Source: Prorocentrum cordatum (Eukaryota > Sar > Dinophyceae > Prorocentrales > Prorocentraceae). Taken from it: a DNA stretch of 64,000 bases. The translations under genes were made by a program, and so were the position numbers. Positions 1-64,000 of this stretch are shown in pieces; the first letter of the stretch is position 1; every line of letters begins with the position of its first letter. The notes beneath the pieces are model-generated. The model did no database searches and was not told the DNA's origin. It worked only from the letters and a program-made list of their open reading frames with translations. Where the stretch lies: positions 40,001 to 104,000 of the forward strand of contig CAUYUJ010000694.1 in NCBI GenBank assembly GCA_963575745.1, written 5' to 3'.

Positions 1-1075
<1,075 letters not shown>

Positions 1076-1329
1076 AAAAACAACAAAAAACTGGCGACGT
1101 ATCCGACCCCTGCGCAAGGCGGAACAAAAGTAGCTTGGGAGATTGGACGAAAAGGCGGCGACGTGACAGTGTACAGGCGAGCGGCAGTCGGAAGGTTCGC
1201 CGGCTCCCAGTCAACGGAAACACAATGAATAACAAAGAGAACCCGTGTCACTAGGAAGACGCAAGGTCCGAAAGAAGACTGTGGGCAAGGGCCTTGGAAC
1301 GTCGGCGGGGCAGCAATGACAGAACATCG
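1076..1329. other. Short non-repetitive stretch
   Basis: Mixed-composition DNA between the polypurine tract and the 101-bp minisatellite. I see no gene or regulatory element in it. Confidence 0.6.
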
Positions 1330-1885
1330 CCGCCAAGGGACGGCGAGGTCCCGCTCAGGTCTGCGCAGCGCCTCACTCCGCCGGACCCACCAACAGCCTT
1401 CGAAAGTGGCACGCTCACCAGCAGCCCCCGAAAGTGGCGACACTTTCGAAGGTCGCAGTCCCCCAGGGATAGGGAGGTCTACCGGGGGTCCGCGCGGTGC
1501 CTCACTCCGCGGGACCCACCAGCCGCCCTCGAAAGTGGCGACATCTTCGCAGATCCCAGCCCCCCAGGGACGGCGAAGTCTACCTCAGGTCTGCGCGGTG
1601 CTTCGCACAGCTGGATCCACCAGCACCCTTTGAAAGTGGCGACACTTTCGAAGATCGCAAACACCCAGGGACGGCGAGGTCTACCTCAGGTCAGCGCAGT
1701 GCCTCAATCCGCTGGACCAACCAGCCGCCCTCGAAGGTGGCGACAGGTTCGCAGATCGCAACCACCCAGGGATGGCGAGATGTACCTCGGGTCCGCGCGG
1801 TGCCTCACTCCGCTAGACACACCAGGAGCCCTCGAGAGCCGCGGCAGATTCGCAGATCGTAGCCCGCCAGCGACGGCGAAGAGAG
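1330..1885. repeat. 101-bp minisatellite, about 5.5 units
   Basis: The anchor CAGGGAYGGCGARGT or a close variant recurs at 1464, 1565, 1666, 1767 and (as CAGCGACGG) 1868, which is an exact 101-bp spacing. An earlier copy at 1334 is 130 bp away because the unit contains a local duplication of an AAGTGGC segment. Two units keep a hairpin CGAAAGTG-GCGA-CACTTTCG (near 1433) or a one-base variant (near 1632). The unit length is not a multiple of three, so the overlapping Arg/Pro-rich frames are not credible proteins. Confidence 0.93.
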
Positions 1886-1975
1886 GGCAGGAGGAGGGAG
1901 GGAGGAGGCGGAAGGAAGGCCGCGCGAGCAGTGTTTTTTTTTCAAAACGAACGCCCAACCAAGGTAGGTGGGGAA

Positions 1976-2161
1976 GAAGAACACGCAGAAGAAGAAGAAG
2001 AAGAAGCAGAATTAGTAATAGTAATGATAAGAACAATAATAATAAGAATAATAAAAATAATAATAAACAGAATAATAATAATAATAATGATGATAATAAG
2101 AATAATAATATTGATAGTAGTTATTACAAATACGAATAATAATAATAATAATAATAATAAG

Positions 2162-2193
<32 letters not shown>

Positions 2194-2194
2194 G

Positions 2195-2242
<48 letters not shown>

Positions 2243-2252
2243 AAGAATCATA

Positions 2253-2286
<34 letters not shown>

Positions 2287-2700
2287 GAAGAAGAAGAAGA
2301 ATCACCACAATACGAAGAATACTAATGATATTAATACTGATGGTAATAATAATATCAATAGCAATAACAATAACAACAACAACAACGACGACAACAACAA
2401 CAGCAACAACAACAATAACAACAACAACTGCAACAACAACAACAACAATAATAACAATAATAATAATGATAATAATGATAATAACAATAATAACAATAAT
2501 AATAATGATGATGATAATAATAATGATGATAACAATACTCAGCATAACAAGACTAACAATAATAATAATGGTAATAGTAATCATAATATTAATAATAACG
2601 ATGGTAATAATAATAATAAAAAGAAGAAGAACAGCAACAACAATAATAATATTAATGATACTAAGAAGACTAGTAATAATAAAAAATAATTCTTCTCTTA
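1976..2700. repeat. Trinucleotide tracts (AAT)n, (CAT)n, (AAC)n
   Basis: Interrupted AAT repeats with a nearly pure CAT block at about 2164-2245 and AAC blocks at about 2365-2450. The Asn/His/Ile reading frames on both strands simply read these triplets. Confidence 0.96.
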
Positions 2701-2754
2701 TGAGATATACCAAACAATAATAAGAAAAACAAAAACAATAAAACAATAAAGAAA

Positions 2755-3005
2755 CAGAAGAAGAATAAGAAGAAGAAGAAAAAGAAGAAGAAGAAGAGGA
2801 CTCAGAAGAAGAAGAAGAGCAAGAAGAAGAATAATAAGAAGGGGAATAAGAAGAAGAAGAAGAAGAAGAGCAAGAAGAAGAAGAAGAAGAAGCGGAAGAA
2901 GAAGAAGAAGAGGAAGAAGAAGGAGAATAATAAGAAGAGGAACAGGAAGAGAAAGGAGAGAAAGAGGAAGAGGAAGAAGCAGAATAATAAGAGGAAGACA
3001 ACAAC
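2755..3005. repeat. (AAG)n-rich polypurine tract
   Basis: Interrupted GAAGAA repeats on the plus strand. A short AT dinucleotide run follows at about 3057-3078. Confidence 0.93.
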
Positions 3006-3119
3006 GGGCATGGAGAACCAGACAGAAAGAATAACAAGACTGGTAATAATACTCCTAAATATATATATATATATATATGTTTTTTTAATCAAAAAAGTGT
3101 TCAAGTAAAACATACGAGT

Positions 3120-3560
3120 ACTAATAATAATAATACTTATAAAAACAGTACTCAAAATAGTAATAATACAAATAAGAATGATAATACGAATAATAATAAT
3201 AATGATAATAATAATACTGATAATAATAATAATAAAACTAATAATACTAATACTAATACTAATACGAATACTAATACGAATACTAATACTAATACTAATA
3301 CTAAAAAATAATAATAAGAAGAATAATAATAATAATCATAGTATTAATAATAATGTTAGTACTACTAATACTATTAATAATATTAATAATAATAAAACTA
3401 ATAATTAAAATAATAATAATAATAATACAAATTATGAATAATAATATAAATATTAATAATAATGACAATAATAAAAATACTAATAATACTGATAATGATG
3501 ATGATGATGGTAATAATAGTAATAACATTAATAAAGATAGACAATAATAATAATCAAAAT
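3120..3560. repeat. (AAT)n and (ACT)n tract
   Basis: Interrupted AAT repeats with an AATACT/AATACG block at about 3240-3304. No coding signal. Confidence 0.93.
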
Positions 3561-3599
3561 GTTCATCATAATAATAATGATACAAATAATAATGCTGAG

Positions 3600-4035
3600 A
3601 AGAATAATAATAATCATAAGAAAAAAGAAGAAGAACAAGAGAAAGAAGAGGAAGAAGAAGAAGACGAATAAGAAGAAGAAGAAGAAAAAGAAGAAGAAGA
3701 AGAAGAGGATTACGGAGAACAAAAAAAACAGAAGAATGTAAATAAGAAAAAGAAGAATAATAAGAAGAAGGAGAGGAAGGAGGAGGATAAGAAGAAGCAG
3801 AAGAAGAAGAAGAGAAAGAGAAGAAGAGAACAAGAGAAGAAGAGAATAACAGAAGAAGAGAAAAAGAAGAGAAAGAAGCATAATAAGAGAAAAAGAAGAG
3901 GCGAAGAGAAGAAGAAAATAAGAGAGTAAGAGAAAAAAAAATGAGAAGAATAAGAGGGGAGACAAGAAGAGAAGAAGAGAAGAAGAGAAGAAGAGAAGAA
4001 GAGAAGAAGAGAAGAAGAGAAGAAGAAGAAGAAAA
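3600..4035. repeat. (AAG)n tract ending in GAAGAA/GAGAAGAA repeats
   Basis: Purine-rich on the plus strand. It ends with a regular AGAGAAGA-type run at about 3960-4035 before an abrupt change to GC-rich DNA. Confidence 0.93.
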
Positions 4036-4369
4036 CCTGACACAGAACATGCGCACGCAGATGCGGCCAGCCTCTTCCGAGAAAGAATGCTGCTGCTGAT
4101 CGGCCTCGGCGGCCTGGGGCCCTGAAGTCTTCAGCGCGCCCGCGTGCTCGTCGTCATGGGCAGGGGCACACCCTGGACCCCTAGAACGAAACTGTTCAAA
4201 CGCAGCAGAGCTCACCGCCGCCCTCCGCGCAGGCGCCGCGGACGAGTGTATCCAGGAGGCCAAGGGCGCCAGGGCCGATGCCACTCGCGACGGATTAGCT
4301 GACTAGCCCTACCTGGCAAGAGGTCTGGGGCGGCGCGCGCCCGGGGAGCAGACGGAATCAGAGCCGGGC

Positions 4370-5123
4370 GTGGCGAAACACGAGCGGCAGTACCTCGCGT
4401 CGACAGCCCGATGGCAGCGCGCCAGACAGGTCGTGTCACCTGGTGGAGGACGGGTTTCTCCAAGAAAAGAGAAGCCCCACTCCCATGGAAGCCACTGCGG
4501 CGGGCGGCACAGGAACCTAATCCCGTCGACGCCAGAGAGCACCCACACGTCGGAGCGTCTCCAGACGCTGATCCTACGACGGCTGCGCCTGCCTCTGGGC
4601 GCCACGGCCCGCAGGTACAACAGACACCTCTGCCAGGCCCACTTCGACGAGCGAGGCGACCACAGAGCAGCGTGCCCTCGCAGCAGACGCTTGCTCGAAC
4701 GAGGCGCCCCCATTGAAAGGGTATTGGCACGCATGTGCTGCTAGGCTGGGGGCCTCGTCCGCACTGACCTTGTCTTGCGCAACAGGACCCCCGAGCATCG
4801 CGACCACCGACGGACGCCGGATCGAGGAGGTCGCCCACGGACTTCCGCTGGCCCACCTCGGCCCTCAGAGTGCCATCGACGCCAGCCTCATTTCGCCGTG
4901 CTCGGCCGCTGGCAGGCCCACAACTGAAATGCTCCGTCCTGGGCGCGTTAGTCGGCGACCCCCCCCCCAGGTGGTTTACCAGTTCAGCGTCGTCCTGCTT
5001 CGGGCCTGGGCTCGGGAGGCGCAGAAGCTGCGCTGCGCGGCTCGCTTACAACAGCGCTGCTGCCCGGGCACACTGGCAGGCCGGCTTAAGCCAGTCAAGA
5101 CGCCCTGGCGGCCAGCCTTCTAG
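4370..5123 (+). pseudogene. Broken 3' end of a dinoflagellate-type LINE
   Basis: Two adjacent plus-strand frames together resemble the C-terminal region of dinoflagellate LINE polyproteins. The frame from 4370 has DERGDHRAAC at about 4650-4679, then RSRRLLERGAPIERVLARMC, and stops near 4742. The frame from 4713 continues with DGRRIEEVAHGLPLAHLG (about 4809-4862) and DASLISPCSAAGRP. A frameshift between about 4735 and 4770 separates them. No reverse transcriptase is present upstream, so this is a 5'-truncated relic. The family match is from memory of recurring dinoflagellate protein motifs, and the function of that domain is unknown to me. Confidence 0.6.
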
Positions 5124-6780
5124 CGGACGTGTCCACGAGACGCTTGCCAAAGACGGGGTTGTCGACGCTGCCCTGGGCCCCTGCGCAAGAGCCCGCGGTG
5201 GCCAGACAGCACCACCGCGACCAGGACCGGCAGCCCCACGGCAACGAGCAGCAGGCCCTGCAGGGCCAGGGCAAGCCCTGCTGACTTAGCCTCGTCGGTA
5301 CCCTTGACACGGACGACGCGAGATCCGCCACCCCTCCCTGCAAGTGGGTTTTCGGGCGGAGGGGGCAGGAGTGGGTCAGAAACTCCAGAACAACGCCGCC
5401 CCACTTGCGACGAGAAGCCCCCCCACCCACTCCCCCCCAAGCCCCCCGCAGCAGGGTCGCCGAGCCTCTCAGGGTCTCTGCACGCTGGGTGGCCCCATTC
5501 GGGCCCAAGGCCGGGGGCCACAGCTGAGGGCCACCTTTGGGGCGTCGCCACTGGGAGTCGCTGTCGGGGGCCCGCGTCCACAGCCAACGAGGGGGGTCGC
5601 AAAGGCGGGCGTCTTCGCTGGCAGCCACCGCTGGGGATCGCCAGCGGCTGCGGCCAGCGAGGGAGTGTAAGACCACCTTGCGGCGTCCATCGCTCCTCTC
5701 GAAGCATGGGCAAGGACCGACCGCCCCGGCAGTGTACAGGCCAGCCACGACTTAGAACCCCGATCTGTCATGAAAACGAAATCCTCCAAAAAACCGTACA
5801 CCCCATGTGTTAGAACAAAACACTTTCGGCCAGGAATGCTCTTACAACCTCTCGTGCAGACCAGAAACGTTGTCAGAATATCATATAGTGGGCCCCTGGG
5901 CAAGCCAGGACGCCTCGCCACTGCTTGAGACGCGGCTGGCTGCGGCAGCTGAGCTGTGAGGCGCGACGCGCTGGGGGCCAGGCGGCAGGCGTCTGGCGAT
6001 CGCCCGGCACGGGACCCGGTGCGCGTGCCGCAGGAGCGCGAAACGCACACAGTTAAACAAAAAAAACATATACACCACACACACACACACACACACACAC
6101 GCAAAAAAAAACGCCCCCGAAGGGAAGGAGCTCCGCTGGGATCAACCGCGGGGGCTCTCCGCTGGGGGGTCACCGACGCCAGCCCTCGCTGGTCCAGGGA
6201 AGTGGCGCCAGAAGCGAAAGAAGGGAGGGAAGGCGGGCGAGGGAGAGGCGTCTCCTTCTCCGATCAGACAAGCTCGATGTGGATCGTGGCGCTGGCGGGG
6301 CTCGGAAGGGGCTCTCGAGAAGTTCCCAAGAAGTATGCAGTGAGAGATCGGCTCCCACACCCGTGGGGCGGCGTGAAAGACTGTCCCTGCCCCTCGTCGG
6401 CAGAAGTCCCCGCGCGGCGCGCCTGCGCAGTGAGCAGCAGCGCTGATCCGCAGCGGCTGGGGGCCAGGCGCCAGCGCAGATCGCGCCAGCGCGTGGGCCC
6501 TCGGGCGCTGCAGGAGCGCGACAGGGAGAAACGAGAAAATGAGTTGCGTGAGTGCCCACTGCCCACTGCCTTGCTCTCCGCTCGCCCTCGCTCGGGCGTC
6601 GAAGCCCCGTATATTTTCTTGTGCTTCGTTTTGTTTCCTGATTTTCGCTAGCTGATCCGAGATGCCCAGGAAGAAACGCACACGTCCGAGCGATGCCAGG
6701 ATGCTTTCTGTAGCGCTGGCGGAAGGCAGCAGCTGCGTTTGAGGGCACGGCTTCCTCCTCCACGGCGGGGTTGTCACCGA
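5124..6780. other. GC-rich DNA, no gene recognised
   Basis: Overlapping frames on both strands are Ala/Arg/Pro/Gly-rich and share no motif I recognise. A pure (CA)n run occupies about 6075-6100. Similar patches (a CAGCCAGCG motif and a GGGGCCAGGCG motif) recur at about 5960-6010 and 6450-6490, suggesting an old duplicated segment. Confidence 0.5.
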
Positions 6781-6821
6781 CGGGGTGTCAGCCTGCAGGG
6801 CCCTGCAGCAGGGTTGGCAGA

Positions 6822-7613
6822 GTCCTCCTCCTCCTCCTCCTCCTCCTCCTCCTCCTCCTCCTCCTCCTCCTCCTCCTCTCCTCCTCCTCCTCCTCCTCCT
6901 CCTCCTCCTCCTCCTCCTCCTCCTCCTCCTCCTCCTCCTCCTCCTCCTCCTCCTCCTCCTCCTCCTCCTCCTCCTCCTCCTCCTCCTCCTCCTCCTCCTC
7001 CTCCTCCTCCTCCTCCTCCTCCTCCTCCTCCTCCTCCTCCTCCTCCTCCTCCTCCTCTCCTCCTCCCCCCCTCTCCTCCTCTCTCCTCCTCTCTCCTCCT
7101 CTCTCCTCTCTCCTCTCTCCTCTTTCCTCCTCCTCCTCCTCCTCCCTCCTCCTCCTCCTCCTCCTCCTCCTCCTCCTCCTCCTCCTCCTCCTCCTCCTCC
7201 TCCGCCTCGCCTCCGCCTCCGCCTCCTCCTCCTCCTCCTCCTCCTCCTCCTCCTCCTCCTCCTCCTCCTCCTCCTCCTCCTCCTCCTCCTCCTCCTCCTC
7301 CCCTCCTCCTCCTCCTCCTCCCCCCTCCTCCTCCTCCTCCTCCTCCCTCCTCCTCCTCCTCCTCTCCTCCTCCTCCTCCTCCTCCTCCTCCTCCTCCTCC
7401 CTCCTCCTCCTCCTCCTCCTCCTCCTCCTCCTCCTCCTCCTCCTCCTCCTCCTCCTCCTCCTCCTCCTCCTCCTCCTCCTCCTCCTCCTCCTCCTCCTCC
7501 TCCTCCTCCTCCTCCTCCCTCCTCCTCCTCCTCCTCCTCCTCCTCCTCCTCCTCCTCCTCCTCCTCCTCCTCCTCCTCCTCCTCCTCCTCCTCCTCCTCC
7601 TCCTCCTCCTCCC
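6822..7613. repeat. Long (CCT)n tract
   Basis: About 790 bp of CCT on the plus strand (GGA on the minus), with short interruptions at about 7055-7145 (CTCTCCTCC) and 7203-7225 (CGCCTC). All six long frames across it are poly-Ser/Pro/Leu or poly-Glu/Arg/Gly artefacts. Pure homopyrimidine of this length can form triplex DNA. Confidence 0.97.
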
Positions 7614-7743
7614 GCTGAGCGGGAGCGGCAACAGCGGGCTGCACGCACCCCGCCGCGGCGACGGCACGCGGAGCGCACAGCCCTCGGGACGGCAACGCGC
7701 GGAGCCCTCTTGCAGGCAACGCGCCTCCTGAAGCAACGGGCGC

Positions 7744-7787
7744 GGAGGAGGAGGAGGAGGAGGAGGAGGAGGAGGAGGAGGAGGAGG
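7744..7787. repeat. (GGA)n tract of opposite polarity
   Basis: About 14 GGA triplets on the plus strand, 130 bp after the (CCT)n tract, so the two are complementary in sequence. Confidence 0.95.
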
Positions 7788-9480
7788 CACACGCCAGCAT
7801 ACCAAAACGGCACGCAAGACGACCCCACACCGAGCTCGCTCCGCCGCCTGGCGGGCCCAGAACCTCACGAGCCCGCGCCCGCCCCGCCGCCTCCAACGGC
7901 CGCGCCGCCCCCTGCCTTCGGCCCTGCGCCCTGGAACTTCTTCGCGGCTCCCTCCGCGCGCCTCCTGGAGGGATGCTGCCAGGGTCCCCCCGCCTTCCCC
8001 TCCTCCCCCTCGCCGCCCGCGGCCATGGCGGACCCAGCGGCTCTGCAGGGGCTGCCTGCAGCGACCCGGTCCACGTCCTTCACGCCACCACGGGCCGGCC
8101 CCGTGTTGAAGCCTGCATTCCCCTCCTCCCCCCTGACCCCCCCCATCCCCTCTTATCACTTGCGCTTCGACCACTTTTTTGTTTTTGTGGGTGGCAGCGC
8201 CGGCAGCGCCGAACGAAGCAAAAACAGGTTCTGACGCCCAGCGCTACTTGGCGCGCGCGCGGAGCAGCGCGCGCGCGGCAAGGGAGACAGAAAAAGGCGA
8301 GAGCCGGGCGACCCCGCCGACGAAGCTGGAGCCGAATGGCGACCCCCCAGAACGCCGACCCCAAACAACGCGAGCGCACCGTCGCACGGCAAGAACGCAG
8401 GGGCGCATATTTGAAGGGGCCCTGGGACACACGAATAGACACAAATAACAGGATTCCTAATATTTATGTATATTTTCTGGGCTTTTGTCTTCCTCCGCAC
8501 TTCCCATATTTTCCTATATTTTCTCGGGGATCGACGATTAATTGTCTTTTCCCCTCCTGAATGATATCGACCCATGCTCTTTTGACCGGACAGCGCGGGC
8601 GCGCATGCCGCAACAGCGGTACCTGACGGCGCGTCCGCAGACAGGAAGCCGGTCTTCGGGAAACACTATACGCGTAAATATTCTGAGACACAGATGGTGG
8701 CGGCATCGCCTCACCTTGCGGCTGACCGCCACCCCATTCCTCCCTCACCATTGAGAACACACCAACCCACCAGCAAACAAAAAACTGAACCCACACACGC
8801 GGAAGAGCAAAGCGTGAACTAACGTTCAGAACGAATCCCTGCGGTTCAATGTACAGGTTCTGCCAGGGGCTCAAGGATCGTTGAGCACAATGTCTTGCTC
8901 TGCTTCCCGCGCGTGTTGTTATCATCATACCCTGAGCGCGGCACAGAAACCTGTACAACTAAACGCCTGTGGACAGAGCCTGACATCAAGGTTTGTGATG
9001 CTACTTCGTTGTTTTCCTGCTCTCTCTTGTCATCCTTCTCATCACCCTCGTCCTCCTCATCCTCCTCGTTCCCCTTGGCCTCGTCTTCGGTTTCGTTTTG
9101 TTGGATCCAGCTTGCGCGATTGCGCTTGCGTGGCAGTCTCCCACTATCCGGCTCGCCGTTGCTGCCTGCCCGTGCCCCTGGCCCCTCGCTGCGACGGCGA
9201 AAACTCCCGACTGCGCGTCCCGCGCCTGACTCCAACGTGTTCAGCACGAGCGCGCTCGCCTCATGCCTCGGCGCCCTGCTGTCCGCCACGCTCTGCCGAC
9301 GATCCACCAGGCTCCGGCGGTCTGCCTCGCGTGTTTCGCTCCGCTGGCGCTTTGTCGGCTCCCTCGTTACTTTGCCCTGGCAGCGCCAGTCATTCCTCGC
9401 CCTCGCTCGGACGCTGCGCGCGGCCGCTGCCTGCGCAGGGCAACGGGCAAATACACCTTGGCCCCGAAATCATGATTGAA
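7788..9480. other. GC-rich DNA, no gene recognised
   Basis: No conserved domain is visible in any frame. It contains an alternating CG segment at 8251-8277 in which two GCGCGCGC blocks flank GGAGCA, able to form a hairpin or Z-DNA. A TCC/TCAT-rich patch lies at about 9030-9080. Confidence 0.5.
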
Positions 9481-9620
9481 GGGCTGAGCTGACATTGAAG
9501 AGGATGGGGGTGGAGAGGGGGAGGTGGGGACGAGAGGAAGGTGTAAGGGAGCATGTCCTGAGAGATCCTCGTAAGAACGATCCAAGGTTATCAAACCCGA
9601 TGAGGGGGGCATCAGCCCGA

Positions 9621-9661
9621 ATCAGGCTTGATCAATCAGGCTTGACCAATCAGGCTTGGTC
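9621..9661 (+). repeat. Three tandem copies of a 15-bp unit
   Basis: AATCAGGCTTGATC, AATCAGGCTTGACC and AATCAGGCTTGGTC follow each other directly. Confidence 0.9.
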
Positions 9662-12640
9662 AAAATTAAACCAGATTAGACGGTATTTGGCCGGTTGTCG
9701 CCCATGGACATACCAGCGCAAATGCTGAATGCAACCTCACAAAAGTTACATTCTAAAAGGAGGGAAAGGTAGGCGAGGAGAGGGAAAGGAGAGAGTACGG
9801 GAAGCATGAATTGCGAAAAGGGTAGAGGAGCGCGGCCGTACAAGCTGAACCTGTGACCTGTACCTTGCCAGGGCCGCTCGACAGGATTGTAAGCCTCCGC
9901 CGTAGAACGTTTAGGACAGGTGTTTCATACGAGATATGTCGGGAAAAACAACGGCGGCCTGTAAGCAAACGGATATTTGCGGTCCTCTCCGACAAGCTAC
10001 CTGTGAGGGTGATGCACGCTGCCCCGCAACGCCACGGGGTGGTCACGAGAAACGCGCTGGGGCACCACTTGCCCATTTCTTCCGAAACGCGTTGCCTGAT
10101 TTCAACTGCGCATACCATGCTCAGCACGAAGCCTCTGGAATGCTCTCTCTGTCTCACGCACACACACACACGACAGTTCGTGAAGAAGATGCAGAGGCAA
10201 TGATAGGATACATTTGCCGCCGCTTCTCCAATAATCTCGTAGCTGGACTGACCTGGCACAACGGACGCTATCACGAACAATGCGAAGACGACCTGGCACT
10301 ACAGAAGCTCACGCATGACGCATGCGCATCAAAGCAAATGCAACAAGGACGTCACACAAATACGGATCACATATTAGCTGCAGAACGCCGAGAAATACGC
10401 AGGAAGCGTTGGGCACCAGACCAGTGTAAGCCACGGGGCAAGTTGTCCCGGGATGATGCACATCGGCAAGTCAACACAGTCGATGGCACACAGTAGAAAC
10501 AAGCAGCAAGGTTGACATTGTCGAAGAACAACTGCTGGGGGTGCGTCGAAGACGACGCCTCGGCCACGCGCGCGACAGAGCACGCATGCATGAGAACCCC
10601 ACCAGACCTACAAAGGCCCACTCTGTGCACTTCGATAAGGAGGTACACGGCGGGATGTCTTAAATAGAAGAGCCGACAATAAATCCAATGAAGAAAGGAC
10701 ATCTCCCCACACCGCCGTTCAAAGCAATGATGCGCAACATCTATTTGAACACAAGCGGGTCGCTCCCACAGGGCAGCAACACAAAAAAGACTGCCTTACA
10801 AAGGAGTCCCTTCACGAGCAATCGAGCAAATACTGTAAGAGACGTCGCCATGCATGCAACCTCCAATCGCAAGAGCCATGCGTTTCCGATGTTCTGTTCC
10901 AAAACCAGCTGCCCAAACCACACATCCATCTGCTCGCAACGCAAAGCCCTGCAAAGACCCCAGGCGACCCCCCGTTTACCACTGCAATCACTAACAAAAT
11001 CAAAAGCACCGAAGGCCGTCATCTGCCCAACCGGCCTCCATAGTGGCCTGGGCAATGCTCTGCCGACACTTCCGAAATACCAAGCAAGCACGCTCACAGT
11101 TTGCATGACGTAGAGCTCAATCACCTGTCAAGAATATGTGTTCCCTTTCTGATGCGTCTAGTTGCCCTGTAAGCCCCACTCGGTGTTACAATACGAGGCT
11201 GCGCGGCTCCCTCATATATGCCGTCCTTCCTTCTGACCCAATCGCACATCCACACAGACATACCGAGATGCAGACCCACCCCTTTGGACGCCCGAAATGG
11301 GACGGAAAAAATGGGCACAATGCCTAACAACGAATGTCGTCCAAAACCAAAACCGACACGGCCCGCTTTTAAGCAGGCGGCTCTCTGTCTTCAAAGAATT
11401 ACGTCCGCGGCGGCGCGAACAGCGAGCCCTGTTCGAAATGAAAGAGAACCCCTGCCGGGCATCGTACCCTCCGTACCGGTTCGATCGTCCCGAACCCCTG
11501 CTACCCCAAAAGGCATGACTGCCACAGACACATCAGCGCACATGTCCGCGCTGACTCTCCCAGACCGCCATGCTGCCGAGAACGGCGCGCGCCTTGCTCT
11601 GACGGTGAGACCCGCAGATGGTCCAGCGGCAGCGGCCCACGCTCGAGCAGGCATAGAAACCACAACACATATCACGAACGAGTCTTACAATCAAGAACGG
11701 TTGGACAAAACGACAGCGCCAGAAGTGTGCAGAGTAAACGATACTGGCCAGACAACAATCCCAGACGCCAGATACCATCGTTTGATAAGGCCACGGTCTA
11801 CCTCATAGGATTGCTGTCTGTACGAAGCGTGTGTCTGGCATCGTCCACATGGCACTTGAAGAGAGAACGTATGACTACTCTGGTTGCTCGGTCGGACGTA
11901 CACTCAACCTGATCGAATCCGCGTCCGTCCCCTCGGGCACCTTGGGCCGTGGTCTAATGCAGCGTGCTGTCATGGCAGGGTTGGTTGCAGATGTCTGAAA
12001 GCTACACACGTCCTCCCAAATCGGTTCATGCACCGTCGACCCCATCCCTAGAACGAGAAAGGACCCGTACAGCCGACGACATCTATGCTTTTGGCTCTAA
12101 CCTTTTTCGGACCAGCATGGCATCTTATGTGACCGAGAGAACCCAAAAACTGCTCCAGATATACCCAAGACCTCCCCAATACCGCCCAAGAAGAAACCAA
12201 GAGGAAAGACCCATGAAGGTCTCTTGAAGGGAAGAAAAGGTCTCATCTTGCCACCTGAAGCCCCAGGGATCGCCCAAGGACCAACTCTCTCAAATGGCCA
12301 AAGTATTCCCCAAAGCAGGTTCACAAAGGGCCCTGAAAAAACAAAACACCCCCTGGACGAAAAAAACACGACAGACCTATGCGACAAAAACAGGCACGGT
12401 AGACCGTCACGAGTGAGTCCTGGAGTCGCCAGAAGACGCACAGAGGGCTGCGTTGACACTGGGATGACAACGATGAAAGGAAACGGCCAGCAAATGCGCC
12501 ATGGTACCACATTGAAACCACATGGTGATTTAAACAATGTGTAAAATTGTGCTCGACCACCATAACATGCATTGTTTGCTGCATGCGTATGTGTGCTACG
12601 CTTGCATGCGTGAAACATCACACGCACATGTATACGCAAT
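9662..12640. other. Intermediate-GC DNA, no gene recognised
   Basis: The longest frames (for example 186 aa at 9936-10496, plus strand) have no recognisable motif. I could not find a consistent coding strand. A short (CA)n run lies at about 10158-10172. Confidence 0.5.
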
Positions 12641-12790
12641 TGAAAGACAGAGAAACGAAGAGAGAGAGAGAGAGGATGCGAGGAAAGAGGGTGTGAGAAA
12701 GAGAAAGAGAGAGACAATATGAGAGAGAGACAGCGAGAGAGAGAGGGGAGAGAGATAGAGAGACAGACAGAGAGAGGGAGAGGAAAAGAA
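12641..12790. repeat. (GA)n-rich tract
   Basis: Interrupted GAGAGA repeats on the plus strand. TCC/TCAT patches follow at about 12853-12905. Confidence 0.9.
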
Positions 12791-13149
12791 GACGAGAAAC
12801 GACAACAAACCTGTAATCACGCAAATAATCCAGCTTTTGGTGGACGGTGTTCCTCCTCATCATCATCTTCCTCCTCCGCCGCCTCGTCCTCGTCATCATC
12901 ATGGATCGGATTCGCCCCATGCCCCTGTCCGTGTGCACATTCCGCTCGAAGACATACGCAAAATGCGGGACACGCTGTCGGTTCACATGTCGGGAAAATG
13001 GCGGCAACCATCGCGAACGGAGAGATCGAGCACGTCAACCGAAGAGCAAAAATAACGCGCGAATGGGGCACCAAATAGCCAACAACTCATCCTGGCGAAA
13101 GACCCAACCATATGCAGTTGTGAATACCTCGTTGTGGGCACCGCTCTCG

Positions 13150-14330
13150 GTGGGGCCACGAAACGTGTGACGGGTGTGCCGAAACCGATGGCGGGGACGC
13201 ATGAGAACGGCGCCATTGGGGCCTTGCGTGGAGCTCCCCAGGGACCACGAAACGTGTGAGGGCTGTGCCGACATGGGTAGCGAGGACGCATGCGCACGGC
13301 GCAGATTTGCTTTGCTATTTCGGAAAAGTTGTATGGGGTCACGAAACGCGTGACAACTGTGTCGGAACAGGCGGCGGAAACGCACGCAAACGACACCAGT
13401 GCGGCCTTAGGCGGAGCTCCCATATGGGGCCACGCAACGCGAGACGGGTGCGCAGACACGGGCCGCAGGGACGCATGCGAACGGCTGAATTGCGGTTTTG
13501 GATGGAGTCCCCTGTGGGGCCACGAAGAGTGTGAACGGTGTGCCAACATGGGTGGCGGAGACGCATGCGAACGGCACAACTTGGGCCCCAGGCGGGGCTC
13601 GCCATGGGGTCAAGGAACGTGCGAGGGTTATGCCGAAACGAGACGGGGACGCATGCGAATGGTACTAGCTCGGCCTGAACTGCAGCTCCTTGTGGGGCCA
13701 CGAAACGTGTGAGGGGTGCGCACACATGGGTGTCGGGGACGCACGCGAACTGCACCATTATTGGTTTTTGTGGAGCTCCCTATGGGGCCCCGAAACGTGA
13801 TGGGGTGCGCAGACATAGGCGGCGGGGGCGCATGCGAACGGCACCTTGGGGCATTGGGTGAGCCCCCCCAGGGGGGCACGAAGCGTGCAAGGTGCGTGCA
13901 CGCGAACGGCACGGAGCTCCTTATGGGACCAAGAAACGTGAGGGGTGTCCCGAAATGGGCAGCGAGGAAGCGCGCACGGCGCCACTTTGCCATGTCGGAA
14001 GAGTTCCCGATGGGGCCACGAAACGTGCGAGGGGTGCGTCGACCTGAGCGGCGGAGACGCACGCGCACGGCACCGTTGCGGCCTCAGGTGGAGCTCTCAT
14101 ATGGGGCCACGAAACGCGTGATGGGGTGCGCAGACATGGGCGGCGGAGACGCATGCAAGCGGCAGAATTGGGGCCTCGAATGGAGCTTCCTGTAGGGCCA
14201 CGAAAAATATGAGGGGCGCGCCGAAATTGGCGGCGGGGACGCATGCGAACGGCAGCACTTGGGCCTCAGATGGGTTTTCGCATGGGGCCACGAAACGCGC
14301 GAGGGCAACGTCGACATGGGCGCCTCCGGG
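13150..14330. repeat. Minisatellite of about 87-90 bp, 14 units
   Basis: The anchor GGGGCCACGAAACGYGTGA recurs with its C residue at about 13157, 13246, 13340, 13441, 13521, 13609, 13699, 13787, 13877, 13932, 14019, 14109, 14199 and 14289, a mean step near 87 bp. Each unit also carries GCGGNGACGCATGCGAACGGCA. Units near 90 bp keep a frame, so 30-residue repeats appear on both strands, but indels break every frame after 3-7 units. I treat it as non-coding. Confidence 0.92.
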
Positions 14331-14339
14331 CACGGCACC

Positions 14340-15080
14340 AGTTGAGCCGTAGCTGGAGATCCTCCAGGGATCGTGACCATCTACGCCAACAGAACCCTCA
14401 GGCAGATTCGGACCCCTCGAACCCTGCGGCCCCCCCGCGGCCATCCCGGGGGTGAGAAAGCCGCGGCGGAAAAGCGCGATCAGACATGTCGTCATCGTCT
14501 GCGGGCCCCCGAATAACCTGAGCTATCCACGACCCTAGGCGCGCGGACTGATGAGCTTTCCAGCGCGTCGCTCGGCGACGCGGCAACCGATGTCACCTGG
14601 GTTAAGGGCCTCCCGCTTGCCTCCTTCATGGGGGACCTCGGCTTTTGGGACTCAGCATGGTCATCGAAATTGCCACTGTAAACCTGTCATGCGTTCGCAA
14701 CGACCAGCCTAGTACCACCAGGTCGTCTGCTGGAAACCACGCAAAGGCACTCGAGAGAACCCAGGCGTGCAACGTCGCTCTCGGGCCCAGCCATCCCGCC
14801 CGCCTTGTGGACATACCCCAAATAAAAACACGAGACCATTGCGGCCCCAGTCCGGGCGACTCGGCATCCCAACTCAGGGGGAGGCACATAGCGGGCAGGG
14901 TCACCAACGGGCACAAGAATGAGATCAAATGAGGAGCAACAGCGGGCTTGCCAGTTGGACTGCGCCCCCCCCCCCATCTTTACAACGCATTGCGATGCGA
15001 ATAACAATGCTGCACAGCGCGCGTTCAAAGCGACGGCGGGGGGCCAGCGGCCACTACCAGGGGATGCGCCCCATCATTAC
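14340..15080. other. Non-repetitive DNA, no gene recognised
   Basis: No frame above about 117 aa and no recognisable motif. It lies between the 87-bp minisatellite and the start of the HP-element mosaic. Confidence 0.5.
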
Positions 15081-15084
15081 ATCT

Positions 15085-15670
15085 AAAATACTTAGCGGGT
15101 ACCAATAGTTTTTCGGACACAGCTTTGGTAGCAGACCGAGTTCGGACATCTAGATACTTGAGATTGGCGTTTCTGATGATTCCCTTCCGATTGCTGTGCC
15201 GAACAGCTCTGTATCTCATCTGCAGCTCGAGATACATCAAGATGGTCATCATTATACCAAAAAATAGCGGAGGACGAATATTTGTCTGACCCAGCTCTGG
15301 AAGCAGACCGAGTTCGGAGAGACTGGCGCTTCTGATGATTCCCATTCGATTGCGGTGCCGAACAGCTCTGTGGCTCATCTGCAGGTCGAGTTATGTTAAG
15401 ACAACGGACAGCACCTGCCAAGATGACACTGAACAGCCGATCCCACCTGAACGCTGCTTGACGATAATATGTACCCGATCGACCTGAGCTTACGATGGCG
15501 AGCAGGAATAAGATCGAATATGGGGGAAAATATTCAAGCTCTAACGACCTTTCGAATTTCGAGCAAATGTTTAACTAGGTCACGGAAAAAAACCGCTCAG
15601 ATTTTTCGGGCCAACTAGCCCCCCAGCGCGCCGCAATTACTCTGTGGCTTCGCCGCTTCGCTCTTAGGAA
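15085..15670 (+). mobile_element. HP element type C, 5'-truncated
   Basis: Two satellite units (about 15100-15420) are followed by the usual type C tail: a GATCCCACC block, the GATGGCGAG block at about 15493, and an end block containing CAGCGCGCCGCAATTACT. The terminal CTACGAG lies near 15674-15680 in a rearranged context. The hairpin end is missing. Confidence 0.75.
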
Positions 15671-15728
15671 TGCTCTACGAGTCACCGACCTCAGGTCGCC
15701 ACGTTGTCCGCACGGGCGGGGCGGGGCC

Positions 15729-15915
15729 CTCGTAGAGCTCTCAACACGCAAATCAGCGCCCAGATCACGAGAAGAGAGCGTTCTCGAATGTCAGCTTGAA
15801 AACTAACGATCTGTTGTTTGGGGGGTTTTATACGACGTCGGTTCCGCCAAGTGTTTCATAAAAAATACTGCAGCTACGGAACTGAGGATTTGACAGGCAG
15901 ACACAGCATAACCCA
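15729..15915 (+). mobile_element. HP element type A, left part of the host copy
   Basis: It starts at the CCTCGTAGAGCTCTC repeat without a hairpin and runs to CATAACCCA, where the next element is inserted. Its right parts resume at 18456 and 18935, so one type A copy hosts two insertions. Confidence 0.75.
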
Positions 15916-16044
15916 CTGGGAGCCGGCGGTAAACCGTCAACCTTGGCTACCGCCGGGAACTCGTAGAGCTTCCTCGATATACATGAATGGAAAATGCGGG
16001 CGCGGCAATCTCGCATTCCGCGCGGGCGACGGCGCGGCTTCCTG

Positions 16045-16345
16045 GGGCAGGACGTGGAGGAGAGGAAGGAGCGAGGAGGAGAAGAAGATGGAGCAGGCTG
16101 AGGAAGAGAAGGAGGAGGGGAGAAAAAAACCGTCGGACGACAAGGAGGAGGAGAAGGAAGAGGAGGATGACGAGCAGGAGGGGAAGGGGTGAGAGGGAGA
16201 AGAGGGGCGACGATGATGATGAAGAGGAGGAAGACGAAGAGAAGGAGGAAGAGAAGGAGCAGGAGGAGAAAGAAGAGCAGGAGCAGATGAAAAAGAAAGA
16301 GGAGGCAGAGAAGGAGAAGGGAGGGGACGAGGAGCAGGAGTACGA
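16045..16345 (+). repeat. Polypurine tract of a type D element
   Basis: GAGGAG/GAAGAA-rich on the plus strand. It sits directly downstream of a conserved GC-rich leader (CGGGCGCGGCAATCTCGC). Confidence 0.9.
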
Positions 16346-16499
16346 ATAGTTGTTTGGTTCCAGCTCTGGTAGCAGACCGATTTCAAACATGTAGATACCT
16401 ACCGCCGGGAACTCGTGGAGCTTCCTTGCGGCATGCATGAATGGGACGCGGGCGCGGCAATCTCGCACTCCGCGCGCGCGAGGGCGCGTTTTTATGGAG

Positions 16500-16860
16500 C
16501 AGGACGTGGAGGAGAAGGAGCGAGGAGGACAGGGAGAAGGAGGAGGCCGAGGAAGAGAACGAGGAGGAGGAGGAGGACGTAGCAAGAAGAAGATGACAAG
16601 CAGGAGGGGGAAGGGTGGAGGGGGAGAAGAGGGACGATGATGATGATGATGATGAAGGGGAGGAGAACGAGGAGGAGGAGTTAGAGAAGGGGGGGGAAGA
16701 AAGAGGAGAAGGAGCACATGAAGGAGGAAGAGGAAGAAAAGGAGGAAGAGGAGGAGGAGCAGGAGAAGGAAAAAAGGGGAGAGGAGGCAGAAGAAGAAGG
16801 AGAAGGAGGAGGTGGAGGAAGAGGGGAAGTGGGGGGGGAAGAGAAACTTCGAGAAGTGAT
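16500..16860 (+). repeat. Second polypurine tract of the same composite
   Basis: Same leader, strand polarity and position relative to a half hairpin as the tract at 16045. Confidence 0.9.
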
Positions 16861-16929
16861 TCTCAGCTTCTCAGCCAGCCCACAGCGCATGCAGTAGAGA
16901 AGCATAGCATCATCTCAACAAAAAATGCA

Positions 16930-17600
16930 GAGTGTGAATAGTTATTTGGTTCCAGCTCTGGTAGCAGACCGATCTCAGACGTCTAGATACTCAAAAATAA
17001 CGCGCCTGATGAGATTCCTGCGGTTGCTGTGCCAAATAGCTGTGTAGCTCATCTGCAGCTCGAGTTACATCAGGACGGTCATCATCATGTCTTAAACCAA
17101 ATTAACAGAGTACGATTAGTTTGTCGGACCCAGCTCTGGTAGCAGAGCGAGTTCGGGCATCTAGATACTTAAGACTAGCGCTTCTGCTGATTATATGTCG
17201 ATCGTTGTGCCGAACAGCTCTGTAGCTCATCTGCAGCTCGAGTTAAGTCAAGAAAGTCAGCATCATCTCTTGAAAAACAGAGTACAAATAGTTTTTCGGA
17301 CCCTGCTATGGTAGCAGAGCGAGTTCAGGCATCTGGATACTGGAGACTAGCGATCCTGATATGTTTCTTTCGATTGCTGTGCCGAACAGCTCTGTAGCTC
17401 ATCTGCAGCTCGAGGTAAGTCCAAAAAAATATCATCATCTCTTTTAAAAAAATAGCAAAGTACGAATATTTGTTCGGACCCAGCTCTGGTAGAAGAGCGA
17501 GTTCGGGCATCTAGATACTTGAGACTAGCATATGATGATTATATTCGATTGCTGTGCCGAACAGCTCTGTAGCTCATCTGCAGCTCGAGTTAGGTCGAGA
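16930..17600 (+). repeat. Satellite array (about 177 bp), early variant
   Basis: TCGGACCC anchors at about 17124, 17296 and 17474 give steps of 172-178 bp. In this variant GCTC-TGGTAGCA-GAGC forms a small arm that looks like a tRNA D-arm. Confidence 0.9.
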
Positions 17601-17889
17601 AAACCGACAGCACCTGCCAAGATGACACTCAACAGCCGATCCCGCCTGAGTTCTTTTTGACAGTGATAAGTACCCGATCGACCTGAGCTTAAGATGGCGA
17701 GTGGGAATACGATCGAATATGGGGAAATACGAGAGCTCTAACGACCTTTCAAACTGCGAGAAAATGATTTTTAACCAACCCAAAATATTCAAAACTTCCG
17801 TCGAGATTTTTTGGGCCAACTAGCCCCCCCGCGCGCCGGAATTACTTCCTAGCTTCGCCGCTTCGCTTTTAGGGAAGCTCTACGAGTCA

Positions 17890-18160
17890 CTAGCACTCCT
17901 GATGGTTTTCTTCCGATTGCTGTGCCAAACAGCTCTGCAACCTGTCTACAACCCGAATTACATTTATAAATCACCATCATCTCTAAGCAAATTAACAGGA
18001 TACGAATAGTTTTTCGGACCCAGCTCTGGTAGCAGAGCGAGTTCGGGCGTCTAGATACTTGGGACTAGCGCTTCTGATGACTCCCTTTCGATTGCTGTGC
18101 CGAACAGCTCCGTAGCTCATCTGCAGCTCGAGTTAAGTCAGGAAATCCGACAGAACCTGT
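17890..18160 (+). repeat. Satellite units in the composite type D element
   Basis: About one and a half units, with the D-arm-like GCTC-TGGTAGCA-GAGC at about 18023-18039. Confidence 0.85.
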
Positions 18161-18536
18161 CACGATGACACTGAACAGCCGATCCCGCCGGAGTGTTTTT
18201 TGACAGCAATACGCACCAGATCGACCTGAGATTAAGATGGCGAGCGGGAATTACATCGAATCTGGGGGGAAAATACGAGAGCTCTAACGACCTTTCAATT
18301 TGTAGAATATACATATATATATATACATACATACATACCAAAAAAACAAACAAACAAACAAAAAACTCGAAACTTTTCGGGCCGACTAGCCCCCCAGCGC
18401 GCTGGAATCACTCTCTAGCTTCGCCGCTTCGCTCTTAGAGAAGCTCTACGAGTCACTACAGGTGCGAAAAATACCGGTTATCAACGAAAGACCAAATCTC
18501 TCACAATCTTCGATAAAACGACGCCAGGTCACCACA

Positions 18537-18934
18537 CTGGGAGCCGGCGGTAACCGTCAACCAGGTTACCGCCGGGACCCTCGTAGGGCTCTTAGCACGC
18601 GTGGAACTACTCGGAACACGAGACGAAGCTGTCTTCAGCATCAGCTTAAGAACTAGAATTATATGTTTTTCGGTGTTCGTCCGACGTCGGCCCCGCTAAG
18701 TGTTTTGATCGTAATACTGCAGCTACGGACCTGAGAATTTGTCTGGCAGAACCGGCATAACCCACTAGAGGTGCGAAAAATACCGATTCTCAAAACGATT
18801 TGTCGCATCTCTCACAATGTTCGCTCAGCCAACCCAAAGTTGATACATTGTCCGCCAGGGCCGGGTGGGCCAACTAACTGCACGCCGGGCTGGATTTCCT
18901 CTAGATCATCGATGCCGAAGAGCTCTACGAGGTA
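18537..18934 (+). mobile_element. HP element type A, complete (398 bp)
   Basis: Hairpin at 18543-18575, terminal repeat next to it (one substitution, CTCGTAGGGCT), and an end at GCTCTACGAGGTA. The left flank CACCACA and right flank TTGTCCGCC rejoin to CACATTGTCCGCC, the sequence of an unoccupied type A/B copy. Here the target is A^T and the element's initial CT cannot come from the target. Confidence 0.85.
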
Positions 18935-18984
18935 TTGTCCGCCTGGGCCGGGTGGGCCAACTAGCTCCACCCGGCCAAGGCGCC

Positions 18985-20374
18985 GGCGGGCAATTCAGAG
19001 TAACCACCCTCCGCAGCAGCGAAACTGGAGAGTAATTCAGGCGCGCCGGGGGGCTAGATGGCAAAAAACCGACGGATGCTTTGCATAAGCTGGGTCGTAT
19101 AAAAATCGATTTTCCGAAATTTGAAAATTCGTTAAGCTCTAATATGTTTTCCTCCATACTCGATCTCTTTCCCGCTCGCCATCGGAATCTCCGTTCGATC
19201 GGGCACATAATACAGTCAAAAAGCATGTGGGCGGGATCGGCTGTTCTGCGTCGTCTTGATAGGTGCTGGAGGTGTTCTTAACTGAACCCGAGCTGTAGTA
19301 AGGCTACAGGGCTGATAGGCACACCTAATCCATCTGAAATCATCAGGCGCGCTACGGTCTGCCAGAAGAACTAGGACTAACAAACTGTTCGTATTCTGCT
19401 GTTTTCAGAAATGCTGATGCTTTTCTTATCCTAACCCCAACTGGAGATGAGCTACAGAGCTGTCTGGCACAGTAATCGAAAGAGAACCATCAGAATCGCT
19501 AGTCTTAAGTATCTAGATGCCCAAACTCGGTATGTTACCAGAGTTGGGTCCGAAAAACTATCCGTGCTCTGTTGTCTTTTCAGAGATGATGATGGTTTTC
19601 TCGCCGTAACTCGAGCTGCAGATGAGCTGCTAAGCTGTTCGGCACAGCAATCGGAAGATAACCACCTGAAATTCTAGTCTCGAGTATCTCGATGCCCGAA
19701 ATCGCTCTGCTGCCAGAGCTGGGTCCGAAAAACTGTTCGTACTCTGCTAAGTTTAAAGGCTGATCATGCATTTCTCGTCGTAGCTTGAGCTGCAGATGAG
19801 CTACAGAGCTGTTCGGCACAGCAATCGAAAGCAAACCATCATGCGCCAGTCTGAAGTATCTGATGTCTGACCTCGCTCTGCTACCAGAGCTGGGTCCGAA
19901 ACTATTCGTACTCTGCTAATTTTTGCAGAGATGATGATGACTTTCTTGATGTCCCCTCCTCCTTCGCCCCGTCCTTCTCCTTTTCCTTCTTCTTCCTCCC
20001 CCCTTCTTCTTCGTCCCTCTACCTCTTTCTCCTCCTCCTGCTCCTTCAGCTCTTCCTCCTTTTCCTCCTCTCCCTCCTCCACTCGCTCCTTCTGCATCAT
20101 CATCATCGCCCCTCTCCCCCCTGCAACCCTCCCTGCTGCTCGTGATCCTCCTCTTGCTCCTTCTCCTCCCCCCCCTTCTCCTTCTCTTCCTCAGCCTCCT
20201 CCATTCCCCTCTCCGCCTGACTCCTTCTTTTCCTCCGTCCTCCTCCATGAAACCGCGCCCTCGCGCGAGCAGAATGCGAGATTGCCGCGCCCGCAACCCA
20301 CTCATGTATATCGCGAGGAAGCTCAACGAGTTCCCGGCGGCAAGCAAGGTTGACGGTTTACCGCCGGCCCCCAG
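18985..20374 (-). mobile_element. HP element type D, inverted
   Basis: It reads from right to left: CTGGG at 20374, hairpin at about 20333-20368, polypyrimidine tract on the plus strand at about 19945-20235, satellite units 19270-19930, tail to about 18985. The stem arm near the polypyrimidine side (CCGGCGGCAAGC) has drifted. It marks a switch of element orientation relative to 15.9-18.9 kb. Confidence 0.8.
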
Positions 20375-21796
20375 TGACTCGTAGAGGTTCCCTAAGAGCG
20401 AAGCGGCGAAGCCAGAGAGTAATTCCGGCGCGCTGGGGGGCTAGTTGGCAAAAAAATCTCGATGGAAGTTTGGATGTATTTTGGTCGGTTAAAAATCGAT
20501 GTCGGAATTTGAACATTCGTTAGAGCTCTCGAATTTCCCCATATTCGATCTCATTCCCGCTCGCCATCTTTATCACAGGTCGATCGGGTACATATTATTG
20601 CTAAAAAGCATGTGGGCGGGATCGGTTGTTCCGCGTCATCTTGGCAGGTGCTGTCGGTTTCATTAACTTAACTCGAGCTGTGGAAGACCCAAAGAGCTGT
20701 TCGGCACAGCAATCGAAAGAGAATCACCATAAGCGCCAGTCTCAAGTAAGTAGATGCCCGAACTCGGTGCGCTACCAGAGGTGGGCCCGAAAAAAGTATT
20801 CGCACTCTGCTATTGTTTTGATAGATGATGATGAGCTTCTTCATGTAACTCCGAGCTGCAGACGAGGTAGAGAGCTGTTTGGCACAGAAATCAAAAGGAA
20901 ACCATCAGGAGCGCTAGTCTCAAGTATCTAGATGCCCGAACTCGGTCTGCAACTAGGGTTGGAACCAAAAACACGAGTCGTACTCTGCATGTTTAAGATG
21001 GCGATGATGATTTTCTCATCTTAACTCGAGCTGCAGATGAGCTACAGAGCTGTTCTACACAGAAATCGAAAGGAAATCCTCAGGCGCGCTAGGCTCAAGT
21101 ATCTAGATGCCCGAACTCGGTCTGATACCTGAGCTGGGTCCGAACAACTTTTTTTCTTCCAGAGATGATGATGACTTTCTCGATGCAACTCGAACTGCAG
21201 AAGAGCCGGAGAGCTGTTTGGCACAGCAATCGAGAGGACATCAGCAGGAGCGCTAGTCTCAAGTATCTAGATGCCCGAGCTCGGTCTGCTGCGACAGTTC
21301 GAACCAAAGAAATTATTCGCACTCGGACAATATTTAGGAAGAGAAAACACCTTACCAAATTCGAGCTGCAGGCTGCTGCTTCCCCCTTCCCCCCTTTCTC
21401 CCTTCTCTTCTTCCTCCTCCTCCTACCCCAAGTCGTTATCCTTCTCCTCGTCCTTCGCCTCCTCCTTCTCCTCCCCCCCCCACTTCCCCTCCTCCTCCGC
21501 CTCCTCCTTCTTCTTATCATTATCATTATTCACCTTCGTCCTCCTCTCCCCACATTTCTTCTCCTGCTGCCCCTTCTGCTCTTCCTCTTCCTCCTCCTCC
21601 TCCTCAGCCTCCTTCATCTCCTTCTCCTCCTGACTCCTTCTTCTCCTCCATGCCCCCCCCCCCCCCCCCTGAAACCGCACCCTCGCGCGTGCGGAACGCG
21701 AGATCGCCGCGCCCGCATCCCGATCGCGTATATCGCAAGGAAGCCCCATGAGCTCCCAGCGGCAACCATGGCTGACGGTTCACCGCCGGCCCCCAG
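20375..21796 (-). mobile_element. HP element type D, inverted
   Basis: Tail end at 20375 (TGACTCGTAGAG on the plus strand), satellite units about 20640-21360, polypyrimidine tract about 21375-21690, hairpin about 21755-21790, CTGGG complement ending at 21796. The stem pairs GGTGAACCGTC in element orientation but its partner arm is degraded. The right flank TTGGCCCACCCGGCC is the complement of the GGCCAA target site of a type A copy. Confidence 0.8.
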
Positions 21797-21884
21797 TTGG
21801 CCCACCCGGCCCTGGCGGACAACGAATTCACCCGACGTCGGCTTTTCGAAGTTTCTGAGAGATTTGAAAATGACTCGTATATCT

Positions 21885-22068
21885 CCCCTAAGAAGCTAGA
21901 GAGTAATTCCCGCGCGCTGGGGGGCTAGTGACTCGTAGAGCTCCCCCAAGAGCGAAGCGGCGAAGCTAGAGAGTAATTCCGGCGCGCCCGGGGGCTAGTG
22001 AATCGTAGAGCTTCCCTAAGAGCGAAGCGGCGAAACTAGAGAGTAATTCCGGCGCGCTGGGGGGCTCC
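21885..22068 (-). repeat. Three tandem HP tail ends
   Basis: Three copies of the last 65-75 bp of a type C/D tail. Each is joined at GGGGGCTAG to the start of the next (TGACTCGTAG or TGAATCGTAG), which is the complement of the A^CTAGC target. This is what repeated insertion at one preferred site, followed by loss of the bodies, would leave. Confidence 0.8.
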
Positions 22069-22995
22069 TTCGCGAAAAAATATCGACGGAAGTTTTGCGT
22101 AATTCTGGTCGGTTAAAAATCGATTTCCCGAAATTTGAACATGCGTTAGAGCTCTAATATTTTTACCCCAGATTCGATCTTATTCCCGCTCGCCATCTTA
22201 ATATCAAGTCGATCGGGGACATACTACTGTCAAAAAGCACTCAGGCGGGATCGGTTGTTGAGAGTCATCTTGGCAGGTGCTGTCCGTTTCTATACTTAAC
22301 TCGAGTTATAGGAAGGCTACAGAGCTGACAGGCACACCTAATATATCTAGAACCATCAGGCGCGCTAATCTGAAGTACATAGATGTCTGAACTCGGTCTG
22401 CTACCTGAGCTAGGACCAAGAACCTATTCGTACTCTGCTATTTCTTTTCCAGAGCTGATCATCTTCTAAACTGAACTCGAGCTGCAGATGAGCTACAGAG
22501 CTGTTCGGCGCGCAGCAATCAAAAGGATAATACCAGAAGCGCGCGCTAGTCTGAAGTATCTCGATTCCCATACTTGGTCTGCTACCAGAGCTGGTTCTGA
22601 TAAAATATTCGTACTCTGCAAATTTCTATAATTTGTCTTCACTTCATCTAAGCTGTAGGCTGGCTAAGAAGCTGAGAAGCACTTCTCGACACTTCTCCTC
22701 CTCCCCCACTTCCCGTCCTCCTTCGCGTCTCCTTCTTCTTCTGTCTCATCATCCCTCTTGCAGCTCCGCCTGCCCCTTCTGCTCTTCCTCCTTTTCCTTC
22801 TCTTCCTCCTTCAGTTGCTCCTTCTCCTCTTTCTTCTCCTCCTCCTCAACCTCCTGCTCGTCATTATCGTCCCTCTTCTCCCTCTCCAGCCTCCCTGCTC
22901 CTGCTCTTCATCCTCATCTTGCTTCTTCTCGTTATATTCCTTCTCTTCCTCAGCTTCGTTCTCCTTCTTCTCCTCTACGCCCTCCTGCCCCGAGC
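22069..22995 (-). mobile_element. HP element type D, inverted, hairpin end lost
   Basis: Tail and two satellite units (22290-22640), then a polypyrimidine tract to about 22990. The hairpin expected next is replaced by the unrelated 23.0-23.85-kb segment. Confidence 0.75.
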
Positions 22996-23850
22996 TATAC
23001 GCGCGCACTGAGAATCCGAGGACCGCGGCGTGGAAAACGCACTTTAAAACCGACCTCGAAACTCAAACTGAAAGTTGGCACTACTTTCACTTTGACAGTC
23101 GGCGAAACCTGAAATTCATCCGCGGGGGCGCCGGCGCCGCACCGTCTGTTTCGAGTCTCGCGCGCCTGGGCCAGCTCAGTATCTCCAGAGAGGAAACGGA
23201 AATTTACATGACAATTTTTAGTTGAACCTCGGCGGGATTCGAGAATAATGCAGGGCCGCGTTACAATCGCTAATCCCATCCCCGGCCACCCGCAATTTGG
23301 ACACGAAAGGCGGGGGCACTGTCGAAAGCAGTTGCACCATCCTGAACGTTCGGAAAGAGACGGACACCTATATTTTTCCGGTGAGAATGGCGCCATCCAG
23401 AACCAAGGCGCTGAATACAATGCTTCTAGCCTCTGTTTCGATGTCGAGCTTCAATAACTTCTTAAATGCAGTACGACAAGATGACAGCATTGCAATAAGA
23501 CGAAGTTCCAGTTCGAGTGCGGCTTCGACTCCGCCTCTGGCCTCGGCTGCAACCCCCACTCCGGCCCCGGCGCAGGCTCTGCCCAGATCACCATTCACTT
23601 TGACTTTAAAGCCCAAAGTCAAGGTTCGAGATCGACTTAACTTTGACTTTGAAAACCCACTTGGAAACCCACTTTCAAAGTAAAAGTCAAAGTCGCCATC
23701 GACTTTCACTTTGACTTTCAATCCAAGTTTAAAGCAATTCAAAGTCAAACTCTTTTCAAAAGTTACTTTGAAAGTCAAAGTATTGAAACCCCTTCGCGCC
23801 CTTACAGGGCTGGCGCTCGCGGCGGCAGCATTGGGCGGCCATAACAAAGC
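22996..23850. other. Segment dense in CTTTGACTTT and complement
   Basis: Not related to the HP elements. From about 23030 it repeats ACTTTGA, TGACTTT and their complements, including an inverted arrangement at 23683-23720 (AAAGTCAAAGTCG, CCAT, CGACTTTCACTTTGACTTT). The Lys/Val/Phe/Asp-rich frames (for example 23847-23368, minus strand) read this motif. I recognise no protein. Confidence 0.7.
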
Positions 23851-23964
23851 TGAAGTCGAAGCTCTGGCAACGTCGCCTTTCTACCTCTGCGAGTTTCCCG
23901 GCATAGCCAATGCGGCCCGGAGACTTCCTGCCGGAGAGCTCTACGAGGCATGCTTCCAGATAGA

Positions 23965-24350
23965 CTGGGAGCCGGCGGTAAACCGTCAACCAGGCTACCG
24001 CCGGGACACTCGTAGAGCTCTAGACACGCAGATCATTCCCAGATAAACCGGAAAGAGCGTTCTCGAATGTCAGCTTGAAAACTCGTAAAATGTGTTTTCT
24101 GATGGTTTATATGACGTCGGTTCCCCGTAGTGTTTTGATCGAAATACTGCACCTAGAGCCCTTAGAATGGCACCATCGAACGACTACAGAGAATAAAAAT
24201 CTGGACTCCCACGATTGTTCAAATATCTCACAGTCTTCGAAAAACCGTCCCCAGGTCATCACATTGTCCGCCTAGGCCGGATGGGCCAACCAGCTGCACC
24301 CCGCGCCAGAATTCCTATAGCTCATCGATAACGACGAGCTCTACGAGGTA
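23965..24350 (+). mobile_element. HP element type A, complete (386 bp)
   Basis: Hairpin at about 23971-24005, terminal repeat CTCGTAGAGCTCT, end GCTCTACGAGGTA immediately followed by the next element. Confidence 0.85.
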
Positions 24351-24644
24351 CTGGAAGCCAGCGGTAAGCCGTGAAGCAGGTTACCGCCGGGACCCTCGTA
24401 GACCTCTGAAGACACCAAATCAGTCCCAGCAAACCAGCGAACAGCGCTCTCGACTTGTACCTTCAAAACTCGCTATTAACAGAAATACTGCGCCTACAAC
24501 CCTGAAAATTGCACCACTCAACGCGTCATGATCGACTCCAGAGAATAGGAATCTGGATTCCCAAAACAACTTTTCAAATCTCTCAAAGTCTTCAAAAAAC
24601 CGACGCCAGGTTGCCACATTGTCCGCCCGGGCCAGGCGGGCCAA
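24351..24644 (+). mobile_element. HP element type A, interrupted at GGCCAA
   Basis: The hairpin is diverged (CCAGCGGTAA, loop CCGTGAAGC). The body runs to GGCCAA, where another hairpin begins. Confidence 0.8.
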
Positions 24645-25059
24645 CTCGGAGCCCGCGGTAAACCGTCAACCAGGTTACCGCCGGGACCCTCGTGGAGCTA
24701 GTTATTCCACCAGGCTTTTATTATACTATAGCTACAGACCTTAGAATTTTACAGGCCCACGCGCCATAACCTACTACACGTGCAGTGAGTACTGGAGCTG
24801 TGTGGCTCGCTTCCAGCTTTCGTCAAACGTACGAGATCATTATCAGTTCCAAACATGCACCCCGACGACCGACGGTTCCTCCGCGATTTTTTGACAGTAA
24901 TACTGAAGCTACGCACCTGGAAATTGGACAGACAAGCGCCGCACAACCCACTCCACGTAACAAAAATAGTGGCTCCCAAAATAAATGTTGACATCTCTCA
25001 CAGTCTTCCGAAAACCGACCTTATGTCGTCACATTGCCCGCCCGGGCCGGGTGGCCCAA
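24645..25059 (+). mobile_element. HP element type A, diverged
   Basis: It starts CTCGGAGCC in place of CTGGGAGCC. The middle holds about 100 bp that does not match other type A bodies (24690-24860). It is interrupted at GGCCCAA. Confidence 0.7.
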
Positions 25060-25432
25060 CTGGGGGCCGGCGGTAAGCCGTCAACCAGGACACCGCCAGG
25101 ACCCTCGTAGAGCTCTGGGCCAAAATCAGTGCCCAGATAACAAAAGATATCGTTCTTGAATTTCAGCTTCAAAACTGAGAACATGTATTTTCAGGTTTTT
25201 CACGACGTCGGTTCCTCCTAACGTTTTGATCGAAATGCTGCACCCACAGCCCTCAGAATTGCACCATTGAACGCGCCATGGTCTGTTGTAGAAAATATAA
25301 ATATGGATTCCGAAAACGAATTTCGAAATCTCTCCGAATCATCGAAAAACCGACCCCAGGTCATCACATTAGCTGCCCGGGCCGGGTCGGCAAACTAGCT
25401 GCACCCGCGCCGGAATTCCTCTAGCTCATCGA
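25060..25432 (+). mobile_element. HP element type A, interrupted at CATCGA
   Basis: The hairpin has one broken pair (arms GGCGGTAAG and ACACCGCC). It is interrupted where the usual tail reads CATCGATGCCG, so this target is also A^T. Confidence 0.8.
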
Positions 25433-25596
25433 CTGGGAGCCGGCGTAAGCCGTCAACCAGGTTACCGCCAAGCCTCGTAGAGCTCTTTTCTCGCGCGGCG
25501 CTGCTCGGAACACATGAAAGAAGCCTTCTCAAGATCGAGCGGGAAAAAAGGATTTGTTATATGTGCTTTTTTATGAAAAAAAAAGGGGGGGGGGGG

Positions 25597-25686
<90 letters not shown>

Positions 25687-25838
25687 GGTTTCATCCAAAG
25701 TCGGTTCTTCCAAGTGTTTTGATTGTAATACTGCGGCTACTGACCTGAGAATTTCACAGGCAGACGGAGCAGCAGCCACTAAAGGTTCCAAAAATGCATG
25801 TTCTCAAAACGAATTGTAAAATCTCTCAGAATATTCGA
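25433..25838 (+). mobile_element. HP element type A with G12-A89 expansion
   Basis: The body contains a G run (25585-25596) followed by 89 A (25597-25685), where other copies have a short A/T-rich spacer. It is truncated near 25838 by a GC-rich CGG-repeat-like segment. Confidence 0.8.
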
Positions 25839-25949
25839 ACTCGCTGGCGTCTAAAACTCGGATAGCGGAGGCAACTGGGCGGCAGCAGTCGGCGGCGGGC
25901 GGCGGACGCTGGCGGTAGCGGCGGGCGGCCATGAGATCGCTCAAATCGA

Positions 25950-25982
25950 CTGGGAGCCGGCGGTAAACCGTCAACCAGGTTT
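25950..25982 (+). mobile_element. HP hairpin, 5' half only, joined to the outer LINE
   Basis: CTGGGAGCC and the left arm are intact up to CAACCAGGTT. The right arm is then replaced by the 3' end of the minus-strand LINE. Confidence 0.85.
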
Positions 25983-26177
25983 CTTGCGGACTTTGCGGTC
26001 GACTGCGCAGGCTTTCCAGCCTAGTCGGAGCAAGAGGCGGGCGCATCGGGAGCAGGCGGAAGCCTCGCCGATCCAAACGATCAGAGGCGTAAGCCAGCTC
26101 TTATTTGGAGGATGAGGGGTCAAGCACGCACGCACGACACACACACAGGCAAGGCGTGAGTGAGCACAATCACTTCT

Positions 26178-26447
26178 TCACATCATCTCCTGTCCGAAAT
26201 ACGCATGTACAACCCGCGGCGAGATCATAATCGCATGCTCAACGGCCGAGATCTCGGCATCTGTCACCGTCGAAGTTGGGTCAATCGAGAACGCCGCACT
26301 ACACACCTCCGCCCAGATAATATCATGGCTGAGCGGCTGCCTTGAGAGTCTCGATATACGTCCAACATCTATCCAGCACCCGACTCTCACGCCGTCGCAA
26401 GAGACGCCACCATCGAATCCAGCTCTGATGGCACAGACGCGAAACAC
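26178..26447 (-). pseudogene. LINE 2 RNase H, N-terminal-type motifs placed last
   Basis: The frame reads FDGGVSCDGVRVGCWIDVG (Asp codon near 26414), then STVTDAEISAVEHAI (Glu codon near 26255). These look like strand 1 with its catalytic Asp and helix A with its catalytic Glu in the RNase H fold. They lie downstream of the Asp and AD-containing motifs, the reverse of the normal order. A frameshift around 26430 separates this from the upstream part. Confidence 0.65.
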
Positions 26448-27139
26448 CTGATCTCACTGTGGGGCGTAGGGCCGACACGGGCCGCATGAGTGAGTACATC
26501 TGCACGCATGTTCCATTCCCTGTATGTGTGGTCAACAATTTCTCTCCCATGAGAGGCAGGTCTAATGCCGAATTTTTGACACATGTTGTCCATTTGGTTA
26601 ATCATTCTGTTAATCCTATCTTGATAAGTACGATTTAGCACCCTCCAGACACCCTGAAGCCAAGACACCTCCAGAAGACTGTCCCCAGAGATGTACACCG
26701 GGATCCCGAAAGAGTCGAGGTCGCACACAACCTCCTTCATAGTTTGTAACGCAATACGTTTGGCCAGTTTGTCGTTGAAAGCTGGAGCCCCCTCTTGAGC
26801 CCCATATGTGCGCAGGTCGTTTCGTGTGATAGTATGCACATCCTGCAGGGCCCCACCTGTTGTACCGTACCCTTTTCTCTTCTTCAAATAACTCAGCATC
26901 GTCCGTGTACACATGTGCTCGCAGAACTGAATGTAAGCTGAATCTGTCGGCACCAAAGGACTCCCACCACTTGAGTCCGTAGAATTCACAGAAAGAAAAT
27001 AGCCAGCATCTCTGGCCAATAGCTTTACCTGAGCTGATATGTCTCCTCTTGAGCTGTGAAGCCTCTTGGAAGCGAAATATCCCCCGCAGGAACTCAGATG
27101 CATCAGTCCTGAGTCTGTCCCACAGTGGGCCATATGCAA
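26387..27139 (-). pseudogene. LINE 2 RNase H, C-terminal-type motifs placed first
   Basis: It contains VYISGDSLLEVSW (Asp at residue 153 of this frame, near 26683) followed by YREWNMRADVLTHAA. These resemble strand 4 with catalytic Asp and the last helix of RNase H. The same order and spacing occur in the inner LINE at 30788-30600. Confidence 0.7.
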
Positions 27140-27440
27140 CCGTAGTCATGTGGTGGTCTCGCCAGGTACGCTGCGTCGAAGAAATATCCCCATGAGAATC
27201 AGCACGCAAGATAGAAATAAAAATTGCAGCATCCTTGGCGGAGTTCCACACCGTACGGAGAAAGCGCTGCACCAACGTCGCAAATCCGTAGGATCGAAAT
27301 TGCTCTCTGGCCTCATGGCACCGTCGTCGGTTCCAGTCCGCCATCGTCTCCTCCTCCCTCCTTAGCCGTCGAAACATACGCACAAACACCAGCCCTCGAA
27401 AGCATTGAGCATATGTAATGAGGAGGTATCTGCAGTACAT
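27060..27440 (-). pseudogene. LINE 2 linker between reverse transcriptase and RNase H
   Basis: Frame with RRLRREEETMADWNRRRCHEA near the start. It aligns by position with HKREEETWEEFRDR of the inner LINE. The frame is lost at about 27060-27100, where the RNase H frame takes over. Confidence 0.6.
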
Positions 27441-27473
27441 GTTTCTAGATATTACAATGCCATACTCTGCACC

Positions 27474-28391
27474 TTATCCTGATAACGACAAAAAATAATA
27501 ACGAACAGCAACCGCTCTGTTACGAAAGAAATCCGCCTGTCCGATGAAGCAAGCACGAGCATCTTTGATGCGATACTCTACATCAGGATGTGCAGGCAAT
27601 ATGTAGGTAGAATATATATCATGACCCAATACTTTCAATCTGCACACACGTCGAAGACTAAAGCCCTGATACCCAGAGCATGCAGGAATAATCAAATCCT
27701 CACTGGCAGGTATATGTCCATCCCGGTCCACCCTCGCATTCTCCCCACATGTCATGTACAGCAGGCTGCTATCCTTCCACCTCATCCCCCAGTCGTGTAA
27801 TGGTAGGGTTAGATCGTGAATCATCTGAGCCAGCATGGTTGAGAAGGCAGACACAAGGTAGCAATTGTCCACCCACACAAAGTGGTTCACGACTGTCCGT
27901 CGCTCATACTCTCCACAGACACCCTCCAGCACATACCCCACTCCTCGACTGCCCCACTCCCGATAGATTGGTCCCCACATGGCACATATGATAAGATTGA
28001 AGAGAAGAGGCCCCTCAGGGCCGCCCGTCCTGATACAGACGTCCCAGTTGATATCGTGAATGGCCATACCCCCGACAACTAACGACCGCGTAGTGCAAAC
28101 CAGTGGCGCAAGCAACGCACACTGAAGATAAGCAGGAATATTGGCATGGCACATAGCTCTCTTAGCGTTTTGAAGGCTGCAGTGGTCAAACGCTTGTTTG
28201 ATATCGGCATTTGCAATATGGACCGTTTGATCCTTTCCCCAGATGCCCCCATGTTGAGCAAGAGCCTTGAGGGCCCCCACGATTTCCACAGTCTTACGTC
28301 CCTCCTGGAAGCCGTAGATGCCAGAGGTCCCATGAGTCCAGACCGAGAGACAAATTGTTCGACCAAGATCACCACACAAGCAGAGCACCAA
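27474..28391 (-). pseudogene. LINE 2 reverse transcriptase, palm motifs A-C
   Basis: Motifs in order: YGFQEGRKTVEIV, NADIKQAFDHCS (motif A, catalytic Asp), RTGGPEGPLLFNL (motif B, Glu where many LINEs have Gln), HFVWVDNCYLVS (motif C, V-D-N where Y-x-D-D is usual). The conserved Trp-Lys-Asp-Ser stretch follows. The upstream part of the domain is in another frame (29383-28079), so a frameshift near 28380 breaks it. The frame ends at TAA 27474-27476 and continues open beyond it. Confidence 0.88.
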
Positions 28392-28399
28392 CGGCTGAA

Positions 28400-29383
28400 A
28401 CTGTTTTGCAGACAGAGGTACCGTGCATCTGTCAATGATGTCCAGCTCGGCAGCTTGGGCATGAAGGCAATCAAATTCTGCCTCCAGTCCTGCGGAAACT
28501 GCCGTGTCAAACGAAATATCTCATCAAACATCCGAGCTACACTGCGCAAAGTCGCCCACGGCAATGCCGCGAGTAGTTCGCAAGGCAGCCTGTCGGGACC
28601 TGCGGCGCGCATGGACTTGAGACGTGACCGCGCCTGGCACACCACCGCCATTGTCAGTCCTTCTGTGCAGTACCCATCACATAGGTTATGTTGTGCATCC
28701 TTCCTCAAATCCTCCAACATCTCCACATCCCGTCCTCTGACCTCCTCCGAAGTATATCTCTGTCTGGTGTACGCTCTGATCTCCTCCACCCACTCCTCCC
28801 TGTCCTCTGATATCCGTCCCTGCACAATAAGATGCCTGATATTGCGACGTACTTTGCGCCTGCAAGCTGGGGAGGACCACGCGGCCAACGCCGCACGATA
28901 TGCCCTGCGATGTCTGTTGGCGCGTCTGCGCAAAGTGGGTACGTCCACTGACACAGGCAAAGGCTTCTGTCGGAGAATCTCCTGGCAAGCAGTGAGCTCA
29001 GCAGGTCTAACTGGAGGTAGTCCCCGTCCCGCGGTGGCAGTCGTGAATCTGATTTCCTCCTGCCCTGTATAAGCCCGAATAGCAGTCGACACAAGGTCCC
29101 CAGGAGAACAAGTAGAGTTGGCATCTCCTAAGACCCGATCGATTTCCTTTCGTGCCATGTTGAGGTCCCCCCAATTCACAATCTTATAACCCACCAGATT
29201 CTTCTCACGAGCTGCCGTCGGGATGCTACGTCTGACCAGCTCAACGCCTGGATCACTAAAAGTCCCCTGAAGCAGGCCGCGGTCACTAAGACGACTAGGA
29301 TTTGTCTTTCCCCCATTACTCATAATCGTTTCAACCGTCAACTTATCAATCACCCACGTCCTGGGAACAAACAATGTAGTCAA
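28400..29383 (-). pseudogene. LINE 2 endonuclease tail and reverse transcriptase N-terminal part
   Basis: It contains SDRGLLQGTF (position of the APE SDH motif), a basic linker, then AAGPDRLPCELLAALPW and QDWRQNLIAFMPKLPSW (finger motifs of LINE reverse transcriptases). It aligns by motif with GTAPGSDGIVAEVIRELPW in the inner LINE. The open frame continues to 28079 but the conserved reading moves to the 28391-27474 frame. Confidence 0.85.
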
Positions 29384-29702
29384 GAACCTTCTTACACGTA
29401 CCCCACCGAGATGTTCCGTAACTCCCCCATGTATGTAGTCGTCGTGGCAAGAGCGAATTGGCAGCCTTCATCCCCAGGCACCCTAAAAAGCAAAGAACAC
29501 GCTCGCGAAGTTGCCGTCGTACATCCCTCCTCTCCCGTTGTGCACCTCCCTCCTCACAGGTCCTCCTCTCCTCCTTGGTAGCACATCCCACCGCCTCATA
29601 GACCTTCCCAGTGCGTGAGCACTGCAGCTGGGTGGATGGAGGTAGCTCGACATTGGCATCGAGCAGCACAGATACAATCGTCCCTTTCCAGCGGCTGCGC
29701 AA
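29346..29702 (-). pseudogene. LINE 2 endonuclease, middle part
   Basis: It contains IVSVLLDANVELPP and KKVLDYIVCSQ. These correspond to VIPWVGMDAQTELEP and RVLDYILIP of the inner LINE. It begins exactly at the left edge of the inserted block. A frameshift near 29355 follows. Confidence 0.8.
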
Positions 29703-29710
29703 AGTGAAAA

Positions 29711-30001
29711 TTCCCGGAGAGCTCTCTGAGAGCTAGAAGGTTTTAGATTAGAAGCCGGACGGTGGTGGTGCCCGCCAGGAGCTCCTCCACGGCGGTCCAC
29801 GTCCGCCGCAGCGCCTCGCCCGAGCCAGCAGCTGGTTCGGGGGCGCTTTCCACGTGTGCCTGCACGCGTGCAGGCACGCGTGGAAGCGTTCCTGGCAGCG
29901 CTTCGGAAGCGCTGCAGGGGAGCTCCCCAGAGCTCTCTAGGAAAGATTTCCCCTCCCCGGCGGTCTCTTCGCTCTCCGGGTTTTGGAAGCTAACGAGTGA
30001 C
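29711..30001 (-). repeat. G repeat, left copy (inverted)
   Basis: About 290 bp. It contains the near-perfect palindrome GCCTGCACGCGTGCAGGC at about 29858-29875 and CAGCGCTTC-G-GAAGCGCTG at about 29898-29917. Confidence 0.88.
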
Positions 30002-30266
30002 TGACTCGAGTGTGTCCAAAACCCCACACTGCACATCTACAGCGTTCTCGACGCCGGGGTCGGCAGAGGCAACAAACACAGGGGCACTCCCACTACCGAA
30101 GACCACCACACATCATTGTTCGTACTGACACAGTGATTCACGCACACATGTACTACACTCTTTGTTAAATAATAACCCACACTTACCGTCGCAACTCACG
30201 CGATTCTCTTGGTTGGGTGTTGGGGTCGGCTACACAGGGCGCGCGCGCCCTAGCCGTGCAGAGTCC
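30002..30266. other. Probable 3' UTR of LINE 1
   Basis: AT-richer DNA after the end of the LINE 1 RNase H frame (read on the minus strand) with no frame of its own. It ends at the left G repeat. A GCGCGCGC run lies at about 30240-30248. Confidence 0.5.
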
Positions 30267-30800
30267 CTAGGGTCCCTCACGCCCTCTCAACCTCTTTGGG
30301 GTTGGAGGCCCGAGGATCTCAGAGATAATCTGCCGAACACCTTGGAGCAGGCGTTCACAAGCTGTGAGCTCGCTATCTGTAACAGTGGCCCCCAGAGGGA
30401 GTAAAGAAGCCTCCTGGAAAACTCGTCGCCAGTGGTTGTCCCCAAATGAGACCTCCACATAGCAACCTAGAGCAGAGCCTTCAACACTCACGCCACCGTC
30501 CCATCCTCCACGGATACGTTTGATACAATGTCTCTGTTGTCGCAAATATCTGAAGTCAATCCATCTTCCCGTCCTTCCCCTCCTCGCCTCCCAAGTCAGC
30601 TCATCCGCAACACAATTGAACTCTCTGTAGATATGCTTCCACGGATCCGTCCCTACAGTGGCACACCTCATGTCGTAATCCTCAGCAAGTTGATTCATAT
30701 CATTTTGTAGACCATGCACTCTCCTGCGGTACGAACGATCACGGCATTCCCAGATCCCTCGGGCCCAGTTCACCACACACATACTATCTCCTGTCATTGC
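30267..30800 (-). other. LINE 1 RNase H-like domain in permuted order
   Basis: Numbering from the codon at 31331: AMTGDSMCVVNW (Asp182, codon 30788-30786), YREFNCVADELTWEA (Asp243, near 30605), GGWDGGVSVEGSALGCYVEV (Asp278, codon 30500-30498), ATVTDSELTACERLL (Glu321, near 30371), then a short basic tail. Canonical RNase H runs Asp (DG), Glu, Asp (DS), then the N-AD helix. Here the DG strand hairpin and the Glu helix come last. All four motifs are in one unbroken frame. Confidence 0.7.
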
Positions 30801-33800
30801 AACCGATAATGAGCCCTCCGAGCCTTCCTGCCAGACAGTTTCGTTGTTATACCCGTGGGCAATCCTACGAGCGAGCCTGTCGGAGTCCTCAGGGGAGTCC
30901 CACGTATCCACAAGACAAGGAGCACAGGGCGGTGTCCTGAAGATGGGTTCCCATCGAGGCTGTATTTTCGTCACGCACGCAACTACATTCCACCAGTCCG
31001 TCGCATTCCACTTGATGCTGAACCAGCGTAAATTACCACTCGCCGCCAGCATAAGACAATGCCAGCTGTCAGTGCTTGCATGCGCTCTCCCTCCCACTCT
31101 CCTCGCACCTTCCCTCCTCCTGGCTCCCGTGAACATGGATACAAGTGTGTCCCTCCGTAGTGACCATTCCCCCGCCCTGTGTAACATAGCCTGAAGCGTC
31201 TGGCGCCAGGCTCGTGCTCCACGCATGTCAGTGGAGGCGAAGGCCCGCTCATGAAACTGGGCCAGCTCCAACGCAAACTCGAAATTGGCTCGGACCACCT
31301 TCTCTAAGAGACTGCAGTGGCCAGCCTGCAAGAATAGCTCGTATGACTTCGGTGTGGTCCTGTCCCTGAACTCCTCCCACGTCTCCTCCTCCCTCTTGTG
31401 TCATCCTCGCATACCGTTGAGACACCTCCCCTCCCATACCTTAATCCTCTCCAGCAGTCGTAGGTTGCACGGCCAGCCTATACATCCGCGGTACACCACA
31501 GACTGCACACGAGCGGCGTACCTGCGAAACTTCTCCTTGAGTGAGACCGATCTGGAGCGATAAAACTGACTGTCAGCAAAATAGGCCTTCTTCCCTTTCT
31601 CAAGTCGATGGTACAAACCGTGGTAACCTTTGATTTCCGAACTGAGCTTCACTCCTAGTACCTCCACCTCCTCCTTCCTCGGCATTACAACAGTCGAGCG
31701 CAAGTGCACTGGGAGATCCTCATCTCCAGAAATCGCACAGATGGCTGGCGAGAGCGGGCAGAGCAGCGGCGGATCGCCACAGGTGTACGTCTGGCCAAAA
31801 AGTACATATGCCAAAGAATCCTCCTTCCAGTCCATCCCTGCCCGTCTGAGTGTTACCGTCATCATACCGATCATCTGTTGTAGCTGGAGTTGCGACGCAG
31901 CACAGAGCGCAACATTGTCCGCCCACAAGAAGTGGTGTACAAGAGCACCGTCCGTCCCCTCCCCTTCCAGTCGGACACCGTATCCTAAGGCATCCCAAGT
32001 CTGAATCACAGATCCCCAGATGCCCTCCAAGACAATATTGAAAAGTAGAGGTCCCTCCTTACCTCCCGTTCGGACCGATTTATTGTATCTCACCTCATCG
32101 CCGCACACGTTCTGAAACTCAAAGGTAGCAATGTTATCCAGCATGGGCTCCACAATGGCTCTGATGAGGCACACAGTGTACTTAAGGTACAGCATGGCAT
32201 TGATGATAGTGTGCAGTGTGACATTATCGAACGCCTTGTGTATGTCCAAGACTCACACGTGCAAAGACTCCGCCTTCCCCCACACATTTGCGTATCTAGT
32301 AAGAAGTGATAGTGGTGCCGTGACGTTAGTGACCTTCTGATCCTTCTCAAACCCGTATGTGCACAACCGTCGGTTCACAGGAAATGCATCAATGAAAAGC
32401 AACACACATGCCATGTACCATTTACTCATCACACTGATCAGGCAAATCCCTCTGGTGTTGGAGAGTCGCGTAGCATCCCGCATCTTCGGCACAAGTTGGA
32501 TACTGAGCTGCCTCCACGTCTCAGGGCTAGAGGCACCCTGCACGAAAATCCTCTGAAAAGCACGCCGAACAAACAAGAGGCTCCTCCACGGCAACTCACG
32601 GATGACCTCAGCAACGATTCCATCGCTACCAGGTGCCGTGCCAGGCTTCAAAGACGCACGAGCCTGCATGAGCATGCCCATCGTGCTGACTCTTCCCTCC
32701 ACCCCACGGTCGTTGTGTCTGAGCTCCTGAAAGGCCTCCAAAGTCCGTTTTTCCTCCTCCGAGTTCGTGTAAGACGCCGTCGCATACCTCGTGATCTCCG
32801 TACTCCACCTAGTCCTGTCCATTGTCAGCACACCCTCACACTCCAGCTCCTTGAGGATACACCGTGAGGTCTTACTGGATCCCTTGTGGTCCTGCAGGAG
32901 TTGGTTCCTCCTATGCTGTCTCCTAAGGGTATTCCTCCTACGCAGCAGTTGTTCACGAGTATTCCCAAGGGCCCCACGCCTGATGACAGACTCCACCTCT
33001 ATGAGCTCCCTGGGCCTCTGAATAGGTTTGCAGTTGGGGCGCGCCTTAGTGTGGTCCACAAGCTTTGCCGTCTCCAAGAGTACCCGTCCGACCTGCTGTA
33101 GGTCCGTCCCTACCGTGTCAGATGCAAGCCCCTCAATCGACACATCCGCAAGCACACGAAACATGTTCCTCGCCGTGTCATCCGTCGGCTGCCAGCCAAC
33201 CATGGACACAGGGCGGGGTGGCAAAGCTGGGCGCCTGATCTCCGTAGTCTTGAGATTTACCCAGACCAGAGCGTGATCACTATAGGCACTGGCTTTTGCA
33301 CGTATACCTGGCGTAGCTTTGATGGGTTCCACAAACTGGACCTGGCATCTGATTTCCTGGTGAGCTCTTGCCTCATCCGCGCACCAACGTGTAGGGATGA
33401 GTATATAGTCAAGCACACGCTGCACATGTGTGGAACAGTACGGTATATGTGTGATACGTCGAGCTCCATATGTGTTCGCCGCACAGATCCCCCAAGTACT
33501 CATGAACCTCATAAGCATGTCCCTCCTCTCTGCATGGTAGTTCCCCTCCTCCCTCCTCCCGTCCACCTGCATAAGACCTCCCCCCGTCATTCCCAGCATA
33601 CCTGGTTCAAGTTCCGTCTGAGCATCCATCCCCACCCATGGTATGACTCCAGCCTGTGTAGTTTGAAGCATAGTAACACTGCACTTTGTAAGTACATCTA
33701 AGTATTCCCCCAAGTGGTCCACCTCACGCATCACGCATGGTAGATACACTGATATAACTAGAGCACCCCTGAATTCGACACACGCAAATCGTACCCCACT

Positions 33801-34106
33801 CCGTCGTGCAATCACATGTGGTGCCCAATCCCGGCACCATGCAACCGCCGCATTGGAGCAGGAGCTATAGTGAATCTCCCATCCACATCTATTAAAAGTA
33901 TTTGCACTGGTATGCTCACTCTTGCAGGCACACCATTTGAATTGACCTGGCTTCACATGCAGCGACCAGGTTGGGCACTTGACCGTCGGATATTTTCTGC
34001 ACATTCCAGGTTGCAAAAACGGTCTCTGTCGCAGCCCTACCGCCCCGTTAATGATTAGGGCACCGTAGTGTCTGAAGAAACTGCACCTGGTTAATGTCAG
34101 GCTCAA
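30267..34106 (-). pseudogene. LINE 1 ORF2: endonuclease, reverse transcriptase, permuted RNase H
   Basis: One continuous frame over 3.84 kb (about 1,279 codons) broken only by TGA at 32253-32255 and TGA at 31401-31403. The APE-type endonuclease comes first (SEHT, VISVYLPC, VGMDAQTE, RVLDYILIP, YSDHALVWV). Then the reverse transcriptase: GTAPGSDGIVAEVIRELPW, YGFEKDQKVTN, DIHKAFDNV just after the first TGA, RTGGKEGPLLFN, HHFLWADNVAL. Last is an RNase H-like region after the second TGA. The frame opens inside ORF1 and is shifted by one base relative to it (overlap 34048-34106), so ORF2 would need a +1 shift or re-initiation. The first in-frame codon of the opening is TTG, so I do not claim a start. 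Confidence 0.88.
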
Positions 34107-35145
34107 CGTGTGTCAAATTGGCGCCATAGAGGTTCCATCCTTTTGTCGGTCCCCAGTCTGCAATCAACGTCTTTTGTGTAGTATCCTCAGCATTCGGCAT
34201 ATACCACATATATGTCATTGGCGGACCCGTCTCACCTCGAAGAATAGCCGTCGCATTGCCCTTGATATCAGAAAATAGTGCTTGAAATCTTCCTACCGCC
34301 CGAACATGTTCTATCTTCCATGGCTGGCATTCAACTTGAAATCGCACATTGGGAGGCAATGAAGTGAGTCCCCGCCTGTAGTCATTCTCCCACACACGTT
34401 TCGCTTCCCATCGGATCTCAGAGGATGTACCTGGTTTGAAATAGATCCTACCCCTCGTGCACGGCCAATATCTGCCAGTATTCTCCTGAACCGTCCGATC
34501 CAAGTCCAGTGCCACCCTTTGTGTAGCATCAATTTGTTTAGAGTCAATAAGACCATTCATCGCCGTCGTCAGTGCCTCCTGTGAAAGAGCCTCCCGCTGA
34601 CGTATCTCACGGCTCCTCCATCCCTCCCTTGAAACCCATCCCTTGAACTCAACATAACGTGGATTCCAAGCAGGATCGTGCCTGTCCGTACCCGCCTTCG
34701 TGGATCCACTTGCTACCGACAGCCCGTCCCCCTGCTTGAGCTTCTGAACTTCATTGGTGAGGTCCTGGATCGCCGACACTGTTTTCGAGACCCTGGAGTC
34801 CAGAGATGTTTTCAGACCGTCCATTTCCGTACGAATAGAGTTCCTGAACGATTGCATGTCTGCCGTCATAGTCTGTTGTCCCGTCATGATAGATCGAAAC
34901 ATCTGTTCAATGAGGCCAGCTTCCTGGGCAACCTCATTCGCACCCAATGTTTGTCCCGCACCTCCTCCTTCTCCTTTCCCTCCTCCTTTGACATTACGAG
35001 CACGGACAGCTCTAGCAAACGCCCCACCCCCATCATCAATTGTCATGTCCTGGCCCGTCGCATGCAAGCCTGGAGCACCTGAAACTGAAGAACCTGCTGG
35101 CATCGCTGGTGCAGCACCTGAAACTGAAGAACCTGCTGCAGCCAT
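34048..35145 (-). CDS. LINE 1 ORF1 protein (probable RNA-binding chaperone)
   Basis: Open from at least 35394. I choose the Met at 35145 (KRKMAAAG) because the upstream part is a 45-bp tandem duplication, giving about 365 residues. Order: a Gly/Ser-rich N-terminus with two GSSVSGA repeats, a coiled-coil-like stretch (about residues 70-140, from EAGLIEQMF to EVQKLKQGD), then a conserved C-terminal part with EFKGWVSREGW, GRIYFKPGTSSEIRWEAKR and ILRGETGPP. The last block recurs in the LINE 2 fragment at 36670-36174. ORF1 proteins of LINEs usually bind the element RNA. That role is inferred from position and coiled coil only. Confidence 0.75.
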   Translation of the reverse strand: MAAAGSSVSGAAPAMPAGSSVSGAPGLHATGQDMTIDDGGGAFARAVRARNVKGGGKGEGGGAGQTLGANEVAQEAGLIEQMFRSIMTGQQTMTADMQSFRNSIRTEMDGLKTSLDSRVSKTVSAIQDLTNEVQKLKQGDGLSVASGSTKAGTDRHDPAWNPRYVEFKGWVSREGWRSREIRQREALSQEALTTAMNGLIDSKQIDATQRVALDLDRTVQENTGRYWPCTRGRIYFKPGTSSEIRWEAKRVWENDYRRGLTSLPPNVRFQVECQPWKIEHVRAVGRFQALFSDIKGNATAILRGETGPPMTYMWYMPNAEDTTQKTLIADWGPTKGWNLYGANLTHVEPDINQVQFLQTLRCPNH

Positions 35146-35154
35146 CTTCCTTTT

Positions 35155-35244
35155 GTGGCTGCGTAAGATATTGAAATCGTAACCTTCACCCTGCACGAAG
35201 TGGTTACGCAAGATATTGAAATCGTAACCTTCACCCTGCACAAA
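35155..35244 (-). repeat. 45-bp tandem duplication upstream of ORF1
   Basis: Two copies in frame, each reading FVQGEGYDFNILR plus two residues, directly before the chosen ORF1 start. Confidence 0.9.
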
Positions 35245-35403
35245 CGGTACTGTTGGTGTGAGCGATGGCACACAAATAACAGCTCTCCTGTCACTTCGAG
35301 GTGTCCCGACCTGTCTGGCTAGATAGTCCCAGTCAGCGTGACTGAAGTCGGATACCCAGCACTCCGTCTTTCCAAGAGAGAGGAAAAGAGACAATTACAG
35401 CAG

Positions 35404-35470
35404 TAACAGTAACAATAACAAGTGCAGGCGGCCTAGCACACACAATAACAATAACAAGTGCAGCGGCCTA
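35404..35470. repeat. Two tandem units with AATAACAATAACAAGTGCAG
   Basis: Duplicated AACAATAACAAGTGCAG plus CGGCCTAGC, lying between ORF1 and the host-like coding relic. Confidence 0.85.
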
Positions 35471-35545
35471 GCTGACCTCGATCTTGCTGAACCCGAAGAA
35501 GACGATGAAGGCAGCGATGGCTGCCGCGCCGCTGCCCGCGGCGAC
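35468..35545 (-). pseudogene. Relic of a host coding sequence: hydrophobic C-terminus
   Basis: The minus strand reads VAAGSGAAAIAAFIVFFG then FSKIEVS and TAG at 35470-35468. Nearly every codon ends in G or C (GCC, ATC, TTC, GTC, AGC, AAG), unlike the mixed usage of the LINE frames. It looks like the C-terminal membrane anchor of a host protein captured upstream of ORF1. No further exon is recognisable beyond 35545. Chance cannot be excluded for 25 codons. Confidence 0.4.
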
Positions 35546-35599
35546 GCGTCCCCCCCCACACGCTAGACGCCTGTGGGATCCAGACGCCTTGATCCAGAC

Positions 35600-35936
35600 G
35601 CCTTGAGCCAGAACACAAAACCTGGAGTGCAAACAGAACACACACCGGACAGCTTTCCTGGCGAGCTCTCGGTCGGACGCTCGCGTGAGCCGCTTCTGGA
35701 GCTCCGGGGGGCTCCCCTGCAGCGCTTCTGAAGCGCTGACAGGGACGCTTCCACGCGTGCCTGCGCGCGTGCAGGCACGCGTGAACGCTTGCCGGATGCT
35801 CTCCCGGACCCGCTGCCGGGCCGGGCAACCCTTTCCGGGGATCGTGGACCGGCGGAGATGGGCTGCTGCTGGGCACCACCGCCGTCCGGCTTCTAATCTA
35901 AAACCCTCTAGCTCTCACAGAGCTCTCCGGGAATAT
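35600..35936 (+). repeat. G repeat, right copy
   Basis: It contains GCAGCGCTTC-T-GAAGCGCTG at about 35719-35738 and the 30-bp near-palindrome running from ACGCGTGCCTGC to GCAGGCACGCGT at about 35753-35782. It ends CTCTCCGGGAA. It is inverted relative to the copy at 29711-30001. Confidence 0.88.
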
Positions 35937-36106
35937 GATAGACCACACCGTCTGATATATGCATCAAATTTGGCTCCGACAAGTTTCTGGCATTCCTGAA
36001 CACCCCAGATGCTATCTCGCATAGAGAGGCCCCTCAGGATCTCATTCGCCTTGAAATTAGCCGACCCCGCCCGATTGAGGTTCCAGCTGCCCAGTCGGAT
36101 CCCCTT
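35937..36106 (-). pseudogene. LINE 2 endonuclease N-terminus
   Basis: The minus-strand frame reads FKGIRLGSWNLNRAGSANF, then IWGVQECQKLVG. GSWNLN and the VQE motif match the first two conserved blocks of APE-type endonucleases (the Glu is catalytic). It is cut at the right border of the G-LINE 1-G insertion, and the rest of the domain resumes at 29702. Confidence 0.85.
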
Positions 36107-36173
36107 GAACGGTGTACGGCGTCGTCGTCGTCACATCCTCCAGTTGACTTCCGTCTCGATATCACCCTTCGTT

Positions 36174-36670
36174 TTAGTAAACGCAGATATGAGCTGATGC
36201 AATCTGTCGATACCTCCTATGTCGCCTGTGTCGCGGTAAACTCGGCCAGCAGAAGGGGCCTCTGACAGCAAAAGTGGGCACCGTCCATATGGAAGATTTG
36301 GGCGGTCCCATTTCACCTCGCACAGCGATGGCCTCGATACCAATATGTGTACACATGCTCCGAGGCGTGCCGCAGAAGCGCCCGACTGCCTTGACATGGT
36401 CCCTCTTCCACGCAGAGCACTCGACACTGCCTTTGAGCAGCTCAGGATTGATTTTCTGCTTCCTATTCTCAATAAGGCACTGTGGTGCTGCGATCTGGAT
36501 TCCTGGAGGAGGCGCGGGACGTCTGGCGGGGGGTACCGTCACAAGGTCGATGCATCGTTTAGCCCGCCATATGATATCCCTGTTCGTCCCTGGCTTCAAT
36601 TTGATTTTAGCTGATCCGAACATGTATCGACCAGCATTGATCCGCTTTGTACCGTCAAAAGACACATGCA
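36174..36670 (-). pseudogene. LINE 2 ORF1, C-terminal fragment
   Basis: It has YMFGSAKIKLKPGTNRDIIW, then KRDHVKAVGRFCGTPRSM and AVRGEMGPPKSS. These align with GRIYFKPGTSSEIRWEAKR, KIEHVRAVGRFQALFSD and ILRGETGPP of LINE 1 ORF1. The upstream part is lost at the HP hairpin. Confidence 0.82.
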
Positions 36671-36992
36671 CTGGGAGCCCGCGGTAAACGGTCAACCAGG
36701 TTACCGCCGGGAGCCTCGTAGAGCTCTTTCCCTTGCGCGGCGCTGCTCGGAACACATGGAAAGAGCTTCATCAATCGCTAGGTTGATAAAAATTAAAAAC
36801 TCGAGAAATGTTTTTCTGGGTTTTACGCAATGTCGGTTCCTCCTACTCTTTTGATAGAAATAATGCAGCTAGAGCCCTACGAATTGCACCATCGAACGCG
36901 CCATGACTCACTGCAGAAAATAAAAATCTGGATTTCCAAAACGAGTTTCAAAATCTCTCACAATCTCTTAAAAAAACGACCCAAGTGTCACA
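36671..36992 (+). mobile_element. HP element type A, interrupted at CACA
   Basis: The hairpin has GCCCGCGGTAA and TTACCGCCGG arms. The body includes the GGCGCTGCTCGGAACAC leader and is cut at GTCACA by the next hairpin. Confidence 0.85.
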
Positions 36993-37703
36993 CTGGGATC
37001 CGGCGGTAAACCGTCAACCAGGTAACCGCCGGTAGCCTCGTAGAGCTCTCTTATCGCGCGGCGCTGCTCAGAGCACGCGAAAAAGCTTTCTCAAGCATGA
37101 AGAAAAACTCGAAAATACGTTTTTTCCATTCTGCATCTTCGCTTCGTGGAACTAGCTCGAGTACCAGACCGAGTTGAAACCTCTCGATGCGAGAAAAGAA
37201 CGCGCCGGGTGATACTGGATCGGTTTATATGCGTCCCAGCTCTGTAGCTCTTCTAAACAGTTAAGTACAGGAAACCGAGAGGACTTGTCAAATAGCTCAA
37301 AGGATACAAATAGTTTTGCGGACCTAGCTCGACTATAAGCCCGAGTTCAGACCTCTGGATGCAACACACGAACACACCTGATGATTCCCAATAGGTTTCT
37401 AACTATGAGCTCTGTAGCTATCCTAAATCTCGAGTTAAGTACCGGAAACCGTCAACGCGTGTCAGGATGACTCGGAACACAGTCGGTTCCCTCAAGTGTT
37501 TTGATAGTAATATTCCATCTACGGACCTGAGCATTTTACTGGCAGACGCGGCATAAGCCACTACACGTGGGAAAAATACCGGCTCTCGAAATGAATTGTC
37601 AAATATCTTTCAAATATTAGCAAAACCGACCCAAAGTTGTCACATTGTCTCTTCTGGTCGGGTCGGCCTCTAGCTCATCGATGCCGAAGAGCTCTACGAG
37701 GTA
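36993..37703 (+). mobile_element. HP element type A with internal satellite units
   Basis: Type A leader to about 37140, two diverged satellite units (37142-37470), then the type A body and an end at GCTCTACGAGGTA. Satellite inside a type A body is otherwise seen only at 43520-44554. Confidence 0.75.
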
Positions 37704-37844
37704 CCCGGAGAGCGGAGGCACCCTCAGGGACGGGAAATCTTCCCCGCGGAGCTCTGGAGGGCTCTGGAGGCATGGCTGGACGCGTGCCGGAAGGGCCCCC
37801 GAACCTGCGGGTCAAATTGGTGGCATCCAAAGCCCGAAGAGCAA
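37704..37844 (+). repeat. G repeat fragment
   Basis: It contains CCCGGAGAGCGGAGGCACC and GAGCTCTGGAGGGCTCTGG. Related to the G start, but without the long palindromes. Confidence 0.6.
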
Positions 37845-38316
37845 CTGGGCGCCTGCGGTAAACCGTCAACCAGGTTACCGCCGGGACCCTCGTAGAGCTC
37901 TGGAATCACGCAATAGTGCTCAGGCGCCGAGAATAAACTCTAGTAAATACTGGTTTCAAGGATATATGAACAATTTGTTTCTAGTACGACATTATTATGT
38001 CGTGATTCATTATATTACACTAAACACCTCAGAATCGAACGCACAAACACGCTATAGTTCAGTACACAGGAGTTGAATGGAATGCTTGCAACTATCTGAA
38101 ATGCACGAGATGATTATTAATTTTCGGAAACGCACTTTGACGGTCGCGGGTTCCTCCACGTTTTTTTTCATAGTGATATTGCAGCTACGGCCTCAAGAAT
38201 TTGACAGGCAAGAGCGAGACAACCGCCTCAGGTTACAAATAGTGCTTTCAGAAAACGAATAATCTTCCAAGAACACTCCAGATCATCACATTGTCTGCCC
38301 GCGCCTGGTCTGCCAA
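37845..38316 (+). mobile_element. HP element type A, diverged, interrupted at GCCAA
   Basis: Hairpin CTGGGCGCCTGCGGTAA with one mismatch. The middle of the body is AT-rich and diverged (37940-38160). Confidence 0.75.
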
Positions 38317-38701
38317 CTGGCGCCGGCGGTGAACCGTCAACCTAGTCACCGCCGGGAACCTCGGCTCCTTACACTAGTCAAAATGCTCAGATTCAAAGTA
38401 GAGCTATAAAACAAAGATTTCCCGAAAATCTCTTTTCCATTTTTTCGATGTTCATATGCGCTCGGTTTCCAGAAGTCAACTCTTCATAAAATACATCGGA
38501 AGAGTCGGCTGCAGTTAGGAGGAATTTTATATGCCAATGCTCGGCGTGAAAATCTGCTTTCTCAAAATGACCGGTCAAAAATTTTTAAATAGGAAAACGG
38601 ACCGAAAGTCATCTCTTTGTCCGTTCTGCCGGTCGACCAACTAGCTCCACTCCGCGCCGGAATTCCTCCAGCTGATCGATGCCGAAGAGTTCTGCGAGGT
38701 A
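38317..38701 (+). mobile_element. HP element, B-like variant, complete
   Basis: Hairpin arms GGCGGTGAA and TCACCGCC. The body carries the TTTTTCGATGTTCATATGCGCTC block also found at 61163-61539. It ends TCTGCGAGGTA. A further tail end follows at 38702-38742. Confidence 0.78.
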
Positions 38702-38787
38702 CTAGCTGCGTCTTCAGCTCATTGCCGAAGAGCTCTACGAGATACTTGGTAGCTTCCAAACCCGGAGAGTGAAGAGACCCTCAGGGA

Positions 38788-38818
38788 CCGGGAATCGGCG
38801 GTAAACCGTTGACCAGGT
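38788..38818 (+). mobile_element. HP hairpin, 5' half, split by a 1.6-kb segment
   Basis: It runs to ACCAGGTT. The matching right part (GGGCACCTCGTAGAGCTCTT) is at 40415. Confidence 0.82.
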
Positions 38819-40414
38819 TTTTTGAGTTTTAGTCAGGGCGCGGACAGCTGTGACAGCTGAGCCCAAAGACTCCCAAACGGAGCACAGGGTAGCTAGAGAA
38901 GGCATCTCTTATCATCACACTGCCGAGCCACTGAGGCATAGGCATCGGAATAGGATGCAGGAACAAGGAAAAAGATGCAGCACGACATGTGAAGTAGCAA
39001 AGGTGTAGGAACAGGTTAGAGAAGAAAGAGGCTACCCAAAACGTGTTCCACGGCCATACAGAGCCGTCAATGGAGGCACATCCCTCCACAGAGCGCCCTC
39101 CGTCGAAGAATCCACGGAGGCCGTCTAGTTTTTCTTGTACTCGCATATACAATAAGAGAGGTATGAACATAGCTTCGTGCAATACGGTGCACGAGCATCT
39201 TATGTAAATAAGAGAGCTGCTCGCCAATGTCCGAAGCACCACCCTGCAATACGGTGCATCCTTATCTTGTCCAACCGACACAGCCCACAGGTTCTCTGGA
39301 TGTCCGCGTCCCCCCCCCCATCACGGTGCAAAGCCTCACACAAACGGTGCAGATCAGCCTTCTTCATATAGAAATTTGCCCTCACTCGCTGGGTGGCCAT
39401 TTTATCCCATGCGTGGAAGGCCGCATCCGAATCAGCGTCCTCATCGCACTCTGATTGATTGTCATGCAACTCATCCACCTCCGCCTCCTTGTCGCCTTCG
39501 GGCAACAAGGGCGCACTTGGGGCGGGTATAGCGGAAGAAACTGAATCGTGAAAAGAGGACGGAGGTTGGGGAGGATCGCAAGTAGATGGATGGGCCGACT
39601 TTGACATAGAAGAGCCAGTTAGAACTGCCTGAGCCTTCGCCCTTGCCCGCCTCCTGTTTCTGCGGTGCCTCTGGCCTTTCCCACGGCCAGCATCCCCCTC
39701 AGGACTCGGCGCCCCCTCGGGACTCTCAATTTCCACTCGAAGTTTGTATGCCTTGAGCGCCTCGATCCGAGCGTAAAACTCCTCTTTCGGGAGCCGTTCG
39801 AATTCCCGCCAAAGAGCAACTGCGTCGTCATTGGCACGGGCCCAGTCCCTGGCAGCTTGACACTCAGATCGATTGCTCTGCAACTCATCTGAACAGAGCC
39901 GGGAAGAAGAAGCACAGTTATCTTTACGCTGGTCGACTTCGCACTCTCCGTGGGATTTCGAGGATGCCAACGGCAGCGCCTCGGGGCCTCCACCTTCCCT
40001 TTGCACTCGAGAATAACCCAGAGGAACTGAGTGCAGAGAATAATCCAAAGGAGCTGAGTGCAGAGAATAATCCAAAGGAACTGAGTGCAGCACAGCATCA
40101 TTTGATTGAGAAGCAAGCGACGCTTCTTCAGCAGCAAGGTTGGGTCCTACATCCTGGGATCCTGAAGCGGCCGCATGGATCTCTGCACAATACGGATTCG
40201 CAGCAACTTTGGCAACCTCCGTATCCTTCACCCCCTCCTTCTCCTCAAACGTCCCCTCATTCTGAACACCAGGATCAAAAGAAACAGAGCCCAGTCTCGA
40301 CTGCAGCCCACCATCTGGAGACTGCACCACATCTGGAGAATACGCAACCGATTGAGACGAGAAAGCTTCTCCACGATCAGTATACTGACCTGCTCCTCCG
40401 AGTTCCCCTGAAAC
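38819..40414 (-). mobile_element. Retrocopy-like segment inserted in an HP hairpin
   Basis: It replaces only the ACCGCC part of the hairpin between ACCAGGTT and GGGCACCTCG. Read on the minus strand it begins inside a long open frame and ends ACTCAAAAAACC, a short A-rich end at the hairpin. This is what a 5'-truncated reverse-transcribed copy would look like. The poly-A is too short to be decisive. Confidence 0.55.
39200..40414 (-). pseudogene. Unrecognised protein, 5'-truncated frame of about 404 codons
   Basis: The frame is open from the left edge of the insert without a convincing Met. It contains three 9-residue repeats (LHSVPLDYS, LHSAPLDYS, LHSVPLGYS; 27-bp units at about 40012-40095), an acidic Ser-rich half, LWREFERLPKEEFYARIEAL, a basic RHRRNRRRARAKAQA patch, and near the end FYMKKADLHRLCEALH. 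It looks like a partly disordered nuclear or RNA-binding protein, but I recognise no family. It could be a LINE ORF1 of another lineage or a host transcript copy. Confidence 0.5.
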
Positions 40415-40553
40415 GGGCACCTCGTAGAGCTCTTTTCTTGCGCTCCTCGGAATACATAAAGGAGCTTCTAAGCGAGAGCCAGCATTGGCCAGCCAATAGA
40501 GAGGATGTGCTAACCTGGGAGTCGTTTTCTTTGAATTGAAACAAAATTTTGAA
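40415..40553 (+). mobile_element. HP element type A, right part of the split copy
   Basis: CTCGTAGAGCTCTTTTCTTG and the CGGAATACATAAAGGAGCTTC leader match the copy at 63439-63560. Confidence 0.78.
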
Positions 40554-40901
40554 GTACCTTGTAGAGCTCTTTATCATCAATCTAGAGGAATTCCGGCGGG
40601 GGTTGGAACTAGTTGGCCGACGACAATGTGTCAACCTGGGGCCGGTTTTTCGAAGATTATGAGAGATTTTGAAATTTAGTCTGAGAATTAGTATTTTACG
40701 CATCTTTAGTGGCTGATGAATCTTGAGCTCCGCAGCTGCAATATTACTATTAAAAAACTTGAAGAACCCATTCTGTATAAAAATTCCAAAACGTGTTTTT
40801 CTAGTTTTTGAGCTCACATTCGAGAAAGCTTCCTGGGCGGCAGCACGAAAAAGAGCTCGAGGCTTCTGGCGGTAACCTGACGGTTCACCGCCGGCTCCCA
40901 C
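40554..40901 (-). mobile_element. HP element type A, inverted, complete
   Basis: Tail end TACCTTGTAGAGCTC at 40554, hairpin at about 40860-40896 (arms CTGGCGGTAA and TTCACCGCCGG, imperfect), CTGGG complement ending near 40901. It is the only inverted copy between 36.7 and 64 kb. Confidence 0.72.
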
Positions 40902-41114
40902 TTTGTTTTCAAAGTCAGATTTTAATTCTCCGTAAGGAGTTATGCCGCCGATCTGATATTAAGACGGCGACCGGGCCCAAAGTCACCACTTTGCCCGGTC
41001 GAGCCGGACCAACTAGCTCCATCCCGCGCCAGAATTCCTAGATCATCGATGCGCAAGAAGAAATAGAAAGAGCTCTACGAGTTACTTGGCAGCGTCCCAA
41101 AACCCGGAGAGCGA
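40902..41114. repeat. HP tail and G-start fragments
   Basis: It contains type A/C-like pieces (GATATTAAGACGGCGACCGGG, TAGCTCCATCCCGCGCCAG, CTCTACGAGTTA), then CTTGGCAGCGTCCC, which is the start of a G repeat. Confidence 0.65.
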
Positions 41115-41505
41115 CTGGCGCGGGCGGTGAACCGTCAATCTGGTCACCGCTGGGAACCTCGTAGAGATCCTTCCATGGGTGAAAGTGTTGATAGTCGGGA
41201 GAGAGAGCTTATGGAGGCATTTCTCGAAAAAATGAGCATTGATTCTTTCATGTCGAGATGAAGTTGGTTCCGCCAAGTGATTTGATAGTAACGGTGCGCC
41301 TACAGAGCTCATATTAAGACGGAGAGGCTCTCATATACAGGTGCGAAACATATAGTCCCTCAAAATGAATGGTCAAAGATCTTTCAAATCTTAGCAACAC
41401 CACCCAAAAGTTGTCACATTGTCTTGTCTGTCCGAGTCGACTAGCTAGCTCCACCCCGCGCCAGGATTCCTCCAGCTCATCGATGCCGAAGAGCTCTACC
41501 AGATA
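41115..41505 (+). mobile_element. HP element type B, complete (391 bp)
   Basis: Hairpin arms GGGCGGTGA and TCACCGCT, leader GTGAAAGTG, body with GTCGAGATGAAGTTGGTTCCGCC, end GCTCTACCAGATA. Confidence 0.85.
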
Positions 41506-41551
41506 AGAAGCTCTGGGACGGGAGGAGGGCGAAGCAGCTATGGGACGGGAA

Positions 41552-41692
41552 CTGGCGCCGGCGGTGAACCGTTCACCTGGTCACTCCCAGGAAGCTCGTG
41601 GAGCTCCTTGCGCGCGTAAGAGTGCCCAGAATCGAAGCAGAGGAATTCGTAGTAGATTTCTGAAAATCTTCAATTTTGAATTTTCATGTGAA
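41552..41692 (+). mobile_element. HP element type B, 5' part only
   Basis: The right hairpin arm is degraded (TCACTCCCAGG). It is cut at CATGTGAA by the next element. Confidence 0.8.
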
Positions 41693-42885
41693 CTGGGCGC
41701 CGGCGGTAAACCGTCAACCTTTCTTACCGCCGGGGGACTCGTAGAGCTTCCTGACAATTTATAATGTCGAAAAAAATTGCAGAGAACGAATAGTGTTTGA
41801 GCCCAAGCGACGTCAGACCTCTCGATGCAACAGCCAAACGCCCCCCGATGCTTCTGGATTGTCTTCTGCACGAGCTCTGTTGCTCTCCTACAGCCCGAGT
41901 TACGTGCGTTAATCGACAGCACCTCTCAAGATGAATCGAACAAAACGAATAGTTTGGCAACCCCAGCTCGAGTATCAGACCGAGTTCAGACCTCTGAATG
42001 CGACAGGCGGACGCGTCTGATGTCTCCGATTCGATTTCTCTGATCCCGAGATAAGTGCAGAAAGCCGAGAGCATCTTTCAGGATGACTCGACAATACGAA
42101 CAGTTTCGCGGACCTAGTTCGGGCAGCAGACGGAGTTCCGAGCTCTGGATTCGACAGGCGGACGCGCCTGATGTCTCCAAATCGATTGCTGTCACCACCA
42201 GCACTGTAGCGCCCATACAGCCCGAGTTGAGTGCAGAAAACCGACAGCACCTCTCAAGATGACTCGAAGAATACAAACAGTTTCGCGATTCTGGATCGGG
42301 CAGCAGACCGAGTTCAGAGCTCTCAATTCAACAGAAGGACGCGATTGATGATTCTGAATCGGTTTCTGTACGCATCAGCTCTGTAGCTTATAGCTCGCGT
42401 TAAGTACAGAAAACCGAGAGCGTGTGTCAAGATGACTCGAGTAATACGAGTAGGTTTGCGGACCTAGCTCGGCCAGCAGATCGAGTTCAGACATCTCGAT
42501 GCAACAGACGAACGCGCCTGATCATTCTGGATCGATAAGGCGTGCTTACCAGCTCTGTAGCTGTCCTATATCTCGAGTTAAGTCCAATATACCGACAGCG
42601 CGTATCAAGATGACTCGAAACGGCCGATCCCGCCGGAGTGCTTTTTGGCAGTAAAAGCTACCCGATCGAGCTGAGATCAAGATGGCGAGCGGGAATAAGA
42701 TCGAATATCCCGGGGAAAAAATATTAGAGCTCTAACGAATGGTTGAATTTCGAGAGCAAAATTTTCAACCGACCAAAAGTCACCAAAAGATCCGTCGAGA
42801 TTTATCTTGCCAACAAGCTCTCCAGCGCCCCGGAATTACTCTTAAGCTTCCAGCAACAACTTGCCAATGGAAGCTCTACGAGTTA
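41693..42885 (+). mobile_element. HP element type C, complete (about 1.19 kb)
   Basis: Hairpin CTGGGCGCC with TTTC loop side, terminal repeat ACTCGTAGAGCTTCC, four to five satellite units (about 41800-42600), tail with GATCCCGCCGGAGTGCTTTTTGGC, end GGAAGCTCTACGAGTTA. Confidence 0.87.
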
Positions 42886-43519
42886 CTGTAGCGCCCATAC
42901 AGCCCGAGTTGAGTGCAGAAAACCGACAGCACCTCTCAAGATGACTCGAAGAATACGAACAGGTTCGCGATTCTGGATCGGCAGCAGACCGAGTTCAGAG
43001 CTCTCAATTCAATAGACACACGCGATTGATGATTCTGAATCGGTTTCTGTACGTATCAGCTCTGTAGCTGTCCTGTAGCTCGAATTAAGTACAGAAAACC
43101 GAGAGCGTCTGTCAAAATGACTCGAGTAATACGAATAGGTTTGCGGACCTAGCTCGGCCAGCAGATCGAGTTCAGACATCTGGATGCAACAGACGAACGC
43201 GCCTGATCATTCTGGATCGATAAGGTGTGCTTACCAGCTCTGTAGCTGTGCTATATCTCGAGTTAAGTCCAATATACCGACAGCGCGTATCAAGATGACT
43301 CGAAACGACCGATCCCGCCGGAGTGCTTTTTGGCAGTAAAAGCTACCCGATCGAGCTGAGATCAAGATGGCGAGCGGGAATAAGATCGAATATCACGGGA
43401 AAAAGTATTAGAGCTCTAACGAATGGTTGAATTTCGAGAACAAAATTTTCAACCGACCAAAAGTCACCAAAAGCTCCGTCGAGATTTTTCTTGCCAACTA
43501 GCTCTCCAGCGCCCCGGAA
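42886..43519 (+). repeat. 682-bp tandem duplication of satellite plus type C tail
   Basis: CTGTAGCGCCCATACAGCC at 42886 repeats the one at 42204, and the sequence then follows the previous copy closely through two satellite units and the tail until it is cut at GGAA by the next hairpin. The duplication joint falls exactly on the end of the type C element. Confidence 0.85.
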
Positions 43520-44554
43520 CTGGCGCCGGCGGTGAACCGTCAACCTGGTCACCGCCGGGAACCTCGTAGAGCTCCTAGCACGCGTAAGAGTGCTCAGCAT
43601 CAAAAGAGAGGGCTTCTGGAAGCATTTCTCGAAAAAGAGAAAACATGATTTTTTTCATGTCGACATAAAGTTGGTTGCGCCAAGTGTTTTGATAGTAAAA
43701 GTGCATCTAGAGAGCTCATATTAAGACAGAAAGGCTCATATTCGTCTGCAGGTGCGAAAAATCTGCTTTCTCAAAATAAATGGTCAAATATCTGTCAAAT
43801 ATTCGCAAAACCACCCAAAAGTTGTCACATTCTCCTTTCTGGTAGCGACCCTGAAGATGACTCGAACAATACGAACAGTTTGGCAAACCTAGCTCGAGAA
43901 TCAGACCAAGTTCAGGTCTCTGAAGGCGACAGGCGGACGCGTCTGATGTCTCCGAAACGATTCCTGTGATTACGAGCCCTGCAGCCCCCCTACAGCCCGA
44001 GTTCAGTGAGGAAAACCGACATAATCTCAGGATGACTCAAACCATACGAATAGTTTCGCGAACCTAGTTCGGGCAGCAGTCCGAGTTCGAGCTCTGGATT
44101 CGACAGGCGGGCGGGCCTGATGTCTCCGAATCGATAACTGTGGCTACCAGCACTGTAGCCCCCTACAGCACGAGTTAAGTACAGAAAACCGACAGTACCT
44201 CTCAAGATGACTCGAACAATATATAGTTCCGCGATTCTAGGGCGGGCAGCGGACCGAGTTCAGAGAACGAAAAACTCGAAAAATCACGTTTTTCTGTTTT
44301 TATACAACCTCGGTTCCTCCAAGTGTTTTGATAGTAATACTGCACCTATGGGCCTGAAAATTTTACTGGCGGACGCGCCATAACCCACTACAGGTGCGAA
44401 AAATTTGGTTTCTCAAAATGAATTGTCAAATATCCTTCAATATTTTGCAAAACCACCGAAAAAATATCACTTTGTCCTTTCTGGCCGGGCCAACTAGCTC
44501 CACCCCGCGCCGGAATTCCTCTAGCTCATCGATGCCGAAGAGCTCTACGAGGCA
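43520..44554 (+). mobile_element. HP mosaic: type B start, satellite units, type A end
   Basis: Type B hairpin and body to about 43845, two satellite units (43850-44265), then a type A body from GAAAAACTCGAAAAATCACG to GCTCTACGAGGCA. The stretch AAAAATATCACTTTGTCC at about 44462 serves as the empty-site reference for the insertion at 47558. Confidence 0.75.
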
Positions 44555-44749
44555 TTCACCCGATCGAGCTAAGATTGAGATGGCGAGCGGGAATAAGATC
44601 GAATATCACGGGAAAAAATACTAGAGCTCTAACGAATGTTCAAATTTCGAGAACAAAATTTTGAACCGACCAAAAGTCAGCAAAAGCTTCGTCGAGATGT
44701 TTCTTGCCTGAAGCTTCCAGCTGCTAGCTTAGGGAAGCTCTACGAGTCA
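44555..44749 (+). mobile_element. HP type C tail fragment
   Basis: From CACCCGATCGAGC to GGAAGCTCTACGAGTCA. Confidence 0.8.
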
Positions 44750-45874
44750 CTGGGCGCCGGCGGTAAACCGTCAACCTTCCTTACCGCCGGGGGACTCGTA
44801 GAGCTTCCTGACAATATATCATGTCGAAAAAAAATACACTGAAAAAAAAGTTTTTCAGCCCAAGCAATTTCAGACCTCTCGGATGCAACAGCCGAACGCA
44901 GCCAATGCTTCTCGATTGTCTTCTGTACGAGCTCTGTAGCTCTCCTACAGCCCGAGCTACGTGCGTAAATCGACAGCACCTCTCAAGATGCCTCAAACAA
45001 TACGAATAGTTTGGCAACAGGCCGACGCGTAGGATGTCTCTGGATCGATTCCTGTGATTACAAGCCCTGCAGCCCCCCTACAGCCCGAATTAAGTGCAGG
45101 AAACCGACAGCACCTCTCATGATGACTCGAACAATACGAACAGTTTCGCGGACCTAGCTCGAGCAGCAGACCGAGGCCGGAGCTCTGGAATCGAAAGCCG
45201 GACGCACCTGATGTCTTCGAATCGATTCCAGTGATTACCAGCCATGCAGCCCCCCTACAGCCCGAGTTAAGTGCAGGAAACCGACAGCACCTCTCAGGAT
45301 GACTCGAATAATACGAATAGTTTCGCGATTCCAGATCGGGCAGCAGACCGAGTTCACAGCTCTCGATTGAACAGACAACGGCCATTGATGATTCTGGATC
45401 AGATTCTGTGCGTATGAGCTCTGTAGCTGTCCTATAGCTCGAGTTTTGTACAGAAAACCGAGAGCGTCTGTCAAGATGACTCGAATAATACGAATAGGTT
45501 CCTAGCTCGGCTAGCAGACCGAGTTCAGACCTCTGGGTTCAACAGGCGAACGCGCCTGATCATTCTGGATGGATTAGCTGTGCTCACCAGCTCTGTAGCT
45601 GTCCAAAAACTCGAGTTATCTGGGGAAAACCGTCACCGCGTATCAAGATGACTCGAAACGGCCGATCCCGCCCGTGTGCTTTTTTGCAGTAAAAGGTACC
45701 CGATCGAGCTGAAATCAAGATGACGAGCGGGAATAAGATCGAATTTCATAGGAAAAATACTAGAGCTCAAACGAATTGTTGAATTTCGAAAACAAAATTT
45801 TCAACCGACCAAAAGTCACCAAAAGGTCCGTCGAGATTTTTCTTGCCAACTAGCTCTCCAACGCGCCGGAATTA
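44750..45874 (+). mobile_element. HP element type C, interrupted at GAATTA
   Basis: Hairpin loop side CTTCC, four satellite units, tail up to GCCGGAATTA. Confidence 0.87.
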
Positions 45875-46933
45875 CTGGGCGCCGGCGGTAAACCGTCAAC
45901 CTTCCTTACCGCCGGGAACTCGTAGAGCTTCCTAAGCATATATAATGTCGAAAAAAATTGCAGAGAAAAAATAATTTTTCAGCCTAAACAGTTTCAAACC
46001 TCTCGATGCAACAGCCAAACGCCACTCATGCTTCTGGATCGTTTTCTGTGCGCACGAGCTCCGTAGCTCTCGGGAGTTACGTGCGAAAATCGACAGCACC
46101 TCTGAAGATCACTCGAAAAGTACAAACAGTTTCGCGAATCTAGCTCGAGAATCAGACGAGTTCAGACATCTGAATGCAACAGGCGTGTCTGCGAATCCAT
46201 TCCTGTGATTACCAGCCTGCAGCCCCCTTACAGCCCGAGTTAAGTGCACAAAAACGACAACACCTCTAAAGATGACTCGAACGCGAATAGCTTCGCGGAC
46301 CTAGCTCGTGCAGCAAACCGAGTTCAGGGCTCTGAATGTGACAAGTGGACGCGATTGATGTCTTCGAATACATTCCAGTGATTACCAGCACTGCAGCCCC
46401 CTTACAGCTCGAGAAAAGTGCAGAAAACGGACAGCACCTCTCAAGATGACTCGAAGAATACGAATAGTTTTGCAAACCTATCTCGGGCAACACGCCGAGT
46501 TCCGAGCTCTGGATTCGGCAGGCAAACGCACCTGATGTCTCCGAATCGATCCCTGTGAGTACGAGCCCTGTAGCCCCCCTACAGCCCGCGTCAAATGCAG
46601 GAAACTGTCAGCACCTCTCAACGTGATTCGAACAACACGAATAGTTTCGCGAATCTAGCTCGCGCAGCAGAGCGAGTTCAAACCTCTAGATGGAACAGAC
46701 GAACGCGCCTGATGATTCGCAATCGATTCCTGTGAGAACGAGCTCTGTAGCTGCCCTACAGCTCGAGTTAAGTAAAAAATAGCGACAGCCGTATCAAGAT
46801 GACTCGAAAGAGCCGATCCCGCCGCGATGCTTTTTGCAGAAATATTTACCCGATCGAACTGAGATCAAGATGGCGAGCGGGAATAAAATCGAATGTGGTC
46901 AGAAAAAATACTAGAGCTCAAACGAATACAAAA
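45875..46933 (+). mobile_element. HP element type C, truncated
   Basis: Satellite units about 46000-46790. The tail is cut at CAAACGAATACAAAA by the next hairpin. Confidence 0.85.
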
Positions 46934-47332
46934 CTGGCGCCGGCGGTAAACCGTCAACCTGGTCACCGCCGGGAACCTCGTAGAGCTCCTTGCACGCGTA
47001 AGAATGTTCAGATTGAAAGCAGACTGCTTTTTAGTGCATTTCTAGGAAAACATCATGTTTGCATTTCTCGGTGTCAACTTGACGTCGGTTACTCCAAATG
47101 TTTGGATAGTAAAACAGTCTCGAAAGAGCTGAGCTGCTCTCAGAATGAACTTAAGATATTAATGCTTGGAGTAAAAATCTGCTTTCTCAAAATGAATTGT
47201 CAAATATCTTTCAAATCTTAGCAAAACCGACCCAAAGCTATCACATCTTCTTTTCTCGCCGGGTCGACCAACTAGCTCCACCCCGCGCCGGAATTCCTCT
47301 AGCTCATCGATAACGAAGAGCTCTACGAGGTA
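46934..47332 (+). mobile_element. HP element type B, complete (399 bp)
   Basis: A mixed hairpin: left arm GGTAA of types A/C with right arm TCACC of type B, so one pair is broken. This suggests recombination between types. Confidence 0.85.
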
Positions 47333-48567
47333 TGAAGAAAGTTTCTGGAGCAAGAAACGCAACAATCGAAAAATTACGTTTTTCTGTTTTATCCAATGTC
47401 GGTTCCTCCAAGTGAACTAATACTAACACTGGCTCTAGAGGGCTGAGCTGCTCAGGCAACGAAGATTACATGCCAATGCATGGCGTAAAAATCTGCTTCC
47501 TCAAAATAAATCGTCAAATATCTTTCAAATATTCGCAAAACTACCCAAAAAATATCACTGGGCACCGGCGGTAAACCGTCAACCTTTGTTACCGCCGGGG
47601 ACTCGTAGAGCTTCCTGACAGTATATAATGTGGAAAAAATCCAGAGAACGACTAGTTTTTCAGCCCAAGCGATTTCGAATAATAGCATAGCTTCGCGGAC
47701 CTAGTTCGAGCAGCAGACCGAGTTCCGAGCTCTGGGTTCGACAGACGGACGCGCCTGATGTCTCCAAATGGATTTCTGTGACCAGCAGCACTGTAGCCCT
47801 CCCCAGCACGAGTTAAGCGCAGAAAACTGAGAGCACTTCTCAAGATAACTCGAAAAATACGAATAGTTTTGCGAACCTAGCTCGGGCAGCAGGCCGAGTT
47901 CAGAGCTCTCGTTTGAACAGAGGAACGCGCCTGATGATTACCAATCGATTACTGTTACTATGAATTTTGTAGCTGCTCTACAGCTCGAGTTAAGTACAGA
48001 AAACCGAGAGCGTCTGCTACGATGACTCGAATCATACCACTAGGTTTGCGGACCTAGCTCGGCTAGCAGACCGATTTTAGACCTCTGGATTCAACAGGCG
48101 AACGCGTCTGATCATTCTGGGTCGATTAGCTGTGCTTACCAGCTCTGTAGCTGTCCTATATCTCGAGTTAATTAAGTTCAGTATACCGACAGCGCGAATC
48201 AAGATGACTCGAAACGGCCGATCCCGCCGGAGTGCTTTTTCGCAATAAAAAGCACCCGATCGAGCTAAAAACAAGATGGCGAGCAGGAAAAAGATCGAAT
48301 ATCACGGGAAAAAACAATAGAGCTCAAACGAATTGTTAAATTTCGAGAACAAAATTTTCAACCGACCAAAATTCAGCAAAAGGTCCGTCGAGATTTTTCT
48401 TGCCAACTAGCTCTCCAGCGCCCCGGAATTACTCTTAAGCTTCCAGCAATAACTTGCTAAGGGAAGCTCTACGAGTTACTTTGTCCTTTCTCGCCGGGTC
48501 GACGAACTAGCTCCACCCCGCGCCGGAATTCCTCTAGCTCATCGATGACGGGGAGCTCTACGAGGTA
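47333..48567 (+). mobile_element. HP element type A host copy carrying a type C insertion
   Basis: Type A body 47333-47557 and, after the insertion, 48479-48567 ending GCTCTACGAGGTA. Confidence 0.82.
47558..48478 (+). mobile_element. HP element type C, complete (921 bp), clean filled site
   Basis: Flanks AAAAAATATCA and CTTTGTCCTTTC rejoin to the empty site at 44462-44485. Contains about three satellite units. Confidence 0.9.
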
Positions 48568-48688
48568 TTTCCAACCGACCAAAAGTCAGCAAAAGGTCCG
48601 TCGAGATTTTCCTTGCCAACTAGCTCTCCATCGCGCCGGAATTACTCTTAAGCTTCCAGCAACTAGCTAAGGGAAGCTCTACGAGTTA
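48568..48688 (+). mobile_element. HP type C tail fragment
   Basis: From TTCCAACCGACC to GGAAGCTCTACGAGTTA. Confidence 0.8.
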
Positions 48689-49860
48689 CTGGGCGCCGGC
48701 GGTAAACCGTCAACCTTTGTTACCGCCGGGGGACTCGTAGAGCTTCCTGACAACACATAATGTCGAAAAAAAATACACCGAAAAAATAGTTTCAGCCCAA
48801 GCAATTTCAGACCTCTCGGATGCAACAGCCGAACGCCCCCGATGCTTCCGGATTCTCTTCTGTACGAGCTCTGTAGCTCGCCTACAGCCCGAGTTGCGTG
48901 CGTAAATCGATAGCACCTCTCAAGATGACTCGAACAATACGAATAGTTTGGCAAACCTAGCTCGAGTATCAGACCGAGTTCAGACCTCTCCATGCGACAG
49001 GCGGACGCGTCTGATGTCTCTGAAGCGATTCCTGTGATTACCAGCCCTGCAGCCCCCCTACAGCCCGAGTTAAGTGCAGGAAACCGACAGCACCTCTCAG
49101 GATGACTGGAACAATACGAATAGTTTCGCGGACATAGTTCGGGCAGTAGACAGAGTTTGGAGCTCTGGATTCGAAAGGCGGACGCGCCTGATGTCTCCGA
49201 ATCGATTCCAGTGATTACCAGCCCTGCAGCCCCCCTACAGCCCGAGTTAAGTGCAGGAAACCGACAGCACCTCTCAAGATGACTCGAACAATACGAATAG
49301 TTTCGCGATTCTAGGTCGGGCAGCAGACGGAGTTCAGAGCTCTGGATTCAACAGATAACGGCCACTGATGATTCTAAATCAGATTCTGTACGTATCAGCT
49401 CTGTAGCTAACCTGTAGCTCGAGTTAAGTACAGACAGCCGAGAGCGTCTGTCAAGATGACTCGAATAATACGAATAGGTTTGCGGACCTAGCTCGGCTAG
49501 CAGACCGAGTTCAGACCTCTGGATTCAACAGGCGAACGCGCCTGATCATTCTGAATCGATTAGCTGTGTTTACCAGCTCTGTAGCTGTCCTGAAGCTCGA
49601 GTTATCTTGAGAAAACCGACAGCACGTATCAAGATGACTCGAAATGGCCGATCCCGCCCGTGTGCTTTTTGGCAGTAAAAAGTACCCGATCGAGCTGAGA
49701 TCAAGATGGCGAGCGGAAATGAGATCACATATCACGGGAAAAAATACTAGAGCTCTAACGAATGGTTGAATTTCGAAAACAAAATTTTCAACCGACCAAA
49801 AGTCAGCAAAAGTTCCGTCGAGATTTTCTTGCCAACTAGCTCTCCAGCGCGCCAGAATTA

Positions 49861-51306
49861 CTGGCGCCGGCGGTGAACCGTCAACCTGGTCACCGCCGGG
49901 AACCTCGTAGAGCTCCTTTCACGCGTGGGAGTGCTCAGAGTCGAAAGAGAGAGCTTCTCGAAGCATTTCTCGAAACAGGGAAAAATGATTTTTTTCGTGT
50001 CGACATGAAGATGGTTCCGCCAAGTGTTTTGATAATAAAAGTGCGCCTACAGAGTTCATATTAAGACAGAGAGGCCCTCATATTCGTTTACAGGTGCGAA
50101 AAATCTGCTTTCTTAAAATGAATTGTCAAAAATATCTTTCAAAAAATTGCAAAACCACCCAAAAGTTGTCACACTGGGCGCCGGCGGTAAACCGTCAACC
50201 TTGGTTACCGCCGGAAGACTCGTAGAGCTTCCTAGCTCGACTTAAGTTGAGAAAACCGACAGCACCTACCAACATTCCAACTCATAATGAATATTTTTTA
50301 ACTTCTGAATGCGACAGGCGGACGCGTCTGATGTCTGCGAATCGACTCCTGTCATTACCAGCCCTGCAGCCCCCCTACAACCCGAGTTAAATGCAGAAAA
50401 CCGACAGCACCTCTCAGGATGACTCGAACAATACAATAGTTTCGCAGACTTAATTCGGGCAGCAGACCGAGTTCCGAGCTCTGGATTCGACAGGCGGACG
50501 CGCCTGGTGTCTCCATATCGATTCCTGTGACCACCAGCACTCTAGCCCCCCTCAGCGCGAGTTGAGTGAAGTAAACCGAGAGCACTTCTCAAGCTGACTC
50601 GACCAATACGAATAGTTTCGCGATTCTAGATCGGGCAGCAGACCGATTTCAGAGCTCTGGATTCGATAGACAAACGCAACTGATGATTCTGAATCGGTGC
50701 CTGTAAATATCAGCTCTGTAGCTGTCCTACAGCTCGAGTTAAGTACAGAAAACCGAGAGTTTCTGTCAAGATGACTCTAATAATACGAAAAGATTTGCGG
50801 ACCTAGCTCGGCTAACAGACTGAGTCCAGACCTCTGGATTTAACAGGCGAGCGCGCCTGATAATTCTGAATCGATTAGATGTGCTTACCAGCTCTGTAGC
50901 TGTCCTCAAACTCGAGTTATCTTGAGAAAACCGTCAGCGCGTATCAAGATGACTCAAAACGGCCGATCCCACCACAGTGCTTTTCGATAGTAATATTCAC
51001 CCGATCGAGCTAAGATCAAGATGGCGAGCGGGAATGAGATCGAATAACACGGGGAAAATTCTAGAGCTCAAACGAATTGTTGAATTTCGAGAACAAAATG
51101 TTCAACCGACCCAAAGTCAGCAACAGTTCCGAAGAGATTTTTCTTGCCAACTAGCTCTCCAGCGCGCCGGAATTACTCTTAGGCTTCCAGCAACTAGCTC
51201 AGGGAAGCTCTTCGAGTCATTGTCCGCCTCGGCCGGGTGCGCCAACCAGCTCCACCCCGCGCCGGAACTCCTCTAGCTCATCGATGCCGAAGAGCTCAAC
51301 GAGGTA
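49861..51306 (+). mobile_element. HP element type B, middle layer of the nest
   Basis: Own sequence 49861-50173 and 51220-51306, 400 bp in total. It is interrupted at GTCACA^TTGTCC. Confidence 0.9.
50174..51219 (+). mobile_element. HP element type C, inner layer of the nest (1,046 bp)
   Basis: Flanks GTTGTCACA and TTGTCCGCC rejoin to an uninterrupted type B sequence. The end is GCTCTTCGAGTCA, one substitution from consensus. Satellite units about 50270-50940. Confidence 0.9.
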
Positions 51307-51353
51307 CCCTTAAGCTTCCAGCAATAACTTGCTATGGGTAGCTCTACGAGTTA

Positions 51354-51429
51354 CTTTTAAGCTTCCAGCAATAACTTGCTAAGGGAAGCTCTACGAGATA
51401 CTAGCTCCACCGAAGAGCTCTACGAGGTA
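51354..51429 (+). repeat. Two stacked HP tail ends
   Basis: One type C end (CTTAAGCTTCCAGC to CTACGAGATA, 51360-51400) and one type A/B end (CTAGCTCC to CTACGAGGTA, 51401-51429), both joined after A. Confidence 0.8.
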
Positions 51430-51494
51430 CTTGGTAGCTTTCAAACTTGGTAGCTTCTAAAACCCGGAGAGCAAAGAGGACACACACCAGAAAA
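51430..51494 (+). repeat. G repeat start fragment
   Basis: CTTGGTAGCTTTC duplicated as CTTGGTAGCTTCT, then AAACCCGGAGAGCAAAGAGG. Confidence 0.75.
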
Positions 51495-51851
51495 CTGGCG
51501 CCGGCGGTGAAGCGTCGACCTCGTCACCACCGGGAACCTCGTAGAGCTCCCAGCATGCGTAATAGTGCTCAACATGAAAAGAGAGGGCTTCTGGAAGCAT
51601 TTCTCGAAAAAGAGAAAACACGATTTTTTCCATGTTGACATAAGGTTGGTTCCGCCAAGTGTTTTGATAGTAAAAGTGCATCTAGAGAGCTCATATTAAG
51701 ACGGAGAGGCCCTCATAGTCGTCTAGAGGTGCGAAAAATCTGCTTTCTCAAAATAAATTGTAAAATATCTTTCAAATATTCGCAAAACCACCCAAAAGTC
51801 ACATTGTCCGCCTCGGCCGGGTCGGCCAACTAGCTCCACCCCGCGCTGGAA
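51495..51851 (+). mobile_element. HP element type B, interrupted at GGAA
   Basis: The hairpin has drifted (loop AGCGTCGACC, arm TCACCACC). The body is typical. Confidence 0.85.
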
Positions 51852-52954
51852 CTGGGCGCCGGCGGTAAACCGTCAACCTTTGGTACCGCCGGGGGACTCG
51901 TAGAGCTCCCTAACAACATATAATGTAGAAAAAATTACACAGAAAAAAAAGTTTTTTAGCCCAAGCAATTTCAAACCTCTCGGATGGAACAGCCGAACGC
52001 CCCCGATGCTTCTGGATTCTCTGTACGGGCTCTGTAGCTCTCCTATAGCCCGAGTTACGTGCGAAAACCGACAGCACCTCTCAAGATGACTTGAATAATA
52101 CGAATAGTTTGGCAAACCTAGCTCGGGTGTCAGACCGAGTTCAGACCTCTGCATGCGACGGGTGGACGCGTCTGATGTCTGCGAATCGACTCCTGTGATT
52201 ACCAGCCCAACAGCCCCCCTACAGCCCGAGTTAAGTGCAGGAAACCGACAGCACCTGTCAGGATGACTCGAACAATGCAAATATTTTCGCAGACCTAGTT
52301 CGGGCAGCAGACAGAGTTCGAAGCTCTGGATTCGAAAGGCGGACGCGCCTGATGTCTCCGAATCGATTCCAGTGATTACCAGCCATGCAGCTGCCCTACA
52401 GCCCGAGTTAAGTGCAGAGATCCAACAGCATCTCTCAAGATAACTCTAACAATACGAATAGTATTTGCGATTCTAGATCGGGCAGCAGACCGAGTTCAGA
52501 TCTCTGGAATCAACAGACAAGGGCCTGATGAGTCTGAATTATATTCTGTACGTATCAGCTCTGTAATGTCTTTTAGCTCGACTTAAGTACAGAAAACCCA
52601 GAGCGTCTCTCAATATAACTCGAATAATACGAATAGGTTTGCGAACCTAGCTCGGCTAGCAGACCGAGTTCAGACCTCTAGGTTCAACAGGCGAACGCGC
52701 CGGATTATTCTGAATCGATTAGCTGTGCTTACCAGCTCTGCACCTGTCCTGAAGCTCGAGTTATCTTGAGAAAACCGTCACCGCGTGACAAGCTGACCCG
52801 AGACAGTGCTTTTTGGCAGTAAAAGGTACCCGGTCGAGCTGAGATCAAGATGGCGAGCGAGAATAAAATCAAATATCACGGGAAAAAATACTAGAGCTCT
52901 AACGAATGGATGAATTTCGAGAACCGAATTTTCAACCACCAAAAAGCATCAAAA
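51852..52954 (+). mobile_element. HP element type C, truncated
   Basis: Satellite units about 51980-52790. The tail is cut at AAGCATCAAAA. Confidence 0.86.
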
Positions 52955-54123
52955 CTGGGCGCCGGCGGTAAACCGTCAACCTTTGTTACCGCCGGGGACT
53001 CGTAGAGCTTCCTGACAACATATAATGTCGGAAAAAATACACTGAAAAAATTGTGTTTCAGCTCAGATGCAACAGCCGAACGCCTCTGATGCTTCTGGAT
53101 TGTCTTCTCCACGAGCTCTGTAGCTCTGCTACAGCCCGAGTTACGTGCGTAAATCGACAGCACCTCTCAGAATGACTCGAAGAATACGAATAGTTTGGCA
53201 AACCTAGCTCGAGTATCACACCGAGATCAGACCTCCGCATGCCACAGACGGACGCGGCTGATGTCTCTGAATCGATTCCTGTGATTACCAGCCCTGCCGC
53301 CCCGCTACAGCCCGAGTTAAGTGCAGGAAACCGACAGCACCTCTCAAGATGACTCGAACAATACGAATAGTTTTGCGGACCTAGTTCGTGCAGCGGACAG
53401 ATTTCGGAGCTTTGGATTCGACAGACGGACGCGCCTGATGTCTCCGAATCGATTCCAGTGATTACCAGCCATGCAGCCCCCTTACAACCGAAAGCATCTC
53501 TCAAGATAACTCCAAGCATACGAATAGTTTCGCGATTCTAGATTCGGCAGCAGACCGAGTTCAAAGCTCTGGATTCAACAGACAACGGCCACTGATGATT
53601 CTGAATCGTATTCTGTACGTATCAGCTCTGGTCCTATAGCTCGAGTTAAGTACAGAAAACTGAGAGCGTCTGTCAAGATGACTCGAATAATACGAATAGA
53701 TTTTCGGACCTAGCTCGCCTAGCAGACCGATTTCAGATCTCTAGGTTCAACATGCGAACGCGCCTGATTATTCTGAATCCATAAGCTGTGCTGACCAGCT
53801 CTGTAGCTGCTGAAGCTCGATTTATCTTCAGAAAACCCTCACCGCGTATCAAGATGACTCGAAACGGCCGATCCCGCCGAAGTGCTTTTTGGCAGTGCAA
53901 GGTACCCGATCGAGCTGAGATCAAGATGGCGAGGAGAAATAAGATCGAATATCTTGGGAAAATACTAGAGCTCAAACGAATTGTTGAATTTCGAACAAAA
54001 ATTTCAACTGACCAAAAGTCATCAAAAGGTCCGTCGAGATTTTTCTTGCCAACTAGGTCTCCAGCGCCCCCGAATTACTCTTGGCTTCCAGCAATAACTT
54101 GATAGGGGAAGCTCTACGAGTTA
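52955..54123 (+). mobile_element. HP element type C, complete (1,169 bp)
   Basis: Satellite units 53050-53860. The end GGAAGCTCTACGAGTTA is followed directly by the start of a G repeat (CTTGGTAGCG). Confidence 0.88.
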
Positions 54124-54856
54124 CTTGGTAGCGTCCAAAAGCCAGAGAGCAAAGAGAACACACACACACAAACCGGAAAACCTTCCTGGCAAGTCCACGG
54201 AAGTACGCGTGAAGCTCTTCTGGGGCTCGGGGGAGCTTCCCCGCAGCGCCGCCGAAGCGCTGCCAACTGGCGCCGGCGGTGAACCGTCAACCTGGTCACC
54301 ACCGGGAACCTCGCACAGCTCATTTCACGCGTAAGAGTGATCGGAGTCGAAAGAGAGAGCTTCTGGAAGCATTCCTCGAAAAAGAGAAAAATTGATTTTT
54401 TTCGTGTCGACATGAAGATGGTTCCTCCAAGTGTTTTGATAGTAACAGTGCATGTAGAGAGCTCATATTGAGACGCTGAGGCCTTCATAAACGTTTACAG
54501 GTGCGAAAAATCTGCTTTCTCAAAATAAATGGTCAAATATCTTTCAAAAAATCGCAAAACCACCCAAATGTTATCACATTGTCCGTTCTGGTCGGGTCGA
54601 CCAACTAGCTCCACCCCGCGCCCGAATTCCTCTAGCTCATCGATGCCGAAGAGCTCTACGAGGTAAAACGCTTCCATGCGTGCCTGCGCGCACGCGGGCC
54701 CGCGTGGAAGCTTGCCGGAAGCTTTCCCGGACACGTTGCCGGGTCGAACGAACTGCTGCGAGACTTCTGGACTGGCGGAGATGGGCTGCTGGCGGGCACC
54801 ACCACCGTCCGGCTTCTAATCTTCAACCCTTTAGCTCTCAGCGAGCTCCCCGGGAA
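54124..54856 (+). repeat. G repeat, complete copy split by a type B element
   Basis: Starts CTTGGTAGCGTCC and ends CCCCGGGAA. Own length about 334 bp. The inserted copy sits between GCGCTGCCA and AAACGCTTCC, which are contiguous (CTGCCAGGAACGCTTCC) in the two G copies around LINE 1. Confidence 0.87.
54267..54665 (+). mobile_element. HP element type B, complete (399 bp), inside a G repeat
   Basis: The flanks are defined by comparison with the G copies at 29711 and 35600. Right arm TCACCACC and terminal repeat CTCGCACAGCT have single substitutions. Confidence 0.88.
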
Positions 54857-56775
54857 CTGGGCGCCGGCGGTAAACCGTCAACCTTGGTTACCGCCGGGAG
54901 ACTCGTAGAGCTTCCTAGCTCGACTTAAGTTGAGAAAACCGACAACACCTACCAACATTCCGACTCATGAATATTTTTTAACCTCTGAATGCAACAGGCG
55001 GACGCGTCTGATGTCTGCGAATCGACTCCTATGATTACCAGCCCTGCAGCCCCCCTACAGCCCGAGTTAGTGCAGAAAACCGACAGCACCTCTCAGGATG
55101 ACTCGAACAATACAGTAGCGCAGACCTAATTCGGGCAGCAGGCCGAGTCCCGAGCTCTGGATTCGACACGCAGACGCGTCTGATGTCTTCAAATCGATTC
55201 CTGTGACCACCAGCACTCTAGCCCCCCTCAGAGCGAGTTGAGTGAAGAAAACCCAGAGCACTTCTCAAGATGACTCGATCAATACGAATAGTTTCGCGAT
55301 TCTAGATCGGGCAGCAGACCGAGTTCAGAGCTCCGGATCCGAGAGACAAACGCAACGGATGATTCTGAATCAGATTCTGTACGCATCCGCTCTGTAGCTG
55401 TCCTGTAGCTAGAGTTCAGTACACAAAACCGAGAGTTTCTGTCCAGATGACTCGAATAATACGAATAGGTTTGCGGACCTAGCTCGGCTAACAGACCGTG
55501 TTTAGACCTCTGGAATCAACAGGCGAACGCGCCTAATGATTCTACATCGATTAGCTGTGCTTACCAGCTCTGTAGCTGTCCTAAAGCTCGACTTATGTTC
55601 AGAAAACCATCAACGCGTGTCAGAATGACCCGAAACGACCGATCCCGCCACAGTGCTTTTCGATAGTAATATTCACCCGATCGAGCTGAGATCAAGATGG
55701 CGAGCGGGAATAAGATCGAATATCACGGGAAAAAATACTAGAGCTCAAACGAATTGTTGAATTTTAAGAACAAAATTTTCAACCGACCAAAAGTCAGCAA
55801 AAGTTCCGTCGAGATTGTTCTTGCCAACTAGCTCTCCAGCGCGCCGGAATTACTCTTAAGCTTCCAGCAACTGGGCGCCGGCGGTAAACCGTCAACCTTT
55901 CTTACCGCCGGGGGACTCGTAGAGCTTCCTGACAGTATATAATGTGGAACAAAATTCAAGAGAATTTCAGCCCGAGCCAAACCTCTCAAGATAACTGGCA
56001 ACAAAAACGAACAATTTGGAACCCAGCTCGAGTGTCAAACCGAGTTCTCGATTCCTGTGACCAGCAGCACTGTAGCCCTCCCCCAGCACAAGACAAGTGA
56101 AGAAAACCCAGAGCACTTCTCAAGATGACTCGAACAATACGAATAGTTTCGCGAACCTAGCTCGGGCAGCAGGCCGAGATCAGAGCTCTCGATTGAACAG
56201 ACGAACACGCCTGATCATTTCCAATCGATTTCTGTGACTATGAGCTCTGTGACTGACCTACATCTCGAGTTAAGTACAGAAAACCGAGAGCGTCTGCAAC
56301 GATAACTCGAATAATACGAATAGTTTTGCAGACCTAGCTCGGCTAGCAGACCGAGTTCAGACCTCTGCGTTCAACAGGCGAACGCGCCTGATCATTCTGA
56401 ATCGATTACCTGTGCTTACACGCTCTGTAGCTGTCCTCAAGCTCGAGTTATCTTGAGAAAACCGACAGCGCATGACAAGATGACCCGAAGCCGATCCCGC
56501 CGGAGTGCTTTTTGGCAGTAAAAGGTACCCGATCGAGCTGAGATCCAGATGGCAAGCGGAAATGAGATCGAATATCACGGGAAAAAATACTACAGCTCAA
56601 ACGAATTGAGGAATTTCGAGAACAAAATTTTCAACCGACCAAAAGTCACCAAAAGATGTCGAGATTTTTCTTGCCAACTAGCTCTCCAGCACGCCGGAAT
56701 TACTCTCAAGCTTCCAGCAATAGCTTGCTAGGGGAAGCTCTACGAGTTACTAGCTTAGGGAAGCTCTACGAGCCA
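54857..56775 (+). mobile_element. HP element type C, carrying another type C copy
   Basis: Own sequence 54857-55870 and 56750-56775. It is interrupted at CCAGCAA^CTAGC near its end. Confidence 0.87.
55871..56749 (+). mobile_element. HP element type C, complete (879 bp), nested
   Basis: Flanks CTTCCAGCAA and CTAGCTTAGGGAAGC rejoin to the normal type C tail (compare 48650-48675). Confidence 0.89.
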
Positions 56776-56820
56776 TGTCCGTCGATTTTTCTTGCCAACT
56801 AGCTCTCCAGCGCCCCGGAA
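56776..56820 (+). mobile_element. HP type C tail fragment
   Basis: From TGTCCGTCGA to CGCCCCGGAA. Confidence 0.75.
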
Positions 56821-57242
56821 CTGGGCGCCGGCGGTGAACCGTCAACCTTTCTTACCGCCGGGGGACTCGCAGAGCTTCCTGACAGTATATAGCGTGGAAA
56901 AAACTCCAAAGGACGACAAGTTTTCCAGCCCAAGCGATTTCACACCTCTCAAGATGACTCTAACAAAAACAAACAGTTTCGCAATCCAGTTCGAGTATCA
57001 AACCGAGTTCAGACCTCTATTTGCGACAGGCGGGCGCGTCTGATGTCTGCGAATCCACTCATGAGATTCCTTCCCGCCTGCCTGCTTTTTGGCCTTCAAA
57101 GTTACCCGATCGAGCTGAGATCAAGATGGCGAGCGGGAATAAGATCGAATATCATGGGAAAAAATACTACAGCTCTAACGAATGGTCCAATTTGAGAACA
57201 AAATTTTCAAACGACCAAAAGTCAGCAAAAGGTCCGCCGAGA
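56821..57242 (+). mobile_element. HP element type C, short internal deletion copy
   Basis: Only about one partial satellite unit remains before the tail. The stem pairs GGTGA with TTACC, so one base pair is a G-T wobble. Confidence 0.82.
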
Positions 57243-57594
57243 CTGGGCGCCGGCGATAAACCGTCAACCTTGGTTATCGCCGGGACGCTTCCTAGCTCGA
57301 CTGAAGTTGAGGATACCGACAGCACCTGCCAACATTCCAACTCATAGTGAATTTTTTCGACCTCTGAATGCGACAGGCGAACGCGTCTGATGTCTGCGAA
57401 TCGACTCCTGTCATTACCAGCCCTGCAGCCCCCCTACAGCCCGAGTTAAGTGCAACCGACAGCACCTCTCAGGATGAGTCGAACAATACTGTAGTTTCGC
57501 AGACCTAATTCGGCAGCAGACCGATTTCCGAGCTCTGGATTTGACAGGCGGACGCGCCTGATGTCTTCGAATCGATTCCTGTGACAACAAGTAA
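57243..57594 (+). mobile_element. HP element type C with compensatory stem change
   Basis: Arms CCGGCGATAA and TTATCGCCGG: both arms differ from the family consensus at the paired position, so pairing is kept. Truncated in a satellite unit. Confidence 0.85.
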
Positions 57595-57727
57595 CTGGGC
57601 GCCGGCGGTAAACCGTCAACCTTTCTTACCGCCGGGGGACTCGTAGAGCTTCCTGACAGTATATAGTGTGGAAAAAAAACCAGAGAACGACTAGTTTTCA
57701 GCCCAAGCGATTTCAGACCTAGATGAC

Positions 57728-57814
<87 letters not shown>

Positions 57815-59228
57815 GCAACCCAGTTCGACTATCAGAGCGAGTTCAGACCTCTCAATGCGTCTGCGAATCGACGCATGTGATTACCAGCCCTGCAGCCCCT
57901 CTACAGACCAACAGCATCTCTCAGGATGACTCGAATAATACAATAGTTTCGCGGACCTGTTTCGAGCAGCAGACCAAGTTCTGAGCTCTCGAATCGACCA
58001 ACGAACGCGCTGATGTGTGCAAATCGATTTCTATGATCCGCAGCACTCTAGCCCTCCCCCAGCACGAGTTGAGTGCAGAAAATTGAGAGCACTTTTCACG
58101 ATGATTCGGACAATACGAATAGTTTCGCGAATCTAGCTCAGGCAACAGGCCGAGTTCAGAGCTCTCGATACAACAGACAAACGCGCCCGATAATTTTCAA
58201 TCAATTTCTGTGACTATAGGCTCTGTAGCTGCCGTACAGCTCGAGTAAAGTAGAGAAAACCGAGAGCGTCTATCAAGATATCTCGGATAATACGAATAGG
58301 TTTCCTGGCTCGGCTAGCAGACCAATTTCAGACCTCTCGATTCAGGAGGCGAACGCGCCTGATAATTCTGAATGCGATGAACGTGCTTACCAGCTCTCTA
58401 GCTGCTCTGCAGCTCGAATTTAGAAGAAAATACCCACCACGCGAATCAAGTTCTCCAATAATACGAATAGGTTTGCGGACCTAGCTCGGCTAGCAGACTG
58501 AGTTCAGACCTATGGATTCAGCAGGCGAACGCGCCTGATGATTCTAAGTGCGATAGGTGTGCTTACCAGCATAGTAGCTGCCCTAGAGCTCGAGTTAAGT
58601 AGAAAATTCGACCACGCGTATCAAGTTGACTCGAATAACACGAATAGGTTTGCGGACCTAGCTCGGCTAACAGACCGAGTTCAGATCTATGGATTTAACA
58701 GGCGAACGCGCCTGATGATTCTGAGCGCGATAGATGTGCTTACCAGCACAGTAGCTGCCCTACAGCTCGAGTTAAGTAGAAAATACGACCGTCCGTATCA
58801 AGTTGACTCGAATAATACGAATAGGTTTGCGGACCTAGCTCGGCTAACAGACCGAGTTCAAACCTCTGACTGGGACAGGCGAACGCGCCTGATGATTCTG
58901 AGTGCGATAGCTGTGCTTACAAGCTCTGTAGTTCTCCTACAGCTCGATTTGAGTACAAAATACCGACAACGCGTATCAAGATGACTCGAAACGGCCGATC
59001 CCGCCAGTGTGCTTTTTGGTACCCGATCGAGCTGAGATCAAGATCGCGAGCGGGTATAAGATCGAATATCACGGGAAAAGATACTAGAGCTCTAACGAAT
59101 GTTCGAATTTCGAGCACAAAATGTTCAACCGACCAAAAGTTGTGAAAAAAACAATTCTTTTCCTTCGAGCCAACTAGCTCTCCAGCGCATCGGAATTACT
59201 CTAAAGCTTCCAGCAACTAGCTTGGGAA
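57595..59228 (+). mobile_element. HP element type C, long satellite array
   Basis: It includes an A79 run (57731-57809) and about seven satellite units. The tail ends in the rearranged stretch GCAACTAGCTTGGGAAG. Confidence 0.83.
58290..58985 (+). repeat. Satellite array, 177-178-bp period
   Basis: TGCGGACCTAGCTCGGCTA anchors at 58474, 58651 and 58829. Each unit has three potential hairpins: CTCGG/CCGAG, CAGGCG-AACG-CGCCTG, and CTGTAG/CTACAG. Confidence 0.93.
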
Positions 59229-59284
59229 GAAAACCGAGAGCATCTCTCAAGATAACTCGAAGAATACGACTTGTAAGCATCCAA

Positions 59285-59901
59285 CTGGGAATCGGCGGTA
59301 AACCGTCAACCTTGGTTACCGCCGGGGGACTCGTAGAGCTTCCTGACACTATATAATGTGGGGAAAAACTCCAGAGAACGACTAGTTTTTCAGCCCAAGC
59401 GATTTCAAAAAAAAATGGTTTCGCAACACAGTTCGAATATCAAGCCGAGTGCAGACCTCTCAGGCAAACTCTGATGTCTCCGAATCGACTCATCTGATTA
59501 CTAGCCCAGCAGTCTCCCTAGAGCGCGAGTCAAATGCAGAAAACCGCTAGCATCTCTCAGGATAACTTCAATAATAGACTAGCTTCGCGGATCTACTCCG
59601 AGCAACAGGCAGAGTTCCGAGTTTGGCATTCGACGAACGGACGCGCCTGATGTGTCCGAATCGATTTCTGTGACCAGCAGCACTGTAACCGTCTCCCACG
59701 AGTTCAGTGCAGAAAATTAAAAGCACTCCTCAAGATTATTCGGAGAATACGAATAGTTTCGCGAACCTAGCTCGGGCAGCAGACCTCAGATCTCTCGATC
59801 CAACAGACGAACGCGTCTGATAACCCCCAATCGATTTCTGTGACTATGAGCCCTGTACCTGCCCTACAGCTCGAGTTACGAAAACCGAGAGCGAGTTCAG
59901 A
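59285..59901 (+). mobile_element. HP element type C, truncated in the satellite
   Basis: Hairpin CTGGGAATCGGCGGTAA with an intact right arm. It is cut at GAGTTCAGA. Confidence 0.82.
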
Positions 59902-60824
59902 CTGGGCGCCGGCGGTAAACCGTCAACCTTTGTTACCGCCGGGGGACTCGTAGAGCTTCCTGACAACATATTCTGTCGGAAAAAATTGCAGAGAACGAAT
60001 AGGTTTTGAGCCCAACTCGAGTATCAGACCGAGTTCAGACCTCTGAATGCGACAGACGGACGCGTCTGATTTCTCCGAATCGATTCCTGTGATTACCCGC
60101 CCTGCAGCCTCCCTACAGCCCGAATTAAGTACAGAACGCCGACAGTAGCCCTGGATTCAACAGGCGAACGCGCCTGATGATTATGAGTGCGATACGAGTG
60201 CTTACCAGCACTGTAGCTGCCCTACAGCTCGAGTTAAGTAGAAAATACCGACAACGCGTATCAAGTGGACTCGAATAATACGAATAGGTTTGCGGACCTA
60301 GCTCGGCTAGCAGACCGAGTTTAGACCTATGGATTCAACAGGCGAACGCGTCTGATCATTCTCAGTGCGATACGAGTGCTTACCAGCACTGTAGCTGCCC
60401 TACAACTCGAGTTAAGTAGAAAATGCCGACAACGCGTATCAGATTGACTCGAATAATAGAAACAGGTTTGCGGACCTAGCTCGGCTGACAGACCGAGTTC
60501 AGACCTCTGGGTTCAACAGACGAACGCGCCTGATCATTCTGCATGCATTAGCTGTGCTTACCAGCTCTGTAGCTGCCCTAGAGCTCGAGTTATGTTCAGA
60601 AAACCGACAGCACGTATCAAGATGACTCGAAACGGGCGTTCCCGCCAGAATGCTTTTTGGCCTTCAAAGTTACCCGATCGAGCTGAGATCAAGATGGAGA
60701 GCGGGAATAAGATCGAATATCACGGGAAAAAATACTAGAGCTCTAACGAATGTTCAAATTTCGAGAACGAAATTTTCAACCGAGCAAAAGTCACCAAAAG
60801 TTCCGTCGAGATTTTTCTTGCCAA
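59902..60824 (+). mobile_element. HP element type C, interrupted at GCCAA
   Basis: Satellite units about 60000-60600, tail up to TTTTTCTTGCCAA. Confidence 0.86.
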
Positions 60825-61162
60825 CTGGCGCCGGCGGTGAACCGTCAACCTGGTCACCGCCGGGAACCTCGTAGAGCTCCTAGCACGCGTAGGAGTGCTC
60901 AGCATCAAAAGAGTGGGCTTCTAGAAGCATTTCTCGAAAAAAAGAAAACATGATTTTTTCCATGTCGATACGAAGATGGTTGCGCCAAGTGTTTTGATAG
61001 TAAAAGACCGCCTAGAGAGCTCATATTAAGACAGAGAGGCCCTCATATCCGTTTACAGGTGCGAAAAATCTGCTTTCTCAAAATGAATTGTCAAATATCT
61101 TTCAAAAATTCGCAAAACCACCCAAAAGTTGTCACATTGTCCGCCTCGGCCGGGTGGGCCAA
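60825..61162 (+). mobile_element. HP element type B, interrupted at GGCCAA
   Basis: Perfect type B hairpin, body to GGCCGGGTGGGCCAA. Confidence 0.87.
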
Positions 61163-61539
61163 CTGGCGCCGGCGGTGAACCGTCAACCTGGTCACCGCCG
61201 GGAACCTCGCACAGTTCCTCTCGCTGGAAAGAGTGCAGAGAATCGACACAGGATCAAAAAAATTAGAGGTTTCGAAAATCTTCAAATTCTATGTTTTTCA
61301 ATGTTCATATTCGCTCAGTTCCTGGAAGTCAACTCATGCAAAAATGTATCGAGAGAGCTCAGCTGCTGTCAGAGAGAAGTTTATATGCCAATGCTCGGCG
61401 TAAAAATCTGCTTTCTCAAAATAAATGGTCAAATATCTTTCAAATGTTCACAAAACCACCCAAAAGTTACCACATTGTCCGCCACGGCCGGCTGGGCCAA
61501 CTAGCTCCACCCAGCGCCCGAATTCCTCTAGCTCATCGA
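61163..61539 (+). mobile_element. HP element, B-like variant, interrupted at CATCGA
   Basis: Leader CTCGCACAGTTCC and the CATATTCGCTCAGTTCCTGG block shared with 38317-38701. Confidence 0.82.
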
Positions 61540-61879
61540 CTGGGAACCGGCGGCAAATCGTCAACCAGGTTACCGCCGGGACCCTCGTAGAGCTCTGTTC
61601 TCACACCGCGCTGCTCAGAACACAGGGGGTGAGCTTCTGGAGTGAGAAACGAAAAAATCGAAAAATCATGTTTTTCTGTTTTTATCGAACGTCGGTTCCC
61701 CCAAGTGTTTTGATAGAAATACTGCACCTATGGACATGAAAATTTTACTGGCAGACGCTTCTGAACCCACTACAGGTGCGAAAAATCTACTTTCTCAAAA
61801 TCAATTGTCAAATATCTTTCAAATATCCGCAAAACCACCCAAAAGTTGTCACATTGTCCGCCTCGGCCGGGTCGGCCAA
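61540..61879 (+). mobile_element. HP element type A, interrupted at GGCCAA
   Basis: Stem arm CCGGCGGCAA with TTACCGCCGG (one broken pair). Inserted at CATCGA^T. Confidence 0.85.
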
Positions 61880-63438
61880 CTGGGCGCCGGCGGTAAACCG
61901 TCAACCTTGGTTACCGCCGGGGAACTCGTAGAGCTTCCGAGCTCGACTTAAGTTCAGAAAACCGAGAGCACCTACCAACATTCTGACTCATAGTGAATAT
62001 TTTTTGACCTCTGAATGCGACAAGCGGACGCGTCTGATTAGACCGAGTTCACACCTCTCAATGCAACAGGCGGGCGCGTCTGATGTCTGCGAATCGACTC
62101 ATGTGATTACCAGCCCTGCAGCCCCCCTACAGCCTGAGTTAAGTGCAGAAAACCGACAGCATCTCTGAGGATGACTCGAATAATATAATAGTTTCGCAGA
62201 CCTGTTTCGAGCAGCAGACCAAGTTCTGAGCTCTCGAATCGACCAACGAACGCGCCTCATGTGTGCGAATCGATTTCTATGACCCGCAGCACTGTAGCCT
62301 CCCCCAGCACGAGTTGAGTGCAGAAAATTGAGAGCACTTTCCACGATGATTCGGACAATACGAATAGTTTCGCGAACCTAGCTCGGGCAGCAGGCCGAGT
62401 TCAGAGCTCTCGATACAACAGACAAACGCGCCCGATAATTCTCAATCGATGTCTGTGACTGTAGGCTCTGTAGCTGCCTACAGCTCGAGTTAAGTACAGA
62501 AAATACCGAGAGCGGTTGTCAAGATAACTCCAATAATACGAATAGGTTTGCGGACCTAGCTCGGCTAGCAGACCGAGTTCAGACCTATGGATTCGACAGA
62601 CGAACGCGCCTGATGATTCTGAGTGCGATAGGCGTGCTTATCAGCTCTGTAGCTGCCCTGCAGCTCGAATTAAGTAGAAAATACCGACAACGCGTATCAT
62701 GTTGACTCGAATAATACGAATAGGTTTGCGGACCTAGCTCGCCTAGCAGACCGAGTTCAGACCTATGGATTCAACAGGCGAACGCGCCTGATGGTTCTGA
62801 GTGCGATAGGTGTGCTTACCAGCACTGTAGCTGCCCTACAGCTCGAGTTAAGTAGAAAATACCGAAAACACGTATCAAGTTGACCCGAATAATACGAATA
62901 GGTGTGCGGACCTAGCTCGGTTAGCAGACCGAGTTGGGACCTATGGATTCGACAGACGAACGCGCCTGATGATTCTGAGTGCGATACGAGTGCTTACCAG
63001 CACTGTGGCTGCCCTACAGCTCGAGTTAAAGAGAAAATACCGACAATGCGTATCAAGTTGACTCGAATAATACGAATAGGTTTGCGGACCTAGCTCGTCT
63101 AGCAGACCGAGTTCAGACCTATGGATTTAACAGGCGAACGCGCCTGATGAGTCTGAGTACGATAGCTGTGCTTACCAGCTCTGTAGCTGTTCTACAGCTC
63201 GAGTTAAGTACAAAATACCGACAACGCGTATCAAGATGACTCGAAACGGCTGATCCCGCCAGTGTGCTTTTGGGCCTTCAAAATTACCCGATCGAGCTGA
63301 GGTCAAGATGGCGAGCGAGAATAAGATCGAATATCACGGGAAAAAATACTAGAGCTCAAACGAATTGTTGAATTTCGAGAACATAATTTTCAACCGACCA
63401 AAAGTTGTGAAAACTTCAGTTCTTTTTTTCGAGCCAAC
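61880..63438 (+). mobile_element. HP element type C, long satellite array, interrupted at GCCAA
   Basis: About 1.56 kb with seven satellite units. The tail contains the GATCCCGCC and GATGGCGAG blocks. Confidence 0.87.
62340..63245 (+). repeat. Satellite array, 178-bp period
   Basis: TGCGGACCTAGCTCG anchors at 62549, 62727, 62905 and 63083, a constant 178-bp step. It ends at the type C tail. Confidence 0.94.
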
Positions 63439-63778
63439 TGGGAACCGGCGGTAAACCGTCAACCAGGTTACCGCCGGGCACCTCGTAGAGCCCTTTTCTT
63501 GCACAGCGCTCCTCAGAACAGATCAAGAAAGCTTCTGAAGCGAGAGCCGAAAAACTGGAAAAAACATGGTTTTTCGGTTTCCATCCAAAATCGGTTCCTG
63601 CAAGTCTTTCGATAGTAATATTGCAGCTACGGACCAGAGAATTTCACTGGCAGACGCGGCATAACCCACTACACGTGAGAAAAATATGGTTTCTGGAAAT
63701 GAATTGTCAAATATCTTTCAAATTTCAGTAAAACCGACCCAAAGTCATCACTTTGTCTCTTAAGGCCGGGTCGGCCAA
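63439..63778 (+). mobile_element. HP element type A, interrupted at GGCCAA
   Basis: Hairpin CTGGGAACCGGCGGTAA with intact partner arm, leader CTTGCACAGCGCTCCTCAG. Confidence 0.86.
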
Positions 63779-64000
63779 CTGGCTCCGGCGGTGAACCGTC
63801 AACCTGGTCACCGCCGGGAACCTCGTAGAGCTCCTTTCCCTTAAGAGCGCGCATAATCGAAGCAGAGAACTTCGCAGTAGATATGCTTGAATATTTAATT
63901 TTTCAATTTTTTATGGCAATCTGAATTCTGGTTTCTGGCGTCGCTGAGAAGAATTTGTCGACGGAACGAGCTGAGAATTTGAGAGGCAACTTCTGTGGTG
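63779..64000 (+). mobile_element. HP element type B, cut by the window edge
   Basis: Hairpin arms CCGGCGGTGA and TCACCGCCGG, then CTCGTAGAGCTCC. The right end lies outside the window. Confidence 0.85.

Follow-up and report, generated by a model that had tools for sequence, protein, structure and literature searches.

Few nuclease folds are as old or as well studied as RNase H, and the order of its motifs serves to find it. In LINEs, canonical RNases H are thought to remove the RNA strand of the RNA-cDNA hybrid, and those of plant L1 elements presumably belong to the RVT_3 family. In a description of the archaeal-like RNases H of plant L1 and oomycete Utopia LINEs, the accessible text gives R in the D-E-D-H/R-D set (PMC4640811). 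The accessible part of a preprint reports, by structure comparison, a circularly permuted pair within domains named 'Ribonuclease H-like' (PMC12667903), a preprint whose main text lacks the string 'retrotrans'. 'Circularly permuted' refers to DNA methylases in the available text of PMC7824862, and the available portion of PMC3578095 describes no permuted RNase H. A search by title and abstract start, with most subscription journals outside its coverage, returned no report of a retroelement or LINE with a naturally permuted RNase H. The novelty for LINEs suspected in the sequence-only reading holds in that no earlier report was found for a LINE, but permutation within the RNase H-like fold class is already in print.

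We have analyzed a window (the whole stretch of DNA, 64 kb) with two LINEs, here LINE 1 and LINE 2. LINE 1 is placed among the non-LTR retrotransposons by a reverse transcriptase (RT) and an RNase H that share one ORF2 frame. Its two open frames are:

30267..34112, minus strand: LINE 1 ORF2 frame, with the RT, the putative permuted RNase H at the C-terminus and endonuclease-like motifs upstream
34048..35394, minus strand: probable ORF1, an open frame upstream of ORF2 and overlapping it, without a family match above cut-off

RVT_1 matches the ORF2 frame with an E of 1.7e-10 (Pfam). The frame (34112-30267) is interrupted by in-frame TGA twice, as codon 620 and as codon 904, both upstream of the RNase H, and therefore this copy is probably dead. 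A Pfam scan of 32253-34112 gave no endonuclease family match; GMDAQTE, ILIPTRW and SDH are the motifs that, by eye, we take to resemble those of an endonuclease. The probable ORF1 contains two sets of direct repeats, one of two adjacent 45-nt copies at 91% (35155-35244) and one of two 29-nt copies at 97% whose starts are 39 nt apart (35071-35138). LINE 1 is flanked at 29710-29935 and 35699-35934 by two long inverted-repeat pairs about 6 kb apart (137 nt at 80% and 85 nt at 92%, with palindromic stretches). They are odd for a LINE and are perhaps copies of another element. Rfam at gathering thresholds found nothing, and the dinoflagellate spliced leader was not found in the window with up to 3 mismatches.

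The C-terminal open frame of ORF2 (31400-30267, minus strand) codes for 377 aa, and the residue numbers D205, R259, D266, D301 and E344 refer to it. The sequence-only reading had found the motifs in the order GDS (Asp182), REFN..ADE (Asp243), WDGG (Asp278) and TDSE (Glu321) in the translation of 31331-30267. These positions are exact, and they correspond to D205, D266, D301 and E344. The RNase H stretch is open throughout, in one unbroken frame as had been claimed, with the TGA codons upstream. As for TDSE, its E is conserved but its first D is not (E in P0002 and Q in P0004, two relatives described below). The parts of the domain, with strands and helices named as in RNase H, are:

30573..30821, minus strand: N-terminal half, strand 4 with GDS, helices B and D, strand 5, YREFN and helix E
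codon 30788-30786, minus strand: D205 (GDS), in the strand-4 segment
codon 30626-30624, minus strand: R259 (YREFN)
codon 30605-30603, minus strand: D266 (AD), in helix E
30528..30572, minus strand: linker joining helix E to strand 1, in which the model places one short strand and one short helix
30312..30527, minus strand: C-terminal half, strand 1 with WDGG, strand 2, strand 3 and helix A
codon 30500-30498, minus strand: D301 (WDGG), in strand 1, aligned to D10 of E. coli RNase HI
codon 30371-30369, minus strand: E344, in helix A, aligned to E48 of E. coli RNase HI

In LINE 2 the order GDS, YREWN..AD, FDGG, TDAE recurs at the positions first proposed, though across a frame break. The order is found within 26178-27145, with the halves in two frames (ORFs 26387-27145 and 26178-26453):

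26178..29467, minus strand: LINE 2 ORF2, broken into several frames, RVT_1 match with E 2.8e-6, below gathering score
26465..26788, minus strand: N-terminal half, 36.7% identity to LINE 1 over 109 aa
26193..26429, minus strand: C-terminal half, 30.4% identity to LINE 1 over 79 aa
codon 26683-26681, minus strand: Asp of GDS
near 26525-26500, minus strand: YREWN..AD
26414, minus strand: Asp codon of FDGG
26255, minus strand: Glu codon of TDAE

A protein search with the 377-aa frame gave a single match, P0002 (656 aa, source ena), at 42% identity over 96%; against the LINE 1 ORF2 frame its identity is 48.6% over 658 aa, and RVT_1 matches it with an E of 7.5e-12. The linker residues R-W-D-Y are common to P0002 and LINE 1. 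Searching in turn with P0002 we found P0004 (858 aa, source jgi, 17 member sequences), which is 32% identical to P0002 in the RT part and about 30% in the C-terminal part. In either relative the frame stays open from the available RT part through the intervening region to the end of the RNase H, and the motif order is GDS, YRE.N..AD, DGG, E. A protein search limited to longer candidates gave no relative, and scans of viral and genome contigs gave no tblastn-confirmed stretch. The RT active-site box, usually YxDD, is WADN in LINE 1 (31401-32252), P0002 and P0004 and WVDN in LINE 2 (27474-28520), a second oddity common to the four.

The N-terminal halves of the four elements (LINE 1, LINE 2, P0002 and P0004) align free of gaps over 83 columns. 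When LINE 1, P0002 and P0004 were aligned, 75 of the 358 shared columns were invariant, nine of them acidic, and D205, D266, D301 and E344 are four of these nine. Adding LINE 2, as a row in which its two frame-separated pieces were joined, left these four residues and R259 still invariant. The conserved D-E-D-D catalytic set of type 1 RNase H is present in D301, E344, D205 and D266, and R259, found in 4/4 elements, supplies the R in place of H of the archaeal-like D-E-D-H/R-D set. The domain could be permuted and yet catalytically dead or structural, helping to bind the RNA-cDNA hybrid, and the breaks in ORF2, upstream of it in LINE 1 and inside it in LINE 2, would fit. We regard this as unlikely, because elements with as little as about 30% identity have kept the R and every one of the four catalytic positions unchanged.

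Judged by sequence comparison, the first-encoded half corresponds to the second half of RNase H. Unedited P0002 matched RVT_3 (PF13456) with 22.1 bits, against a gathering score of 21.6, over profile positions 55-119 of 123, that is, from strand 4 to helix E. The excised domains of LINE 1 and P0004 matched the same part more weakly and below gathering score (E = 0.052 for LINE 1 in native order), while the whole 377-aa LINE 1 frame gave no family match and whole P0004 no RVT_3 match. Against the PDB, 5/6 matches of a four-row profile in native order were RNases H (best 3u3g, 17.9 bits, E 0.02), and the matches fell in the RNase H second half only; a two-row native-order profile gave seven DNMT1 chains, with E 0.9 or worse. 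The N half alone scored 19.5, a value reached by 3 of 300 shuffles.

For the second-encoded half, we compared the native family profile with a doubled profile, in which a profile of ten RNases HI from bacteria, phages and plasmids is repeated in tandem (hhalign). The alignment covered 139 columns and crossed the seam, pairing D205, D266, D301 and E344 with D70, D134, D10' and E48' of the doubled profile. A D on D10' together with an E on E48' appeared in 0/400 shuffles of the C half and in 0/400 full shuffles; the score gained by extension across the seam is without significance of its own. Alone, the C half showed weak similarity to the RNase H first half, moderate in that its score was reached by 11/300 shuffles, and in native order it had no family match in LINE 1, P0002 or P0004. 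With the halves swapped to the canonical order, the RVT_3 score rose by 2.2-4.1 bits in all three proteins, from 24.7 to 27.0 bits in P0002, from 13.9 to 18.0 in LINE 1 and from 14.3 to 16.5 in P0004. In each of them it exceeded its own controls with the C half shuffled, ten in all (P0002 23.3-23.7, n=4; LINE 1 14.0-15.8, n=3; P0004 14.4-15.7, n=3). The four-row profile in canonical order reached 20.9 bits in the PDB (E 0.0027), with RNases H in 5/7 matches; the best match, itself an RNase H, had given 17.9 bits in native order, and its alignment now extends into helix A, although the glutamate seems to fall three residues away from where it should be. A three-row profile gave 11.8 bits in native order with the linker, 15.5 in canonical order and 12.5 with the C half shuffled.

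The LINE 1 domain was modelled with AlphaFold2 from five alignment rows. The best model had a pLDDT of 81 and a pTM of 0.78 (the five models span 62 to 81), with the elements in the order b4-aB-aD-b5-aE-linker-b1-b2-b3-aA (model numbers + 165 give the 377-aa numbering):

N half: b4 199-204, aB 207-214, aD 222-242, b5 254-256, aE 263-273
C half: b1 295-305, b2 308-318, b3 325-333, aA 340-363 (in model numbering E130-140, E143-153, E160-168, H175-198)

The pLDDT of the C half is about 89-97 per block, and that of the linker (E113-116 and H118-124 in model numbering) is >90. D301 is in b1 and D266 in aE, E344 falls close to the beginning of aA, and D205 directly follows b4, a placement that we take to agree with E. 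coli RNase HI. The model of full-length P0002 was weak (pLDDT 52, pTM 0.34), and the permuted element order was repeated in its domain region. The C-terminal position claimed for strands 1-3 and helix A is seen in this element order. The canonical RNase H order is b1-b2-b3-aA-b4-aB..-b5-aE and the modelled one b4-aB-aD-b5-aE-b1-b2-b3-aA; therefore we class the domain as a permuted variant and not as a standard type 1 RNase H or RVT_3 member. GDS...AD might also be the remnant of a truncated RNase H and WDGG...E a separate small domain, with no shared active site, and both the weak similarity of the C half alone to the RNase H first half and its lack of a family match in native order would fit. 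Half an RNase H sheet alone would be unstable, however, and AlphaFold2 packs both halves as one compact domain; besides, 4/4 elements keep the two halves together with the conserved D, D, D and E, so that we find this arrangement quite unlikely.

The region upstream of GDS was also analyzed. A canonical DG-E pair there in intact relatives, named beforehand as the case that would speak against a permutation, was looked for and not found. There was no RNase H family match in the 192-193 residues that precede the domain of P0002 and of LINE 1, nor in the nearest ~70 residues upstream in P0004 (scanned as a separate piece), and the alignment of the three holds no invariant aspartate in a DG context upstream of the domain. 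A conserved helix, [DE][KR]LA[KR]R[LI]A, lies just upstream of strand 4 (30858-30881, residues 174-181, in LINE 1; about 442-465 in P0002). We rejected it as the true helix A, since its pLDDT is about 50 against >90 for the C-terminal helix A with the invariant E. In P0002 the residues before it, MADG (442-445), resemble a strand-1 relic, in a column without D in LINE 1 and LINE 2. The helix and MADG may be what is left of a first RNase H copy that has been lost.

Fold searches gave a mixed picture: element order and sequence register bear out the RNase H-like permuted model foreseen by the sequence-only reading, but RNase H was not ranked first. Element order and pLDDT would suit the RNase H fold, a 32145 sheet flanked by helices on either side. 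Foldseek matched three RNases H over part of the model only (62-84 columns, 3.3-3.5 A, E 0.13-0.24) and three badnavirus-type polyproteins over 63-70 columns (2.7 A, E 0.06-0.31), partial matches such as a permutation would give when viewed by an order-bound aligner. VIA-align placed CinA above RNase H, and 3aly was the only RNase H chain among the best 50 matches listed. That the domain has an alpha/beta fold like that of CinA (SCOP c.51) or the anticodon-binding domains, its RNase H motif match being convergence, seems to us very unlikely: native P0002 exceeds the RVT_3 gathering score, RNases H but not CinA occur among the sequence matches in the PDB, and the acidic residues and the R-E-x-N-x-x-A-D motif are conserved.

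The permuted order is common to diverged relatives and therefore looks inherited and not like a local scramble; the inherited architecture first argued from two elements is now backed by four mutually diverged ones. LINE 1 and LINE 2 do share one window, but an assembly error or a local rearrangement in one genome is already contradicted by the same order in P0002 (ena) and P0004 (jgi), on other contigs, and is hardly conceivable.

Our reading, to which we give a probability of about 0.85, is that LINE 1 ORF2 has as its C-terminal domain a natural circular permutant of type 1 RNase H, belonging to the archaeal-like (D-E-D-R-D) class. The cut point would lie between helix A and strand 4, making strand 4 the new N-terminus and the end of helix A the new C-terminus, and the linker would bridge helix E and strand 1, the former termini. 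D301, E344, D205 and D266, with R259, may form one two-metal active site. The domain would most likely strip the RNA from the RNA-cDNA hybrid during retrotransposition, clearing the way for second-strand synthesis. A tandem duplication of RNase H after the RT, in the common ancestor of these elements, is the likely origin; copy 1 would then have lost its first half and copy 2 its second half, and the cut between helix A and strand 4 is where such duplication and loss would leave a permuted order. We consider it probable that there is a LINE lineage, probably of marine protists, with a catalytically competent permuted RNase H that became fixed a single time, in an ancestor, when a tandem duplication was trimmed.

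If this is true, it would be the first RNase H with permuted order in a retroelement, and would mean that retroelements are able to rewire a catalytic domain without giving it up. A permuted RNase H would escape or half-escape standard annotation, as here, where RVT_3 covers half of it or misses it, and this may account for LINEs seemingly without RNase H. It would offer folding studies a natural case of permutation by duplication and could serve as a clade marker for these LINEs, and living relatives might yield an intermediate with two complete tandem RNase H copies.

As to known systems, bacterial RNase HI (E. coli rnhA) and the LC11 and S. tokodaii RNases H have the same catalytic set and secondary-structure elements as the LINE 1 domain, which is permuted at helix A/strand 4 and has low sequence similarity to them. 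The Symbiodinium LINEs with DNMT are protist LINEs, as LINE 1 probably is, and like it have ORF1 and ORF2; in the accessible text 'RNase H' occurs once, and an RNase is named in a legend on a Pol ORF, apparently of DIRS (PMC5890265). Unlike in these elements, no DNMT match was found in the probable ORF1 of LINE 1. The preprint on 'Ribonuclease H-like' domains shares with LINE 1 a permutation in the RNase H-like fold, but its accessible text leaves members, cut point and function unnamed, and neither the LINE family nor its catalytic conservation and cut point were found there (PMC12667903). The archaeal-like RNases H of plant L1 and Utopia, as far as described in the accessible text, resemble the LINE 1 domain in having R in place of H within LINEs, but their order is D-E-D-R-D, whereas in LINE 1 D-R-D comes first and D-E follows; besides, the oomycete Utopia RNase H is upstream of the RT and the LINE 1 domain is at the ORF2 C-terminus (PMC4640811).
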